A stretch of 64,000 nucleotides of DNA from Megasphaera stantonii (GTDB lineage: Bacteria; Bacillota; Negativicutes; Veillonellales; Megasphaeraceae), in contig NZ_CP029462.1 in the NCBI RefSeq assembly GCF_003367905.1, positions 682,001-746,000 on the forward strand, given 5' to 3'. This document shows positions 1 through 64,000 of this stretch, piece by piece. A program made the translations under genes and the position numbers. The notes under the pieces were generated by a model, which saw nothing but the letters and a program-made list of their open reading frames with translations, was not told where the DNA came from and searched no databases. Position 1 is the first letter of the stretch, and each line of letters starts with the position of its first letter.

Positions 1-804
1 AAGACGGCGCAGCAGCTCTTCGTCGCCCAATCGACCGTAACTAACCGCATCCGCGACTTGGAAACGGAACTGGGCGTCGCCTTGTTTATCCGCAATCACA
101 AGCAAGTCGACCTGACGCCGGCCGGCTTGAAATTTCTCGAATACGCCCAGCGTTTTATCGAATTGGAAACGACGGCACTGCAAGATGTGCAGGCCTCTCC
201 TACGTATGCAAAAAAAATCAATATCGGTACGACAAATACGATTTATGAGTGTCATTTGCAGAAAAAAATCCGGGCCTACTTGCATACGAACCCGGACATA
301 TCCCTCGGCGTGACGATCAGCCATACCCTCGACATGCTGCAAAAATTGCAGGACGGTATGCTGGACGCCGTATTTTCATTCAGCGCCATCTTCCGCGACG
401 GCTATATATGCCAGCCCTACCGCACGGACACGCTGGTCCTCGTCTGTCAGGCCGACGATAAGGAATACGCTTCCGGCATCTATAAAAGCGACCTGCAAAA
501 GATCAATTATTTATTCTGCAATTTCGCCCTGCAGGGAGTCGGCCTGTATATTCAGGACTTGTTTCCCCGGTATCACCGCTTCCCTATGGAAATCGACAAC
601 AGCACCAAGCTGCCCCAATATGTAGCCGAAGGGCTGGGGTATACGTTCCTTCCCCGCAGCCTCATTGAAGACGATTTGCTGCTGGGAAAGCTGCGGGCGA
701 TTCCGCTCCTCGACTTTGCACCGCCAAAGGTCGACAGCTACTATATTACCCGCAGCCCTGGCAACGTCCCCGATTCGCTGGAAGCCTTTCTGCTGCAGCC
801 GTAA
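1..804 (+). CDS. LysR-family transcriptional regulator (5' end outside window)
   Basis: The reading frame is open from the first base, so the start codon lies upstream of the window. The first visible residues (KTAQQLFVAQSTVTNRIRDL) are the second half of a LysR-type winged helix-turn-helix, followed by the usual linker helix and ELGVALFIR. The remaining ~230 residues form the periplasmic-binding-protein-like effector domain. LysR regulators usually control a neighbouring gene, but the next gene (an Old Yellow Enzyme homologue) is convergent and separated by a shared terminator, so the target may lie to the left of the window. The effector cannot be read from sequence. Confidence 0.9.
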   Translation, partial: KTAQQLFVAQSTVTNRIRDLETELGVALFIRNHKQVDLTPAGLKFLEYAQRFIELETTALQDVQASPTYAKKINIGTTNTIYECHLQKKIRAYLHTNPDISLGVTISHTLDMLQKLQDGMLDAVFSFSAIFRDGYICQPYRTDTLVLVCQADDKEYASGIYKSDLQKINYLFCNFALQGVGLYIQDLFPRYHRFPMEIDNSTKLPQYVAEGLGYTFLPRSLIEDDLLLGKLRAIPLLDFAPPKVDSYYITRSPGNVPDSLEAFLLQP

Positions 805-821
805 AACTTTCATTTCCACAT

Positions 822-854
822 AAAAATAAGAGCCCCATAGAGGCTCTTATTTTT
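822..854. terminator. Bidirectional intrinsic terminator between convergent genes
   Basis: A perfect 13-bp inverted repeat (822-834 with 842-854) with a 7-nt loop. The outer stem is A-rich on one side and T-rich on the other, so a U-tract follows the hairpin in both directions. It sits between the stop codons of the LysR gene and the convergent flavoprotein gene. Confidence 0.85.
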
Positions 855-870
855 GTGCAGTATTACATAT

Positions 871-1875
871 TTATGCGTGCTCCTGCTCGTTGCGGGCCGG
901 GCATTGCGAACTATCTTTAAACCAGCGGCACGGCTTGCAGCGCCGGCAGGGCACCGGTTCCTGTCCCGCCAATATTTTTCCGGACCACGCCGGGTCAGCT
1001 AAATGGCACCGGCCTACGGCAATGCAGTCGGCGTATCCTTTTTTCAGAATCAATTCGCATTCTTCGCCGCTCTTGATATTTCCCACCGCCAGGACCGGAA
1101 TCTGCACGGCTTGCTTAACGCGCGACGCGGCGTATATCTTATTGTCGAGGGGAAAATCGTCGGGCACATCGTAATTTTTCGTCCCCGTAGAAATGCTCAG
1201 CAGATCTGCGCCGGCGCTTTCTAAAGCCTTCGCCAGGTCAATCAATCCGTCTATCGTCGGATAGCCTATGCGGGCGGACACGATAAAGTCCGATCCGCAG
1301 GCTTTTTTAATATCCTGAACTAATTCGACGAGCAGGCGGATACGATTTTCAAAGGAACCGCCGTATTCGTCATCGCGCGCGCTCGTCTCGATAACCTGGC
1401 AGAGATAGTATCCATGAGCGCCTTGTAATTCGACACCGTCAAAGCCCGCTTCACGACAGCGGACTGCCGCCCGGATAAAATCCTCTTTATAGGATAAAAA
1501 TTGTTCCCTGCTGATATCGGCAATGGAATTTTCGTCCATCACTTTCAAACCGACGTTGGAAATCTGGATTAAACCGACGGCTCCGCCGGCCTTGACTATC
1601 TCAGCAAGCCGCCGCAAAGGGGGAATGAAATCGTCCTTCCACAGCCCGATAGCTTCGCGCACATCCCGCATTTCCGTCACGTTGCTTCCTTCCACGACGA
1701 TCATCCCGGGATTGCCGGCCGTATAGGCTTGATACCGCTGCAGCATATACTCCGTAACGTAATTTCCCGGAACCTTTTGGATAATATCGGCCATCGGCGG
1801 TATGACAATACGATTGGGCATTGTCTTGCTTCCCACGGCCAGAGGCGCCGCTGCATGGGGAAATAAGCTATTCAT
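871..1875 (-). CDS. Old Yellow Enzyme family NADH:flavin oxidoreductase with C-terminal Cys cluster
   Basis: A 334-residue (beta/alpha)8-barrel flavoprotein of the OYE / 2,4-dienoyl-CoA reductase N-domain type. The N-terminus has the family signature NRIVIPPMAD; the mid-protein motif HGYYLCQVIETSARDD followed by GGSFENR marks FMN and substrate binding. The C-terminus has C-x2-C-x2-C-x8-C (CRRCKPCRWFKDSSQC), resembling the [4Fe-4S] site of long enoate reductases, but the protein stops there and lacks the FAD/NAD domains of those enzymes. It probably reduces an activated C=C bond; the substrate is unknown. The start has a good GGAGTG ribosome site. It is a single gene, convergent with LysR. Confidence 0.85.
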   Translation of the reverse strand: MNSLFPHAAAPLAVGSKTMPNRIVIPPMADIIQKVPGNYVTEYMLQRYQAYTAGNPGMIVVEGSNVTEMRDVREAIGLWKDDFIPPLRRLAEIVKAGGAVGLIQISNVGLKVMDENSIADISREQFLSYKEDFIRAAVRCREAGFDGVELQGAHGYYLCQVIETSARDDEYGGSFENRIRLLVELVQDIKKACGSDFIVSARIGYPTIDGLIDLAKALESAGADLLSISTGTKNYDVPDDFPLDNKIYAASRVKQAVQIPVLAVGNIKSGEECELILKKGYADCIAVGRCHLADPAWSGKILAGQEPVPCRRCKPCRWFKDSSQCPARNEQEHA

Positions 1876-1970
1876 AGTCTCACTCCTTCAGATGTATTTT
1901 TTTTAATCATAATATAGATGTCGCCGTTCCGTCAATTTTTTATATACATGGACATCCCGGCACGCTTATA

Positions 1971-1999
1971 TTGACATTTGTACAGCCGCTCTGTATGAT
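1971..1999 (+). promoter_or_regulatory. Sigma-70-type promoter for the secreted esterase gene
   Basis: A TTGACA -35 box (1971-1976) and TATGAT -10 box (1994-1999) separated by exactly 17 nt, about 60 bp upstream of the ATG at 2060. Confidence 0.75.
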
Positions 2000-2059
2000 A
2001 TATTTAGTTTTAATTAAAACCTTATATCTGTTATCTGGTAAAAGAAAGGAACATTCCGC

Positions 2060-3028
2060 ATGAAAATAAAAGCGATATCGCAAGCCCTCGCCCTAAGCCT
2101 GTTTCTCTGTTCTGTCGGCGGCGCAGCGTCCGCTTCCAGTACCAGCCAATCGCTGGAAATATGTCCAACCAAAGAAATGGTACAGCTTGTTTCCAACGTC
2201 GTCTATGCCCAGGTGCCCGATCGCGGCTACGTCAGCAAAGCCATGACGATGGATCTCCTCGTCCCCTGCGGAGAGGGTCCTTATCCGGCTATCGTATACA
2301 TCAACGGCGGCGGCTTTATCAACGCCAATAAAGACGGCTACATCCAGCAGCGCCTCGAACTGGCCGAGCACGGCTACGTCGTCGCCAGCATCACCTATCG
2401 CATAGCGCCTGCATCGACCTTTCCGGCTCCGCTGGAGGACGTAAAATCAGCCATCCGGTATTTACGAGCCCATGCAGACCAGTTCCATATTGACTCGCAG
2501 CACATCGGCGTCATGGGCGGTTCAGCCGGCGGGTACTTAGCAGCCTTTGCCGGCACGACAAGCGGCACTCGGCAATTTGATTCCGGTGACAACCTGGAAC
2601 AAACCAGCGACGTACAGGCCGTCGTCGATTTATACGGCGTATCGGATTTGACGGCCATCGGCGCCGACTACGGCCCAGATGTACAGGAACTGCACCGTTC
2701 TCCGGCAGCTACGGAAGCCCTGTGGATAAACGGCTCTCCCGTATTCGGCGGTAAAGACGGCGGCATAGACGCCAATCCCGAAGGCGCCGCCGCAGCCAAC
2801 CCTATCTCCTATATTTCAGAAAAAACGCCGCCCTTCCTCCTGATGCACGGCGACGCCGACACAGTCGTTTCGCCCAGCCAGACGGAAATCCTTCGCGCCG
2901 CTTTGGCCCAGCACAACGTCGAAGCCCAGCGCTATGTCATTAAAGGAGCCGGTCATGGCGGAGCACTGTGGATACAGCCGGAAATCATGAAACTCATCAT
3001 TGACTTTTTCGACGCCCATTTAAAATAA
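2060..3028 (+). CDS. Secreted alpha/beta-hydrolase, HSL/esterase-lipase type
   Basis: A 322-residue protein starting with a typical Sec signal peptide (basic MKIK, hydrophobic core to about residue 20, small residues GGAASAS near the cut site). The mature part is an alpha/beta-hydrolase: an oxyanion-hole loop INGGGF like the HGG motif of hormone-sensitive-lipase esterases, nucleophile elbow GGSAGG with Ser155, a C-terminal acid region LMHGDADTVV, and catalytic His in GAGHGG. It probably hydrolyses small acyl esters outside the cytoplasm; the substrate is unknown. It has its own near-consensus promoter and may be cotranscribed with the membrane protein 34 bp downstream. Confidence 0.85.
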   Translation: MKIKAISQALALSLFLCSVGGAASASSTSQSLEICPTKEMVQLVSNVVYAQVPDRGYVSKAMTMDLLVPCGEGPYPAIVYINGGGFINANKDGYIQQRLELAEHGYVVASITYRIAPASTFPAPLEDVKSAIRYLRAHADQFHIDSQHIGVMGGSAGGYLAAFAGTTSGTRQFDSGDNLEQTSDVQAVVDLYGVSDLTAIGADYGPDVQELHRSPAATEALWINGSPVFGGKDGGIDANPEGAAAANPISYISEKTPPFLLMHGDADTVVSPSQTEILRAALAQHNVEAQRYVIKGAGHGGALWIQPEIMKLIIDFFDAHLK

Positions 3029-3062
3029 AGGACGCGTCAGCATATCTATACTAGAAAACGAG

Positions 3063-3782
3063 ATGACATATATGAAAATTTTCCTTCTTCGCAACCTTTA
3101 CTTTATCCTCGGCATTATCATCAACGCCTTGGGCATAGCCTTGATTACTAAGGCAGACCTGGGAACATCGCCTATTTCCAGCGTTCCCTACGTGCTATGT
3201 CTGCATTTCACGCCAACCTTCGGGCAGTTTACCTTTGTCATGAATATGTTTTTTATTCTTGCTCAAATACTGATCCTCAGAAAACGCTTCCGCCCGATTC
3301 AATTCTTGCAAATCGGCGTAGTCGCCTTATTCAGCGTCTGCATCGACCTTTTTATGTTCCTGTTATCCTGGGTTGAACCTACGGTCTTAATATTGAAGTT
3401 AGCAGCACTCTTAGCGGGCTGTCTAATCCTGGCATTCGGCATTTGTATTGAAGTGGCTCCTAATGTGCTCATGGTTCCCGGAGAAGGCTTGGTACAAGCG
3501 ATTGCCGGGACATTCCGCTGGCGCTTTGGCACCGTAAAAATTGCCTTCGATACCACATTATTTCTGATTGCCTGCTCCATGTCCTTTGCTTTTTCCGGTA
3601 TAGGCAATTTCGTCGGTCTTGGCGTCGGTACGATTATTTCTATGCTGCTCGTCGGCCGTTTCGTCAATTTAGTGAATATTCGCTTTGCCTTTATTCATCG
3701 CATTTCCGCCTTAGCCGTATTGGCGGCCTGGAACAAACGGCACCATGCGTCTAACGTGTCCTGCCGCCCCACATCGCATTAA
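3063..3782 (+). CDS. YczE/YyaS/YitT-family integral membrane protein
   Basis: A 239-residue multipass membrane protein with about five to six hydrophobic segments. The N-terminal region with LGIALITKADLGTSPISSVP matches the conserved start of the YczE/YyaS family (related to YitT). Biochemical function is unknown; Bacillus YczE has been linked to surfactin production, which need not apply here. It follows the esterase by 34 bp and may share its transcript. A second ATG at 3072 is an alternative start. Confidence 0.75.
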   Translation: MTYMKIFLLRNLYFILGIIINALGIALITKADLGTSPISSVPYVLCLHFTPTFGQFTFVMNMFFILAQILILRKRFRPIQFLQIGVVALFSVCIDLFMFLLSWVEPTVLILKLAALLAGCLILAFGICIEVAPNVLMVPGEGLVQAIAGTFRWRFGTVKIAFDTTLFLIACSMSFAFSGIGNFVGLGVGTIISMLLVGRFVNLVNIRFAFIHRISALAVLAAWNKRHHASNVSCRPTSH

Positions 3783-3972
3783 TATGCAAAATATTTTCCC
3801 ACACACAACAGGGTGTCGAATGAAACGATCATCATTCGGCGCCCTGGTTTTATATACTCTATTGACAACGGTATATTCTGCCATAGTCTCCGCCCATCCC
3901 GTCATCAGCATGAGTATAAAGCCCGCATTGACGACGCGCACGAATAGCTGCAGCAGTTGTCACATATGCAAA

Positions 3973-4000
3973 AAAACCGGAAACTCACGTCTCCGGTTTT
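3973..4000 (-). terminator. Intrinsic terminator of the infC-rpmI-rplT operon
   Basis: Inverted repeat AAAACCGGA / TCCGGTTTT (3973-3981 with 3992-4000) just past the rplT stop, T-rich on the minus-strand exit side. It probably also stops plus-strand transcription from the membrane protein gene. The ~190 bp between 3783 and here show no gene I can support. Confidence 0.7.
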
Positions 4001-4015
4001 AAGTGGCATATGTAA

Positions 4016-4366
4016 TTACTGCGCTTTGGCAACGTCTACCAATTTAGCGAAGGCAGCTGCATCGTTGACAGCCAAGTCAGCCAGCATCTTACGGTCAACG
4101 ATAACGCCGGCTTTCGTAAGGCCGCAGATGAAACGGCTGTAGCTCATGCCCTGAGCGCGGGCTGCTGCGTTGATACGGGCAATCCACAATTTACGGAATT
4201 CGCGTTTCTTGGCGCGGCGGTCACGGCGAGCGTAAAACAGAGCTTTCATTACGCTTTCATTAGCTTTTTTGAACAGACGGCTGCGGGTACCGCGGTAGCC
4301 TTTAGCCATTTTTAAGATTTTTTTATGACGAGCGTGTGCTGTAACGCCAACTTTAATTCTAGCCAT
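4016..4366 (-). CDS. rplT: 50S ribosomal protein L20
   Basis: 116 residues, full length. [19 protein letters not shown] and the basic [15 protein letters not shown] segment are diagnostic of bL20. It is the last gene of infC-rpmI-rplT, preceded by a GGAGG site. In many bacteria L20 also represses its own operon by binding the mRNA leader; an attenuator-like leader lies upstream of infC here. Confidence 0.98.
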
Positions 4367-4408
4367 TCTTAAGTTCCTCCAAATCTATACTAAATATATA
4401 AGCTTCTA

Positions 4409-4606
4409 TTAGATGTACGGGCACATTTTGCGAACTGCTTCGTTCATCGTCTTGGAAACGAGCGTAGCTTTTCTCAGGTTACGTTTACGTTTCGGAGATT
4501 TGGATTCCAAAATGTGGCTCTTATACGGTTTCATGCGTTTGAATTTACCAGTACCAGTAGTTGTAAAACGTTTTGCCGCTGCACGGCGTGTTTTTAATTT
4601 CGGCAT
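4409..4606 (-). CDS. rpmI: 50S ribosomal protein L35
   Basis: 65 residues, full length. [20 protein letters not shown] and the basic C-terminal half ending RKMCPYI are typical of bL35. Middle gene of infC-rpmI-rplT, 18 bp after infC with a GAGGAGG ribosome site. Confidence 0.98.
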
Positions 4607-4624
4607 AATATATAAATCCTCCTC

Positions 4625-5140
4625 TTACTTCCCTTTAACGGCAGCGATGACCATCGTCATGTTTCTGCCTTCAATTTTAGGTTCTTTTTCTACGCGGGCG
4701 GTTTCTTTGAGCTCATCAGCAAAACGCATCAGCAGGTCTCGGCCCAACTCCGGATGGCTCATTTCCCGACCACGGAACATGATGGTAACCTTTACTTTGC
4801 TTCCTTCGCTCAAGAAACGCTGCGCAGCCTTCATCTTGACGTAAAAATCATGATCTTCAATGTTAGGACGTAATTTTACTTCCTTCATGATTAATACTTT
4901 CTGCTTCTTCTTGGCTTCTTTTTCCCGTTTTTGCTGTTCATACCGATATTTGCCGTAGTTCATGATGCGGCATACGGGCGGTTTGCCATTCGGTGCAACT
5001 TCTACTAAATCCATATGGCGTTCTTCCGCAATCTGGCGGGCAGAACGGAGAGACATTACACCAAGCTGTTCGTTAGTATCGCTGACCACGCGGACTTCAC
5101 GGGCTCGAATCTGATCGTTGATACGCAATTCCTTACTAAT
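4625..5140 (-). CDS. infC: Translation initiation factor IF-3, AUU start
   Basis: IF-3 binds the 30S subunit and enforces start-codon fidelity. The frame carries the N-domain (RINDQIRAREVRVV) and the C-domain (IRPNIEDHDF-type KLRPNIEDHDFYVK). No ATG/GTG start exists at the right place. An ATT codon at 5138-5140 lies 6 nt after a perfect GGAGGTGA site (5147-5154) and starts a protein beginning (M)SKELRIND, 171 residues; a stop codon lies three codons upstream. A TTG at 5128 is too far from the site. AUU starts are known for infC in other bacteria, where IF-3 discriminates against its own non-standard start. Confidence 0.93.
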   Translation of the reverse strand: MSKELRINDQIRAREVRVVSDTNEQLGVMSLRSARQIAEERHMDLVEVAPNGKPPVCRIMNYGKYRYEQQKREKEAKKKQKVLIMKEVKLRPNIEDHDFYVKMKAAQRFLSEGSKVKVTIMFRGREMSHPELGRDLLMRFADELKETARVEKEPKIEGRNMTMVIAAVKGK

Positions 5141-5156
5141 TGCCTTTCACCTCCAT

Positions 5157-5250
5157 AAAAAAAGAACGGACAGCATAACACTATCCGCTCGACTGATTCC
5201 TCATAAACCTTAGTAACACGAAAGCCATGTAAGGTGAGAAGCGGATAGCT
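5157..5250 (-). promoter_or_regulatory. infC leader: attenuator with competing hairpins (L20/IF3 leader-like)
   Basis: Two mutually exclusive stems share one segment. Terminator: 5181-5187 pairs with 5167-5173 (7 bp including one G-U, 7-nt loop), followed on the minus strand by a U-run (forward A-run 5157-5163). Antiterminator: 5181-5189 pairs perfectly (9 bp) with 5240-5248 further upstream in the RNA. The layout fits transcription attenuation of the operon, as known for L20 leaders of Firmicutes. The ligand (L20 or another) is inferred from gene content only. Confidence 0.7.
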
Positions 5251-5355
5251 TCTGCTTTATTTTCAACAAATGTAAGTATAGCAGGTTTATCTGCTGCTGT
5301 CAAGAAAAATCAGGTACAAAAAAAGAACCTGCCGAAACAGATTCTTTTTTCATTA

Positions 5356-5447
5356 TGGCGGAGAGCGTGGGATTTGAACCCACGATAGAGCTTTAGCCCT
5401 ATACATGATTTCCAATCATGCTCCTTCAGCCGCTCGGACAGCTCTCC
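5356..5447 (-). tRNA. tRNA-Ser (anticodon GGA)
   Basis: A class II cloverleaf with a long variable arm. The acceptor stem GGAGAGC pairs with GCTCTCC, followed by discriminator G and encoded CCA. The anticodon arm reads CATGATT-GGA-AATCATG, so it decodes UCC/UCU. T-loop GTTCAAATC is present. Confidence 0.97.
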
Positions 5448-5517
5448 ATGGCTTACACATTGTTTTCCATTATTCAATTTCCGATGCTCTCGGGATCAGC
5501 ATCCAATGTGTAAAATA

Positions 5518-5594
5518 TGGTCGGGGCGACAGGATTTGAACCTGCGACCTCTTAGTCCCGAACCAAGCGCGCTACCAAACTGCGCTACGCCCCG
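5518..5594 (-). tRNA. tRNA-Pro (anticodon CGG)
   Basis: A 77-nt cloverleaf with encoded CCA. Acceptor stem CGGGGCG pairs with CGCCCCG, discriminator A. The anticodon loop TTCGGGA gives CGG, decoding CCG. It lies 70 bp upstream of tRNA-Ser on the same strand and is probably cotranscribed with it. Confidence 0.96.
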
Positions 5595-5640
5595 TCACCT
5601 GACTTGTATATAATACCACATCCAGAAGAAATGTCAAGGA

Positions 5641-5699
5641 AAAAAATAAAAAAATGTGCCGGAGAGAGAAAACTTTTTTACAGTTTGTCTCCCGGCACA
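5641..5699 (-). terminator. Intrinsic terminator after the TerC gene
   Basis: The stem TGTGCCGG (5655-5662) pairs with CCGGCACA (5692-5699), with a large loop. On the minus strand it is followed by a long T-rich run (forward A-run 5641-5654). Confidence 0.75.
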
Positions 5700-5731
5700 G
5701 TACGTCCGCAGATACGGCCTTCGCCGTCGCC

Positions 5732-6433
5732 TTATGCGGCGGCCGCATCCTGCCGATTATGGACGTGTTTCCAAATAAACCCTCCGGCCAAGGTAACGAC
5801 CAGCAGCGCCGCCTTGACTTCCGACGGATACACCGCGATGAACGAGACATATTCGGCCAGATAATGGTCCGTCGCCAGCATGCCGCCGGCAGCCCAGCCC
5901 AGGATTGCGCCGCCGATGTACATTAATATAGGGAACTTATTCATGACCTTGACGACGATGGTGCTGCCGAAGATGATAATAGGCACGGATATGAGCATGC
6001 CGAAGATGAGCAGTCCCCAGTGGTTGCCCGTGACGCCGACAATCCCCAACACGTTGTCCAAGCTCATGAGCGCATCGGCCAGAATAATCGTACGGACTGC
6101 AGCCCACAGAGAATCCTTCGCTTCGACTTTTACGTCTTCCTCTTCGTTGCGGGCTCCAATGAGCTTGATGCCGATGCCGATGAGCAGTATGCCGCCGACA
6201 GTCTTTAAGAAGGGAATATGGAAGAGCCAGGAAACAATAAAGGCCAGGGTAAACCGCAGGACAATGGCCCCAATCGTGCCGTATATAATAGCCCTCTTCT
6301 GCAAATGGGGCGGCAGGTTTTTAGCGGCCATGCCAATGACGATGGAATTATCGCCGCCAAGAGCCAAATCGATCAAGATGACCTGAGCCACGATGCTGAA
6401 ATCAAATAATAACGTCGCTTCTAACGCGTCCAC
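5732..6433 (-). CDS. TerC-family membrane protein (YjbE/YkoY type)
   Basis: 233 residues with about seven membrane segments. The motif LIDLALGGDNSIVIG in the first helix and ADALMSLDNVLGIVG in the middle are the paired acidic signatures of TerC proteins. Relatives in Bacillus (YceF, YkoY) have been linked to Mn export that loads secreted metalloenzymes; that role is inferred here. The start is GTG at 6433, chosen because GAGGAGGA lies 6 nt upstream. Monocistronic, with its own promoter and terminator. Confidence 0.88.
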   Translation of the reverse strand: MDALEATLLFDFSIVAQVILIDLALGGDNSIVIGMAAKNLPPHLQKRAIIYGTIGAIVLRFTLAFIVSWLFHIPFLKTVGGILLIGIGIKLIGARNEEEDVKVEAKDSLWAAVRTIILADALMSLDNVLGIVGVTGNHWGLLIFGMLISVPIIIFGSTIVVKVMNKFPILMYIGGAILGWAAGGMLATDHYLAEYVSFIAVYPSEVKAALLVVTLAGGFIWKHVHNRQDAAAA

Positions 6434-6468
6434 AATACATCCTCCTCATAATACAACATAACAGCTCC

Positions 6469-6497
6469 ATTATAGTCGAAAAGGATGGGCAATACAA
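6469..6497 (-). promoter_or_regulatory. Promoter for the TerC gene
   Basis: On the minus strand TTGTAT (6497-6492) and a perfect TATAAT (6474-6469) are separated by 17 nt, 36 bp before the GTG start. Confidence 0.65.
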
Positions 6498-6510
6498 GTA
6501 AAATCGCAGA

Positions 6511-6537
6511 AAAGAAGCGCCCTCAAACAGAGCGCTC
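6511..6537 (-). terminator. Probable terminator after larA
   Basis: Short GC-rich inverted repeat with AGCGC (6516-6520) and GCGCT (6532-6536) at its base, followed on the minus strand by a T-rich stretch. It lies 20 bp past the larA stop. Confidence 0.55.
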
Positions 6538-6558
6538 CCCACATGTAAGCAAAGCCGA

Positions 6559-7846
6559 TTACTCTTTCACGATAACCGATACGCCGTCAGGAATAATCGT
6601 AATTTTCGGTTTCGATACGCCTTTGGCGGCGACAATCTCCTTCGCCATAGCCAGGGCTTCGTCTATGCTGGCGGCATATTTCATATGCATAGCTTCTACC
6701 ATGTCTTTCGGCGCTTCCGTTACCATGATAATGGTATATTTCAGCAGCATGCGCAGAAGAATCTGCGATTCCCACTGGTCGAAGACTGTTTCATTCCGGC
6801 CGCGAGCCAAGATGTCATCCATGGCTTTCTGTACATCCGCCGCATCCTTCAGCGTGTTGTAGAACGCTTCGCCGCCATGGCCGTCGGAGCAAGCCGATAC
6901 GTCAATGATGACGCCGCCTTCTTTGCACGTCGCTTCCGCAGCAGTCATGCCCTTGACGGACTGGTAAATATTCTGATCCAGCGGATACCCGCCGTTTGTC
7001 GTAACGACAATATCTGCCGGCACAGGTTTTACGCCAGCCAGCTTCATTTCAAAATCTACGCCGGCGTAATGAGCCTGTTCGCTGTCTCCGGCAAATGCCG
7101 CAATGACCTTCTTATCAGCGTCGATGACGACGTTGCAGATAAAGGCTAATTTAGCGGCTTTGGCAGCGTACAGCATGTCCTGATGAATGGGATTGCCTTC
7201 CAACACGCCGGTGCGGGCATAGGGGCTGTCGATAAATTCCGAGCAGTGGTTTGCCAATACTGCAATCTTGCTGGCAATGCCCGGAAGAACGGATTTGCGG
7301 CCGCCTGACATACCAGCAAAGAAATGAGGTTCAATAAATCCTTCGGCAATAAGCAAATCCGCATTGGCCGCCGCTTTATTGATGAGGCATTCGCCGCCCG
7401 ACGGTAAGGTGCCGATACTGACCATATCTTCATCCTTACGACTGTCATGGATGACAAATGTTTCATGATCGGCTATTTCTTTTCCGTACTTCGCCACTAG
7501 CTCTTCATGCGTCGTAGGCCGATGCATACCCGTAGCAATCAGTATCGTAATGTCGATATCCGGATTTCCCTTCCGCAGTTCAGCCAGCAGCTGCGGCATG
7601 ATGACATGACTCGGAACGGGACGCGTATGGTCGCTGGATATGATCGTGCACGTCTTTTTGCCCTTAGCCAGCTCGCTTAACCTCGGGCTGCCAATTGGAT
7701 TGGCCAACGCGTCAGCTACCAATTCCGCTTCCGATTTCGGTGCTTTATATTCATGAGCATGAGAAAGCAATACGCCTGCTACTTGTTCAATCTGGCAAAG
7801 AAAAAGTAATCTTTTCCTTACCAAAAGGAATCGAGAAATTTTTCAT
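6559..7846 (-). CDS. larA: Nickel-dependent lactate racemase LarA, apparent 1-nt frameshift near the N-terminus
   Basis: LarA interconverts L- and D-lactate using the nickel-pincer NPN cofactor. The body is unmistakable: ISSDHTRPVPSHV, GMHRPTTHEEL with a catalytic His, the second His in FIEPHFFAG, the cofactor-anchoring Lys in GGRKSVLPG, and a C-terminal TIIPDGVSVIVK. The family-like N-terminus MKNFSIPFGKEKITFSLPD begins at an ATG at 7844-7846 with an upstream AAAGGGTG site, but meets TGA at 7787-7789; the downstream frame resumes at once as EQVAGVLLSHAHEYK. Removing one T in 7787-7792 would join the two. The only start in the long frame is a TTG inside the first segment, giving an unrelated N-terminus. 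Sequencing error or genuine mutation cannot be told apart here. Cofactor genes larB/C/E are not in the window. Confidence 0.88.
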
Positions 7847-7971
7847 GATACAATTCACCCTTTCTGTATTCTAATCAGTGCCTTACATTCATTGCTTATT
7901 GTTTTAACAATAATATACATTCTCATTATAATGATTATATACGTCCATTTTGAAAATAGTCCGTATACTAC

Positions 7972-8003
7972 AAAAGGTAAAACCGAAACCGGTTTTACCT
8001 TTT
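7972..8003 (-). terminator. Terminator after the D-lactate dehydrogenase gene
   Basis: Perfect 13-bp stem (7972-7984 with 7991-8003), 6-nt loop, with A/T-rich outer ends. It separates the dehydrogenase from larA, so the two are probably distinct transcripts unless read-through occurs. Confidence 0.75.
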
Positions 8004-8031
8004 GCATGTATTTCAGTTATGAATTTTCAGA

Positions 8032-9453
8032 TTATTCTTCTACAGGAACTTCGTCGTTGATGCTGACAACTTTGCCCGGGTTCATGATGTTCTTCGGGTC
8101 AAGAGCTTTCTTAACGGCTTTCATCAGCTTCAATTCAACCGGGTTCGTGTATTTAGCTAACAACGCAGCGCGTTTGTAGCCAATGCCGTGTTCGCCGGAG
8201 AGACGGCCGCCCAGGTTGTATACGAGTTCGTAAATTTCGCTCTGAATCTGCGGAAGCATTTCTTCCCATTCTTCCTGCGTACGGTCATCTTTCAGGATAT
8301 CGATATGAACGTTGCCGTCGCCGCAGTGGCCAGCGCAGTGCATAGCGACGTTGTATTTGTCAGCCAAGCGGGAAATCTGCTGTACAGCCTGCGGAATATC
8401 GGTCATCGGGACTACGATATCTTCCATGGAGAATACTAAGCTGCGAGCGCGGTCAGCTTCGAGGTATGCTTTACGGGATTTCCAAATAACAGCCGGGTTA
8501 GCAACCAATACGTCAAGAGCTTTATTTTCACGAGCCAATTCGTCGATCTTTTCGCACTGTTCGTCGAGGATATCTTCGCTGTCGCCGGCGATCTGAACGA
8601 TGATGTAGTTGCCAACATCGGAATGCTGCAGTTTTTCGTTCAAGAACACTTCAACCTGTTTGATGGAAGCGTTGTCCATGAATTCTACGCAGACCGGAGT
8701 AATACCAGCATTCATGATCTTCGGCGTCAAGGCAATAGCATCGTCGAGATTGTCGAATACTGCCAAGAGGTCCATCTGGTATTTCGGCAAAGCAACCAAT
8801 TTCAGGTAAATCTTTGTGATAATGCCGAGAGTACCTTCGGAACCAATGTACAAGTGCATGAGCATGTAGCCCGTTGCGTTTTTACGGAATTTGCCGCCCA
8901 ATGTAACAACTTCGCCGCTCGGAGTAACAACTTCAATACCCATAACCTGATCACGGGTTACGCCATACTTAACGGCACGGTTACCGCCGGCATTCGTTGC
9001 AACGTTGCCGCCGATGAAGCAGGAGTCCCCGCTGCAGGGGTCGCCGCCGTAGAAGAGACCCTTTTCTTTAACGGCATCCTGAAGGACAGTCGTCGTAACG
9101 CCCGGTTCCGTAACGCATACCATGTTGTCTTTATCGATTTCGAGGATTTTATTCATGCGTTCGATGGAAATGATAACGCCGCCGAACGTAGCAACAGCAC
9201 CAGCTGCCAGGCCTGTGCCGGCTGCACGCGGTACCATTACGATATCGTTGTCATAGCACAATTTAACGACTTTGGAAACTTCTTCCGTCGTAGCCGGCAA
9301 TACAACGACCTGAGGCATCTTCATATAATGGGGGTCGGTTACTTCGTCATGAGAATACGGTTCGAGCTTGTCAGCATCCGTATACACGAATTTTTCGCCA
9401 ACGATTTTTTTGAACTCTTCAATAAGTTCCGGTGTAACTTTACCTTTTGCCAT
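8032..9453 (-). CDS. FAD-linked oxidase, probable D-lactate dehydrogenase (GlcD family)
   Basis: 473 residues from an ATG at 9451-9453, 8 nt after GGAGG. The N-terminal half is a PCMH-type FAD-binding domain (VVLPATTEEVSKVV; GGDPCSGDSCFIGGNVATNAGG region near residues 125-150). The C-terminal half is FAD-oxidase_C, with metal/substrate motif HCAGHCGDGNVHID and GGRLSGEHGIGYKR. This family covers NAD-independent D-lactate dehydrogenase and glycolate oxidase GlcD. Next to lactate racemase the D-lactate role is favoured: racemase supplies D-lactate, this enzyme oxidises it to pyruvate, probably passing electrons to an electron-transfer flavoprotein. No Fe-S subunit is adjacent. Confidence 0.88.
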   Translation of the reverse strand: MAKGKVTPELIEEFKKIVGEKFVYTDADKLEPYSHDEVTDPHYMKMPQVVVLPATTEEVSKVVKLCYDNDIVMVPRAAGTGLAAGAVATFGGVIISIERMNKILEIDKDNMVCVTEPGVTTTVLQDAVKEKGLFYGGDPCSGDSCFIGGNVATNAGGNRAVKYGVTRDQVMGIEVVTPSGEVVTLGGKFRKNATGYMLMHLYIGSEGTLGIITKIYLKLVALPKYQMDLLAVFDNLDDAIALTPKIMNAGITPVCVEFMDNASIKQVEVFLNEKLQHSDVGNYIIVQIAGDSEDILDEQCEKIDELARENKALDVLVANPAVIWKSRKAYLEADRARSLVFSMEDIVVPMTDIPQAVQQISRLADKYNVAMHCAGHCGDGNVHIDILKDDRTQEEWEEMLPQIQSEIYELVYNLGGRLSGEHGIGYKRAALLAKYTNPVELKLMKAVKKALDPKNIMNPGKVVSINDEVPVEE

Positions 9454-9514
9454 AATACATAACCTCCAACATAAAATAATGATGACTGACATCTATCACT
9501 TTAACCGTTTCCGG

Positions 9515-9544
9515 TATAAAGAGCGCGTGATTGCTGCCTGTCAA
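9515..9544 (-). promoter_or_regulatory. Promoter for the D-lactate dehydrogenase gene
   Basis: On the minus strand a perfect TTGACA (9544-9539) and TTTATA (9520-9515), 18-nt spacer, 62 bp upstream of the ATG. Confidence 0.65.
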
Positions 9545-9888
9545 AATCCCGCCGTAACGGAATCTTATACAACGTAACCAGCGTTTTCGAGGAAAAATAA
9601 CTTTAATAGTATATCTCAGTTCTTTCCCTCTTTCGTGTCTTATTATACCGCATTCATTACAAAGTGTAAATTACATTTAGACATTTCACACATATATCTT
9701 TCGAATTATGAATCGGTCAGTTATTACATTATATCATGCTAACGTTTTATTTTTAAAATCCGCACCATTACTCATAACATTTTAAGGTTTGTGAATCTTT
9801 TCTCAAAATTTGTATGACTTTATGTAATTTTCATTATTCATTTTTTATTAAATAGCATATACTTTTTATGCTGTAAGTCCCTGTCAAA
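9545..9888. other. AT-rich intergenic region
   Basis: About 340 bp of very AT-rich DNA between the D-lactate dehydrogenase promoter and the proC terminator. I see no ORF with a ribosome site and no recognisable RNA motif. It may hold upstream activator sites for the dehydrogenase gene. Confidence 0.5.
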
Positions 9889-9925
9889 AAAACAGCACGC
9901 CATCTGCAATATGGCATGCTGTTTT
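9889..9925 (-). terminator. Terminator after proC
   Basis: 15-bp stem with one mismatch (9889-9903 with 9911-9925), 7-nt loop, with A/T ends giving U-tracts both ways; 20 bp past the proC stop. Confidence 0.8.
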
Positions 9926-9945
9926 ATCGTTAAAAGTATAATAGT

Positions 9946-10746
9946 CTACATCGTTTTATTCTTTTCTGCCGACGCTATGACAGCTTCTGCGACAGCTGCC
10001 CGGAAACCCCGTTGTTCCAGAGCTAAGACCGCCTCTATCGTCGTACCGCCGGGCGAACATACGTCATCTTTTAATTTTCCCGGATGCATGCCGCTTTCCA
10101 GCACCATCTTGGCTGCGCCTAATACGGTCTGAGCGGCAAAGGTATACGCCGTATGGCGCGGCATTCCTTCCAGTACGGCGCCGTCTGCCAAGGCTTCGAT
10201 AAACATATATACATAAGCCGGAGCGCTGCCGCTGACGCCGCATACGGCGTCGATCAGGCGTTCTTCCATAATTTCAGCCTTTCCGAAGCTGCGGAATATA
10301 TCGAGCACGGCCTGCACGTCTTCTTCCGTCGCATAGGCATTCGGCGATACAGAGGCCATGCCTTCGCCGACCATCGACGGTGTATTGGGCATTACGCGGA
10401 TGATCTTAGCCTTTTCCGGCAGGCATCCCGCCAAACGGTCCAGCGTCAGGCCGGCGGCAATCGAAATAATCACCGTATCCTCTTTCACACAGCCCCGTAC
10501 CTCTTCCAGCGATGACGGAAGGATATGCGGCTTGACTGCCATAATAAGCCCTTGCGAACGTTCGGCTAACTCCGCTGCGGAATAGACAACGGAGGCCCCT
10601 GTTTCATCGGCTAAGGCCTGCGCTTTTGCGCTGTGAATATTGTATAACAGGATATTGCCCGGCTCTATCAAGCCGGATGCAGCTAGTCCTTTCACAATAG
10701 CCCGGCCCATATTGCCGGTACCGCAAATTCCGATGGTCTTAAACAT
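9946..10746 (-). CDS. proC: Pyrroline-5-carboxylate reductase
   Basis: 266 residues, normal length. It reduces pyrroline-5-carboxylate to proline with NAD(P)H. The Rossmann motif GICGTGNMGRAIVKG is at the N-terminus; the C-terminal dimerisation domain carries VCGVSGSAPAYVYMFIEAL and the P5CR signature DDVCSPGGTTIEAVLALE. It stands alone with its own terminator. Confidence 0.97.
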   Translation of the reverse strand: MFKTIGICGTGNMGRAIVKGLAASGLIEPGNILLYNIHSAKAQALADETGASVVYSAAELAERSQGLIMAVKPHILPSSLEEVRGCVKEDTVIISIAAGLTLDRLAGCLPEKAKIIRVMPNTPSMVGEGMASVSPNAYATEEDVQAVLDIFRSFGKAEIMEERLIDAVCGVSGSAPAYVYMFIEALADGAVLEGMPRHTAYTFAAQTVLGAAKMVLESGMHPGKLKDDVCSPGGTTIEAVLALEQRGFRAAVAEAVIASAEKNKTM

Positions 10747-10867
10747 GATTTCTACCTTCTTTCTTTTTATAACGTCTATTGAATCTTACCTCTATTGTAT
10801 AAAAAAATTCCGCCGTCATAAAGAAAAATATCGGCGTTACTGACAGATATTTCAGCGCCTCGCCGCA

Positions 10868-12397
10868 TTATTTTACGGGCCGTTCACGCCAATACGAGGA
10901 AGCCAGTTCCGTAACCGTTTCCGAAAAGGCCGAACCATCTGTTGCCGTATAATGAGCTGTCGCCTTTAATACGTGGCGGAAGCCAAGGTACAGCAGGGGG
11001 ACGTTGATATATACCAGCACGATATTGGCCAAGTCGGAAAAGGCCCATAAGTTGCTCAAGTCATATCCTGCCAGCTGTACCGTAATGCCGAAGGCCGAAA
11101 CGACAATCCCTAAGGACCGGACAAAGTTGGCGGCAAAACGGCTGCGGCTGATGCGGTTGACGGCAATTTCAGAAAAGGTGATCATGCCGATCATCGTCGT
11201 ATACGCAAATAAGCCGAAGCACAACGCCAACAAAAACAAGATGACCGATGTAATGCCCGACGGCGTCAATACATGAACGGACAACAAAAATTTAGGCAGC
11301 TGTCCCGCCGCGGCCCAGGCTTCCGGAGCCGCAGTCCAGGCATGGGCCATAATGACAACAAAACCTGTCATCGTGCAAATCACATGCGTATCTAATAGCA
11401 CTCCCAAGGCGGCAATCATCCCCTGCTCGCAGGGATGCTTGGCGTCGGCCGCAGCCGCCGACATCGTAATCGTCCCCTGGCCGGCTTCGTTGGACATCAA
11501 TCCCCTTTTTATCCCCTGTACCAATACGGTACCAAACAAGCCGCCAAATACGGCATCGGGCTGAAAGGCTCCGCCCAGGACGGCGCTGAAGAAATAGGGC
11601 ACGCTGTTTACATTGGCAAAAACCAAGGCCAATACGGTCACGACATACACGACCGCCATGATGGGAACCAGCTTATTATTTGCGCTGGATACCCGTTTGA
11701 TTCCCCCAAAGGCCATGACGGCCGCAACGAGCAGGACGATACACGCCGCCGCTACGTAAAAGGATGACATCGCCGCAATGGGATGGCCTGCCGCAAGTTC
11801 ACCCATAGCGCCGATCGAAGACACGACGTTAAAGGACTGGGCCGGCAGACAAAACATGGCGTAGAAAATATAAACGCCCGATAATATCGTGCCGACCCAG
11901 GCCTTATTTCCCAACAATCGCCGGCCGTAAAAGGGCATGCCGCCGACAAACTCCCCGCCCTTTCGTTCCTTGCAGAGCTGAGCCAGCGTCGCTTCCGTAT
12001 AGGCCATGGCCATTCCAAAAAACGCGGAAACCCACATCCAAAATAAGGCTCCCGGACCGCCGACGGAAATGGCCCCGGTCACGCCGAGAATATTTCCCGG
12101 CCCGACGCGCATAGCCGAGCTTAGGAAAAACGCGGCTAGCGGCGATATGCCTGTCGAGGCGGCGCGGCGGTGAATCAAGAGATTCATCCCTCTTTTAAAC
12201 TGCCGGACTTGGATAAAGCCCAATCGGATGGAAAAATAAATCCCCGTGCCAACCAGGACAATAACAGCCAGCGAAAAGCTGCCGAATACGGGAATGGCTT
12301 TATACCACTCCCAATTTGTCGGAACTTCCCATAAAAAATCAGATATAGCCGCTACGATAGAAAGAACCGAATTTAGTTGTTCAAAAAACTCCTTCAT
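10868..12397 (-). CDS. Alanine/glycine:cation symporter (AGCS) family transporter
   Basis: 509 residues with about ten to eleven membrane helices. Family signatures include SSAMRVGPGNILGVTGAISVGGPGALFWMW near residues 85-120 and GTVLVQGIKRGLMSNEAGQGT. It probably imports alanine or glycine with Na+. Three in-frame ATGs lie at the start; the third (12395-12397) is chosen because GGGGG sits 6 nt upstream, giving MKEFFEQL. The terminator of the upstream aminotransferase ends only 16 bp before this start. Confidence 0.88.
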   Translation of the reverse strand: MKEFFEQLNSVLSIVAAISDFLWEVPTNWEWYKAIPVFGSFSLAVIVLVGTGIYFSIRLGFIQVRQFKRGMNLLIHRRAASTGISPLAAFFLSSAMRVGPGNILGVTGAISVGGPGALFWMWVSAFFGMAMAYTEATLAQLCKERKGGEFVGGMPFYGRRLLGNKAWVGTILSGVYIFYAMFCLPAQSFNVVSSIGAMGELAAGHPIAAMSSFYVAAACIVLLVAAVMAFGGIKRVSSANNKLVPIMAVVYVVTVLALVFANVNSVPYFFSAVLGGAFQPDAVFGGLFGTVLVQGIKRGLMSNEAGQGTITMSAAAADAKHPCEQGMIAALGVLLDTHVICTMTGFVVIMAHAWTAAPEAWAAAGQLPKFLLSVHVLTPSGITSVILFLLALCFGLFAYTTMIGMITFSEIAVNRISRSRFAANFVRSLGIVVSAFGITVQLAGYDLSNLWAFSDLANIVLVYINVPLLYLGFRHVLKATAHYTATDGSAFSETVTELASSYWRERPVK

Positions 12398-12412
12398 GCC
12401 CATCCCCCTCAT

Positions 12413-12446
12413 AGAAAAAGCCGGTATAGTAACATCCTATACCGGC
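12413..12446 (-). terminator. Terminator after the aminotransferase gene
   Basis: Perfect 10-bp stem GCCGGTATAG / CTATACCGGC (12420-12429 with 12437-12446), 7-nt loop, followed on the minus strand by CTTTTTCT. Read-through would transcribe the AGCS transporter gene just downstream. Confidence 0.8.
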
Positions 12447-12460
12447 CTGCATAGACGTGA

Positions 12461-13714
12461 TTATTGTTTTGCGCCCGTTGCTTCTACAGCAGATTTAATT
12501 TTAGCTGCCAGCCCCGTGATTTTGGCTTTAGATACGGAGCAAACGGCGAGGCGAACGCCCTTGCCAAGGGGAACTAAGAAGATATTTTCCTTTTCCAGCA
12601 AATCGCAGACAGCCTGAGAACCTTCCATAGGAATGGTGATGAAGAAGCCAGACAAGTACGGCAGGTATTTCAGACCGCATTCCTGCGCTTCTTTCATGAA
12701 GATATCGGCCCGTTCTTTAATAAGGGCGAAGTATTTAGCCCGTTCGGCGTCTAATTCGGCGACTTTAGCCGGATCTTTGCAAATATTAGCCATGGCTTTC
12801 ATCGCGGCGCTGTTGGAATTAGACCAGGTTGCGCGGCTTGTATACTGATTAATAGCTACAAATTCGTTAGCAATATCTTCGTTAGCCGTCACGCAGATCA
12901 TAGCGCCCATGCGCTGACCATACATGGTAAAGCCTTTGCTGCATGTATAAGCAACTACGACGAGAATATTATCCGGCAAGTTTCCAAATTTCTTGAAGAA
13001 CTTGCGGCATTCTTTCTTTTCTCCGCTGTAGTCTAAATATGCAACGTCAGGAACGAGAATAATATTTTTATCCTTACCGGCAACGACGTCTTTCAAGAAA
13101 GCCAATACCGTATCCCAATCATCCGAGGACAAGGCAAAGCCCGTCGGGTTGTTCGCCGGCGAATTCATGATGATAACCGTATTGTACTGCTTTGCCACCA
13201 TGTCTTCTACATGTTCCTTAAAGCTGGCGAAATTGAATTTTCCGTCTGAGCCGATCAATTCAAATTCCCGCAGATGGCGGCCGTTGTCATTGCACATGGA
13301 GCCATAGGCACCCCAATGCCAGTCGCTGGTCAGGATGTCGTCGCCCCATTCGGAATAGTTATGAATGACGTGATGGAGGACGCCGGAACCGCCGGAGGTT
13401 GCGCAAGCGCGGATGTAGCCTTCCGGACGGGATTCGCCAAAGCATTGGTCAATAACTGCATCCAAATAATCAGGATACCCCTGAATCGGCGCATACGCCA
13501 CGATTTCTTTCGGCGTCAAGGCCTTGAACGCTTCTTCTACCACGTGAAGCATGACCAAATTGCCGTCTTCGTCCAAAATAGAGCCGACTGTGCCATTAAT
13601 AACCTTGTCTGCCCCTAAGGTTTCAGCTAAGGCAACAGCCCGATTGTTAGCTCCAAAAATTTTATCTTCTGCACTCTTGCCTTTGGCCTGAGGTGCAGCG
13701 ACGCTTTTTACCAT
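12461..13714 (-). CDS. PLP-dependent aminotransferase, class I (aspartate/aromatic type)
   Basis: 417 residues from ATG 13712-13714, preceded by an AGAGGAG site. It is a fold-type I enzyme: SPANNPTGFAL (NPTG loop), LVPDVAYLDYS (PLP-pyridine Asp and Tyr) and Schiff-base Lys260 in YTCSKGFTMYGQRMG, which resembles the SKN/SKG-x-YxxR motif of AspC/TyrB enzymes rather than AlaT. It probably transfers amino groups between 2-oxoglutarate and aspartate or aromatic amino acids; the exact substrate is uncertain. It has its own promoter and terminator. Confidence 0.85.
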   Translation of the reverse strand: MVKSVAAPQAKGKSAEDKIFGANNRAVALAETLGADKVINGTVGSILDEDGNLVMLHVVEEAFKALTPKEIVAYAPIQGYPDYLDAVIDQCFGESRPEGYIRACATSGGSGVLHHVIHNYSEWGDDILTSDWHWGAYGSMCNDNGRHLREFELIGSDGKFNFASFKEHVEDMVAKQYNTVIIMNSPANNPTGFALSSDDWDTVLAFLKDVVAGKDKNIILVPDVAYLDYSGEKKECRKFFKKFGNLPDNILVVVAYTCSKGFTMYGQRMGAMICVTANEDIANEFVAINQYTSRATWSNSNSAAMKAMANICKDPAKVAELDAERAKYFALIKERADIFMKEAQECGLKYLPYLSGFFITIPMEGSQAVCDLLEKENIFLVPLGKGVRLAVCSVSKAKITGLAAKIKSAVEATGAKQ

Positions 13715-13747
13715 AACAATCAACTCCTCTTTTTTATTACATACACA

Positions 13748-13776
13748 TTTATACCACAAGAAAAGCAATCTGACAA
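13748..13776 (-). promoter_or_regulatory. Promoter for the aminotransferase gene
   Basis: On the minus strand TTGTCA (13776-13771) and TATAAA (13753-13748) with a 17-nt spacer, 34 bp before the ATG. Confidence 0.65.
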
Positions 13777-13954
13777 TAAAAGCTTAATCATCAGATGTAT
13801 GTATTCAAAATACAAGAAAAAGCATGGAGAAGATGGTATTAGAAATAAAAGAATATTGTTTTATACAGATACATGATATGATTAAATCACATGTTTTGAT
13901 GATACGCACTATGGAGATTTGTAAAGGATAGAAAGATAGCTATATAATCGAAGG

Positions 13955-14290
13955 TATACAAAAAGAACGCATATATGTCGTATACGTCTACTGGTAACGG
14001 TCGCCGCACCTATCAGTCGGATCTGCACACATGAATACTTCTTCATGACATGTGCTGCTTACGCACGGACCCGACATAAGCGACTTACACTCGTTTACGT
14101 GTCGTGTCTATCTGTTTAGGGTATCTCCATCAGGGCTTCGAATCGGTAGCCTTTGCAACGTGGGCCTATCGCTCTTCTATCTCATGTGTCCCGATTTGAA
14201 GTAAGCGACTCACGCGCGTCGCTTCGCTCCTTCAAACGGTGTTTCCTGCTTATGTTTATCCCAGGAACCTGGAAGGATAGGAAGCCGCCA
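13955..14290. repeat. Tandem non-coding repeat, unit 1 (336 bp)
   Basis: Begins with TATACAAAAAGAACGCAT and is clearly homologous along its whole length to unit 2 (14291-14642), though diverged. Contents in forward order: a terminator-like segment; an imperfect hairpin closed by GTCGGATC/GACCCGAC; a short AAGCGAC-type element; an 11-nt arm pair (14136-14146 with 14191-14201, one G-U); the core element at 14201-14253; and a 21-nt segment (14268-14288) nearly identical to the 3' end of 5S rRNA but in the opposite orientation. Short ORFs here lack ribosome sites and show no family match. Confidence 0.85.
14201..14253. repeat. Core repeat element, copy 1 (partly deleted)
   Basis: Shares GTAAGCGACTCAC, GCGTCGCTT, GCTCCTTCAAACGG and CCTGCTTA with the other copies. 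The AAGCGAC/GTCGCTT stem (14203-14209 with 14218-14224) is intact, but the short block holding the CCGTTTG arm is missing. Confidence 0.75.
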
Positions 14291-14642
14291 TATACAAAAA
14301 AAGAACGCATACATGATGTATACGTCTCCTGCTAACGGTCGTCTCACCTATCAGTCGGGTCTGCACACAAGAATACTTCTTCATGACATGTGCTGCTCAC
14401 GCACGGACCCGACATAAGTGACTCACACTCGTTTGCGCGTCGCTGTCTATCTATCTAGTGTATCTCCATCAGGGCTTCGAATCGGCAGCCTTTGCCACAA
14501 TAGGCCTATCAGCCCTCTATCTCATGTGTCCCGATTCGAAGTAAGCGACTCACTACCGTTTGCGCGTCGCTGCGCTCCTTCAAACGGTGTTCCCTGCTTA
14601 TGCTTATCCCAGGGCAGGCCCTGGGTAGATAAGAGGTCGTTG
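14291..14642. repeat. Tandem non-coding repeat, unit 2 (352 bp)
   Basis: Second copy, starting TATACAAAAAAAGAACGCAT. Its first hairpin (14307-14323) plus the flanking T-run on the minus strand looks like an intrinsic terminator. It keeps the closed hairpin GTCGGGTC/GACCCGAC, a perfect 11-bp arm pair (14475-14485 with 14531-14541) and the core element (14541-14602). It ends with a degenerate 5S-3'-end-like segment that runs straight into the rrn terminator, where a third copy of the unit's first bases (TATACAAAAAGAG) is found. Confidence 0.85.
14541..14602. repeat. Core repeat element, copy 2
   Basis: Stem A: AGCGAC (14544-14549) with GTCGCT (14566-14571). Stem B: CCGTTTG (14556-14562) with CAAACGG (14581-14587). 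The stems interleave A-B-A'-B', so they form either an H-type pseudoknot or two exclusive hairpins. Confidence 0.75.
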
Positions 14643-14647
14643 TATAC

Positions 14648-14683
14648 AAAAAGAGAGCAGTGCCAATGCACTGCTCTCTTTTT
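14648..14683 (-). terminator. rRNA operon terminator
   Basis: Perfect 16-bp stem (14648-14663 with 14668-14683) with a 4-nt loop and a U-run, 5 nt after the 5S 3' end. It is symmetrical and should work in both directions. Confidence 0.9.
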
Positions 14684-14687
14684 GTAA

Positions 14688-14801
14688 TCAGCGGCTTCCT
14701 ATCCTCCCAGGGGGCCTCCCCCCAAGTACTTTCGGCGTTTGCGGGCTTAACTGCTGTGTTCGGCATGGGAACAGGTGGATCCCCGCAGCTATCGCCACTG
14801 A
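14688..14801 (-). rRNA. rrf: 5S ribosomal RNA
   Basis: About 114 nt. Contains the conserved CCGAACTCAG-type core as CCATGCCGAACACAG. The 5' TCAGTGGC pairs with the 3' GCCGCTGA, which sets the ends. Last rRNA of the operon. Confidence 0.93.
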
Positions 14802-14925
14802 ATTTTTCCTAAGGGCCCGTGCCCTTACAACTGCATAAAACGAACTTCCTTAACGAGCCTCCGCTCTGTTTACGGTTCCTTCCTCAGAACCTGCTTCCAG
14901 ATTCCCTCACCCACTCCCTTCGGGA

Positions 14926-14988
14926 GTAAGCGACTCGCTCCTGTTTGTGCGTCGCTTCTCAGCTCCTTCAAACAGGGCTCCCTGCTTA

Positions 14989-14990
<2 letters not shown>
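14926..14990. repeat. Core repeat element, copy 3, in the 23S-5S spacer
   Basis: Same orientation as the copies beyond the terminator. Stem A: AAGCGAC (14928-14934) with GTCGCTT (14951-14957). Stem B: CCTGTTTG (14940-14947) with CAAACAGG (14969-14976). Relative to copy 2 one stem-B pair has changed from C-G to T-A on both sides, which keeps pairing. Confidence 0.75.
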
Positions 14991-17897
<2,907 letters not shown>

Positions 17898-18121
17898 TTA
17901 TGTCTTCACCGTTTTTCAGAGTTTCTTCGGTTCGTTAAGTCTTTCTCTTTTTCTTCAAAAAAGAGGTTTGTTCGTTTCGTTTTATGCAGTTGTCAAGGTA
18001 CGGGTCTTTCTCTTTTTTCTTGAGAGGTTCATGGCCTCTCAAAACTGAACAATGTGTACGTACTCCAGAATGCCGACTTGAAGTTTCGTAACGTCTTCCG
18101 CAGAATCCGTTACTTCTTCCC

Positions 18122-19687
<1,566 letters not shown>

Positions 19688-19834
19688 ATATGTGAAGAGC
19701 TGATTGCTCGTTCTTACTTATTATTGGTATTACCTGTTTTGAAATCTTATTGCTAAGACCTCGCACTCTGGCGTATTGTTTCGTATCACACTGTTCAGTT
19801 TTCAAAGGCCATGCCGTCTCGCGACGACTTGTAT

Positions 19835-19863
19835 ATCTTACCAGACTCGCCCGGGCTTGTCAA
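19835..19863 (-). promoter_or_regulatory. rRNA operon promoter P2
   Basis: Minus strand TTGACA (19863-19858) and TAAGAT (19840-19835) with a 17-nt spacer, about 150 bp upstream of 16S. Confidence 0.8.
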
Positions 19864-19938
19864 GCACTTTTTTTGAAGTTCTTTTCAAGCGGACCGGCTA
19901 TCCGGCCTGCCGCGGTGCCCTGCCGCAACAGCTTGTTT

Positions 19939-19967
19939 AGTATATCCTCTTTTCGTCCTGTTGTCAA
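19939..19967 (-). promoter_or_regulatory. rRNA operon promoter P1
   Basis: Minus strand TTGACA (19967-19962) and TATACT (19944-19939) with a 17-nt spacer, about 100 bp upstream of P2. Tandem promoters are usual for rrn operons. It begins just 12 bp after the glmS terminator. Confidence 0.8.
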
Positions 19968-19978
19968 TACCTTTTTAA

Positions 19979-20014
19979 CAAAAAAAAGAAAGCAGAGAAC
20001 AATTCTCTGCCTTC
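19979..20014 (-). terminator. Terminator after glmS
   Basis: Stem GCAGAGAA / TTCTCTGC (19992-19999 with 20003-20010), 3-nt loop, followed on the minus strand by TTTCTTTTTTT. It insulates glmS from the rRNA operon. Confidence 0.8.
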
Positions 20015-20028
20015 TTCACCTTTATTAC

Positions 20029-21858
20029 TTATTCTACGGTAACGCTCTTCGCCAAGTTTCTCGGCTTGTCGACGTCGTTGCCCCGGCTGACTGCAATATA
20101 GTAGGACAACAGCTGCAGCGGAATAATCGCCATAATAGGTACGACAAAATTATCCGAAGCCGGAACGGTAATCAACGTATCTACAGTCTTCCGTACTTCC
20201 GTATCGCCTTCCTGCACTACGCCGATGACATAGGCGTCGCGTGCCTTGACTTCCTTGATGTTGCTGATCATTTTTTCTTCCACGTCTTTTTGCGTAGCCA
20301 AAGCAATGACGGGAACGCCTTCTTCAATGAGGGAAAGCGTGCCGTGCTTCAATTCGCCGCCGGCATACGATTCGGCGTGAATATAGGAAATTTCCTTTAA
20401 TTTTAAAGCGCCTTCCATAGCCAGGCCGTAGTCCATGGACCGGCCGATAAAGAAAACGTCTTCTTTGCCTTCGAAAGAACTGCACATCGCCTTGATTTCG
20501 TCAGCGCAGTCAAAAATCTTACGGCACACATCAGGAACAGCCGTCAAGTCATGAAGAATGCGGGACTCTTCATCGGCAGTCAGCGTTCCGTTCAAACGTC
20601 CCATATACAGAGCCAGCAGCAGCAATGTTACGAGCTGCGTCGTATAGGCCTTGGTCGACGCGACGGCAATTTCCGGGCCGGCCCAGGTATAGGCTACCTG
20701 ATCGGCTTCGCGGGAAATTGACGAGCCGACGACATTCGTAATCGCCAGGGAACGCGCACCTAAGCGCTTCGCTTCTTTCAGCGCAGCCAGCGTATCAATA
20801 GTTTCGCCGGATTGGCTGATGACGATGCACAGCGTCTTGCTGTCTGTCAGAGGATTTCTATACCTGTATTCCGAAGCGATATCTACTTCAACGGGAATAC
20901 GGGCCAATTTTTCAATAAAGTATTTTGCCAGCAAACCAGCATGATACGCCGTGCCGCAGGCCGTAATCATAATCTTGCCGATAGACGTAACGTCTTCCGT
21001 CGTCCAGTTCAGTTCTTCAAACTGCACGTGCGAGCCGTCTTCGGAAATGCGGCAGCCCATCGTATCCTTAATGGCTTTCGGCTGTTCGTAAATTTCCTTG
21101 AGCATGAAATGTTCATAGCCGCCCTTTTCGGCTGCTTCCGCATCCCAGTTGACTTCAAAGACTTTTTTAGAAATGGGATTTCCTTCCAAATCGGTAACCC
21201 ATACGTTGTCTTTTTTTACGATGGCAATTTCACCGTCATTCATGATATAGGTCTTGCGCGTATAGCTCAAAATGGCTGGAATATCCGAGGCGATATAGTT
21301 TTCGCCTTCGCCGAGGCCGACGATAAGGGGATTGTCTTTTTTGCTGCAAATGATCTTATCCGGTTCAAAACGGCTCATGAACACGAGGGAATACGAGCCG
21401 CGCAGCCGAGCCAGCACGCGCTGTACAGTCCGCGTAAAATCGCCGTCATACATGTCGGCGCACAAGTGGGCCACGACTTCCGAGTCCGTTTCCGACTTAA
21501 AGCGATAGCCTTTTTCCAGCAGTTCTTCCTTCAGCTCCATGTAGTTTTCGATAATGCCGTTATGGACGATAGCAAAATTTCCGGCTTCATCCGTATGCGG
21601 ATGGGCATTAAGATCCGACGGTCCGCCGTGCGTAGCCCAGCGCGTATGGCCAATGCCGATCGTTCCTACGACAGGGTGAACCTTTACTTCTTCGGCCAGA
21701 TTCACAAGACGTCCCTTCTTCTTGCGCACGGCAATAGCGCCGTCATGATACACGGCGATGCCGGCAGAATCATAACCTCTGTATTCCAGCTTCGTCAAGC
21801 CGTCCATCAAAAAATCAGCTGCTTCTCTTCCTCCAATATACCCTACAATACCGCACAT
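20029..21858 (-). CDS. glmS: Glutamine--fructose-6-phosphate aminotransferase (isomerising)
   Basis: 609 residues, full length. It makes glucosamine-6-phosphate, the entry to UDP-GlcNAc and peptidoglycan. The N-terminal class II glutaminase domain begins MCGIVGYIGG with nucleophile Cys2 after Met removal. Two SIS domains follow (CGTAYHAGLLAKYFIEKLA and FIGRSMDYGLAMEGALKLKE), and the protein ends KPRNLAKSVTVE as expected. It lies downstream of glmM, which makes the next step product, and is preceded by a glmS ribozyme. Start has a GGAGG site. Confidence 0.97.
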   Translation of the reverse strand: MCGIVGYIGGREAADFLMDGLTKLEYRGYDSAGIAVYHDGAIAVRKKKGRLVNLAEEVKVHPVVGTIGIGHTRWATHGGPSDLNAHPHTDEAGNFAIVHNGIIENYMELKEELLEKGYRFKSETDSEVVAHLCADMYDGDFTRTVQRVLARLRGSYSLVFMSRFEPDKIICSKKDNPLIVGLGEGENYIASDIPAILSYTRKTYIMNDGEIAIVKKDNVWVTDLEGNPISKKVFEVNWDAEAAEKGGYEHFMLKEIYEQPKAIKDTMGCRISEDGSHVQFEELNWTTEDVTSIGKIMITACGTAYHAGLLAKYFIEKLARIPVEVDIASEYRYRNPLTDSKTLCIVISQSGETIDTLAALKEAKRLGARSLAITNVVGSSISREADQVAYTWAGPEIAVASTKAYTTQLVTLLLLALYMGRLNGTLTADEESRILHDLTAVPDVCRKIFDCADEIKAMCSSFEGKEDVFFIGRSMDYGLAMEGALKLKEISYIHAESYAGGELKHGTLSLIEEGVPVIALATQKDVEEKMISNIKEVKARDAYVIGVVQEGDTEVRKTVDTLITVPASDNFVVPIMAIIPLQLLSYYIAVSRGNDVDKPRNLAKSVTVE

Positions 21859-21874
21859 ACATATAACCTCCTAG

Positions 21875-22030
21875 TGTGTGTATTTGCTTCCCACGACGAC
21901 ATTGTCCATTCCGTTGCCGTAATGCTTTTCCGCCATGTAACGACTGAAGCTGCCGAGAGGCATCCGCTGACATGTTCGATACTCCTCTTCCTCGTCCGCC
22001 CGTCGCTGCCGGCGGGCACTAGCGCTATCC
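21875..22030 (-). ncRNA. glmS ribozyme riboswitch
   Basis: On the minus strand AGCGCTAG opens the motif (22026 downward), with the expected cleavage between A22026 and G22025. Conserved core segments follow in the right order: GACGAGGAAGAGG, GTATCGAA and GCGGATGCCTCTCGG, then a distal helical region before the glmS ribosome site. Known glmS ribozymes self-cleave when glucosamine-6-phosphate binds, destabilising the mRNA. The order and spacing match Bacillus-type examples from memory. The 3' boundary is approximate. Confidence 0.9.
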
Positions 22031-22056
22031 ATTTTACGAAGGATTTCCAAACGCCT

Positions 22057-22097
22057 GTAAAAAAACAGGAATGAAGCGAACTTCATCACTTCATTCC
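22057..22097 (-). terminator. Terminator between glmM and the glmS ribozyme
   Basis: Stem GGAATGAAG / CTTCATTCC (22068-22076 with 22089-22097), followed on the minus strand by a run of T (forward A-run 22059-22065). It should stop most transcripts from glmM. Confidence 0.75.
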
Positions 22098-22100
22098 CAC

Positions 22101-22129
22101 ATTCTAATATATTTTATCACCTAGGTCAA
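22101..22129 (-). promoter_or_regulatory. Promoter for the glmS ribozyme-glmS unit
   Basis: Minus strand TTGACC (22129-22124) and TAGAAT (22106-22101), 17-nt spacer. The predicted start (~22094) falls inside the 5' arm of the glmM terminator, so transcripts from here would lack the outer base pairs of that hairpin. Confidence 0.6.
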
Positions 22130-22132
22130 TAC

Positions 22133-23488
22133 CTACTTGGACGGACCCATTTCGTGCTCTACGACGACGGCAATATCGTCGACGATGCGCTGGAGCTGCT
22201 CTAAATCAGGGCCTTCCGCCATAACCCGGATCAGCGGTTCTGTGCCGGACGGACGAACCAGGATGCGGCCTTCGTCGCCCAATTCTGCTTCTCCCGCCGA
22301 AATAGCCGCCATGATGAGATTATTTTCTTCCCATCCCGATTTTGTCTGCACAGTCACATTTTTCAAAATCTGAGGATAACGGGTCATGAGGGCCGCTAAT
22401 TCCGACAGCGGCTTGCTCTGCTGCTTCATGATGCTGAGGAGCTGCACCGCCGTCAGCAGTCCGTCGCCCGTCGTATTATAGTCGAGGAAAATAATATGGC
22501 CTGACTGTTCGCCGCCTAAGGAATAACCGTCCTTACGCATTTTTTCCAGGACATACCGGTCGCCGACAGCCGTCGTTTCCGTACGGCAGCCCAGGTCTTT
22601 CAAGGCCTTGTGGAAGCCGATGTTGCTCATTACGGTTCCTACGACCGTATCCTGCTTCAAGCGGCCTTCTTCTTTCAGTTTCAGCGCGCAGAGCAGCATG
22701 ATCTGGTCGCCGTCCATATCCTGACCCTTTTCATCGACGGCCAAACAGCGGTCTGCATCGCCGTCATTGGCAATGCCGATATCGGCGCCGCAGCGCAGCA
22801 CCGTTTCCTTCAAATCTTCCAAATGGGTGGAACCGCAGTTGTCATTGATATTCACGCCGTTTGGCTCCGTATGGATAGCAATGACTTCGGCTCCCAGGCG
22901 TTTCAGGATTTCCGGCCCGATGGAATAGGCCGCTCCATTGGCCCCATCATACACGACCTTTAATCCCGATAAATCGACAGTTGTCGACTTACATACGAAA
23001 TCGGCATATTCCTGCTGCAAGTCCGTCCACAAGGAAATCGTGCCGATGCCGGCGCCTACAGGCCGGCTCTGCAGACCGGCTCGTTCGTCGCGAAGCATGT
23101 ATTCCTCAATCCGGTCTTCCATTTCATCGGGAAGCTTGTATCCATACCCGTCAAAGAACTTAATGCCGTTATATTCAAAGGGATTGTGGGACGCCGAAAT
23201 GACGACGCCGGCATCCATGTGATGCGTTCTCGTCAAATAGGCAACAGCCGGAGTCGGAATCACGCCGGCCATATAGCATTCACCGCCGGCAGATGCGATG
23301 CCTGCTGCTAAAATGCTGGCCAGCATGGTGCCGGAACGGCGCGTGTCGCGGCCGATAAGAAATGTCGGGTGTTCCTTATTTTGTCCAAAAATATACGCGG
23401 CGGCCCTGCCTAAATGATATGCCAATTCCGGCGTCAGGGAATCGTTAGCAATGCCCCGCACACCATCAGTACCAAACAATCTAGCCAT
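22133..23488 (-). CDS. glmM: Phosphoglucosamine mutase
   Basis: 451 residues, normal length. Converts glucosamine-6-phosphate to glucosamine-1-phosphate. The phospho-serine is Ser100 in VVISASHNPFEYNGIK, the Mg2+ loop is DGDADR (242-247), and the phosphate-binding loop VRPSGTEPLIRVMAEG is near the C-terminus. Its start overlaps the end of the FAD oxidoreductase gene by 8 nt. The conserved cdaA-cdaR-glmM arrangement is known in Firmicutes, where GlmM can interact with CdaA and modulate c-di-AMP synthesis. Confidence 0.97.
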   Translation of the reverse strand: MARLFGTDGVRGIANDSLTPELAYHLGRAAAYIFGQNKEHPTFLIGRDTRRSGTMLASILAAGIASAGGECYMAGVIPTPAVAYLTRTHHMDAGVVISASHNPFEYNGIKFFDGYGYKLPDEMEDRIEEYMLRDERAGLQSRPVGAGIGTISLWTDLQQEYADFVCKSTTVDLSGLKVVYDGANGAAYSIGPEILKRLGAEVIAIHTEPNGVNINDNCGSTHLEDLKETVLRCGADIGIANDGDADRCLAVDEKGQDMDGDQIMLLCALKLKEEGRLKQDTVVGTVMSNIGFHKALKDLGCRTETTAVGDRYVLEKMRKDGYSLGGEQSGHIIFLDYNTTGDGLLTAVQLLSIMKQQSKPLSELAALMTRYPQILKNVTVQTKSGWEENNLIMAAISAGEAELGDEGRILVRPSGTEPLIRVMAEGPDLEQLQRIVDDIAVVVEHEMGPSK

Positions 23489-25088
23489 TTACAACTACCT
23501 CCAAAGGTTGATATTTACGAATGATTTCATTTGCCGTTTCCAATCCGTCGAGAAAAGCGCTCATAATGCCGCCGGCATACCCCGCGCCTTCTCCCACGGG
23601 ATACAATCCCGCCGCATCGACGGCCATGCGGTCTTCGCCGCGCACAATGCGCACGGGGGCGCTGGTTCTCGTTTCCACGCCGGTCATGACGACGCCGTCG
23701 TCGTCAAAACCGCGGATCTTGCGGCCGAAGTAGGGCAAGGCCCGTTCCAGCGTACTGGTCACAAAATCCGGCAACACGCCATGCAAATCCGTCCAGGTCA
23801 CGCCGGGACGGTATGTATGTACCGCCGCTTCGGCTGGAGAAGAGCCTTTGAGAAAGCTTCCCACGGTTTGCGCCGGCGCGTGATAATTACTGCCGCCGGC
23901 CTGATACGCCAGTTCCTCGTACCGCCGCTGAAACTCGATACCAGCCAGGGGCCCGCTGCCGACGTCGTCTGTCGTCACGTTGACGACTAAGGCACTGTTG
24001 GCCACGCCGCTGTCACGACGATAAAGGCTCATGCCGTTCGTCACGACCCGCCCTTCTTCAGACGCCGCCGCCACGACGGCTCCGCCGGGACACATACAGA
24101 AGGAATAGCACGACCGGCCTTCCGGGCTGTGGTACACCAAGGCGTAATCGGCCGGGTCCAATCCCAATTCCGCCGCATTGCAGCCGTATTGCCCGCGATC
24201 AATGACCTGCTGGTCATGCTCGATGCGCACGCCGACGGCAAAGGGCTTCTTTTCCAGGACGACGCCTTCGTCGTGCAGCATGTAATACGTATCCCGGGCG
24301 CTGTGCCCAATGCCTAAGACGACGACGTCCGTCTCATATTCATCCTCGCCGTTGACGGTGACGGCGCATACCCTTCCCCGTTCGTCCCGGCGTATGGAAG
24401 TCACGCGGCTCTGAAAACAAACCGTTCCACCTGCCAATTCTATCATATGACGCATATTTTTTACAACGTTCCGTAAAATATCCGTCCCTACGTGGGGATT
24501 ATAGGCATATAAAATTTCCGGCGGCGCTCCCGCATCGACCAGAGTTTGAAGGATATGGCGCAGGAGCGGATGATTTACCCTCGTCGTCAGCTTGCCGTCA
24601 GAAAAAGTACCGGCTCCACCTTCGCCGAACTGTACGTTCGACTCAGGCCGGAAAGGGCCGCCGTTCCAGAATTCTTCTACATGAGCCGTCCGCGTATCTA
24701 CGTCACACCCCCGCTCGAATACGATCGGCTTATATCCGCCGCGCGCCAAGGCCAGCGCCGCGGCTAATCCCGACGGCCCCGTCCCTACGACGACGGGACG
24801 ATGCCGCAGCACGACGTCGCCGGGCTTCGGCGGAACATACGCAGTTTCCGCAATCCGGCGGACATCCTTAGCGTCGCGGCAGCGCCGCCATGTTTTTTCT
24901 TCGTCATGAAAGGCGACGTCTACCGTAAATACCAGATAAATATTCGGCTTCCGCCGCGCGTCTACAGAACGCCGCACGACGCAGATATGCTCTATATCCG
25001 CCGGGCTGCAGCGAAGCTTTTTAGCAACCAGCGCCTCTATGGATTTCCTCATAGGCACGCCGGTGCGAATATTCATTACCCTTAGCAC
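23481..25088 (-). CDS. FAD-dependent oxidoreductase of the COG2509 type
   Basis: 535 residues. After an N-terminal ~80-residue domain (MRKSIEALVAKKLRCSPADI), a Rossmann FAD motif VVVGTGPSGLAAALALARGG is visible near residue 100, and VGEGAGYAGGIMSAFLDGLE at the C-terminus completes FAD binding. The conserved VQFGEGGAGTFSDGKLTTR identifies the uncharacterised dehydrogenase family also found near glmM in other Firmicutes. Substrate unknown. GTG start at 25088, with AGGAG 8 nt upstream; it follows cdaR by 16 bp and overlaps glmM. Confidence 0.85.
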   Translation of the reverse strand: MLRVMNIRTGVPMRKSIEALVAKKLRCSPADIEHICVVRRSVDARRKPNIYLVFTVDVAFHDEEKTWRRCRDAKDVRRIAETAYVPPKPGDVVLRHRPVVVGTGPSGLAAALALARGGYKPIVFERGCDVDTRTAHVEEFWNGGPFRPESNVQFGEGGAGTFSDGKLTTRVNHPLLRHILQTLVDAGAPPEILYAYNPHVGTDILRNVVKNMRHMIELAGGTVCFQSRVTSIRRDERGRVCAVTVNGEDEYETDVVVLGIGHSARDTYYMLHDEGVVLEKKPFAVGVRIEHDQQVIDRGQYGCNAAELGLDPADYALVYHSPEGRSCYSFCMCPGGAVVAAASEEGRVVTNGMSLYRRDSGVANSALVVNVTTDDVGSGPLAGIEFQRRYEELAYQAGGSNYHAPAQTVGSFLKGSSPAEAAVHTYRPGVTWTDLHGVLPDFVTSTLERALPYFGRKIRGFDDDGVVMTGVETRTSAPVRIVRGEDRMAVDAAGLYPVGEGAGYAGGIMSAFLDGLETANEIIRKYQPLEVVVNG

Positions 25089-25104
25089 GCAATTCGCTCC
25101 TTTA

Positions 25105-26016
25105 CTATTCCACGTCTACGGCAACTTCGATCGTATCGGGCTCGAAGATGACGCCGTTTACAGGCGATACGATAATCTTCCATTTCTTATCCTGCTTCAA
25201 GCCTGAAATATCGATAGGCGGCAAGTCGATGCGGGACAAATTCTTGAGAATATTCGCGTCTCCCTTTACGGCAACCGTATCCGGATTGATTTTGATTTCT
25301 TTCAGCGATACAGACGGAGACACGTCCCCTTCCGTCGTCACGTAAACGGGAATGTCTTTCGTCACGGCATTATGACCGATGGATATGCGGATATTGCTCT
25401 GCCACGGCGTCATTTCCAGCCCTTCGATGCGGGAACCGTCCGCCGCGACCAGCCGGATAGGCGCCATGATGGAAAAATCGTCTATCCTGTCTTCAATAGG
25501 AATTTCCACGACAGCCTGTTCCACTTGCTTGACAAGACGGCGGGCGCCGCTGATGACGACCTTTTCCGGCACGACCTTCAGGCTGCTGACGAAAATATCG
25601 TTCTTCGTCTGTCCTACCAAATGCGGCGTCAGAGCCAATTCCCGCACGGTGTATACGTCGACCATAATATCGGCCGAGGTCATACTCTGCTTTTTCAGCT
25701 CCGTCCCCGCCGGAATTTCTATGCGCACAGGGGCGCTCATTTCGCCTTCCTGGGCGTCGGACAAATCAATATAAGCCTTAATATCCGACGGTCCTACGTT
25801 GATAATCGTGTTGCGCGGCCCGGACAGGCGCACGTAGACCGTCTTCGGCACGTTCGACGTAATGTACTGCGAGTCGAGGTTTTCCACAACGATCGGCACC
25901 GTATAGCTGCCTTCGCTCATAGGATTCTGTTCGTTGATGATAAAGAACCACAGCACGATCGCCATTAACAGACAAATAATCTTTAATTGCCATTTTTTGT
26001 CAAGCTTATTCATCAT
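25105..26016 (-). CDS. cdaR: CdaR, YbbR-domain regulator of diadenylate cyclase
   Basis: 303 residues. One N-terminal membrane helix (about residues 9-25, IICLLMAIVLWFFIINE) anchors an extracytoplasmic region made of YbbR repeats, each with the pattern VYVRLSGP / VVISGARR / VAVKGDA. CdaR modulates the cyclase CdaA in Bacillus, Listeria and relatives. It starts 1 nt past the cdaA stop, with its GGAGG site inside the end of cdaA, so the two are translationally linked. Confidence 0.93.
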   Translation of the reverse strand: MMNKLDKKWQLKIICLLMAIVLWFFIINEQNPMSEGSYTVPIVVENLDSQYITSNVPKTVYVRLSGPRNTIINVGPSDIKAYIDLSDAQEGEMSAPVRIEIPAGTELKKQSMTSADIMVDVYTVRELALTPHLVGQTKNDIFVSSLKVVPEKVVISGARRLVKQVEQAVVEIPIEDRIDDFSIMAPIRLVAADGSRIEGLEMTPWQSNIRISIGHNAVTKDIPVYVTTEGDVSPSVSLKEIKINPDTVAVKGDANILKNLSRIDLPPIDISGLKQDKKWKIIVSPVNGVIFEPDTIEVAVDVE

Positions 26017-26017
26017 A

Positions 26018-26830
26018 TCACGGCCTCCACTTGAAAATATTGGCTAATCCCTGAGGCGTCTTGTTCAAGAAAGTCTTCAGCACGTTGCGCAGGGCGTTGC
26101 TGTCCAAGTGACGGTAAATATGACCGCCGTACGTATATGAAATAGAGCCCGTTTCTTCGCTGACGACGACGACGACGGCGTCGGCCATCTCGCTGAGGCC
26201 GATAGCCGCGCGATGCCGCGTCCCCAGCTCCGTAGACAAGGAACGGTCCGCCGTAAGCGGAAGCAGGCATCCTGCTGCCATGATGCGGTTTTCACGAATA
26301 ATCACGGCTCCGTCGTGAAGAGGCGTATTGGGAATAAATATGTTTCCCAGCAGCTCGCGCGACACGACGCCGTCGATGGGAACGCCCGTGTCAATGTAGT
26401 CGTTCAGGCCGACTTCCCGCTCAAAGACAATCAGCGCGCCGGTCCGCGTTTTGGACATCGAGTCCGTAATCGCCACGATTTCATCAATAAGCCGCTCCAG
26501 TTCCTTAGCGTTCAGCACATGCCCCGACTGCAGAAACCGGCCCCGCCCGATTTGTTCCAGGGCGCGCCGCAGCTCCGGCTGAAAGACGACCGGCAAGGCG
26601 ACCAATATAACCGTCATGCCCTGCTGCAGCATCCAGTTGATAACATGCAGATCCAGAACCCGGCTGACGACCGTTACGGCGCCGAGCACCAGCAGCCCTT
26701 TGATCAGGGCTACGGCCCGTGTATTGCGAATCAAAATAAACAGCTTATACAGCACAAAGGCGACAAGCAGAATATCCAATATGTCAAGCAGGCGAAAGCT
26801 GCTGATAAATCCCTGAATAGATACGCTCAT
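26018..26830 (-). CDS. cdaA: Diadenylate cyclase CdaA
   Basis: 270 residues. Makes c-di-AMP from two ATP. Three N-terminal membrane helices (to about residue 85) precede the DAC domain, with the catalytic DGA at 173-175 and RHR at 205-207. First gene of cdaA-cdaR-FAD oxidoreductase-glmM, joining c-di-AMP signalling to cell-wall precursor supply. I found no convincing promoter in the ~90 bp upstream. Confidence 0.96.
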   Translation of the reverse strand: MSVSIQGFISSFRLLDILDILLVAFVLYKLFILIRNTRAVALIKGLLVLGAVTVVSRVLDLHVINWMLQQGMTVILVALPVVFQPELRRALEQIGRGRFLQSGHVLNAKELERLIDEIVAITDSMSKTRTGALIVFEREVGLNDYIDTGVPIDGVVSRELLGNIFIPNTPLHDGAVIIRENRIMAAGCLLPLTADRSLSTELGTRHRAAIGLSEMADAVVVVVSEETGSISYTYGGHIYRHLDSNALRNVLKTFLNKTPQGLANIFKWRP

Positions 26831-26921
26831 GTTATTTCTCCATTACGACAACAAAATAATCATGGTTAAGTAAATTCATTGTACACTATTTTTACTTCAA
26901 AATAAAGTCCGCAGGCCCGTA

Positions 26922-26970
26922 TAAAAAACAAAGCCGCAGTCAGGAGCTCTTGTCTCCGCTGCGGCTTTTT
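26922..26970. terminator. Terminator after the Rrf2 gene
   Basis: Stem AAAGCCGCAG / CTGCGGCTTT (26930-26939 with 26959-26968) with further pairing inside; A-run on one side and T-run on the other. It lies between the Rrf2 gene and cdaA, which point the same way, so it probably ends the Rrf2 transcript. Confidence 0.8.
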
Positions 26971-26978
26971 CATATCCA

Positions 26979-27458
26979 TTACATTTCGTTCGACACCGCT
27001 TTTTTCAGCGGCCCGTCGCCTGCGGCTCCGCAGGCTGCCTGAAGCTGCGACTCCTGGCGGGCTAATTCAGCAAAATCAATGGCCTTCAATTTCGTTACCA
27101 GATCCCGCTGAATATCGGCAAAGGCGTTGTAAATAGAGCACATGCCGCTGCAGCCGCGGGAGCACGAGCTGATGTCATGCAGACAGCGCTGCAGTTCCGT
27201 CTGGCCCTCTACGGCTTCGATGACGTCAAACAAGGTGATGTCTTCCGGCGAGCGCTGCAGGGCAAAGCCCCCGTCGACGCCGCGGTACGATTTCATGATG
27301 CCGGCAGCCGTCAAATTTCTCATGATTTTCAATAAAAAACGCTCGGGGATATTTTGTTTTTCTGCTAAGGCAGCGCCGGTTATTTTCGTGCCTTCCGGCA
27401 GCGACGCCAGGTACAGGACCATGCGGAAAGCATAATCAGTCGCTTGATTTAATCTCAT
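26979..27458 (-). CDS. Rrf2-family regulator with four-cysteine motif
   Basis: 159 residues from ATG 27456-27458, preceded by GGAGGG. N-terminal winged helix starts MRLNQATDYAFRMVLYLA, with the family's YRGVDGGFALQRSPEDITLFDVIEAVEG wing and dimer helix spread over residues 50-80. The segment CLHDISSCSRGCSGMC holds Cys spaced x6, x3, x3, similar to the Fe-S-binding loop of IscR/NsrR-type members. It may sense Fe-S status, redox or NO; the target is unknown. A TATAAT box lies about 25 bp upstream of the ribosome site. Confidence 0.87.
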   Translation of the reverse strand: MRLNQATDYAFRMVLYLASLPEGTKITGAALAEKQNIPERFLLKIMRNLTAAGIMKSYRGVDGGFALQRSPEDITLFDVIEAVEGQTELQRCLHDISSCSRGCSGMCSIYNAFADIQRDLVTKLKAIDFAELARQESQLQAACGAAGDGPLKKAVSNEM

Positions 27459-27526
27459 TACTCTAATCCCTCCTTGCATGTGTCTATTATACAATAAGTC
27501 ACTAAAAAAGTGTAGTTTGAAATAAA

Positions 27527-27580
27527 AAAAAGAAAAGGTCCTGATGACGAATGCCTGCCATTCATCACCAAGACCTGTAT
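27527..27580 (-). terminator. Terminator after pit
   Basis: Long imperfect stem starting AGGTCTTGGTGATGAATG on the minus strand and closed by CATTCGTCATCAGGACCT, followed by TTTCTTTTTTTT. Confidence 0.75.
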
Positions 27581-27590
27581 TACATCGTGC

Positions 27591-28580
27591 TTATAAGGCG
27601 TCGATAATCAAAAAGATAACTGCCGACAATGCGGCGCTGATCGGGATAGTAACGCACCAGGCGATGACCATGCTGCGGGCCACGCCCCAGTGAACTGCGC
27701 GAACCCGTTCTGCCGAACCGACACCCATGATAGAGCCCGATACGACGTGAGTCGTACTGACCGGCAAGTGCAGGAACGTCGCAGAAAAAATAACCAGGGA
27801 CGAATTCAGATCGGCGGCAAAGCCGTTGATGGATTCCATCTTGAAGATCTTCGTTCCCATCGTAGAAATGATACGCCACCCGCCGGCAGACGTACCCAAG
27901 GCCATGGACGTGGCGCAGGCCAGCTTTACCCACGTGGGAATTTCCATCGTATCGATGTATCCGCCGCTCAGCAGGGCCAGGGCGATGATGCCCATCGCTT
28001 TCTGGGCGTCGTTGGAGCCGTGCGAAAAGGCCATGAGACTAGCCGACACGAGCTGCATCTTGCGGAACTGGCGGTTTAAGGCGATAGGCGAATACTTGCG
28101 GACAATCCAAAGGATGCCGATCATGACGAAATATCCCGTCGCCAAGGCGATGACCGGCGATAAGATCAGCGATAAGATGATCTTTTCAATGCCGCCCATA
28201 TCCAAGGCCGCCGGTCCTACGCTGATGCATACGGCGCCGATAACGCCGCCAATAAGCGAGTGGGACGAGCTGCTGGGTATGCGGTAATACCACGTTGCGA
28301 TATTCCAAATAATAGAGCCGATCAAGGCGGCTACGATGACTTCCAAACTAATCTGGGCCGGATTTAATACCAAATCCCCGCCAATCGTCTTGGCGACGCC
28401 CGTACTGACCATCGCGCCGGCAAAGTTCAGCACGGCGGCCATCATAATCGCATGGCGCGGCGTAATGGCCCGCGTCGAGACGCTGGTAGCAATGGCGTTG
28501 GCCGTATCGTGAAACCCGTTGATGTAGTCAAACAGCACGGCCAGCAGCACAATGGCCCATATTAACCAATGCTCAGGCAT
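27591..28580 (-). CDS. pit: Inorganic phosphate transporter, PiT family
   Basis: 329 residues, about ten membrane helices. The duplicated PiT signatures are present: FDYINGFHDTANAIATSV near the N-terminus and MAFSHGSNDAQKAMG in the middle (the GxND-type motifs). It imports phosphate with H+ or Na+, or as a metal-phosphate complex. The start overlaps the end of the upstream DUF47 gene by 8 nt, so they form one transcript. Confidence 0.95.
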   Translation of the reverse strand: MPEHWLIWAIVLLAVLFDYINGFHDTANAIATSVSTRAITPRHAIMMAAVLNFAGAMVSTGVAKTIGGDLVLNPAQISLEVIVAALIGSIIWNIATWYYRIPSSSSHSLIGGVIGAVCISVGPAALDMGGIEKIILSLILSPVIALATGYFVMIGILWIVRKYSPIALNRQFRKMQLVSASLMAFSHGSNDAQKAMGIIALALLSGGYIDTMEIPTWVKLACATSMALGTSAGGWRIISTMGTKIFKMESINGFAADLNSSLVIFSATFLHLPVSTTHVVSGSIMGVGSAERVRAVHWGVARSMVIAWCVTIPISAALSAVIFLIIDAL

Positions 28581-29202
28581 ACTTTAAGACGACCTTTCTG
28601 AACGTAGTAACCAGATCTTCGCATTCGTCGGTAATATCTTCGACAGATTGAAGAACTTCCTTCCATTTGATGATTTCAATGGGATCTTTGCATTCCGAGA
28701 ATAATTTAGCCATTTCCTTATGATACAAATCGTCGCAGTCCTGTTCCAGCTTCAGCACCTTGTGGCTGCGGGCTTCGACCTTCAGGTAGTTTTTCTTTAA
28801 ATCCTTCATGTAACCGATGGATTTGCAGATTTCTTTCATCGCTTTGGCCGTGATGACGGTCATCTGCTTGGCTCCGTCCGTAGCCTGTCCGATTTGATAC
28901 ATGCACATCTTGTCCATGATTTCGCTGATATTGTCGATAACCGCATCCAATTCATCGATAAGCTGCTGAATGTCTTCGCGGTCCATCGGCGTGATGAACG
29001 TTTTTTGCAGACGCTTCATGGTCTCCAATACGAGCTCGTCGGCTTCATCGGCCAGGGAATCGATTTGTTCCAACGCTTCCTCTTTAGGAATCTGGTCGTT
29101 CATGGCCTGCCTCAGCAGATCGGCTGCCTGATAACTCAGCATCGCGTGCTGGTCTAATAATGCGAAAAACTTTTCTTCTTTGGGCTTTAAATGGAATGCC
29201 AT
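28573..29202 (-). CDS. DUF47 (PhoU-like) accessory protein of PiT transporter
   Basis: 209 residues, all-helical and charged, starting MAFHLKPKEEKFFALLDQHA. Repeated acidic E/DxxxD motifs (for example QLIDELDAVIDNISEIMDK) are the PhoU-like metal-binding helices. DUF47 proteins are almost always paired with pit and are thought to regulate it. Preceded by AAGGAGAA; a TATAAT box lies near 29291-29296 on the minus strand. Confidence 0.9.
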   Translation of the reverse strand: MAFHLKPKEEKFFALLDQHAMLSYQAADLLRQAMNDQIPKEEALEQIDSLADEADELVLETMKRLQKTFITPMDREDIQQLIDELDAVIDNISEIMDKMCMYQIGQATDGAKQMTVITAKAMKEICKSIGYMKDLKKNYLKVEARSHKVLKLEQDCDDLYHKEMAKLFSECKDPIEIIKWKEVLQSVEDITDECEDLVTTFRKVVLKYA

Positions 29203-29475
29203 ACTAATCAGTTCTCCTTGTCTGCAAACACATTTTTACGCACTAATTACGTACTGTTTACCTATATTTTACATAGCTGTGTCTTTCTGCATTATACCAT
29301 ATACGACTTCATTATTCTAGAAAAGGCGTTGCCAATATGGCATATTCTACATGAATTTTTTTATAGGCACAACGGGCCCTCTTCGCGGCCCATCACCGAA
29401 ACGTTAAAAGATTTAAGGCTATGCATTCTCCAGATATTGTCATTTTCATGGGTGACAAAGTTACATTACTATTTG
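29203..29475. promoter_or_regulatory. Divergent intergenic region between DUF47-pit and mtl operons
   Basis: No gene. It holds the minus-strand TATAAT (29296-29291) for DUF47-pit and a 13-bp perfect palindrome TGCCAATATGGCA (29330-29342) upstream of it, which could be an operator. No riboswitch-like fold was recognised. Confidence 0.4.
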
Positions 29476-29504
29476 TTGCGTTTGCCCCGGCCTGCCGATA
29501 TACT
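29476..29504 (+). promoter_or_regulatory. Promoter of the mannitol operon
   Basis: TTGCGT (29476-29481) and TATACT (29499-29504) with a 17-nt spacer, 68 bp before mtlA. The imperfect -35 fits an activator-dependent promoter such as an MtlR target. Confidence 0.6.
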
Positions 29505-29572
29505 TAAGCTATCAGAAACACAAGCAGTCCGGAATGCAGCGTGCGTACTGAATCACTTTAGGAGGTACAACA

Positions 29573-30988
29573 ATGAAAGCAAAGATTCAATCGTTCGGCC
29601 GCTTCCTCAGCGGTATGGTCATGCCGAACATCGGCGCCTTCATCGCCTGGGGTCTTATTACGGCTATGTTTATTCCCTCAGGCTGGCTGCCGAATGAAAA
29701 GCTGGCTGCCATGGTCGGCCCATTCCTGACCTACGTCCTGCCCCTGCTCATCGCCTATCAGGGCGGCAAGGCCGTCGGCGGCGACCGCGGCGCCGTCATC
29801 GGCGTCATCGCGACTGTCGGCGTCATCTGCGGTACATCGTACACCATGTTCATGGGCGCGATGGTCATGGGTCCCCTGGCCGGCCTGGTCATCAAAAAGT
29901 TCGACGCCGCCGCAGACGGCCGCATCAAGCCGGGCTTTGAAATGCTGGTCAACAACTTCTCCGTCGGCATCATAGGCATGCTCTTATCCATCATAGGCTT
30001 TTATCTCATCGGCCCGGTCATGGGCATCCTGCTCACCTTTCTGACGGCGGGCGTTCAGATTCTCGTCACCTACGGCATCTTCCCCCTCATCGGCCTTTTC
30101 GTCGAACCGGCAAAGGTGTTGTTCCTGAACAACGCCATTAATCACGGTATCTTCACGCCCCTGGGAGCCGAACAGGTATCGCAGGCCGGCAAATCGATTT
30201 TCTACATGATTGAAACGAACCCCGGCCCCGGCGCAGGCGTCCTCATCGCTTACTGGCTGTTCTCCAAAGACAAAACGACGAAGCACTCCGCCCCCGGCGC
30301 GCTCATCATTCACGCCTTAGGCGGCATCCACGAAATTTCCTTTCCCTACGTCCTCATGAATCCCATGCTCCTGCTGGCTACGATCGGCGGCAGCGTATCG
30401 GCGTTGTTCTATTATTCGCTCCTCGACCTCGGCTTGTCCGGCCCGCCCTCTCCGGGCAGCCTCATTTCGTACCTGGCAATGGCTCCAAAAGGGTCTACGC
30501 TGTCCGTCATCATCGGCATCTTCATCGCCGCCGGCGTGTCCTTCCTCATCGCTTCGCCCATCATCCGCATGTCCGGAGCCAAGTCGTCGGACTCTCTCGC
30601 CGAAGCCCAGCAGAAGATGAAAGACATGAAAGCCCAGTCTAAGGGCATAGCGACGCCGTCGGCCGTCGAAGCGCCGGCAGTCAATATAAAAGAAATCAAA
30701 AATATCGTCTTTGCCTGCGACGCCGGTATGGGTTCCAGCGCTATGGGCGCGGCCGTCCTGCAGAAGCGTCTGAAAAAAGCCGGCCTGACAGACATCAAGG
30801 TCAGCCACGCATCCGTTTCGGAAGTACCGAAAGACGCGCAGCTCGTCGTCTGCCATCAGGATTTGGCAGACCGGGCCAAAGCCAGCGCCCCCCAGGCCCG
30901 TCTCATTACGATTACCAACTTCATGGCGGCGCCCGAATACGCGACGCTCGTAGAAGAACTGGCCTCGGCCCAGCTCCCGCCGTCATAA
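29573..30988 (+). CDS. mtlA: Mannitol PTS transporter, EIICB component
   Basis: 471 residues. The membrane EIIC domain (residues 1-335) starts MKAKIQSFGRFLSGMVMPNI and has the substrate-binding GGIHE at 250-254. A linker leads to EIIB, with phospho-cysteine Cys382 in VFACDAGMGSSAMGA. The EIIA domain is separate (mtlF), as in Gram-positive mannitol systems. It takes up mannitol as mannitol-1-phosphate. First gene of mtlA-mtlR-mtlF-dehydrogenase, with AGGAGG upstream. Confidence 0.96.
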   Translation: MKAKIQSFGRFLSGMVMPNIGAFIAWGLITAMFIPSGWLPNEKLAAMVGPFLTYVLPLLIAYQGGKAVGGDRGAVIGVIATVGVICGTSYTMFMGAMVMGPLAGLVIKKFDAAADGRIKPGFEMLVNNFSVGIIGMLLSIIGFYLIGPVMGILLTFLTAGVQILVTYGIFPLIGLFVEPAKVLFLNNAINHGIFTPLGAEQVSQAGKSIFYMIETNPGPGAGVLIAYWLFSKDKTTKHSAPGALIIHALGGIHEISFPYVLMNPMLLLATIGGSVSALFYYSLLDLGLSGPPSPGSLISYLAMAPKGSTLSVIIGIFIAAGVSFLIASPIIRMSGAKSSDSLAEAQQKMKDMKAQSKGIATPSAVEAPAVNIKEIKNIVFACDAGMGSSAMGAAVLQKRLKKAGLTDIKVSHASVSEVPKDAQLVVCHQDLADRAKASAPQARLITITNFMAAPEYATLVEELASAQLPPS

Positions 30989-31040
30989 AAACCGGCTGCG
31001 TTATCCCACGAGGTTCCCGTCACGCAGAGGAGGTGATACT

Positions 31041-33152
31041 ACGGAATTCACACTGCGCATCCAACAAATTTTATCTATCCTGCTGCGGCATCAGGATTTT
31101 CTGCACGAACAGCAAATCGCCGACGAACTGGCCATCAGCAAGCGCACAGTCCAGCGCGAGTTGGATTACATCACGACGATTATCGCGCCGTACCAGCTGA
31201 CGCTGAAGCGCAAGAAAGGAGCGGGCCTCCTGCTGACCGGCACGCCGCAGGCAAGGCAGCGCCTGGCCGATGACTTGAACGCCTCGGACCGGTCGGATTG
31301 GTCCGATAAAAAGGAACGGCGGCGCTACTTGTTGTTCGAACTGCTGCGGGACCGGACGCCGAAAAAGCTGTACCATTACAGCCGGCTCCTGGGCGTCAGC
31401 GAATCGACAGCCGCTTCCGATTTGGAAGCCCTCGGCCCCTGGCTGCGTAAAAATAATTTATCTATCCTGAAAAAGCCCGGCTTCGGCGTCATCCTGAACG
31501 GCACGGAACAAAATTACCGCGAAGCCATGCGGCGCTTCATCAGCGAGACGGCTCCTGTAGACAAATTAAAAGAAATTACCGACCCCCATGCCGCCCTGGC
31601 GAAAGCCGTCATGAACGTAACGGACAACGGCATTTACCGCCTGCTGAACAGCCGCACGATCCAGCGCATCGACGCCCTGCTCGGCGAGATGAACGAACCC
31701 AAGCTCCGCCAGTTTACCGACTCGGCTTATATCGGTCTGATCATCCACATCGCCATCAGCGTCGAACGCATGCAGCAGGGCAACGTACCGTCAGACGAGC
31801 AATTCCTGCCCTTGGAGGAAGATGGCGAAGACCTGCGTCTGGCCCGGCGCATTCTCCAGGCCATCGAAGAAGAATTTCACCTGCATATGCCTGAGCTGGA
31901 GCTGTCCTACCTGCTGCTGCACATCAAGGGCGCGAACATTCATTACACCAACGTGCCCGACGAAACAGTGCCGACAGACCTGAACGGCAAAAAATTGATC
32001 AACCTCATCGACGCCATGATAGACGCCTTCGATTCCCGCCAAGCTTATATGCTGCGCTGTGACGAAGAATTTATCCGCGGGCTCTTCGTCCACCTGCAGC
32101 CGGCCATCGTCCGACTGACCAATCACCTCAATATCATCAATCCCCTGCTGGACGATATCAAGGAAGAATACGCCGACACGTTTCAAAAATCCATCCGGGC
32201 GGCCCGCGTACTGGAAAAGGGCATCGGTGCCGCCGTGTCCGAGGAAGAAATCGGGTATTTGACGATTCACTTCGGCGCGGCCCTGGAACGCATGAAGGGG
32301 AAAACGGCTTTTACGCGAAAGGTTTCCGTCGGCATCGTCTGCGCCAGCGGCTTCGGCGTCGCCCGCCTGATGATGACACGGCTGCGCAACAAGCTGTCCG
32401 CCGCCGTCTCGCTCAAGACCTACGGCAAGGGCGACCTGACGCCGGAGGTCATCAAAGCCACGGATTTCTTCGTCAGCAGCCTGCCCCTGAACCGTCCGGA
32501 TATCGACGCCGTCCGCATCTCGCCGCTCATCACCCAGTCCGATATGAGCCGCATCCAATGCAAGATCGAAGAATACGCCCACATCCGCAAGCAGGTCCAT
32601 CGTGAAGAAGGCGAAAAGCAGCCCGACGAGTTCGTACAGGAACTGGCGGAAACCCACAAATCAGCAGAAGAAATCGCCCATATCCTGAAAGGCTACGCCA
32701 TGTATACTGCCGACGCGTCCCTGCCCTTTGACCAGGCCGTAGCCTGGCTCTGCGGCCAAGTCGCCGAATCGGAGTCGCAAAGCCGGCAGCTGTATGAAGA
32801 TATTATGAAGCGGGAACGGCTGAGCAGCCAAATCTTTCCCGACCAGGGCTTCGCCCTGCTGCACTGCCGGACCTGCGCCGTCAGTCACGCCGCCTTTTAC
32901 ACCTGTATGCCGTCGGAAAGCAGCTTCTCCGACCCCTACTTTCAAGGCGTCGGCATGATCCTGCTCATGGCGATGCCCGCCGCCGGCCCTACCCGCCTGT
33001 ACACAGACCTGCTAGGCTTCATCAGCAGCTCCCTGGTCATAGACGACAGCTTCAACGAAGCCGTCCTAAGCCGCAGCGAAGGCCTCATCCGTTCCGAGCT
33101 GCAGCGCATCCTCAAGCTGTATTTCAATACATTGCTCATAAAACTTACGTAA
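31041..33152 (+). CDS. mtlR: MtlR-type PRD transcriptional activator, apparent ACG start
   Basis: The frame encodes an N-terminal HTH (EFTLRIQQILSILLRHQDFL then ISKRTVQRELDY), a second HTH region, two PRD domains regulated by PTS phosphorylation, an EIIB-Gat-like domain (GIVCASGFGVARLMMTRL) and a C-terminal EIIA-like domain, about 703 residues. No ATG, GTG or TTG precedes the HTH in this frame after the TAG at 30951. A strong AGGAGGT (31028-31034) points to ACG at 31041, 6 nt away. A TTG at 31161 would delete the first HTH. Placement between mtlA and mtlF is typical of clostridial mtl operons. Confidence 0.88.
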   Translation, partial: TEFTLRIQQILSILLRHQDFLHEQQIADELAISKRTVQRELDYITTIIAPYQLTLKRKKGAGLLLTGTPQARQRLADDLNASDRSDWSDKKERRRYLLFELLRDRTPKKLYHYSRLLGVSESTAASDLEALGPWLRKNNLSILKKPGFGVILNGTEQNYREAMRRFISETAPVDKLKEITDPHAALAKAVMNVTDNGIYRLLNSRTIQRIDALLGEMNEPKLRQFTDSAYIGLIIHIAISVERMQQGNVPSDEQFLPLEEDGEDLRLARRILQAIEEEFHLHMPELELSYLLLHIKGANIHYTNVPDETVPTDLNGKKLINLIDAMIDAFDSRQAYMLRCDEEFIRGLFVHLQPAIVRLTNHLNIINPLLDDIKEEYADTFQKSIRAARVLEKGIGAAVSEEEIGYLTIHFGAALERMKGKTAFTRKVSVGIVCASGFGVARLMMTRLRNKLSAAVSLKTYGKGDLTPEVIKATDFFVSSLPLNRPDIDAVRISPLITQSDMSRIQCKIEEYAHIRKQVHREEGEKQPDEFVQELAETHKSAEEIAHILKGYAMYTADASLPFDQAVAWLCGQVAESESQSRQLYEDIMKRERLSSQIFPDQGFALLHCRTCAVSHAAFYTCMPSESSFSDPYFQGVGMILLMAMPAAGPTRLYTDLLGFISSSLVIDDSFNEAVLSRSEGLIRSELQRILKLYFNTLLIKLT

Positions 33153-33165
33153 GGAGAACATCATC

Positions 33166-33585
33166 ATGGAAATTTTACAGAAAAAGAACATCATCCTCAA
33201 CTGCCAGCCGAAGGCCAAGGAAGATGTCATTAGGGAAATCGGCAAGATTTTCTGCGAAGACGGCTACACGACAGAAAAATATACCCAGGCCATGCTGGAC
33301 AAGGAAACGGTCTTCAATACGGCCATCGGCAACAGCGTAGCCATTCCCCACGGCATCGAAGAAGGCAAGGTCGAAGTGCAGCACGCCGGCCTGGTCATCA
33401 TGACCTTCCCCGAAGGCACGGACTGGAACGGCACGACGGTCAAGCTGGTCATCGGCATTGCCGCCGCCGGCGACGAACACGTCGACATTCTGAGCAATAT
33501 TGCCGTCACTTGCTCCGACGAAGACGACGTAGAAGACGTCGTCCACAGCTCTGTCGATGAAATCTACAACATGTTCGCTAACTAA
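33166..33585 (+). CDS. mtlF: Mannitol PTS EIIA component
   Basis: 139 residues, PTS_EIIA_2 domain. The phospho-histidine is His62 in SVAIPHGIEEGK. It passes phosphate from HPr to the EIIB domain of MtlA. It starts 13 bp after mtlR with an AAGGAGAA site. Confidence 0.95.
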   Translation: MEILQKKNIILNCQPKAKEDVIREIGKIFCEDGYTTEKYTQAMLDKETVFNTAIGNSVAIPHGIEEGKVEVQHAGLVIMTFPEGTDWNGTTVKLVIGIAAAGDEHVDILSNIAVTCSDEDDVEDVVHSSVDEIYNMFAN

Positions 33586-33645
33586 GAGGTCAACGTATAC
33601 TCATATACAGAACCCTATATTAAGCATGATACTCAGGAGGTATAT

Positions 33646-34914
33646 ATGATGAAAACAAAAGCAGTCAGAATGTACGGCACGAGAGATTTGCGCCTGGAAG
33701 AATTTGAACTCCCGGAAATCAAAGACGATGAAATTTTAGCCAAAATTATTACGGACAGCATCTGCATGTCTACATATAAATTAGTCGAACAAGGAAAAAA
33801 GCATAAACGGGCTCCCCAGAACATCGACACGAACCCCATCATTACGGGCCACGAATTTGCCGGCGTCATCGTCAAGGTCGGCAAGAAATGGCAGGACCAG
33901 TTCAAGCCGGGCATGCGCTTCGCCCAGCAGCCGGCGCTGAACTATAAAGGCAGCCTGGCTTCGCCGGGATATTCCTATGAATTTTTCGGCGGCGACTGCA
34001 CGTACTGCATCTTCCCCCACGAAGTCATGGAATTAGGCGCTCTGATGCCCTACGAAGGCGAAAGCTTCTTCGAAGCGTCCTTGGGCGAACCGATGAGCTG
34101 CATCATCGGCGGCTACCGGGCCAACTACCACACGAACAAGCATAACTATAACCACGCTATGGGCACAAAAGAAGGCGGCAATATCATCATCCTCGGCGGC
34201 TGCGGCCCCATGGGCTTAGGCGCCGTCAGCTACGGCATCCGCTTTGAAAACAAGCCGAAACGCATCGTCGTAACGGACATCGACGAAAGCCGCATCAATC
34301 GGGCGAAAGAAGTCATTTCCCCCGAATACGCCGCCCAGTACGGCGTCGAACTCCACTACATCAATACGGGAGCCATGGACGATCCCTATGAAGAACTCAT
34401 GAAGATCACCGACGGCCATGGCTACGACGACGTCTTCGTATATGCGCCGGTCCGCGCCGTCGCCGAGCTGGGCAACAGACTGCTGGCCTTCGACGGCTGC
34501 ATGAACTTCTTCTCCGGCCCGACGGACAAAAACTTCAGCGCCGAAATCAACCTGTATGACTGCCACTACACGAGCACCCACATCATGGGCACGACGGGAG
34601 GCAACAACGACGACCTCATCGAAGCCAACAACCTGGCTGCCAAAGGCATCATCAACCCGGCCGTCATGGTAACGCATGTCGGCGGCATCGACAGCATCAT
34701 CGACACGACGCTGAACCTGCCGCATATCAAGGGCGGCAAAAAGCTGGCCTATACGCAGTTCGACATGCCGATGACGGCCATCGAAGATTTCGCCAAATTA
34801 GGCGAAACAGACCCGTTCTTCCTCGAACTGGACGCATGCTGCAAAGCTCACAACGGCCTCTGGAACGCCGAAGCGGAAAAAATGATCCTGAAGCACTTCA
34901 ACGTAGAAATCTAA
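33646..34914 (+). CDS. Zinc-type alcohol dehydrogenase, L-sorbose-1-phosphate reductase (SorE) family
   Basis: 422 residues, medium-chain dehydrogenase fold. The N-terminal catalytic domain has ITGHEFAGVI, and the Rossmann motif GGCGPMGLGAVSYG lies near residues 185-198. Collinear similarity to SorE (from memory) includes RDLRLEEFELP, GHGYDDVFV, CMNFFSGPTDK and HYTSTHIMGTTGGN. The four-Cys structural zinc loop of many ADHs is absent. It is in the mtl operon exactly where mtlD (mannitol-1-phosphate dehydrogenase, a different family) normally lies; mtlD is not present. It probably oxidises mannitol-1-phosphate or sorbitol-6-phosphate to a ketose phosphate. That substrate is inferred from context. 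AGGAGG site present. Confidence 0.82.
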   Translation: MMKTKAVRMYGTRDLRLEEFELPEIKDDEILAKIITDSICMSTYKLVEQGKKHKRAPQNIDTNPIITGHEFAGVIVKVGKKWQDQFKPGMRFAQQPALNYKGSLASPGYSYEFFGGDCTYCIFPHEVMELGALMPYEGESFFEASLGEPMSCIIGGYRANYHTNKHNYNHAMGTKEGGNIIILGGCGPMGLGAVSYGIRFENKPKRIVVTDIDESRINRAKEVISPEYAAQYGVELHYINTGAMDDPYEELMKITDGHGYDDVFVYAPVRAVAELGNRLLAFDGCMNFFSGPTDKNFSAEINLYDCHYTSTHIMGTTGGNNDDLIEANNLAAKGIINPAVMVTHVGGIDSIIDTTLNLPHIKGGKKLAYTQFDMPMTAIEDFAKLGETDPFFLELDACCKAHNGLWNAEAEKMILKHFNVEI

Positions 34915-34966
34915 CCGTTCACCTTCTCTTTTCTCTTCATCCGGCAGATTCTACGAATGCAGTACA

Positions 34967-35008
34967 TCCCCTCGCGCAGGCCTCTTTCCTGCCGGGGGGA
35001 TTTTTCTA
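34967..35008 (+). terminator. Terminator of the mannitol operon
   Basis: GC-rich imperfect hairpin TCCCC...GGGGA (34967-34971 with 34996-35000) with GCAGG/CCTGC inside, followed by TTTTTCT. Its tail overlaps the 3' end of the convergent cyclase gene. Confidence 0.75.
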
Positions 35009-35650
35009 TTCAAACCAGGCGACCGCCCGGACGGGCGCGCCGTCGCTTTGATGTACTTTTAACGGAAAGCATCCGAACCAAAATAAGCCGCTGCCGCACA
35101 GGTGAAGATTTTTCAGGTTTTCTATATTGATCATTTCCCGGCGCTGAAACAGCTTCCTATGCCGCGTCAGCTCTTCGTCGCCTATGGGATCGATGCCGAA
35201 CGTATCGAACCCGATGCCTTTATACGACCCGGCGACGACGTATTCCAGCACGGAGTCGTCTATACAGGGATAGTCGCCGAAGTATTGGGGCGTTCCCCAG
35301 TAGGCGTCCCAGCCTGTGTGAAACAGCAGAAACTCTGCCTTTTCTACTTTGTCTCCATAGGGCCGCAGGCAATCCATCGTAATCGCCCCGCCTTCCTTTA
35401 CGCGGCGGCAGTCGACGACCAGGGCCTTGCCGATAAATTGGCCGGCATCATACTGATCCAGCGTCGTGCCTTCGTTTAATACATGGGCTGGCGGATCGGC
35501 GTGGGTGCCGACGTGCGTGCAGATGGAAATCTTCGTTTCTTTGAAGCCGTCCGTTTCGCAGGTACTTACCGTCTGCAGGGACGGCTCTTCCGTTCCCGGA
35601 AACACGGGCATATGCTCCCGTATGGTATGGGTCAAATCGATAACCTTCAC
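35006..35650 (-). CDS. Cyclase-family metal-dependent hydrolase (kynurenine formamidase-like)
   Basis: 214 residues. The metal-binding signature HVGTHADPPAHV (HxGTHxDxPxH) marks the cyclase/arylformamidase superfamily. Members hydrolyse N-formylkynurenine, isatin or related amides; none of those pathways is visible here, so the substrate is open. GTG start at 35648-35650, preceded by GAGGAGG, preferred over an upstream ATG without such a site; the protein then starts VKVIDLTHTI, as the family does. Confidence 0.8.
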   Translation of the reverse strand: MKVIDLTHTIREHMPVFPGTEEPSLQTVSTCETDGFKETKISICTHVGTHADPPAHVLNEGTTLDQYDAGQFIGKALVVDCRRVKEGGAITMDCLRPYGDKVEKAEFLLFHTGWDAYWGTPQYFGDYPCIDDSVLEYVVAGSYKGIGFDTFGIDPIGDEELTRHRKLFQRREMINIENLKNLHLCGSGLFWFGCFPLKVHQSDGAPVRAVAWFE

Positions 35651-35704
35651 AATAAAACGCCTCCTCGCTATGTCTATAGTATTCATCATACTATGAAACG
35701 GCGC

Positions 35705-35742
35705 AAAAAAATACCGTCGGCAAGGTCTACCAACGGTATTTT
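35705..35742 (-). terminator. Terminator after tpiA
   Basis: Stem AATACCGT / ACGGTATT (35710-35717 with 35733-35740), followed on the minus strand by TTTTTT. It ends the gpmI-cggR-pgk-tpiA stretch. Confidence 0.75.
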
Positions 35743-35756
35743 CGAGCGAAATGCGA

Positions 35757-36518
35757 TTATTTTACAACGGCGTTGTCGATAATAGCCATGAAGTCGTCGA
35801 CTTTCAGGCTGGCGCCGCCGACGAGGCCGCCGTCAATATCGGGAGAGCCCGTCAATTCGGCTACGTTGCCGCCTTTTACGCTGCCGCCGTAGAGGACGGA
35901 CACGCTGTCGGCAACGTCGGCGCTGTAGAGGGCCGCGATTTTCTTGCGGATAATGGAGCAAACTTCCTGAGCCTGAGCGGCCGTAGCCGTCTTGCCCGTG
36001 CCGATAGCCCAAATCGGTTCGTAGGCGATGACGACCTTCGCCAAGTCGTCGGCGCCGATGCCTTCGAGTGCCTTTTCAATCTGTCCTTCAATCCAAGGCT
36101 GCATAATGCCTTCTTCGCGCTGTTCCAGCGTTTCGCCGCAGCATACGATAGGCGTAAGGTTATGAGCCAAGGCGGCTTTCGTTTTCTTATTGACCGTTTC
36201 GTCCGTTTCGTTGAAATACGTACGGCGTTCGGAATGGCCGATAATGACGTGGGTTACGCCGATATCTACGAGCATAGCCGGAGATACTTCGCCCGTAAAA
36301 GCGCCGCTTTCTTCCCAATGCATATTCTGCGCGGCTACGTGGATCGGCGTGCCTTTCGTCAATTCCACAGCCATCGGCAGATACGGAAATACGGGAGCAA
36401 CGACGACTTCGGCTTTGACGTCCTGCACTACGCGGCCGACGAGGCCCGTAATCGTTTCCTTGGCGTCCTTGCCAGTATGATTCATCTTCCAGTTGCCGGC
36501 AATAATAGTTTTTCTCAT
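35757..36518 (-). CDS. tpiA: Triosephosphate isomerase
   Basis: 253 residues, normal length. MRKTIIAGNWKMNHTG (Lys13 region), catalytic His in VIIGHSERRTYFNET and Glu in AYEPIWAIGTGKTA are all intact. Last gene after pgk, 34 bp downstream, with AGGAGG site. Confidence 0.98.
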   Translation of the reverse strand: MRKTIIAGNWKMNHTGKDAKETITGLVGRVVQDVKAEVVVAPVFPYLPMAVELTKGTPIHVAAQNMHWEESGAFTGEVSPAMLVDIGVTHVIIGHSERRTYFNETDETVNKKTKAALAHNLTPIVCCGETLEQREEGIMQPWIEGQIEKALEGIGADDLAKVVIAYEPIWAIGTGKTATAAQAQEVCSIIRKKIAALYSADVADSVSVLYGGSVKGGNVAELTGSPDIDGGLVGGASLKVDDFMAIIDNAVVK

Positions 36519-36552
36519 GAGAGCATCCTCCTATCTGAAATATGATGATATA

Positions 36553-37734
36553 TTATTTATCGCTCAGCGATTCGACGCCGGGCAGTTTCTTGCCTTCAAG
36601 GTATTCAAGGGACGCGCCGCCGCCAGTGGAAATATGGCTGATCTGGTCGGAAAGGCCCGTCTTGTTGACGGCCGATACGGAGTCGCCGCCGCCGACGATG
36701 GATACGGCATCCGAAGCCGCTACGGCTTTCGCCACGGCTTCCGTGCCTTTCGCGTAATTTTCCATTTCAAATACGCCCATAGGGCCGTTCCAGACGATGA
36801 GCTTCATAGGAGCTAATTCTTTGGCAAAGAGTTCCTGCGTCTTCGTGCCTACGTCGAGGATCATCCAGTCGGCCGGCACGTCGGCGACGTCTACGACCTT
36901 GTGGTCGGCGTCGTTGTCAAAGGCAGCTGCTACCATGACGTCGACGGGAAGGAGAAGCTTCGTTCCCTGTTCTTGAGCCTGGGCGATGAGGCTCTTCGCC
37001 AGATTGATTTTATCGGCTTCGACGAGGGATTTGCCGATGCCGTAGCCCTGGGCGGCCAGGAACGTATTGGCCATGCCGCCGCCGATGATCATGAGGTCGA
37101 CCTTCGGCAGGAGATTGGAAATGACTTCGATTTTATCGGAAACCTTCGCGCCGCCGATAATCGCCGCAAAGGGATGGGCCGGATTGTCTACGGCGCCGCC
37201 GATGAAGCGGATTTCCTTTTCCAGCAGGAAGCCTGCAGCCATAGGCAGGTACGCCGTAATGCCGGCAACGGAGGCATGGGCCCGGTGGCAGCAGCCGAAG
37301 GCGTCGTTTACGCCGACTTCAGCCAATTCGGCGAGCTGGCGGGAAAATTCGGGATCGTTCTTTTCTTCTTCCTTATGATAGCGAAGGTTTTCGAGAAGCA
37401 GGACTTCGCCGGGCTGGAGCGCTTCGGCCATGGCTTTCGTTTCCGGGCCGACGCAGTCCGGAGCAAATTTTACGGGGATTCCCAGTAATTCGGAAAGGCG
37501 TTCGGCAACGGGTTTCAGCGAATACTTGGGAACGGCTTCTCCCTTCGGACGGCCGAGATGGCTGGCCAGGATGACTGCCGCGTGATGGTCGAGCAGATAC
37601 TTAATCGTCGGCAGCGTTTTCTGAATGCGCGTGTCGTCCGTAATACGGCAGTCGCCGTCGAGGGGCACGTTGAAGTCCGCTCTGACGAATACCCGTTTGT
37701 TGTCCACTGTAATATCTGTAATTGTCTGTTTCAT
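36553..37734 (-). CDS. pgk: Phosphoglycerate kinase
   Basis: 393 residues starting MKQTITDITVDNKRVFVRADFN, preceded by GGAGGAGG. Substrate motif RADFNVPLDGD and ILASHLGRPKGE (N-domain), IIGGAKVSDKIEVI and nucleotide-loop GGGDSVSAV (C-domain) are intact. Lies 75 bp after cggR and 34 bp before tpiA. Confidence 0.97.
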   Translation of the reverse strand: MKQTITDITVDNKRVFVRADFNVPLDGDCRITDDTRIQKTLPTIKYLLDHHAAVILASHLGRPKGEAVPKYSLKPVAERLSELLGIPVKFAPDCVGPETKAMAEALQPGEVLLLENLRYHKEEEKNDPEFSRQLAELAEVGVNDAFGCCHRAHASVAGITAYLPMAAGFLLEKEIRFIGGAVDNPAHPFAAIIGGAKVSDKIEVISNLLPKVDLMIIGGGMANTFLAAQGYGIGKSLVEADKINLAKSLIAQAQEQGTKLLLPVDVMVAAAFDNDADHKVVDVADVPADWMILDVGTKTQELFAKELAPMKLIVWNGPMGVFEMENYAKGTEAVAKAVAASDAVSIVGGGDSVSAVNKTGLSDQISHISTGGGASLEYLEGKKLPGVESLSDK

Positions 37735-37809
37735 GGAAAAATCCTCCTCCATATCGTAACGATACATATATACTCGTCAGCGTCTGCTAGACGCTGGAAA
37801 AGCCTCGTA

Positions 37810-38832
37810 TTAAATCATCTTCATCATTTTTTCCGCCGCGCCTTCGTCCGTCACGAGGATACCCGTCCGGCACGTGCGCATGACGGCTACGATCGCCTCG
37901 GCCTTGCTCGCTCCGCCGGCCACGGCGATGACGTGGGGATGATGCTTTATATCTTTCAAGGAAATACCGATGTTGTTGCTGCCGTACAGGATGCGCCCAT
38001 CCAGGCTGCAGTAACAGCCCAGCGATTCGCCGCGGGCCCCCAGCGTTTCCAGTGTCTGCCGCTGATGGTCCGTCATGCCCCGCTGCTTGGCCATCTTATC
38101 GGCGCGGCCGATGCCGAAGACGACGACCTGGGCCTGGGAGGTCATGGCGACATTTTCCCTGGCCTGGGCGTCTGACTCGAACATCAGCCGCAGGGCCGAT
38201 TCGCTTACGCCTTCGGGCAGGTGAATCATGCGGTACGAGCTGTGCGTCTTGGCGGCGACAGCGGCCGCAATATAGTTCGCCTGAAACTCCACGTGGTTCC
38301 CCATGCTGCCGCGGGCCGGCAGTATGGTCGCGCCGGCATTGCTTTCTGGAAGCATACGGGCGATTTCCGCCATGGTCGAGCCGCCGCTGATGGCCACGAT
38401 GCTGACGCTGCCGAGCAAATCGTTGAGCAGCAGCGCGCCCTTGCGCCCCAGCTCCTCACAGGCCGTTTTATCCGTATCGCTGTCTCCGGGAACAATGTAC
38501 ACGTTCTTCAAGCCCAAGGCCTGCCGTATCTGCCGCTGCATATCGTCTAAATTGTTCAAGCGCAGGAAGCACTCCAATAAGTCCGGCATAAGGGCCTTTC
38601 CTTCCGGCTCCATGGAAATTCCCATCGTCGTAAACCGTACCAGCCCGCTGCGCCGGAGCACGTCCACATGGGAGCGCACCACCCGTTCGGACAGCCCCGA
38701 CAAGCCGGCCAGGGTGCGCCGTCCTACCGGTTCTGCGTCGGAAATATGACGCAGCAGCAAATATCGTTCTTTAATCGTCCCCATGATATCGGGCGCGATT
38801 TTTTGAAAGATACTGAGCGTGTCTTGTTCCAT
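37810..38832 (-). CDS. cggR: CggR, central glycolytic genes regulator (SorC/DeoR-type)
   Basis: 340 residues. An N-terminal winged helix (RRTLAGLSGLSERVVRSHVDVLRRSGLV) is followed by a sugar-phosphate-binding domain of the SorC family (GSVSIVAISGGSTMAEIA; GIGRADKMAKQRGM). CggR represses lower glycolytic genes until fructose-1,6-bisphosphate binds. ATG at 38832 chosen because GGAGG is 5 nt upstream. It normally leads the gap operon in bacilli; here it sits between gpmI and pgk. Confidence 0.9.
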   Translation of the reverse strand: MEQDTLSIFQKIAPDIMGTIKERYLLLRHISDAEPVGRRTLAGLSGLSERVVRSHVDVLRRSGLVRFTTMGISMEPEGKALMPDLLECFLRLNNLDDMQRQIRQALGLKNVYIVPGDSDTDKTACEELGRKGALLLNDLLGSVSIVAISGGSTMAEIARMLPESNAGATILPARGSMGNHVEFQANYIAAAVAAKTHSSYRMIHLPEGVSESALRLMFESDAQARENVAMTSQAQVVVFGIGRADKMAKQRGMTDHQRQTLETLGARGESLGCYCSLDGRILYGSNNIGISLKDIKHHPHVIAVAGGASKAEAIVAVMRTCRTGILVTDEGAAEKMMKMI

Positions 38833-38895
38833 CTTTACCTCCATCTAAAGACATTTGCTGTTTCGCCGATACAACGACCGTGTTCATCGGCGGCA

Positions 38896-40419
38896 TCAAA
38901 GGTCGATCAAGCATTTTCCCGTCATATCGGCGGGAATGGCCATGCCGGCCATCGTCAGCAGCGTCGGCGCGACGTCGGCTAAAATGCCGTCGTGCAGCTT
39001 GGCGTGCTTATATGTTTCGCTGACTAAAATGCACGGCACGTGGTTCGTCGTATGAGCCGTATAGGGCGAGCCCGTTTCCGGATCAGCCATCTGTTCCGCA
39101 TTGCCGTGGTCGGCGATGATCAGCAGCTGGCCGTCGACAGTCTTCAGGGCGTCTACGATGCGGCCGATGCACGTATCGACGGTTTCCACCGCCTTGACGG
39201 CAGCTTCAAACACGCCCGTATGGCCTACCATGTCGGCGTTGGCAAAGTTGAGCATGATCATGTCGTATTCGCCGCTTTCAATCCGTTCGACGACCTTATC
39301 CGTGACGAGGGGCGCATTCATTTCCGGCTGCAGGTCGTACGTAGCGACCTTCGGCGACGGCACGAGAATTCGGTCTTCCCCAACGTTGGGCGTTTCTTCG
39401 CCACCGTTGAAGAAATACGTCACATGGGCGTATTTTTCCGTTTCGGCAATGCGCAGCTGCGTCTTACCGGCCTTGGCCAGCACTTCGCCCAGCGTATTGG
39501 CTATGGTTTCCTTATCATATACGACGTGGACCGGCAAATCGTCTTCATAGCGGGTCATCGTAGCGAAGTACACGTCTAATTTCTTCGGCCGGTCAAAGCC
39601 GTCGAAATCGTCGCAGACAAAAGCCGTCGTAAGCTGGCGGGCCCGGTCGGGGCGGAAGTTGAAGAATACGACGCTGTCGCCGTCTTCTACAGGATGTTTA
39701 TGAATAACCGTCGGAACGACGAATTCGTCGGATACGTCGGCGGCGTAGGAATGCTTCAGGCACGTCTGCGCGTCCGGTTCTTCATGGCCCTGGCCCAGCG
39801 CGACGGCATAGTACGCCTTTTCTACCCGGTCCCAGCGCTTGTCGCGGTCCATGGCGTAATACCGGCCGCTGATCGTCGCGATTTCGCCGACACCCAGCTC
39901 GGCGCATTTATCTTCTAATTCCTGCAAGTATTCGCCGGCGCTGCGGGGCAGCACGTCGCGGCCGTCGAGAAAGGCATGGACATATACCTTTTTTAAACCG
40001 TACCGCTTGGCCATTTCCAGCAGGCCGAATAAATGCTGTTCGCTGCTGTGCACGCCGCCCGGCGATACGAGGCCCAGCAGATGCAGGGCCGAATCGTGTT
40101 TCCTGACGTTTTCCATGGCTTCGACAAGGGCGGGCTTTTCAAAAAACGCGCCTTCGCGGATATCCTTGGTGATCTTCGTCAGGGCCTGATAGACGATGCG
40201 GCCGGCGCCGATATTCAGATGGCCGACTTCGGAGTTGCCGATCTGGCCGTCAGGCAAGCCTACGTCTTCACCCGACGCGCCTAAATGAGCGTGGGGATAT
40301 TCCTTCCAGAGAGCCGGCAGCACCTTTAAATCGGCCTGCGCCACGGCGTTGTCCTTTTGGATATCGCTGCAGCCGAATCCATCCATAATCACCAGCATTA
40401 CAGGTTTCTTTTTTGTCAT
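38896..40419 (-). CDS. gpmI: 2,3-bisphosphoglycerate-independent phosphoglycerate mutase
   Basis: 507 residues. Metal-binding MDGFGCS at the N-terminus; phospho-serine Ser63 in GQIGNSEVGHLNIGAGR; alkaline-phosphatase-like metal motifs IADHGNAEQM and HTTNHVP at the C-terminus. Only 43 bp separate its start from the gap terminator, too little for a separate promoter that I can see, so it probably depends on read-through from gap. Confidence 0.97.
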   Translation of the reverse strand: MTKKKPVMLVIMDGFGCSDIQKDNAVAQADLKVLPALWKEYPHAHLGASGEDVGLPDGQIGNSEVGHLNIGAGRIVYQALTKITKDIREGAFFEKPALVEAMENVRKHDSALHLLGLVSPGGVHSSEQHLFGLLEMAKRYGLKKVYVHAFLDGRDVLPRSAGEYLQELEDKCAELGVGEIATISGRYYAMDRDKRWDRVEKAYYAVALGQGHEEPDAQTCLKHSYAADVSDEFVVPTVIHKHPVEDGDSVVFFNFRPDRARQLTTAFVCDDFDGFDRPKKLDVYFATMTRYEDDLPVHVVYDKETIANTLGEVLAKAGKTQLRIAETEKYAHVTYFFNGGEETPNVGEDRILVPSPKVATYDLQPEMNAPLVTDKVVERIESGEYDMIMLNFANADMVGHTGVFEAAVKAVETVDTCIGRIVDALKTVDGQLLIIADHGNAEQMADPETGSPYTAHTTNHVPCILVSETYKHAKLHDGILADVAPTLLTMAGMAIPADMTGKCLIDL

Positions 40420-40462
40420 ATACTTCTATCTCCTTCTTTACCTTTACAGCCCGGCTGTGAAG

Positions 40463-40500
40463 AAAAGAAAAAGCAGGGAAATTCGCAATCCCTGCCTTTT
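40463..40500 (-). terminator. Terminator (perhaps leaky) after gap
   Basis: Stem GCAGGGA / TCCCTGC (40473-40479 with 40489-40495), followed on the minus strand by TTTTTCTTTTC. A second inverted repeat ACGGG/CCCGT lies upstream in the gap 3' untranslated region (about 40533-40555). Confidence 0.75.
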
Positions 40501-40575
40501 CATTGTATTTCTATTTCGGTCTTGAATATTTGTAACGGGAGGCTGTTTACCCGTTGGGAAATGCGTCGCTACAAA

Positions 40576-41634
<1,059 letters not shown>

Positions 41635-41672
41635 TCAAATTGACTAACTCGTTTAATTCACCTTACACCCAT

Positions 41673-41701
41673 AGTATGCCACACTGGGTACATTTTTGCA
41701 A
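41673..41701 (-). promoter_or_regulatory. Promoter for gap
   Basis: Minus strand TTGCAA (41701-41696) and CATACT (41678-41673) with a 17-nt spacer, about 70 bp before the ATG. A partly symmetrical GGGACAAATTTCGCCC (41708-41723) lies just upstream; its CGGGAC half resembles half of a CggR operator, but the evidence is weak. Confidence 0.55.
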
Positions 41702-41742
41702 TAGCTTGGGCGAAATTTGTCCCGATATTTTTTCCACCGTAA

Positions 41743-42498
41743 TTATTGCAGCCCAGCCCTGGCCGCCGCCAAGCCGACATACTCTTTTATCGCCAGGCAG
41801 GAATCGGCCAGCACGCTGGCCTGGGGAACAAAGGAATAGAGAGATATTCCCGTTCCGGCGCGGTAATCGCAAGGATACGGCGTGATGTCCAAGCCTTCGC
41901 GGCGGAACAAATAGGCCGCCCGCTCCATATGAAAGGCACTGGTCACGACGATAGGGCGACGCCAGCCGTTGGCCTCGCAGATGGCCTTGGAAAAAGCGGC
42001 GTTCTCCGCCGTATTGCGGCTCTCTTCATCAGTATAAATCATAGATTCCGCCGCACCCAGGGACAGCAGCATGCGCCTGGCGACGGCGCTCTCGCTGGCG
42101 TCGTCGGGCAGCACCTTCCCGCCTGACAGCAGCAGCGGAAGGCCGAGGGCGCGATGAAGGCGCAGGGCCGTTAAAAACCGATTGGCCGCAGCGCCGCTCA
42201 GCTGTCCTTCTCCATCTACATCGGGCACGCCGGCCAGCACTCCGCCGCCCAGCATAATAATGACGTCGCCGTCCAGCGCCTGCGCCGCAGGCTGTTCATA
42301 CTCCTGTTCCAGGGGCCGCAGCAGCCAATTTGACACTGGCGCAATCGACAGGGCGTACAATACGAGAACGACGGCAGCCAGCCATTTGACGCCTGCCGAC
42401 CGGCGGCGCCGCTGATACGCTGCAAGAAACCCCAGGGCTAGGACAATGCCGCCCAGCGGCAGCAGCCATGAATAGATCCATTTGACAATATATAACAA
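41743..42498 (-). CDS. YdcF/SanA-family membrane-anchored DUF218 protein
   Basis: 251 residues with two N-terminal membrane helices (about residues 5-25 and 36-55), then a DUF218 domain: VIIMLGGGVLAG, LLLSGGKVLPDDASESAVARRM and VVTSAFHMERAAYLFRREGL. Family members are linked to envelope integrity and vancomycin tolerance (SanA, ElyC); biochemical activity is unknown. Ends about 40 bp before the gap promoter region. Confidence 0.85.
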   Translation of the reverse strand: MLYIVKWIYSWLLPLGGIVLALGFLAAYQRRRRSAGVKWLAAVVLVLYALSIAPVSNWLLRPLEQEYEQPAAQALDGDVIIMLGGGVLAGVPDVDGEGQLSGAAANRFLTALRLHRALGLPLLLSGGKVLPDDASESAVARRMLLSLGAAESMIYTDEESRNTAENAAFSKAICEANGWRRPIVVTSAFHMERAAYLFRREGLDITPYPCDYRAGTGISLYSFVPQASVLADSCLAIKEYVGLAAARAGLQ

Positions 42499-42700
42499 AG
42501 GGCCGTCCCCTTTCTTTGAAGCCTCTTATTAGAATACTCTTTTTAACACATTTATTATAGCATAAATTACGTATTTTTCCCGTAAAACCTCCGTAAAAAT
42601 CAACATATTTTCTGCAACTAGTATATATTTTATTTGCGAATCTTTCAAGACTCTTTGCCGTCTACGCTTTCTGCTTCGCCGCATTATCAAAAATAAAGAA

Positions 42701-42729
42701 TTGTCAGAACCCATAGGGTATGATATACT
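42701..42729 (+). promoter_or_regulatory. Promoter for tmRNA
   Basis: TTGTCA (42701-42706) and TATACT (42724-42729), 17-nt spacer; the mature 5' end is 13 nt downstream. Confidence 0.75.
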
Positions 42730-42741
42730 ATATAAATCCAT

Positions 42742-43095
42742 GGGGATGTAAAGGTTTCGACGTGGATGGTTGTATCATGAATAGCGAGCCGGCGTTTCAT
42801 CAGGCCGCAAAACGGTGAACCGTTAAATTAAACGCAAAAGAACAAAACTTTGCTTTAGCTGCCTAATCGCGGCTAACGTCTCTTGCTGCTAATCCTGCGG
42901 GCAGTTTGCAGACGTCACTTAGCGGGATACCCTGCGGCATGGGCCTGGCCGCCGCAGCGGGAAACTCACAAGGCTGGAACAGCGTAGTTTGTCCTTGTAC
43001 GACAGCTGTTTGAGACGATAAAACAAGGTCTGCGCTCGGAGAAGTTCATGGGGCGGCATTTACGGACAGGAGTTCGACTCTCCTCATCTCCACCA
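42742..43095 (+). ncRNA. ssrA: tmRNA (SsrA)
   Basis: 354 nt. The 5' GGGGATGTAAAGGTTTCGACG pairs with the 3' CATCTCC-A-CCA to form the alanine-tRNA-like end, with T-arm GGAGTTCGACTCTCC. The resume codon is GCA at 42834 and the encoded tag is AKEQNFALAA ending at TAA 42864-42866, so tagged proteins end in ALAA for proteolysis. One-piece tmRNA with encoded CCA. Confidence 0.97.
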
Positions 43096-43100
43096 TACCA

Positions 43101-43142
43101 AAAAAGCTGATTACGGGGATCATACACTGTAATCAGCTTTTT
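43101..43142. terminator. Terminator shared by ssrA and the convergent rhodanese gene
   Basis: Perfect 14-bp stem (43101-43114 with 43129-43142) with A/T ends giving U-tracts both ways. Confidence 0.88.
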
Positions 43143-43158
43143 TATTTTCCTATTTTGA

Positions 43159-43590
43159 TTATTTTACGACCTCATAGGGCCAGTCCATGATGCCGCCGAT
43201 GCTGTAGACGTTGGTATAGCCCTGTTCTGTCAGCGCCGCTGCCGCGCGGCCGGCGCGCTTGCCGCTGCGGCAATATACGAAGATTTCCGCGTTTTTATCC
43301 GGCAGGACCTTGGCGACGGAATCAGCCTTCGCTTCAATCTGCTCTACCGGCAGCAGCACGGCGGAAGGAATATGGCCTGCCGCATATTCTTCCTGAGTGC
43401 GCACGTCGACGACGACGAGATTTGTCTGCTGATCCATCTGCAGCTTTGCTTCTTGCGGCGTCAGCGTCCGATACGGGACGGCTGCCGCTGCCGCAGAAGC
43501 CGCGTTTAGCCCATCAGCGGCAAGGCAGGCCGAGGCCGCTGAAAATGCTGCAATAGCAATACATACCAATAGTTTTTTCATGTTCATCAC
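43159..43590 (-). CDS. Secreted rhodanese-domain protein
   Basis: 143 residues. A signal peptide (MKKLLVCIAIAAFSAASACLA) is followed by a single rhodanese domain: VVVDVRTQEEYAAGHIPSAV and active-site Cys in VYCRSGKRAG. It probably handles sulfane sulfur or a redox partner outside the cytoplasm. A Cys in the signal region (SACLA) could also be a lipobox, so lipoprotein anchoring is possible. Monocistronic. Confidence 0.85.
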   Translation of the reverse strand: MMNMKKLLVCIAIAAFSAASACLAADGLNAASAAAAAVPYRTLTPQEAKLQMDQQTNLVVVDVRTQEEYAAGHIPSAVLLPVEQIEAKADSVAKVLPDKNAEIFVYCRSGKRAGRAAAALTEQGYTNVYSIGGIMDWPYEVVK

Positions 43591-43940
43591 TCCTTGTGCA
43601 TCAATATATCTATTATTATAAAAAGTATAAAATTACTATGTCAACGGCAAAACGGCTCCTTCTCATTAGATACGTCGATACCGCACTGCGCAGTTACGCC
43701 CGTTGCCGCCATGCAAAATGTTTGTCGACCTCTTTCCTCCCATTGCCAGCATCATGGTATCGGTCCATCCTACTAAAAACACGACGAGTGGAACTTCGCT
43801 TCGCAGCCGTCTCAGGAAACTATCGACGCAACGCGCGCATTGCCGCGCAGCATCAAAAAATTTACGGAATTCAGACAAATATCTTCATTGCCAAGAATAA
43901 AAAAATAGGCTACTCTTAATATATACAAAAGGTATGCACT
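43591..43940. other. Intergenic region without recognised gene
   Basis: About 350 bp between the rhodanese and LUD genes. The central ~200 bp are more GC-rich than typical intergenic DNA, and short ORFs exist on both strands (for example 43666-43878 minus), but none has a ribosome site or recognisable domain. It may be a decayed gene. Confidence 0.4.
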
Positions 43941-43957
43941 AAGAGGAGGTTATTATT

Positions 43958-44599
43958 ATGGATCGATCCGATATGATGCACGTAATGTACGATAAGAAAG
44001 GCCCGAAAGTAGCGGAAAACTTTGCTAAGCGCGGCTTTGAAGCCTATTACTGTCCCACCAAGGAGGAAGCGCTGCAAAAAGCGCTGGCCCTCATTCCGGC
44101 AGACCACGTCGTGTCCTGGGGCGGTTCCGTTTCTATTAACGAAATCGGCCTGCGGCCCTATGTGCTGGAGCACTACCAGGTCATCGACCGTGACGCCGCC
44201 GGCTCGCCGGAGGAACGAGTCGAGCTGATGCGCAAGGCTCTGCTCTGCGACACGTTCATCATGGGAACGAACGCCGCAACAGAAGACGGCCAGCTCTATA
44301 ATATCGACGGCAACGGAAACCGCGTCGCCGCCCTGGTATACGGCCCGAAACAGGTCGTCGTCATCGTCGGCATGAACAAGGTCGCGCCGACCCTGGAAGA
44401 TGCCGTCGTCCGGGCCCGCACAGTAGCCGCTCCCATCAACAAACAGCGCTTCGCCGCTCCGACGCCGTGCATCGTCACGGGCATGTGCGCCGACTGCAAC
44501 AGCGAAGGCAGCATTTGCAACCAATTCGTCCGCACGCGCCGCTGCAGCCCGGCCGGCCGCATCAAAGTCATTCTCGTCGGAGAAAACCTCGGGTTTTAA
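43958..44599 (+). CDS. LUD-domain (LutC/DUF162-like) protein with C-terminal Cys motif
   Basis: 213 residues. The LUD domain has DHVVSWGGSVSINEIGL, ALLCDTFIMGTNAATEDGQLYNIDG spread over residues 92-117, and VVIVGMNKVAPTLEDAV. The C-terminus holds C-x2-C-x6-C-x7-C (CADCNSEGSICNQFVRTRRC), a possible metal site. LutC is part of LutABC lactate oxidation, but stand-alone members like this are uncharacterised. No lutA or lutB is nearby. Strong AGAGGAGG site. It lies upstream of the lactate permease but behind its own terminator. Confidence 0.85.
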   Translation: MDRSDMMHVMYDKKGPKVAENFAKRGFEAYYCPTKEEALQKALALIPADHVVSWGGSVSINEIGLRPYVLEHYQVIDRDAAGSPEERVELMRKALLCDTFIMGTNAATEDGQLYNIDGNGNRVAALVYGPKQVVVIVGMNKVAPTLEDAVVRARTVAAPINKQRFAAPTPCIVTGMCADCNSEGSICNQFVRTRRCSPAGRIKVILVGENLGF

Positions 44600-44625
44600 T
44601 TATCCTGCGTCCCTTTGGATGCTGC

Positions 44626-44660
44626 AAGCCGCCATGTCATTGCACATGGCGGCTTTTTTA
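44626..44660 (+). terminator. Terminator after the LUD gene
   Basis: Perfect 12-bp stem AAGCCGCCATGT / ACATGGCGGCTT (44626-44637 with 44644-44655) followed by TTTTTA. Confidence 0.88.
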
Positions 44661-44910
44661 TATTCCCTGCTAGCATACCTATGACAAATGCGTATACCTC
44701 CTTTTTTATCCATGCCATTTACGAATCGTATTATGTATTGATTAATTCTATAAATCTATAGTAAAATATAGTTATTGTTTTCACGAATAGTTTTTCATTT
44801 TTATCTATGCGAATAATGAATGAAACTATATTTTAAGCGTGAAACGCATTCCTATCTCTCCTTATTTAAGGGAAAAATTTCACATACTATAAGAAAGGAT
44901 GGAACGTATT
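44661..44910 (+). promoter_or_regulatory. Upstream region of the lactate permease gene
   Basis: AT-rich, no gene. Two inverted repeats: AAAATATAGT / ACTATATTTT (44763-44772 with 44825-44834) and TTTCACG / CGTGAAA (44779-44785 with 44838-44844), probably operator sequences for a lactate-responsive regulator. No clear consensus promoter was found. Confidence 0.4.
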
Positions 44911-46434
44911 ATGCTAACCTTCGTATTAGCCTTGTCTCCTATTTTATGGCTCATCGTTTCTCTGGGATTTCTCAAAATGCAAAGTTTTAAGGCCTGTCCT
45001 ATTGCCTTGCTCCTCTCCTTTGCCGTAGCGCTTTGGTATTATCATCTGCCGGCGCTCCATGCCGGCACGGCGGCTTTAGAAGGCGTCGCATTAGCTTGCT
45101 GGCCTATCTTATTAGTCATCATCGCCGCTATTTTTACATATAATTTGACGTTATATACAAAATCCATGGACATTGTAAAACACATGCTGACGACGGTAAG
45201 CAAAGACCAGCGCGTCCTGGCGCTGCTCATCGGCTGGGGATTCGGCGCGTTCATGGAAGGCATGGCCGGTTTCGGCACGGCTATTGCCATTCCGGCCAGC
45301 ATGCTCGTCGCCATGGGCTTCAATCCTGTAAAGGCTATTTTGCTCTGCCTGATTGCCAATTCTGTACCGACGACATATGGTTCTATCGGCATCCCGGCCA
45401 GCACGCTGGCAAATTTGACCGGCCTGGACCCTGTCCAATTGTCTACTTACATCAGCTTGCAGCTCTTGCCTCTCAACATCATCTGTCCATTTCTCATGGT
45501 CATAATCGTCGGCGGCTCCATCAAGGCCTTAAAAGGCGTAACGCTGCTGACGCTGCTGTGCGGCTTGGGCCTGGCTGTGCCGGAACTGCTCATTTCAGCT
45601 GTTGCGGGTCCGGAGCTGGCCGTTATGATTTCATCTGTCGTCATCATGGGCATCATCGTCCTGTACTCCAAATACCGTCCTTCCCAGGATGAAACGTACC
45701 ACATGGACATCCATCCGGCCCACGTACCCTTGCACGGCGGATTCTTAGCCTGCCTGCCCTTTATCCTCATCTTCGTCTTCCTTCTGCTGACTTCTAAATT
45801 CGTCCCTGTCATCAACGTTCCCTTAAGCGCTATCAAAACTTCCGTCGTCATATATACCGGCCCCGGCGCTTCTCCTTATACCTTCGTTTGGTTAGCTACG
45901 CCGGGCGTGCTTATTTTCCTGGCTGCATTTATCAGCGGATACGTGCAAAAGGCTTCGTTCAGCGAAATGTTCTTTGTGCTGCTTCAAACGATCCGCGGCC
46001 TGCGCAATACGATCATCACCATTATCGCCGTTATCGCCACGGCTAAGGTCATGGGCTACAGCGGCATGACGTCGGATATCGCCAGCACGGCCGTCGACGT
46101 AACCGGCAACTTTTATCCCTTCATCGCTCCGATTATCGGCTCTGTCGGCACCTTTATTACCGGCTCCGGCACGTCGAGCAACGTATTATTCGGCAACTTG
46201 CAGACCGATGCCGCCAAAGCTATCGGCGCCAACGCGGCCTGGCTGGCAGCGGCAAATTCTGCCGGCACATGCGTCGGCAAGATGATCTCGCCGCAAAGCA
46301 TCGCCATCGCCGTAGGCGCTATTTCCCTAGTAGGAAAAGACAGCGAAATCCTCAAAGCTATTATCAAAGTATACGTTCCGTACGCCATTATTTTAGGCTG
46401 TATCGTATATTTCGGACAACTCTTTATTAGCTAA
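44911..46434 (+). CDS. lctP: Lactate permease, LctP family
   Basis: 507 residues, about 12-13 membrane helices. Family signatures: GFGAFMEGMAGFGTAIAIPASMLVA, split around residues 110-135, GSIGIPASTLA, and near the C-terminus FITGSGTSSNVLFGNLQ with SPQSIAIAVGA. Imports lactate (or glycolate) with protons. The ATG at 44911 is chosen over 44899 because the only purine-rich site (AAAGGA) touches the earlier ATG. It supplies the racemase and D-lactate dehydrogenase pair elsewhere in the window. Confidence 0.93.
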   Translation: MLTFVLALSPILWLIVSLGFLKMQSFKACPIALLLSFAVALWYYHLPALHAGTAALEGVALACWPILLVIIAAIFTYNLTLYTKSMDIVKHMLTTVSKDQRVLALLIGWGFGAFMEGMAGFGTAIAIPASMLVAMGFNPVKAILLCLIANSVPTTYGSIGIPASTLANLTGLDPVQLSTYISLQLLPLNIICPFLMVIIVGGSIKALKGVTLLTLLCGLGLAVPELLISAVAGPELAVMISSVVIMGIIVLYSKYRPSQDETYHMDIHPAHVPLHGGFLACLPFILIFVFLLLTSKFVPVINVPLSAIKTSVVIYTGPGASPYTFVWLATPGVLIFLAAFISGYVQKASFSEMFFVLLQTIRGLRNTIITIIAVIATAKVMGYSGMTSDIASTAVDVTGNFYPFIAPIIGSVGTFITGSGTSSNVLFGNLQTDAAKAIGANAAWLAAANSAGTCVGKMISPQSIAIAVGAISLVGKDSEILKAIIKVYVPYAIILGCIVYFGQLFIS

Positions 46435-46446
46435 CTGAACAATACA

Positions 46447-46486
46447 AAAAAACGCATTCGCAGCAACCGTTGCGAATGCGTTTTTT
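46447..46486. terminator. Bidirectional terminator between lctP and nitroreductase gene
   Basis: Perfect 16-bp stem (46447-46462 with 46471-46486), 8-nt loop, A-run and T-run ends; shared by convergent genes. Confidence 0.9.
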
Positions 46487-46496
46487 ATATGGCGTC

Positions 46497-47093
46497 TTAT
46501 CTTAGAATCTTCACCCGTTCTTCTACAGGGACTTTTTGAATCGGCTTCGGAGCTTCCAACACCTGTCCGAAGGGCATCTGGGCGATGAGCTTCCACGATT
46601 CCGGCGCATGGACGAGCTGTTTTACTTCGTCGTCAATGAGGGGATTATAATGCTGTATATTTACGCCCAATCCCAAATCAGCCAGGGCCGTCCAGACAGC
46701 AAACTGCATCATGCCGTTAGCCTGCTGGGCCCAAACGGGAAAATTATCGGCGTACGTCGGAAATTGCCGGGCCAGGTCGTCTACGATGGACGTGTCGTCA
46801 AAAAACAAGACTGTCCCATAGGCCGCGGCGAAGGAATGGATTTTTTGTTCTGTCGCGGCAAAATTGGCCGGCGGCACGATAGGACGCAGCGTATCCATCG
46901 TAATATCCCATATCCTGTCGTGCACGGCGCCGAGGGCCACGACGACCTTGCCGGACTGCATGTTGAATGCCGACGGGACCTCCCGTACCACCGTCTGAAT
47001 CGTCTCTACAATCTGCCCTTCTGAAACGGGGATTTCTTTCCCCAAAGCATAATTCGTCCGTCTCTGCTTAACGGCATCTATAAAATTGGCCAT
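46497..47093 (-). CDS. Nitroreductase-family flavoprotein
   Basis: 198 residues. N-terminal AVKQRRTNYALG and VREVPSAFNMQSGKVVVALG are the FMN-binding motifs; ADLGLGVNIQHYNPLIDD and LIAQMPFGQVLEAP are typical of the YdgI/HBN1-like fatty-acid-repression group of oxidoreductases. Physiological substrate unknown. ATG at 47093 chosen because AGGAG is 9 nt upstream; an ATG at 47102 overlaps that site. Confidence 0.85.
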   Translation of the reverse strand: MANFIDAVKQRRTNYALGKEIPVSEGQIVETIQTVVREVPSAFNMQSGKVVVALGAVHDRIWDITMDTLRPIVPPANFAATEQKIHSFAAAYGTVLFFDDTSIVDDLARQFPTYADNFPVWAQQANGMMQFAVWTALADLGLGVNIQHYNPLIDDEVKQLVHAPESWKLIAQMPFGQVLEAPKPIQKVPVEERVKILR

Positions 47094-47198
47094 GCCGATC
47101 ATCTCCTATCATGATTTTCAAGCAATAATAATTATTCTTTACTATTGATTTCATCATATCATGGGAGACAGCATAAAACAATACTATGATAGTACATT

Positions 47199-47774
47199 TT
47201 ACATGAAGATTTCTATGATTTGTCCGTTGCGGACCGGCTCGCTCCGCCGGAATGAAGCCATGCACTGCTCTGCCGTCCATTGCGGATGCTCATACGCCAG
47301 AAGGAAATTGCGTATAAACTGCGCATGAGTAAACAGGAGGATAAATTGTTCCGGACGCCGCTGCAGGAGGCTTATCGTCGTCTGAATCCGCTCCATAAGC
47401 TGCCGGTAGCTTTCGGCGCCTTCGCCGTCGACATAGTCGGGGTCCAGCTTCCGCCAATAGGCGATGACCCGGGGACGCCGCTGGGCAAAGGTCGTGCCGA
47501 CGCAGGTCGCCGGCGCCAGATATACAAATTCATGAATGAAGTCCCAAATCCCCGTATGAGCCTGAGGAAACCGCCCGATCGTCGGCATCGCCGTCTGCTG
47601 GGCCCGCAAAAAAGGAGACGTGACGATTAAATCGGGAGCCGACGGGATGGCAAGAGCCAGCTCCTGGGCCTGCTGAAGCCCCTTTTCCGACAGCGGGATG
47701 GCCGCATGGTCCTGTGTCGGTTCGCCGGCATTGGCAATACTCTCGCCATGCCGGATAAGCCAAATTTTTTTCAT
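47199..47774 (-). CDS. Histidine phosphatase family protein
   Basis: 191 residues. RHG motif in IWLIRHGESIANAG (phospho-His acceptor), second His in LLFTHAQFIRNFLL. Resembles cofactor-dependent phosphoglycerate mutase-like phosphatases (CobC/PhoE group), but the substrate is not evident; glycolytic mutase activity is covered by gpmI. Start is placed at MKKIWLIRHG; longer forms lack a ribosome site. Confidence 0.83.
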   Translation of the reverse strand: MKKIWLIRHGESIANAGEPTQDHAAIPLSEKGLQQAQELALAIPSAPDLIVTSPFLRAQQTAMPTIGRFPQAHTGIWDFIHEFVYLAPATCVGTTFAQRRPRVIAYWRKLDPDYVDGEGAESYRQLMERIQTTISLLQRRPEQFILLFTHAQFIRNFLLAYEHPQWTAEQCMASFRRSEPVRNGQIIEIFM

Positions 47775-47821
47775 ACGTATCACCAGCCTTTTCTTGTATG
47801 TATTGTACCATGAGAAGCCAT

Positions 47822-47866
47822 AAAATGAAACGAGCTGCCGCGACACCTCGTGCATCGCGGCAGCTC
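47822..47866 (-). terminator. Terminator after pyruvate:ferredoxin oxidoreductase gene
   Basis: Perfect 12-bp GC-rich stem (47832-47843 with 47855-47866), followed on the minus strand by GTTTCATTTT. Close to the start of the histidine phosphatase gene. Confidence 0.8.
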
Positions 47867-47902
47867 CGTCGTCACAGATAATGTACCCTAAGGATCGTCG
47901 AG

Positions 47903-50900
47903 TTATTTATCTGCTAATTCTTTATAGATTTCATACTTCTTCTTGGCAAATTCTTCGGCCTTGGCGAACAGTTCGTCGGCAATATCCGGGAAGGTCCGGG
48001 TCAAGGCAGCGTACCGCGTTTCACCCATGAGGTATTCGCGGAACGATTCCTTCGGTTCCTTCGAATCGAGGATGAAGGGATTCTTGCCTTCTTTTTCCAG
48101 CGCGGGGTTGTACCGATACAGGTGCCAGTACCCACAGTCTACGGCCCGCTTCATTTCTTCCTGGGCGTTGCCCATGCCGCCGCGGATGCCGTGATTGATG
48201 CACGGCGAGTAGGCGATGATGATGGAAGGACCGTCGTAGGCTTCCGCTTCCTTGATGGCCTTGATAAGCTGGTTCGGATCAGCGCCGAGAGCGACCTGGG
48301 CGACGTAGATATGGCCGTACGTCATGAGCAGGCGTCCCAGATCCTTCTTGTTGAACTTGCGGCCCGACGCGGCGAACTGCGCCACTGCGCCGACAGGCGT
48401 CGCCTTGGACGACTGGCCGCCCGTATTGGAATATACTTCCGTGTCGACGAGCATGACGTTCAGGTTGGCGTTCATAGCCATGACGTGATCCAAGCCGCCG
48501 TAGCCGATGTCGTAGGCCCAGCCGTCGCCGCCGTACATCCAAATCGTCTTTTTGATGATATGTTCTTTATGGGATAAGATGTATTTCTGCAAATCGGCAG
48601 CTTCGCCGGTCAGTTCAGCTTCGCTCAGCGCTTTAATATATGCGCGGCTGATGCCTTCCGTGACTTCGCCTTCGTTTGCAACACCGATGGAGTCGAGCCA
48701 TGCCTGAATCGCGTCGTGCAGCGCGCCGTCCGTCAGCGGCAAAAGCTGTTCCGATTTGATGCGGATATCGTCGCGCTGCTGCGTCATGGACAAGGACATG
48801 CCGAGGGCAAATTCAGCGTTGTCTTCAAATACGGAGTTGGACCAAGCCGGACCGAAACCTTCACTGTTCGTCGTATAGGGAATGCTCGGCATCGCGGAAC
48901 CCCAGGCCTGGGTGCATCCCGTCGCGTTGGCTACGAGCATGCGCGGCCCAAACAGCTGGGTCAAAATCTTCATGTACGCCGTTTCCGCACAGCCTGCGCA
49001 GGCACCGGAGAACTCGAGGAGAGGCTGGTTGAACTGGCTGCCCTTGACGGAGAACTTATCGAGGCCCGTATCCTTCGGCGCAATCGTCTGGGCGTAATCC
49101 CAGTTTGCGCTTTCATGGCGCTGCGTGTCGAGAGGCTTCATGACCAGCGCTTTTTCCTTGGCCGGGCAGACGTTGACGCAAGTGCCGCAGCTGTAGCAGT
49201 CGAGAGGCGATACCTGCATGCGGAATTCATACCCTTCCAGGCCCTTGCCGACGGCCTTCTTCGTTGTGAAATCAGCCGGAGCCGCCTTCTTTTCATCAGC
49301 CGTTACCAAGTACGGGCGGATAGCGGCGTGCGGGCAAACGAGGGCGCAGCGGTTGCACTGGATGCAGTTTTCAACGATCCATTCCGGCACCGTCGAAGCA
49401 ATGCCTCTCTTTTCATATTTCGTCGAACCCAGGGGATACGAACCGTCGGCATACTGGACAAATTCGCTGACGGGAATCGTATCGCCCAGCTGAGCGTTCG
49501 CCGGTTCGACGATTTTCGTAATGAAATCGGGCAGACCGCTTTCGGCCTTCGGCGGATCCGCCGGCAGGTCCTTCCAGCTTTCCGGCACGTCGACGGCGAC
49601 GAGGCCCGTAATGCCCCGGTCCACGGCGGCCTGGTTCATGGAAATGACGGCTTCGCCCTTTGCCAGATACGTCTTGGCAATAGCTTCTTTCATGTAGCGG
49701 ACGGCGTCTTCAATAGGCAGGATTTCCGTCAGCTTGAAGAAGGAAGCCTGCAGAACCGTATTGGTCCGGTTGCTGCCGAGACCGATTTCTTCGGCGATCT
49801 TCGTCGCGTCAATCGTATAGAAACGCAGTCCCTTTTCGGCAATCTGCCGCTTTACCTTATTGCTCAGATGCTGATCCAGCTCTTCGGGGCTCCAGCTGCA
49901 GTTCAGCAGGAAAATGCCGCCGTCCTTTACTTCGCTGACGATGTCGTACGAATCCATGTACGCCTGTTTATGACATGCCAGGAAATCAGCCTGCTTGATG
50001 TAATAGGTCGAGCGGATCGGATTCTTGCCGAAGCGGAGATGGGATTTCGTCACGCCGCCCGATTTCTTCGTATCGTATTCAAAATAGGCCTGAACATACA
50101 TATCCGTATTGTCGCCGATAATCTTGATGGAGTTTTTGTTCGCGCCAACTGTACCGTCCGAGCCGAAGCCCCAGAACTTGCAGCTTACCGTGCCCTGGTC
50201 GTCAATCTGAATGGGTACGTCCGGCAAGGACAGGTGCGTTACGTCGTCGATGATGCCCAAGGTGAAGTGCTTCTTCGGCTGCAGCGATTCCATATTGCGG
50301 AATACGGCGTGAATCGACGCCGGCGGCACGTCCTTGGACGACAAGCCGTAGCGGCAGGCCATGATAGGAATGTAGCGTCCCGTATGTTCTACGGCAGCGC
50401 AGACATCTTCAAACAGCGGCTCGCCTAAGGCGCCCGGTTCCTTCGTCCGGTCCATAACGGTAATGGAGCGAACGGTTTCCGGCAAGGCCTGCATGAAGTG
50501 TTCTAGCGAGAAGGGACGGAACAGGTGTACCTGCACGTAGCCGACCTTCTTGCCCTGGGCGTTCAGCGAGTCTACGACCTCCTGAATCGCGCCGGTAACG
50601 GAACCCATGGCGACGACGACGTGCTCTGCTTCCGGGTCGCCGTAGTAGTTGAACAATTTGTACGTACGGCCTGTCAGCTCGCTGATCTTGTCCATATAGT
50701 CTTCTACAATGTACGGAAGGCGGTCGTACCAGGAGTTATTGGCTTCGCGGGACTGGAAGAACATGTCCGGGTTGGTGACGGTGCTGCGGATGACCGGATG
50801 TTCCGGATTTAAGCCGTGATGCTTGAAGTCATACAGGGCATCTTGATCAATCAGCTTTTTCAATTCGTCTTCCGGCAGCATGCTGATCTTCTGGATTTCA

Positions 50901-51436
50901 TGAGACGTGCGGAAGCCGTCGAAAAAGTGCATGAAGGGAACGTGGCCCTTAATCGCCGACAAATGAGCCACTGCCGCCAAATCGGCGCATTCCTGCACGC
51001 TGGCGCTGCACAACATGGCCCAGCCCGTATTGCGGCAGCCCATGACGTCGGAATGGTCGCCGAAAATAGACATGGTATGAGTCCCGACCGTACGGGCCGC
51101 CACGTGGAGGACGACGGGCTTCAATTCGCCCGATAAGCGGTGCATGACGGGAATCATGAGCATAAGGCCTTGAGACGCCGTAAAGGACGAACACAGGCTG
51201 CCCGTTTCCGACGCGCCGTGAACGGCGCCGATAGCGCCGGCTTCGGACTGCATTTCTACCAGCTTAACCGGCTGGCCAAATAAATTCTTTCTTCCGTTAG
51301 CCGCCCATACGTCGACATGCTCCGCCATGGGAGACGACGGCGTAATAGGATAAATCGTAGCTACTTCCGTAAAAGCGTATGCTACATCAGCCGTTGCTTC
51401 ATTTCCATCTACGGTTTTAATAATCTGCTTAATCAT
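47903..51436 (-). CDS. nifJ: Pyruvate:ferredoxin (flavodoxin) oxidoreductase, single-chain
   Basis: 1177 residues, full length for the homodimeric enzyme. N-terminal domains I-III start IIKTVDGNEATADVAYAFTE with the pyruvate loop TIYPITPSSPMAEH. A ferredoxin-like domain holds two [4Fe-4S] motifs (CIQCNRCALVCPHAA and CYSCGTCVNVCPAKE). Thiamine-diphosphate domain motifs include CAGCAETAYMKIL and GGDGWAYDIGYGGLDHV. It oxidises pyruvate to acetyl-CoA and CO2, reducing ferredoxin. ATG at 51436, 9 nt after AAGGAG. Confidence 0.97.
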   Translation of the reverse strand: MIKQIIKTVDGNEATADVAYAFTEVATIYPITPSSPMAEHVDVWAANGRKNLFGQPVKLVEMQSEAGAIGAVHGASETGSLCSSFTASQGLMLMIPVMHRLSGELKPVVLHVAARTVGTHTMSIFGDHSDVMGCRNTGWAMLCSASVQECADLAAVAHLSAIKGHVPFMHFFDGFRTSHEIQKISMLPEDELKKLIDQDALYDFKHHGLNPEHPVIRSTVTNPDMFFQSREANNSWYDRLPYIVEDYMDKISELTGRTYKLFNYYGDPEAEHVVVAMGSVTGAIQEVVDSLNAQGKKVGYVQVHLFRPFSLEHFMQALPETVRSITVMDRTKEPGALGEPLFEDVCAAVEHTGRYIPIMACRYGLSSKDVPPASIHAVFRNMESLQPKKHFTLGIIDDVTHLSLPDVPIQIDDQGTVSCKFWGFGSDGTVGANKNSIKIIGDNTDMYVQAYFEYDTKKSGGVTKSHLRFGKNPIRSTYYIKQADFLACHKQAYMDSYDIVSEVKDGGIFLLNCSWSPEELDQHLSNKVKRQIAEKGLRFYTIDATKIAEEIGLGSNRTNTVLQASFFKLTEILPIEDAVRYMKEAIAKTYLAKGEAVISMNQAAVDRGITGLVAVDVPESWKDLPADPPKAESGLPDFITKIVEPANAQLGDTIPVSEFVQYADGSYPLGSTKYEKRGIASTVPEWIVENCIQCNRCALVCPHAAIRPYLVTADEKKAAPADFTTKKAVGKGLEGYEFRMQVSPLDCYSCGTCVNVCPAKEKALVMKPLDTQRHESANWDYAQTIAPKDTGLDKFSVKGSQFNQPLLEFSGACAGCAETAYMKILTQLFGPRMLVANATGCTQAWGSAMPSIPYTTNSEGFGPAWSNSVFEDNAEFALGMSLSMTQQRDDIRIKSEQLLPLTDGALHDAIQAWLDSIGVANEGEVTEGISRAYIKALSEAELTGEAADLQKYILSHKEHIIKKTIWMYGGDGWAYDIGYGGLDHVMAMNANLNVMLVDTEVYSNTGGQSSKATPVGAVAQFAASGRKFNKKDLGRLLMTYGHIYVAQVALGADPNQLIKAIKEAEAYDGPSIIIAYSPCINHGIRGGMGNAQEEMKRAVDCGYWHLYRYNPALEKEGKNPFILDSKEPKESFREYLMGETRYAALTRTFPDIADELFAKAEEFAKKKYEIYKELADK

Positions 51437-51510
51437 ATAGTACACTCCTTTTCTGATAAACAGCCTCACAATAGATTTCGCGAAATTCGTATAACGTTTA
51501 ACTTAATTAC

Positions 51511-51539
51511 AGTATAATCTCATTTATTATAAAAGTCAA
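51511..51539 (-). promoter_or_regulatory. Promoter for pyruvate:ferredoxin oxidoreductase
   Basis: Minus strand TTGACT (51539-51534) and TATACT (51516-51511), 17-nt spacer, about 75 bp before the ATG. A 12-bp perfect palindrome ATTTCGCGAAAT (51475-51486) lies just downstream of the predicted start and could be an operator. Confidence 0.7.
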
Positions 51540-51566
51540 GCATAGGACATTTGCGTTTTATACATG

Positions 51567-51626
51567 CATAAGCATAAAAAATGCGCTTTCCTTCACATAA
51601 AGAAAAGCGCATTTTTTATGCTTATG
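51567..51626 (-). terminator. Terminator after cfa (23-bp perfect stem)
   Basis: A perfect 23-bp inverted repeat (51567-51589 with 51604-51626) with an internal A/T-run, immediately before the cfa stop and overlapping it by no more than a few bases. Unusually long; it isolates the cca-PBP-folD-cfa operon from the oxidoreductase promoter. Confidence 0.85.
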
Positions 51627-51629
51627 AAA

Positions 51630-52796
51630 TTAATACCAGCGAGTCATGGGCAATTCGTTGTTGACGCCCTTGGTCATGAGCACTTGATGCAGGTCGATGT
51701 TGCCGATGTAAAATGCTGCGGCGCAGCCGCAGAGATACAAATCCCACATGCGGACAAATTCTTCGCCCCGTTCGGCTGCAATCTGATCATGGACCTTCTG
51801 GAAATTATCGTACCAGCACATGAGGGTCTTGTAATAGTGACGGCGCAGGCTTTCGACGTCGATGACCCGGAAATCGCAGTTGTAGGCGACGTTGATGATT
51901 TCACGCAGCGACGGCAAGGTACCGCCGGGGAAGATGTACTTGCGCATCCAGGGATTGCCGACGCTTTCGTCGAGGCCGCTGATGTAATGGAGAAGGAACA
52001 AGCCGCCGTCCTTCAGCAGGTGATCTGCCGTTTCCATGTAGACAGAATAGTTGGAACGGCCCACGTGTTCCAGCATGCCGACGCTGACGATACGGTCATA
52101 AGTCCGGCCTTCTTTAATCAGGTCGCGGTAGTCGATCAGGTCGATTTGCACCTGTCCCTGCAGTCCCAGGGCTTCGATGCGTTCCTGCCCCTTTTTCCAC
52201 TGTTCGTGGCTCAGCGTGCAGCCATAGCCCTTTACGCCGTATTTCTGCGCCGCTTCGATGAGCAGGTAGCCCCAGCCGCAGCCGATGTCGAGGAGGCTCA
52301 TGCCCGGCTGCAGATGCAGCTTTTCCAAAATATAGTGGACCTTATTGTGCTGGGCCTGTTCGAGCGTATCGTCTTTCTGCTTGAAATAAGCGCAGGAATA
52401 GCTCATAGACGGGTCAAGCCATAATTGATAAAAATCGTTGCCCAAATCGTAGTGAGACGAAACCTGCTGCTTCTGATAGGACTTAGATTCCGGCGTATAT
52501 AAAATCCGCTTCAGCGCACTCTTGTCCAGGGAAAACTGGCTGGTCTGGCTCAAAATGCACTGCAGTGCCGTGAACAAATCGCCTTCGATTTCCAAATCCT
52601 TGCGCATATACGCTTCGCCCAAGGCCAGGGACGTAGAGGACAGCAGCTCGCGCTTGGGAATATCTTTATGAATGACGACGTTAAATAAGGGCTGACCGCT
52701 GCCAATGGTATACTTTTTATCATGCAGTTCTACTGTAAAGCAGTACTTGTCAAACCGATGTAAATAATGAATTAAAAACGTATCCAAAATATGCAT
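51630..52796 (-). CDS. cfa: Cyclopropane-fatty-acyl-phospholipid synthase
   Basis: 388 residues. An N-terminal lipid-binding region is followed by a SAM-dependent methyltransferase domain: YSCAYFKQKDDTLEQAQ, SAM motif LLDIGCGWGYLLIEAAQKYG, and VSVGMLEHVGRSNY. It adds a methylene group across membrane acyl double bonds. ATG at 52796 lies 5 nt after GAGGTGG; a GTG at 52805 is less likely. Last gene of the cca operon, 22 bp after folD. Confidence 0.93.
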   Translation of the reverse strand: MHILDTFLIHYLHRFDKYCFTVELHDKKYTIGSGQPLFNVVIHKDIPKRELLSSTSLALGEAYMRKDLEIEGDLFTALQCILSQTSQFSLDKSALKRILYTPESKSYQKQQVSSHYDLGNDFYQLWLDPSMSYSCAYFKQKDDTLEQAQHNKVHYILEKLHLQPGMSLLDIGCGWGYLLIEAAQKYGVKGYGCTLSHEQWKKGQERIEALGLQGQVQIDLIDYRDLIKEGRTYDRIVSVGMLEHVGRSNYSVYMETADHLLKDGGLFLLHYISGLDESVGNPWMRKYIFPGGTLPSLREIINVAYNCDFRVIDVESLRRHYYKTLMCWYDNFQKVHDQIAAERGEEFVRMWDLYLCGCAAAFYIGNIDLHQVLMTKGVNNELPMTRWY

Positions 52797-52818
52797 TTCT
52801 TCCACCTCAATTCAAATC

Positions 52819-53664
52819 TTACATGCTGTGCGTTGTTCCGCCGATGACGTTTGCCAATACCATCATGGTCGTCACCGCCCCGACGCCGCCGGGTACGGGA
52901 GTCACCGCTCCGGCTACGCCTGCAACCTCGTCGAAAGCGACGTCGCCTACGGTTTTGCCGTCTACGCGGTTGATGCCGACGTCGATGACGACGGCTCCCG
53001 GCTTAATCATATCGGCCGTAACCAGACCGGCCTTGCCAACGGCGGCAATAACGACGTCGCCCCGTCTCGTCACGGCCTTTAAATCCGCCGTGCCCGTATG
53101 GCACTGGGTAACCGTAGCATTGCGGGCCAGGCACAGCTGCGCCAGAGGCTTGCCGACGACAGCGCTCCGGCCGATGACGACGACTTCCTTGCCGGCCAGC
53201 TCGACGCCGTAATAATCCAGAATCGCCATGACGGCCTGGGGCGTACAAGGCACAAAAGCCGGCCGCCCGGTAAATAAACGCGCCACATTGCAGTCCGTAA
53301 GACCGTCTGCGTCTTTGTCCGGACGGATCGCGTTGACGACGCTCTGGGCGTCGAGATGCGGCGGCAGGGGCATCATAAGCAAGATACCGAACACGGAACT
53401 GTCAGCGTTGCACTGTTCTATACGGGCAATCAGCTCCGCCTCCTGCACCGCCGCCTCATATTGATACACATCTGCCTGTAATCCGACGGAACGCGCCGTC
53501 TTCTGCATAGACGCGGCATACATAGCCGACGGCTTGTCGCCGCCTACTAAAAAGATAACCAGTTTCGGCTGGATGTGCCCCTTCTGCAGCTCAGCGATAC
53601 GGCGCTCTATACGGCTGCGGTGAAACGCAGCCACTTCCCTTCCGTCCAACAGCTTCACATCCAC
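52819..53664 (-). CDS. folD: Methylenetetrahydrofolate dehydrogenase/cyclohydrolase
   Basis: 281 residues. Substrate-binding Tyr/Lys in SAMYAASMQKTARSVG, ILLMMPLPPHLDAQ, NADP site VVVIGRSAVVGKPLAQLCL, and VTPVPGGVGAVTTMMVLANV at the end are the family signatures. Interconverts 5,10-methylene- and 10-formyl-THF. Starts 7 bp after the PBP gene. Confidence 0.97.
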   Translation of the reverse strand: MDVKLLDGREVAAFHRSRIERRIAELQKGHIQPKLVIFLVGGDKPSAMYAASMQKTARSVGLQADVYQYEAAVQEAELIARIEQCNADSSVFGILLMMPLPPHLDAQSVVNAIRPDKDADGLTDCNVARLFTGRPAFVPCTPQAVMAILDYYGVELAGKEVVVIGRSAVVGKPLAQLCLARNATVTQCHTGTADLKAVTRRGDVVIAAVGKAGLVTADMIKPGAVVIDVGINRVDGKTVGDVAFDEVAGVAGAVTPVPGGVGAVTTMMVLANVIGGTTHSM

Positions 53665-53671
53665 TCCTCCT

Positions 53672-55654
53672 TTAACGCATAAATGTTACTGTGACATTGT
53701 TCCCCGGGGGAACGTAGCTTCCTCCCTGCGGAACCTGATATACGGCATGTCCCGTGCCGTTCGGTACGAAGCCAAGGCCGGCCTCGTTCAGCCAGTCGTT
53801 GACTTCGCGGCTGTCCCAGCCTATAAAAGACGGAAGCAGGACGCCTTCATCAGTCCGATGAATCGGCGGTATGTCCCGCGTCTTCTTCGGCTCGCGCGGC
53901 TTCTTGCCCGCTTCTATCATCCATGCTACAGGCTGGGACGGGCGGATGCCCTTGATGCGGACGATGTCCGTCATCATCTCCTTAAATACGGGAGCTGCCA
54001 CTTCCGCCCCGTAATAGGCGCCGTTCGGATTATCTACGACGATGAGGACGACGTACTGAGGATCTTCCAGCGGGCCGAACCCGATGAAGGAACCGATATA
54101 CTGCCCTTCGGCGTACCCGCCATGCACCGGGTCCAGCCTCTGGGCCGTGCCGGTCTTGCCGCAGAATTCGTATCCATCGATCTTCGCCGTCTGGCCGCCG
54201 CCGGAAGAAATTTCCTCCGCCAATATCTTGCTGATTAATGAAGCCGTTTCTTCCTTAATAGGCCGCCCGACTTCCTGGGGCTCTGTCTTTTGGTATACGC
54301 TGCCGTCGGGATTGTCGATTTCCTTGATAATAAAAGGCTTCATCATATGGCCGCCGTTGGCGATGGCTCCGAAAGCCTGCACCATCTGCAGCGGCGTGAC
54401 GGCGATACTCTGGCCGATAGCCATAGTCGCTTCGTCGACTTCGCTCATATCGTCGGCATCAAACAGGATGCCCGCCCCTTCGCCGGCCAGCTCGATGCCC
54501 GTCGCCTTGCCGAAGCCGAAGCGCTTGGCGTAGTCGATCATCGTCTGTCCGCCTGTGGTCAGCCCCATTTTAACCATACCTGTATTGATGGAAAATTTCA
54601 GTATATCCTTTACCGTAACGTCGCCTAAGCCTTCTTCGTCCCAGTTCTGAATCGTCCGGTCGGCAACCTGAATATACCCGACGTCGTGGTATACGCGGTT
54701 TACGTCCCATTTTCCCGAATCGATAGCCGCAGCGGCCATAATCGGCTTGAACGTCGACCCCGGTTCGTACAAGTTGACGACGGCCCGGTTGCGATACTGT
54801 TCGGCGCTTCCCTTGCCGAATTCGTTCAAATTATACCCGGGCCGGCTGGCCATAGCCAGGATTTCGCCTGTCTTGGGGTCCATGACGATGACTGCCGCGC
54901 CTTCGGGACGGCTCCGCTCCATGATGCCGTCCAGACTTTTTTCCGCCAGGAATTGAATCGTACTGTCCAGCGTCAGCCGGACGGATCGTTCCTTGTCGGG
55001 CAGTATCTTTTCCAGGGCCGAATCAAAAATAGGAATGTTATTCTTATCGGTCATGAGCCGGAAGGTCTGCACGTTGCCCCGTATTTCTTCGTCCAAAATC
55101 ATTTCGATGCCGTCCAGGCCTTCGTCGTTTTCCCCGACGAACCCGATGACCTGCGCGGCTAAGCCGTTATTGGGATAAAAGCGGTGGTTTTCGTCGATAA
55201 ACCGCAGCCCTTCCAGTTTCTGCTCTTTGATGACCTGGGCCGCGCCTTCGTATTTTTCGTGATCCATGGTCCGCTCCAGCCACACGAAGGCCGTATCCTC
55301 TTCCAAGGCCTTTTGGATATCCGCTTCCGGCATGCGCAAATACGGCGCCAGCATGCGGGCGATATCGGCAGGCGGCTTATTGAGCATCGTCGGGTCAGCG
55401 TATAAGGATTTCGCCATTTCGCTGATGGCCAATACCTTGCCGTTGCGGTCAAAAATCGTGCCCCGCGGCGACTGGAGCTTTCGGTCCGTTTCGGCCTGGC
55501 TGTCGGCCATCTTCGTGAGCTCTCCCCGCTGGACGACCTGCAGATATACGAGACGCATGCTGATAAAAGCGCAGAATACAAACAGCACCAATACGCACGT
55601 TCCTATACGTTTTCGAATCTTTTTGTATTGCTTTATATCCTTATCTTCCGTCAT
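53672..55654 (-). CDS. Class B penicillin-binding protein (PBP2/SpoVD type) with PASTA domain
   Basis: 660 residues. One N-terminal membrane helix (about residues 17-35), PBP dimerisation domain (RGTIFDRNGKVLAIS), then transpeptidase domain: catalytic Ser300 in EPGSTFKPI, FSINTGM (SxN) and CGKTGTAQ (KTG). A single C-terminal PASTA domain starts at about residue 605 (LLPSFIGWDSREVNDWL). It crosslinks peptidoglycan at the septum or during elongation. It overlaps cca by 4 bp and is not in a dcw cluster here, so it may be an additional or relocated FtsI/SpoVD. Confidence 0.92.
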   Translation of the reverse strand: MTEDKDIKQYKKIRKRIGTCVLVLFVFCAFISMRLVYLQVVQRGELTKMADSQAETDRKLQSPRGTIFDRNGKVLAISEMAKSLYADPTMLNKPPADIARMLAPYLRMPEADIQKALEEDTAFVWLERTMDHEKYEGAAQVIKEQKLEGLRFIDENHRFYPNNGLAAQVIGFVGENDEGLDGIEMILDEEIRGNVQTFRLMTDKNNIPIFDSALEKILPDKERSVRLTLDSTIQFLAEKSLDGIMERSRPEGAAVIVMDPKTGEILAMASRPGYNLNEFGKGSAEQYRNRAVVNLYEPGSTFKPIMAAAAIDSGKWDVNRVYHDVGYIQVADRTIQNWDEEGLGDVTVKDILKFSINTGMVKMGLTTGGQTMIDYAKRFGFGKATGIELAGEGAGILFDADDMSEVDEATMAIGQSIAVTPLQMVQAFGAIANGGHMMKPFIIKEIDNPDGSVYQKTEPQEVGRPIKEETASLISKILAEEISSGGGQTAKIDGYEFCGKTGTAQRLDPVHGGYAEGQYIGSFIGFGPLEDPQYVVLIVVDNPNGAYYGAEVAAPVFKEMMTDIVRIKGIRPSQPVAWMIEAGKKPREPKKTRDIPPIHRTDEGVLLPSFIGWDSREVNDWLNEAGLGFVPNGTGHAVYQVPQGGSYVPPGNNVTVTFMR

Positions 55655-57081
55655 GTACTATCTCCAGTATGGCGCTTGAGCCACTTCTCCGCCGCCTCAG
55701 CCAGTACGTCGGCGTCGTTCTGCAATTCCTTATTCTGCACGCGCTTGAGCAGGACGCGCAGGCATTCTCCCGTCCGGCGGCCGCAGGCGTCCGGTATGCG
55801 CCGGTCGTAGCGCAGATCCTTCGTGCCGACCGGCATCTGGCTGGCTAACAAGGCCATGTATTCGCCGAACGATTCGGTGCCGCTCGTATCTGCGTCCCGA
55901 TGGCCGCAGCCAAGGACGTCTCCGCAAGCTACGGCCGTCGCCTGCCGAACGGCTTCCACCAGCTCATCTGTCCGGCGAAAAGGCCCTTCCAGCGCTTCGC
56001 GCCGCAGCCACTTATCTACGTCACCCTGCCCTGTATTGGCAAAATAATGAAATTTCATATGCGTCTTTACCAGCCAGGCTACCCTCTTGGCAAAATCCGG
56101 CGGCTTGCGCCACCGCAGCAAAACGGCCTCGGCCACTTCGGCGCCCTTGGCGTCGTGGCCGTAGTCCGTATAGCGGCCTTTGTGAACGCCCCGGATTCCC
56201 GGCATGCCCTTGGCGACGTCGTGGAAAAAGGCTCCGTAGCGAATCGTCAAATCCGGCGGCGTGTGGGCCACGACGGCTAAGGTATGAAACCAGGCGTCGA
56301 ACAAGTGAAAGGGACGCGACTGGGGCGTCGACGGCAAATGGCTGCACTCCGGCAAGATGGGCACGTCCTGATACACGCCGTTTTCCCTGCGCCGGCAGCT
56401 GCAGGCGCCGAGGCCGGTCCGCACCAACACATCCAGTCCTTTATAAGCCGCCGGCGTCGTCATGAGGCGGTCGATTTCACCGACGACCCGTTCGACGGAC
56501 AGGCCAGCGACGCGATGAAATGCCTCAGGCATCGCTTGTATCAGTTCTTTATCGGGCAGGAAATCAAGCTGCCCCGTAAACCGGCATGCCCGGAACAGGC
56601 GCAGCGCGTCTTCCTGAAACCGCCGCCGCGCGTCGCCGACCGTAACCAACCGTTTCTTGCGGATGTCCTTCTGCCCGCCCGTATAGTCGTAAATCTGGCC
56701 GTCCTTATCCATAGCCAGGGCGTTGACGGTAAAGTCGCGGCGCAGCACGTCCTCGCGCAGCGTCGAGGCATACCAGACCTGCTCGGGACGATGGGCGTCG
56801 TCGCCGTAGGCCTCACCGCGAAAGGTTGCCGTTTCGATCGTCATGTCGTCGACGACGAGGACGACGATGCCGAAGCGCTCGCTTTGTATCTCCGCCGTAC
56901 GCCAGCCCCGGGCCGCTGCAACGGCCCGTATTTCCTCAGGCCGGGCCGACGTCGTCACGTCGTAGTCATGAGGCGTTCGCTTCATGAGCAAATCCCGAAC
57001 GGCGCCGCCGACGATATACGCTTCATACCCGGCTTCGTTCAACGCTTCCAACACGCTGCGTACGACAGGTTCCACAGCCAA
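55651..57081 (-). CDS. cca: CCA tRNA nucleotidyltransferase
   Basis: 476 residues. Head domain YIVGGAVRDLLMKRTPHDYDV (GGxVRD and DxD), DFTVNALAMDKDG, followed by RRFQEDALRLFRACRF neck, and a C-terminal HD domain (FFHDVAKGMPG). Adds or repairs the 3' CCA of tRNAs; both tRNAs seen here already encode CCA, so repair is the likely role. Start is either TTG at 57081 or GTG at 57075, the latter at a better distance from AAAGGGGGG. First gene of the operon. Confidence 0.92.
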   Translation of the reverse strand: MAVEPVVRSVLEALNEAGYEAYIVGGAVRDLLMKRTPHDYDVTTSARPEEIRAVAAARGWRTAEIQSERFGIVVLVVDDMTIETATFRGEAYGDDAHRPEQVWYASTLREDVLRRDFTVNALAMDKDGQIYDYTGGQKDIRKKRLVTVGDARRRFQEDALRLFRACRFTGQLDFLPDKELIQAMPEAFHRVAGLSVERVVGEIDRLMTTPAAYKGLDVLVRTGLGACSCRRRENGVYQDVPILPECSHLPSTPQSRPFHLFDAWFHTLAVVAHTPPDLTIRYGAFFHDVAKGMPGIRGVHKGRYTDYGHDAKGAEVAEAVLLRWRKPPDFAKRVAWLVKTHMKFHYFANTGQGDVDKWLRREALEGPFRRTDELVEAVRQATAVACGDVLGCGHRDADTSGTESFGEYMALLASQMPVGTKDLRYDRRIPDACGRRTGECLRVLLKRVQNKELQNDADVLAEAAEKWLKRHTGDST

Positions 57082-57175
57082 CGCCCCCCCTTTCCATTAG
57101 TCCTGTTAATTTATGTATTATACCACGATTACACCTTGATGAGTAGCTTAGAACGGAATCCGGCGCAGGCAGTCC

Positions 57176-57610
57176 TCAATACCGTTCATCCCATTTTTTC
57201 TGATTGCGGATAATCTTGTGGAACACGTCCATAAAGCAGCGGCGTTCCTCGTCGGATATGCCCTGCCAGCCCTGCCCGTCGATATCCCGCATGACCGACC
57301 GCACCCAGGCGGCCTTTTCCTTTCCCGCGTCCGTCAAATAAATGCGGGCGCACCGCAAATCGTCCTGATGAAACTCCTTGCGGATGAGTCCGATCTTTTC
57401 CATGCGCTTCAGCAGGCTCGTCACCGTCGACTTATCCAATACGCAGCCCCGGCTGATTTCCTTTTGGTTGCAGCCGTCGTTGGAGCTTAAAAATTCCAAA
57501 ATCTTAGGCTGTCCCGGCATCAGCCCGCTGTTCGTCGTTTGCTTCACGATTTCCCTATTGGAGCGATAAAAGCCCAGCATCAAGAGAACGTGCAGTTCGT
57601 TTTCGTCCAT
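57176..57610 (-). CDS. MarR-family transcriptional regulator
   Basis: 144 residues. Winged helix with recognition region NQKEISRGCVLDKSTVTSLLKRMEKIGLI and wing RKEFHQDDLRCARIYLTDAG, near residues 50-110. Preceded by AAGAGGAGG and a perfect-consensus promoter. The nearby gene on the other side codes for a corrinoid adenosyltransferase; no link is shown. Confidence 0.9.
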   Translation of the reverse strand: MDENELHVLLMLGFYRSNREIVKQTTNSGLMPGQPKILEFLSSNDGCNQKEISRGCVLDKSTVTSLLKRMEKIGLIRKEFHQDDLRCARIYLTDAGKEKAAWVRSVMRDIDGQGWQGISDEERRCFMDVFHKIIRNQKKWDERY

Positions 57611-57642
57611 AAAGCCTCCTCTTGTAAAAATGTAATTAAGAC

Positions 57643-57671
57643 ATTATAGAATTCTTTTCCCTATTTGTCAA
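57643..57671 (-). promoter_or_regulatory. Consensus promoter for the MarR gene
   Basis: Minus strand TTGACA (57671-57666) and TATAAT (57648-57643), exactly consensus with a 17-nt spacer. A partly symmetrical TGTCTTAATTACA overlaps the transcription start and could be an autoregulatory site. Confidence 0.8.
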
Positions 57672-57779
57672 AATTACCTGCAAATTTCAGCTATGCTTTT
57701 TTCTATGAGAAAATAGCGTAATATGCTATACTGGAAACTATAAAATTTTATTCTTGACTATCCTATGAGGAGACCTGTT

Positions 57780-58307
57780 ATGGACACCGGATTGATTCAT
57801 ATATATTGCGGCGACGGCAAGGGGAAGACGACGGCCGCCGTCGGCCTGACTATCCGCTGCGTCGGGCGGGGAGGCCGCGTCGTATTCGCTCAGTTTCTCA
57901 AAACCAGAGAAACAGGCGAGCTGGCCGTCCTGCAGCAGCTGGACGCCGTCACGGTGATGCGGGGCGAAGGCCCTTCCAAATTCACCTTTCAGATGACGCC
58001 GGACGAGCTAGAAGAGACGAAACGGCAGCAGCGAGCCCTGTTCCATGAAATCGTCGAGCACTGCCGCCGGGAAACGCCGGACATGCTCGTACTGGATGAA
58101 GCCCTGCCGGCGTGCCGTCTGGGACTACTCCCGGAAGACGAACTGCTTTCCTTCCTCCGTACCCGGCCCGATACGCTGGAAGTCGTCCTGACCGGCCGCG
58201 ACCCGTCAGAGCGCCTGCTCGCCCTGGCCGACTACGTATCGGAAATCTGCAAGCGCAGGCATCCCTACGACAGGGGAATTGCAGCCCGTGCCGGCATTGA
58301 AGAATAA
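57780..58307 (+). CDS. cobO: Corrinoid adenosyltransferase (CobA/BtuR/CobO family)
   Basis: 175 residues from ATG 57780, preceded by GAGGAG. P-loop YCGDGKGKTTAAVGL binds ATP; LVLDEALPACRLGL and VLTGRDPSERLLALADYV complete the family pattern. It transfers adenosyl to cob(I)alamin, making the coenzyme for B12-dependent mutases. Probably cotranscribed with the amidohydrolase 18 bp downstream. Confidence 0.93.
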   Translation: MDTGLIHIYCGDGKGKTTAAVGLTIRCVGRGGRVVFAQFLKTRETGELAVLQQLDAVTVMRGEGPSKFTFQMTPDELEETKRQQRALFHEIVEHCRRETPDMLVLDEALPACRLGLLPEDELLSFLRTRPDTLEVVLTGRDPSERLLALADYVSEICKRRHPYDRGIAARAGIEE

Positions 58308-58325
58308 CCCAAAGGAGTGTTGACC

Positions 58326-59585
58326 ATGCATCGTATATTACAAGCAGTACAGCAAGAAGCGGCTGAATTGACAGCCATCCGCCGCCGCTGCCACGAACAT
58401 CCCGAGCTGTCCCGTCAGGAAACGCAGACGATGGCCTATATTCAGGAAAAGCTTGCCGAATACGGCATCGCCAGCCGCCATATAGAGCACGGCGGCATCC
58501 TCGGCTGGATAGACGGCCAAAATCCGGGGAAGACCCTGCTCCTGCGCGCCGATATCGACGCCCTGCCTATCGAGGAAAGCGACTGCAACCTGTCTCAGCA
58601 GCGCAGCTGCCGGTCCCATACCCCCGGCGTCATGCACGCCTGCGGCCACGACGGTCACATCGCCATGCAGCTCGTCGCCGCCAAACTGCTGAACCAGTGG
58701 AAGGACCGCTGGAACGGCAAAATCATCCTCATGTTCGAGCAAGGTGAAGAAGAATCGGGCCCCTTGGCCTATCTCCTTCACTATATAGAAGAAAAAAGCG
58801 GCTGGCACATCGACGCCTGCTATGCTACCCACGTGCGCTGGGACATTCCGACGGGAAAAATCGCCGTCTGCCGCGAAGCGCCCATGGCCGGCGGCTTCGG
58901 CTTCGAAATCAGGATCAATGGCCACGGCGGCCACGGCTCCCGTCCTGATTTGGCCCAAAGCCCTATCGACTGCTTCCACGCTTTTTACAGCGACCTGCAG
59001 GCCCTGCGCATGCGCGTCGTGCCGCCCCTGAGCGGGCTCACCGTATCCATCGGTTCGCTCCACAGCGGCAGCGCCCTCAACGTCATCCCCAACGACCTGA
59101 CATTTGCCGGCACGTGCCGCTTCTTCAGTTACGACCAGGCCGGCAAACGGTTTTACGAAGAATTCCTGCGCATCCTTGACAACGCTTGCCGCACCTACGG
59201 CTGCACCTACGATATCCTGCACATGCCCAAGCCCTTATTTGAGGTACAGAACAACCCGGTCTGCGCAAAACTCGCCGAACAAGCCGTCGCTTCCTATATC
59301 GGCCCTGATGCCCTGACTGACTGCACGCCCTGGATGGCCTCGGAAACCTTCGCCATCACAGCCCGCCTCTACCCCGGCGTCCTGACCTTTACGGGCATTG
59401 CCAACGCCGACAAAGGCTGCGGCGCCAACCACCACACGCCGGAATTCGACCTCGACGAAGACGGCTTGATCTATGGAACCACAGCCTGCGTAGGCTACGC
59501 CTTGGACTACCTGACCCAGGCGCCGGATATTCCCTTCACGCGGCCTGACGAGCCGCTGGAAATCCTCGCCTCGCGGAATATCTAA
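58326..59585 (+). CDS. M20-family metal-dependent amidohydrolase
   Basis: 419 residues. Metal ligands are in MHACGHDGH and EQGEEESGP; a dimerisation lid domain follows (INGHGGHGSRPDLAQSPID); late His in CGANHHTPEFDLDEDGL. It resembles the hippurate/N-acyl-amino-acid hydrolase subgroup. Exact substrate unknown. ATG 58326 has AAAGGAG 9 nt upstream. Confidence 0.9.
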   Translation: MHRILQAVQQEAAELTAIRRRCHEHPELSRQETQTMAYIQEKLAEYGIASRHIEHGGILGWIDGQNPGKTLLLRADIDALPIEESDCNLSQQRSCRSHTPGVMHACGHDGHIAMQLVAAKLLNQWKDRWNGKIILMFEQGEEESGPLAYLLHYIEEKSGWHIDACYATHVRWDIPTGKIAVCREAPMAGGFGFEIRINGHGGHGSRPDLAQSPIDCFHAFYSDLQALRMRVVPPLSGLTVSIGSLHSGSALNVIPNDLTFAGTCRFFSYDQAGKRFYEEFLRILDNACRTYGCTYDILHMPKPLFEVQNNPVCAKLAEQAVASYIGPDALTDCTPWMASETFAITARLYPGVLTFTGIANADKGCGANHHTPEFDLDEDGLIYGTTACVGYALDYLTQAPDIPFTRPDEPLEILASRNI

Positions 59586-59608
59586 TACAATTTCACTGCA
59601 TCATCATA

Positions 59609-59658
59609 AAAAGCTGCCGTCTGAAGAAAATCCATGTTTTCTTCAGACGGCAGCTTTT
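59609..59658. terminator. Bidirectional terminator (22-bp perfect stem)
   Basis: A perfect 22-bp inverted repeat (59609-59630 with 59637-59658) with a 6-nt loop, between the amidohydrolase gene and the convergent MFS gene. Confidence 0.9.
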
Positions 59659-59696
59659 GCTGCATTGCGGTTCTATTAGTTATTTCTTGTACCGCT

Positions 59697-60893
59697 TTAC
59701 CATTCATTCTTATGAGCCGGATAAATCAGCCCGTAAAACGACAGCAACGCCCCCAGTTCTCCCACGACCATGACAACGCCCATGGGAATGGCCGTATAAC
59801 TGCCGGCAATGCCGACGACCGGGGCCATGACGGCTCCCGATATCATGGAGAAGAAGCCGATGAGGGCCGACGCGCTGCCGGCGTTGCGGCCCTGGGACTG
59901 CATGGCCAGGGAAAAGCTGCTCGTCCCCAAAGCCGACAGGGTCGACACGGTGATAAAGAGGACGACGACAACTACGGGCAGCGGCGCCTGGGCGAAGAAA
60001 GAAGCCAGCAATACGGCGCTGCCGACGACGGCAATCCACAGCGACGCCCGCAGCGTTTTCCAGTCGGCTACCGTGCCGGCCAAACGTCCCGTCAGCGCGC
60101 CGCTCAGCATGAGGCCGATGCCGTTCGTGCCGAAGATGAGGCTGAATCCCTGCGGCGACACGTGATATACATTTTGAAACACGAAGGACGACCCCGATAT
60201 ATAGGCGAAAAAGGCGGCAAAGGCAAAACACTGCATCAGGCAGTGGCCCATAAAATAAGACTGGCGAAACAATCCGCCAAAGCCTTTCAAACTGGACAGG
60301 ACGCCGCCGGCAGCCCGCCGCCGCGCCGGCAGGGTTTCTCCCATGGCAAACGCGCCGGCCGTTAAAGCGGCCCCAATGAAGGCCAGCAGGACAAACACGC
60401 CCTGCCAAGCCGCAAACCGCAGGATCTGCCCGCCGATGACCGGCGCTAAAATAGGCGCCAGCCCGTTGACCAGCATGAGCATGGAGAAAAACCGCGTCAG
60501 GGCCGGCCCCTTGCATACGTCGCGGGCAATCGCCCTGGCAATGACGATGCCGGCCCCGCCGGAAAAGCCCTGTACAAAGCGAAAGGCTAAAAAGAGATAA
60601 ATAGACGAAGAAAAAATACAACCTATCGTAGACAGCGTAAATACGGCCATGCCGATGACGAGAGGCTTGCGCCGCCCCATATCGTCGCTGGCCGGTCCGG
60701 CGATAATCTGCCCGGCCGCCATGCCGGCCATCGACGCCGTCAGCGTCAGCTGAATCATAGATGGCGTAACGGAAAAATCTTCCATCATGAACGGAAGGGC
60801 CGGCAGATACATATCCGTCGATAACGGCGCGATAGCCGCCAGCATGCCTAAAAAGACCGTCAGGAAGGCCATCATTTTCTTTCGCTGCATCAT
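59697..60893 (-). CDS. MFS multidrug exporter, Bcr/CflA type
   Basis: 398 residues, 12 membrane helices. IAPLSTDMYLPALPFMMEDF in the first helix/loop and ASMAGMAAGQIIAGPASDDMGRR, split over residues 50-73, are characteristic of the Bcr/CflA drug:H+ antiporter group. Substrate unknown. Start ATG 60893, with GGAG 5 nt upstream; it overlaps the HAD gene stop by 4 bp (ATGA), so translation is coupled. Confidence 0.9.
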   Translation of the reverse strand: MMQRKKMMAFLTVFLGMLAAIAPLSTDMYLPALPFMMEDFSVTPSMIQLTLTASMAGMAAGQIIAGPASDDMGRRKPLVIGMAVFTLSTIGCIFSSSIYLFLAFRFVQGFSGGAGIVIARAIARDVCKGPALTRFFSMLMLVNGLAPILAPVIGGQILRFAAWQGVFVLLAFIGAALTAGAFAMGETLPARRRAAGGVLSSLKGFGGLFRQSYFMGHCLMQCFAFAAFFAYISGSSFVFQNVYHVSPQGFSLIFGTNGIGLMLSGALTGRLAGTVADWKTLRASLWIAVVGSAVLLASFFAQAPLPVVVVVLFITVSTLSALGTSSFSLAMQSQGRNAGSASALIGFFSMISGAVMAPVVGIAGSYTAIPMGVVMVVGELGALLSFYGLIYPAHKNEW

Positions 60894-61567
60894 GCTCTCT
60901 CCACCGCCTTTTCTTCCGCTTCCAGCAAGGCCGGCACGTCGGCCAGCGTCCGGCAGCGCTTCCAAGCCAGCGCCGCAACGTCGTCGGAAACGGGAGCGAT
61001 GTCGGGAATAAAGACCGACGGAATATGAGCCTCATGGGCGGCCAGCAAGCCGTTTCTCGAGTCCTCCAGCACGAGAGCCTGCTCCGGCTTCGCGCCGGAC
61101 CGGCGGCAGGCTTCCCAAAAGATATCCGGAGCCGGCTTGCCATGAGCTACGTCTTCGCCGCTCTGGACGACGGAAAAATACGAAGCGACGCCGGCCTTTT
61201 CCAGCAAAAAGCGAATCTGCGATTCCGGCGAAGACGACGCGACGGCGCAGCGGCTGCCTCGCCCTTTTGCATAGGCCAGTATATCCTGCAATCCCGGTTT
61301 AACCGGAATGATGTGCTCCCGGTAATACTGCAGCTGATCGGCTACTTTTTTCTCGCGAATCGGATCGTACGGAAACTCCGGCCCGAAGTATCGTCCGAAC
61401 ACGGCGGCGATGCGCCGGTTGTCCATGCCGATGACGCTGCGGAACACGTCTTCCGGCAGCTCATATCCGTATTCCCTGCAAACGTCCCGCCAGCATATAT
61501 AAGAAATCTGCTCGGTGTCAAACATCGTTCCATCCATGTCGAAGATAAATACTTTCGGTATATGCAT
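60890..61567 (-). CDS. HAD-superfamily phosphatase (beta-phosphoglucomutase-like)
   Basis: 225 residues. Nucleophile Asp in VFIFDMDGTMFDTEQ, an alpha-helical cap, SSSPESQIRFLLEKAGVASYF (motif II Ser), GKPAPDIFWEACRRSG (motif III Lys) and VLEDSRNGLLAAHEA (motif IV Asp). Small phosphometabolite hydrolase or mutase; substrate not predictable. ATG 61567 is preferred over 61573 because AAAGGGG is 7 nt upstream. Confidence 0.88.
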   Translation of the reverse strand: MHIPKVFIFDMDGTMFDTEQISYICWRDVCREYGYELPEDVFRSVIGMDNRRIAAVFGRYFGPEFPYDPIREKKVADQLQYYREHIIPVKPGLQDILAYAKGRGSRCAVASSSPESQIRFLLEKAGVASYFSVVQSGEDVAHGKPAPDIFWEACRRSGAKPEQALVLEDSRNGLLAAHEAHIPSVFIPDIAPVSDDVAALAWKRCRTLADVPALLEAEEKAVERA

Positions 61568-61751
61568 AGGCATTCCCCTTTCTTTTATGCGATGTATACT
61601 ATTATATGAAAACAATTTTACCATTTCAAGTCCTCGCCGTTTATACCTGGAAGCTATGCCGTTCATTCTCAAATTCTTTCTCGTTTCCTCTTGTTTCTTT
61701 TGCAGAATTTGTTACAATAGTACGTAAACGTTTGAAGAAAGGTGACCTCAT

Positions 61752-62933
61752 ATGATAGAGTCAATCATACGCCTCTGCATAAAAGATTATGAAAATACGG
61801 CAGATAAAAAGGTCCGGGAAAAGTACAGCATTCTCGGCGGCCTCTTGGGCATCATCTGCAACCTCTTTTTATTTGCCAGCAAATTTGCCGTCGGCATGAT
61901 GTCCAACAGTATCGCCATCTTATCCGATGCCTTCAACAACCTGACGGACATGGGGTCGTCGGCCATTTCCATTATCAGCGCCAAGCTGAGCAACCGCCCG
62001 CCCGATAAGGATCACCCCTTCGGCCACGGCCGGTTTGAATATTTAGCGTCCCTGACGATCGGCATGATTATCCTCGTCGTCGGCTACAAGCTGTGCGAAA
62101 CGTCGATTGCCAAGTTCTTCGCGCCGGAGCCGATGGAAATTTCCTACTGGAGCATCGGCGTCCTCATCTTGTCTATCGCCGTAAAGGGCTGGATGTACTA
62201 CTATAACCGCTACATCGGCAAAAAAATCAACTCCGGCGTCAACGAAGCCACGGCAGCCGACAGCATCAACGACGCCATCGCCACGACAGGCGTCCTGGTC
62301 GCGACGATTGCCCAGCAATTTACGACCCTGCCCGTCGACGCCGCCGCCGGGACCCTCATCGGCCTCATGATCATCTACGCCGGATACGGCATCGTAAGAG
62401 AAGTCGTCAACATTCTCCTCGGCCAGGCTCCCGATGAACAGCTCGTCAAGGAAATCGTCCAGATGGCCCTGCAGTGCGATTACGTCGTAGGCGTCCACGA
62501 CATCAAGATCCACGACTACGGCCCGGGGCGCATGTTCGGCTCTCTTCACGCTGAAATCCCCGACACGGCTGATTTAGTCGAAGTCCACGCGGCTTTAGAC
62601 GTACTGGAAGACGAAATCCAGGAAAAATTCCAAATCGAGTTCAGCATCCACATGGACCCCTTGTGTACGGACCAGCAGGTCATCACGCAGACGCGCCGCT
62701 TGCTGGATACGTTCATCCAAAAGGAATACCCCCAGTACCATACGGACAACCTCCGCATCACGTCGGGAAAGGTCCGCCTCAACATCATCTGCGACCTCCA
62801 TATCCCGCCGCAGGAATACACGAAGAAGCACATCCGCGCCATACGGAAGCACATTTCCGAAGCGATGAAGCAGTACGGAGAACGGTACCACATCGTCCTA
62901 GCCCGCATCCTGCCGGAAGGACAAACAAAATAA
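61752..62933 (+). CDS. Cation diffusion facilitator (CDF) metal exporter
   Basis: 393 residues. Six membrane helices to about residue 215, with metal-site motifs ILSDAFNNLTDMGSS and DKDHPFGHGRFEYLASL, and a second DSINDAIATTGVL. The first cytoplasmic dimer domain follows; an extra ~90 residues at the C-terminus (IRITSGKVRLNIICDLHIPP region) appear to be a second copy of a similar fold. Exports Zn, Mn, Fe or Co; the ion is not predictable from motif reading alone. AAAGGTGA site upstream. Confidence 0.9.
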   Translation: MIESIIRLCIKDYENTADKKVREKYSILGGLLGIICNLFLFASKFAVGMMSNSIAILSDAFNNLTDMGSSAISIISAKLSNRPPDKDHPFGHGRFEYLASLTIGMIILVVGYKLCETSIAKFFAPEPMEISYWSIGVLILSIAVKGWMYYYNRYIGKKINSGVNEATAADSINDAIATTGVLVATIAQQFTTLPVDAAAGTLIGLMIIYAGYGIVREVVNILLGQAPDEQLVKEIVQMALQCDYVVGVHDIKIHDYGPGRMFGSLHAEIPDTADLVEVHAALDVLEDEIQEKFQIEFSIHMDPLCTDQQVITQTRRLLDTFIQKEYPQYHTDNLRITSGKVRLNIICDLHIPPQEYTKKHIRAIRKHISEAMKQYGERYHIVLARILPEGQTK

Positions 62934-62956
62934 TATACAAACATACGACAAAACAC

Positions 62957-62999
62957 GACCTGTCAGCACTTCTATGCCGACGGGTCGTGTCTTTTTTTT
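62957..62999. terminator. Terminator between CDF gene and molybdenum-subunit gene
   Basis: Imperfect stem ACACGACC...GGTCGTGT followed by TTTTTTTA; convergent genes on both sides. Confidence 0.8.
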
Positions 63000-63014
63000 A
63001 TGATCGTATTGATT

Positions 63015-64000
63015 TTATTGTTTATGCTTCAAAGTCATATATACTTTTTCCGCCGTAATGGGAAGGTCCGTAAAGCGGACGCCGACGGCATTGTATACAG
63101 CGTCGGCGATGGCCGGAGACGGCGTGTTGATGACGATTTCGCCGATAGATTTTGCACCGAAGGGGCCGTTAGGCTCGTAGCTGGGCGCAAATTCTACGCG
63201 GATGCTGCCTAAATCCATGCGGCTGGGAATGCGGTACTGCATGAACGAATTCTGCTGAATGCGTCCTGTCTCAGTAATCGTCACGTCTTCCATGAGGGCC
63301 ATGCCGATACCCTGGACCAGACCGCCTTCGACCTGCACGCGGGCCAAGGCCGGATTGATGACGGTACCGCAGTCGACGACGGCGGCAAAGTCGACGAGCT
63401 CAATATGGCCCGTCTCGGGGTCTAAGTCGATTTCAGCGGCCCCGGCCATATACGGCGGCGGCGACGTCGGCGAGTAATGGGATTCCGTCGCTTCCAAGGC
63501 GATTTCATTGCCGCACATGGCACCGTTGCCCAAATCCTTGATGGTAATGGCCTTGCCCGAAACGACGTCGACAATCGCTTCGCCCGTAAAGTCCAAATCC
63601 TCTATGGCAGCCGGCTTCAGTACCAAGGCCGCCCGTTCCTTCATGCGCTGAATCAAGGTCTGGCAGGTCTTTTCCACAGCCTTGCCGGTCAAGTACGTCG
63701 TAGACGAGGCATAGGAACCGCTGTCGTACGGCGACGTATCCGTGTCGACGCCGTACGTCACGATGTTGTCGACGGGACATTGCAGGCACTCAGCGGCAAT
63801 CTGGGCCAATATGGTGTCGCACCCCGTACCCATATCCGTCGCGCCGATATTAAGGGAATAGAAGCCGTCGTCGTTGACCTTGATCGTAACGGAGGCTACG
63901 TCGACGTTGGAAATGCTCGAGCCCTGCATGGCCAGCGACAGGCCGACGCTGCGGATATGGCCGTTCGGCAGGACCTTTCTCGGATATTTTTCATCCCAGC
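63015..64000 (-). CDS. Xanthine dehydrogenase-family molybdopterin-binding subunit (5' part outside window)
   Basis: At least 328 C-terminal residues; the frame is open to the window edge and begins WDEKYPRKVLPNGHIRS. MoCo-domain motifs: NIGATDMGTGCDTILAQIAAECL near the start, FAAVVDCGTVINPALARVQVEGGLVQGIGMAL region, and active-site Glu in GPFGAKSIGEIVINTP. It belongs to hydroxylases of purines, nicotinate or aldehydes. FAD and Fe-S subunits, and the identity of the substrate, lie outside the window. Confidence 0.9.
   Translation of the reverse strand, partial: WDEKYPRKVLPNGHIRSVGLSLAMQGSSISNVDVASVTIKVNDDGFYSLNIGATDMGTGCDTILAQIAAECLQCPVDNIVTYGVDTDTSPYDSGSYASSTTYLTGKAVEKTCQTLIQRMKERAALVLKPAAIEDLDFTGEAIVDVVSGKAITIKDLGNGAMCGNEIALEATESHYSPTSPPPYMAGAAEIDLDPETGHIELVDFAAVVDCGTVINPALARVQVEGGLVQGIGMALMEDVTITETGRIQQNSFMQYRIPSRMDLGSIRVEFAPSYEPNGPFGAKSIGEIVINTPSPAIADAVYNAVGVRFTDLPITAEKVYMTLKHKQ

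Follow-up and report, generated by a model that had tools for sequence, protein, structure and literature searches.

The window, a 64,000-nt stretch of DNA (G000:C1:682001-746000), belongs to a genome composed of one contig of 2.65 Mb (G000, hereafter the own genome). It contains an rRNA operon on the minus strand, with the 16S gene at 19689-18125, the 23S gene at 17897-14987 and the 5S gene at 14802-14686 (Rfam RF00001, 93.3 bits). In the rRNA direction, the 5S gene is the upstream neighbour of a repeat array at 13955-14642, which begins just past the 5S terminator. The array is composed of two direct-repeat units of about 340 bp each, spaced by 338-352 bp and sharing 84% identity over 366 alignment columns, which agrees with the original prediction of two homologous yet diverged tandem units abutting the rRNA terminator. 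The 5S terminator (14646-14685, minus strand), adjoined by unit 2, is a perfect hairpin with a fold of -30.3 kcal/mol that is absent from the consensus terminator scan; the A-tract and T-tract flanking it make it bidirectional in form. The 5S 3' end, this terminator and the DNA beyond together form a palindrome with 45-nt arms (14619-14712). Downstream of the array, the next minus-strand gene is the ORF at 13768-12461, which probably starts at about 13718 and, by reading of its sequence, looks like an aminotransferase gene. The spacer between the 5S gene and this aminotransferase-like gene measures 971 bp, versus 168 bp in G001, where the same gene lies behind a plain terminator.

All elements of the array are oriented along the minus strand. 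In the rRNA direction, each unit consists of an inverted copy of the 5S 3' end, a hairpin termed A, a hairpin termed B, a linker, a truncated A retaining the 3' half, a hairpin termed E, a second linker and a terminator-like hairpin. In unit 2, the inverted 5S copy is decayed (14619-14645, inverted repeat I1, 82% complementary) and constitutes the outer arm of the palindrome around the 5S terminator. It is followed by a complete A with three helices and two tandem G.A loops (14542-14600), which gives a match of 87.7 bits (G000:C1:696540-696602) to R1, a covariance model of A. The B hairpin (14475-14541, centroid fold) comes next, its 11-bp stem CTTCGAATCGG/CCGATTCGAAG having arms at 14531-14541 and 14475-14485. 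The truncated A (14415-14442), which corresponds to the 3' half of the complete copy in L033/L034, precedes the E hairpin (14354-14413), whose stem GTCGGGTC/GACCCGAC has arms at 14406-14413 and 14354-14361. Both stems described in the original prediction could thus be located. The unit ends in an intrinsic-terminator-like hairpin with a T-run (14295-14326; terminator scan and a fold of -11.6).

Unit 1 repeats this order. A second inverted copy of the 5S 3' end, GGCGGCTTCCTATCCTTCCAGG, is found at 14268-14289 (inverted repeat I2), followed by an A that has lost part of the right arm of helix P1 (14202-14252; R1 match of 51.3 bits, G000:C1:696200-696254), a B with one stem change (14136-14201), a truncated A (14077-14104), an E with one G-U change in the rRNA sense (14016-14075) and a weak terminator-like hairpin (13959-13988, fold of -6.1) missed by the terminator scan. 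Since B and E each follow an A, the best description of a unit is a pair of A-plus-hairpin modules closed by a terminator. In addition, a further complete A is located outside the units, in the 23S-5S spacer (14925-14990; 83.6 bits, G000:C1:696925-696990), starting at the 3' end of the 23S gene, which is annotated to 14987.

When whole units are folded, unit 2 surpasses its shuffles on the minus strand (z of -4.4, none of 100 shuffles as good) and does so less strongly on the plus strand (z of -2.4, equalled by 1 of 100). For unit 1, no clear advantage over shuffles is seen on either strand (z of -1.56 on the minus strand with 3 of 100 as good; -1.59 on the plus strand with 10 of 100). The unit 1 change in the E stem gives a G-U pair on the minus strand and that in the B stem gives one on the plus strand, so that the original prediction described the sense strand fairly in leaving it undecided. 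The terminator-like hairpins and the G.A motifs are both on the minus strand, the sense of the rRNA. A G+C-rich stem followed by a T-run is present at 14326-14304 on the minus strand according to the scan, and at the 5S terminator according to folding; the former is the sole terminator-like site of the scan (1 found versus 0.8 expected).

As originally noted, the units contain no recognizable gene or RNA family. No transposase ORF lies over either unit, and the three ORFs of 60-89 aa that overlap them in a mechanical ORF list are read as chance. Rfam (release 15) has no family over the units at the gathering score. Its eight matches in the window (rRNA, tRNA, tmRNA, glmS and L20 leader) are all away from the units, while those over the units with an E-value up to 5, all under their cut-offs, come mainly from microRNA and sRNA models hitting the terminator palindrome. 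Likewise, no Rfam family was found at the gathering score over the A copies in L067-L070, L152, L158 and L170. An independent small-RNA gene was considered and provisionally set aside: the promoter scan gave one site, on the plus strand (versus 2.0 expected), and none on the minus strand. A plasmid or phage origin was likewise rejected, blastn giving no match for the units in plasmid and phage collections.

The A element is a conserved three-helix hairpin of about 59 nt, often followed by a second hairpin in the copies that were read. Its fold was derived from 21 copies aligned with MAFFT without structure (alignment A1). The outer helix P0 (TAAGY/RCTTA) is separated by a 5x5 internal loop with tandem G.A from helix P1, which has ten pairs and one bulge; a second loop with tandem G.A leads to a short helix at the tip. 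By eye, the apical loop agrees with GNA or GNRA in 16 of the 21 copies. Both tandem G.A motifs are invariant in A1 (21/21), and 98.4% of its cells pair in the nested structure. The covariation score of 0.393 compares with 0.114 for shuffled alignments and at most 0.057 when the structure is slid. A pseudoknot in which P1 is interleaved with AAGCGAC/GTCGCTT was rejected, as TAAGT pairs with ACTTA in copies where GTCGC changes.

R1 was trained on these 21 copies, which were hand-chosen from regex matches, omitting a deletion copy, versions of the same copy with a longer 5' end and one near-identical variant; its E-values are rough, coming from a shortened calibration. A larger alignment, A2 (103 matches, 87 of them distinct), scored 0.550 against a shuffled mean of 0.139 and at most 0.126 when slid, with 328 two-sided and 13 one-sided changes among its cells, pair counts that lean toward the structure because its sequences were aligned by fitting to the model and taken from 59 chosen loci (E <= 1e-6). 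In A2, the tandem G.A is kept in 85-86 of 87 sequences at loop 2 and in 65-70 at loop 1. At loop 1, it is replaced by Watson-Crick pairs (G-C/C-G) in 11-14 of 87, which supports pairing at those positions.

G-U pairs are scarce in A, amounting to 26 of 1479 standard pairs (1.8%), versus 105 of 736 (14.3%) in 26 distinct 5S sequences, a rough control that represents one RNA only and differs from A in more than its G-U content. With the Rfam structure, 148 of 884 cells of this control are unpaired, and it shows 17 one-sided and 47 two-sided changes. Few G-U pairs would be expected of a fold that is important at the DNA level or on both strands. The scarcity speaks against a constraint on RNA only, and the covariation of A looks like that of folding at the level of DNA. 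The original prediction of an RNA or DNA structure kept by selection is partly supported: the core hairpin covaries across the class, far beyond the two units.

Searches with R1 place A far beyond this locus. The own genome contains 14 matches (E <= 0.01), all rRNA-sense and all in its six rRNA operons or their tails, with no match at this threshold elsewhere in the genome. Five of them are in 23S-5S spacers (78-84 bits). Intervening sequences of rRNA are insertions inside a mature rRNA gene that processing removes; none of the 14 matches lies inside a 16S or 23S gene, and one copy in another record (L069) lies inside an apparent partial duplicate 5S gene. Related arrays are present behind five of the six operons according to DNA search and sequence reading, the composition differing at each; at the sixth (5S at 673880), two tRNA-like genes were read in place of an array. 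Other operons (L035) and G012 (L055) also have an inverted 5S tail behind the terminator. Each closely resembles the 5S sequence of its own locus, and the tails give the appearance of having been copied through a template switch at the terminator. Past the 5S terminator, G010 and G011 have repeats of another hairpin (GACGGATGCC-GAA-GGCGAC...), the core of which is of a comparable G.A type (L048 and L061).

Within the genus, A occurs in 10 of 15 genomes, the own genome included (E <= 0.01), and the other five give no match. It is present in at least 41 of 61 genomes of the order (E <= 0.001), at least 89 of 300 of the class (E <= 1e-6) and at least 8 of 398 in a phylum sample (E <= 1e-6), comprising 6 of 14 genomes of the same class or nearer and 2 of 384 others. 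Presence and copy numbers in these three scans are lower bounds, since those of more than 40 genomes used stricter filters and scored few candidates per genome (87 for the order, 17 for the class, 13 for the phylum). The two matches outside the class keep P0, the first loop and P1, with a much shortened tip, and may on these retained parts be true distant relatives. Further examples came from a pattern scan, in Selenomonadales, Selenomonadaceae and Veillonellaceae records (L067-L070). The most copy-rich genomes of the order are G022, with 60 matches at E <= 0.001 (47 below 1e-10), and G020 with 32. The intergenic regions of G022 (L098-L122, L148, L149) also hold several palindromic repeat families besides A, some of them mutually nested. 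The search in related genomes proposed with the original prediction thus recovered the A hairpin throughout the class with strong covariation; the structured element it described stands, but it is a dispersed one with filled and empty sites (see below) and is not confined to this rRNA tail.

This distribution bears on a reading in which nothing is mobile and the units arose by recombination from the 23S-5S spacer and 5S tail of the rRNA operon itself, with unequal exchange copying them among operons. It would account for the restriction of all own-genome matches to rRNA operons and tails, for the same hairpin in the 23S-5S spacer and for the inverted 5S tails. The same hairpin, however, occurs in tRNA clusters, in protein-gene spacers and at some 60 places in G022, and its precise inserts in unrelated repeats of that genome weaken the reading further, so that we regard it as improbable. 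Recombination or unequal exchange could nevertheless be the source of the tandem duplication itself.

The genomic positions of A were analysed in 80 matches (E <= 1e-6) from 40 hand-picked stretches of 22 genomes. They comprise 35 of the 42 matches of a first set (the seven with an E-value above 1e-6, five of them near 5S genes, were dropped) and all 45 of a second; five matches in L067-L070 were left out. Fifty-four of the 80 lie within 400 nt of an rRNA or tRNA gene, 24 of these coming from G133. For the remaining 26, no stable RNA was detected within 400 nt, and 7 of the 26 adjoin long N runs or a contig end, which makes 54 a lower bound. Copies associated with rRNA are in the sense orientation in 25 of 27 cases, and those associated with tRNA in 19 of 27, the other 8 being antisense. 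Particularly, 26 copies are within 8 nt of a stable RNA, and 24 of them are sense at its annotated 3' end. The distance is 0 nt, meaning contact or an overlap of a few bases, for all eight at 23S ends and for nine of ten at tRNA ends, with 7 nt for the tenth, and it is 6 nt for all six at 16S ends. In the tRNA clusters of G133 and G154, A begins directly after the encoded CCA, giving the junction CCA-TAAGC.

Other positions are also occupied. A was found in a 16S leader (G004, L131), in a 16S-23S spacer (G014, L135), inside an apparent partial duplicate 5S gene (L069), in tRNA clusters, between protein genes, and antisense beside tRNA-Val clusters in G004, G017 and G022. Two copies lie between the members of a peptide-plus-enzyme gene pair (L070 3679-3836, the same as L163), which by eye looks like a gene for a short cysteine-rich peptide and one for a radical-SAM-type enzyme. 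Relative to protein genes, orientation in G022 is mixed according to rough ORF calls, with no replication-strand preference by GC skew (17/30). The antisense copies behind tRNA-Val in L150 (5998-6090 and 6575-6666) and L145 (6086-6174 and 7213-7299) are each followed by a tRNA-Val-like 3' fragment ending in the acceptor stem, then a terminator-like hairpin, an arrangement common to two genomes of one genus.

The main rival to a mobile repeat takes A as a functional RNA element, a hairpin that determines or safeguards how precursors of 23S, 16S and tRNA are processed at the 3' end, or that influences transcription through them, and that was recruited repeatedly. Such a role fits the sense bias and the exact junctions: of the copies adjoining a stable RNA, nearly all lie at the 3' end in the sense orientation, and all 14 of the own genome are rRNA-sense. 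The preservation of both tandem G.A motifs counts in the same direction, since such motifs are what a folded single strand would be expected to contain. Against it stand the relatives without A at the same sites, the five genus members without a match, the 26 of 80 copies without a stable RNA detected nearby (7 of them beside N runs or a contig end), the eight antisense copies beside tRNA genes and the rarity of G-U pairs. On balance, we consider a processing role possible but rather unlikely.

Comparison of filled and empty sites favours mobility. In G022, a first host palindrome contains a 70-bp segment with the A core inside at four of the seven places examined and is empty at the other three. 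In a second host palindrome of the same genome, the loop measures 74-75 nt with A (eight places) versus 3-4 nt without (seven places). In the orthologous spacer between tRNA-Asn and tRNA-Met, A lies directly after CCA in G133 and G093 and is absent from six other genomes that were read, and from G160 judging by coordinates alone. One of the six, G106, has an unrelated stretch after the tRNA-Asn spacer hairpin that replaces the next tRNA gene (L178 from about 1325). The array locus itself gives a further such pair, the 971-bp spacer here having a counterpart of 168 bp in G001. Moreover, copies in G133 and G154 are chained or nested, a new copy starting inside a truncated older one. Filled and empty sites of the kind used to recognize short interspersed mobile repeats (BOX, RUP or MITE) are thus present for A. 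TA is found at both ends of 20 of the 21 A1 copies, where it is also part of helix P0, and the G022 sites show no clean target-site duplication. Filled and empty sites can also arise by loss, and the host repeats of G022 were possibly amplified after one insertion each, in which case that genome may represent only two independent events.

We found no carrier enzyme for A in a transposase search that covered the PF01797 family. Y1 transposases of this family are present in 4 of the 14 genomes searched (G000, G008, G048 and G059), three of which, all except G008, also carry A. A REP/BIME-type repeat moved by a RAYT or an IS200-like tyrosine transposase would likewise be a short hairpin with mismatched loops, intergenic and nested, and the Y1 matches in G059, G048 and the own genome (one strong, one below the family cut-off) would suit it. 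The copy-rich G022 and G020 have no Y1 match, however, while G008, of the same genus as the own genome, has 14 Y1 matches and no R1 match. By eye, no conserved GTAG tag stands beside the hairpin in the 87 distinct aligned copies, and GTAG appears in the apical loop of some. This type of mobilization is therefore very improbable for A.

Our data are probably best explained by the units being a local array of a small non-autonomous hairpin repeat, A, which is dispersed in the class, mostly in the spacers of rRNA and tRNA operons, and often located at the 3' end of a stable RNA. The best reading of the A family is that it is new but of REP/BOX-like kind, and not RAYT-linked as far as the 14 genomes and PF01797 go. 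The hairpin is distributed class-wide, covaries, has both filled and empty sites, is nested in other repeats and lies at stable-RNA 3' ends. Recognition as a known mobile repeat was named with the original prediction as a refutation; A approaches this in spirit, since it is dispersed and its sites are filled in some places and empty in others, although the repeat is not one already known. The near-complete sense orientation of rRNA-associated copies (and of 14/14 in the own genome) speaks against the mobile reading in that it goes beyond what a purely neutral element would need.

The few G-U pairs and the tolerance of both orientations outside rRNA operons suggest that A moves as DNA folded into a single-strand hairpin, the mobilizing enzyme presumably being supplied in trans. 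At RNA 3' ends, a sense copy would be tolerated because a self-contained hairpin leaves the preceding RNA intact. A more specific variant, which we consider doubtful, is that A is a minimal geneless mobile hairpin inserting specifically at stable-RNA 3' ends (tRNA CCA, 23S, 16S) across the class, its target perhaps being chosen through the RNA 3' end, by RNA joining and then copying into DNA, and not through the DNA sequence. The unit of about 340 bp may have formed when A-B and A-E modules were joined to a terminator and an inverted 5S tail behind one 5S gene, and would then have been duplicated; template switching at the terminator hairpin is suggested by the inverted 5S tails found around terminators, and a tandem duplication at a later stage by the 84% identity of the units. 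The sole immediate effect here is likely that predicted back-up terminators separate the rRNA operon from the gene downstream, the greater part of the array probably being tolerated, not needed. Our analysis provides R1 as a searchable model for a class-wide repeat outside the Rfam families and the literature searched. A occupies highly transcribed operons, where insertions are expected to hurt. If mobile, it is a new kind of rRNA/tRNA-operon passenger; if functional, it adds a new element to the maturation of stable RNAs.

A is undescribed in the literature searched, and a text search with its core letters returned no paper. The relevant passages of PMC3733652, PMC8040213 and PMC8632094 hold no description of it. 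Those of PMC8632094 describe other motifs from Veillonellales/Negativicutes, together with unnamed and selfish-repeat candidates, which might include A. Like A, the CGTC-tagged repeats are palindromic; in the portions of PMC3733652 dealing with them, they are apparently without a dedicated transposase, have tails mostly fitting CCA, and are listed for five phyla, none being the phylum of A, and five class and genus names have no mention in that text. The tag of those repeats stands at one end of a simple stem, whereas related letters are internal in A. REP/REPIN palindromes, with their RAYTs (PMC3116915, PMC2817692), are short interspersed intergenic hairpins in mosaic clusters. A shares these traits, but it is longer, with three helices and two G.A loops, and is often found at stable-RNA 3' ends. 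It further differs from RAYT-linked REPs in that the two most copy-rich genomes tested have no Y1 transposase.

BOX, RUP and ERIC-type repeats are modular, non-coding, hairpin-forming and geneless, and were described for other genera. A resembles them in all of these properties, while differing in being class-wide and common in rRNA and tRNA spacers. The rrnB T1-T2 region has tandem rRNA-operon terminators, forming successive hairpins after the 5S gene. The array also places successive terminator hairpins after 5S, but the DNA separating them here is made up of repeats whose homologues occur at a great distance from rRNA operons.
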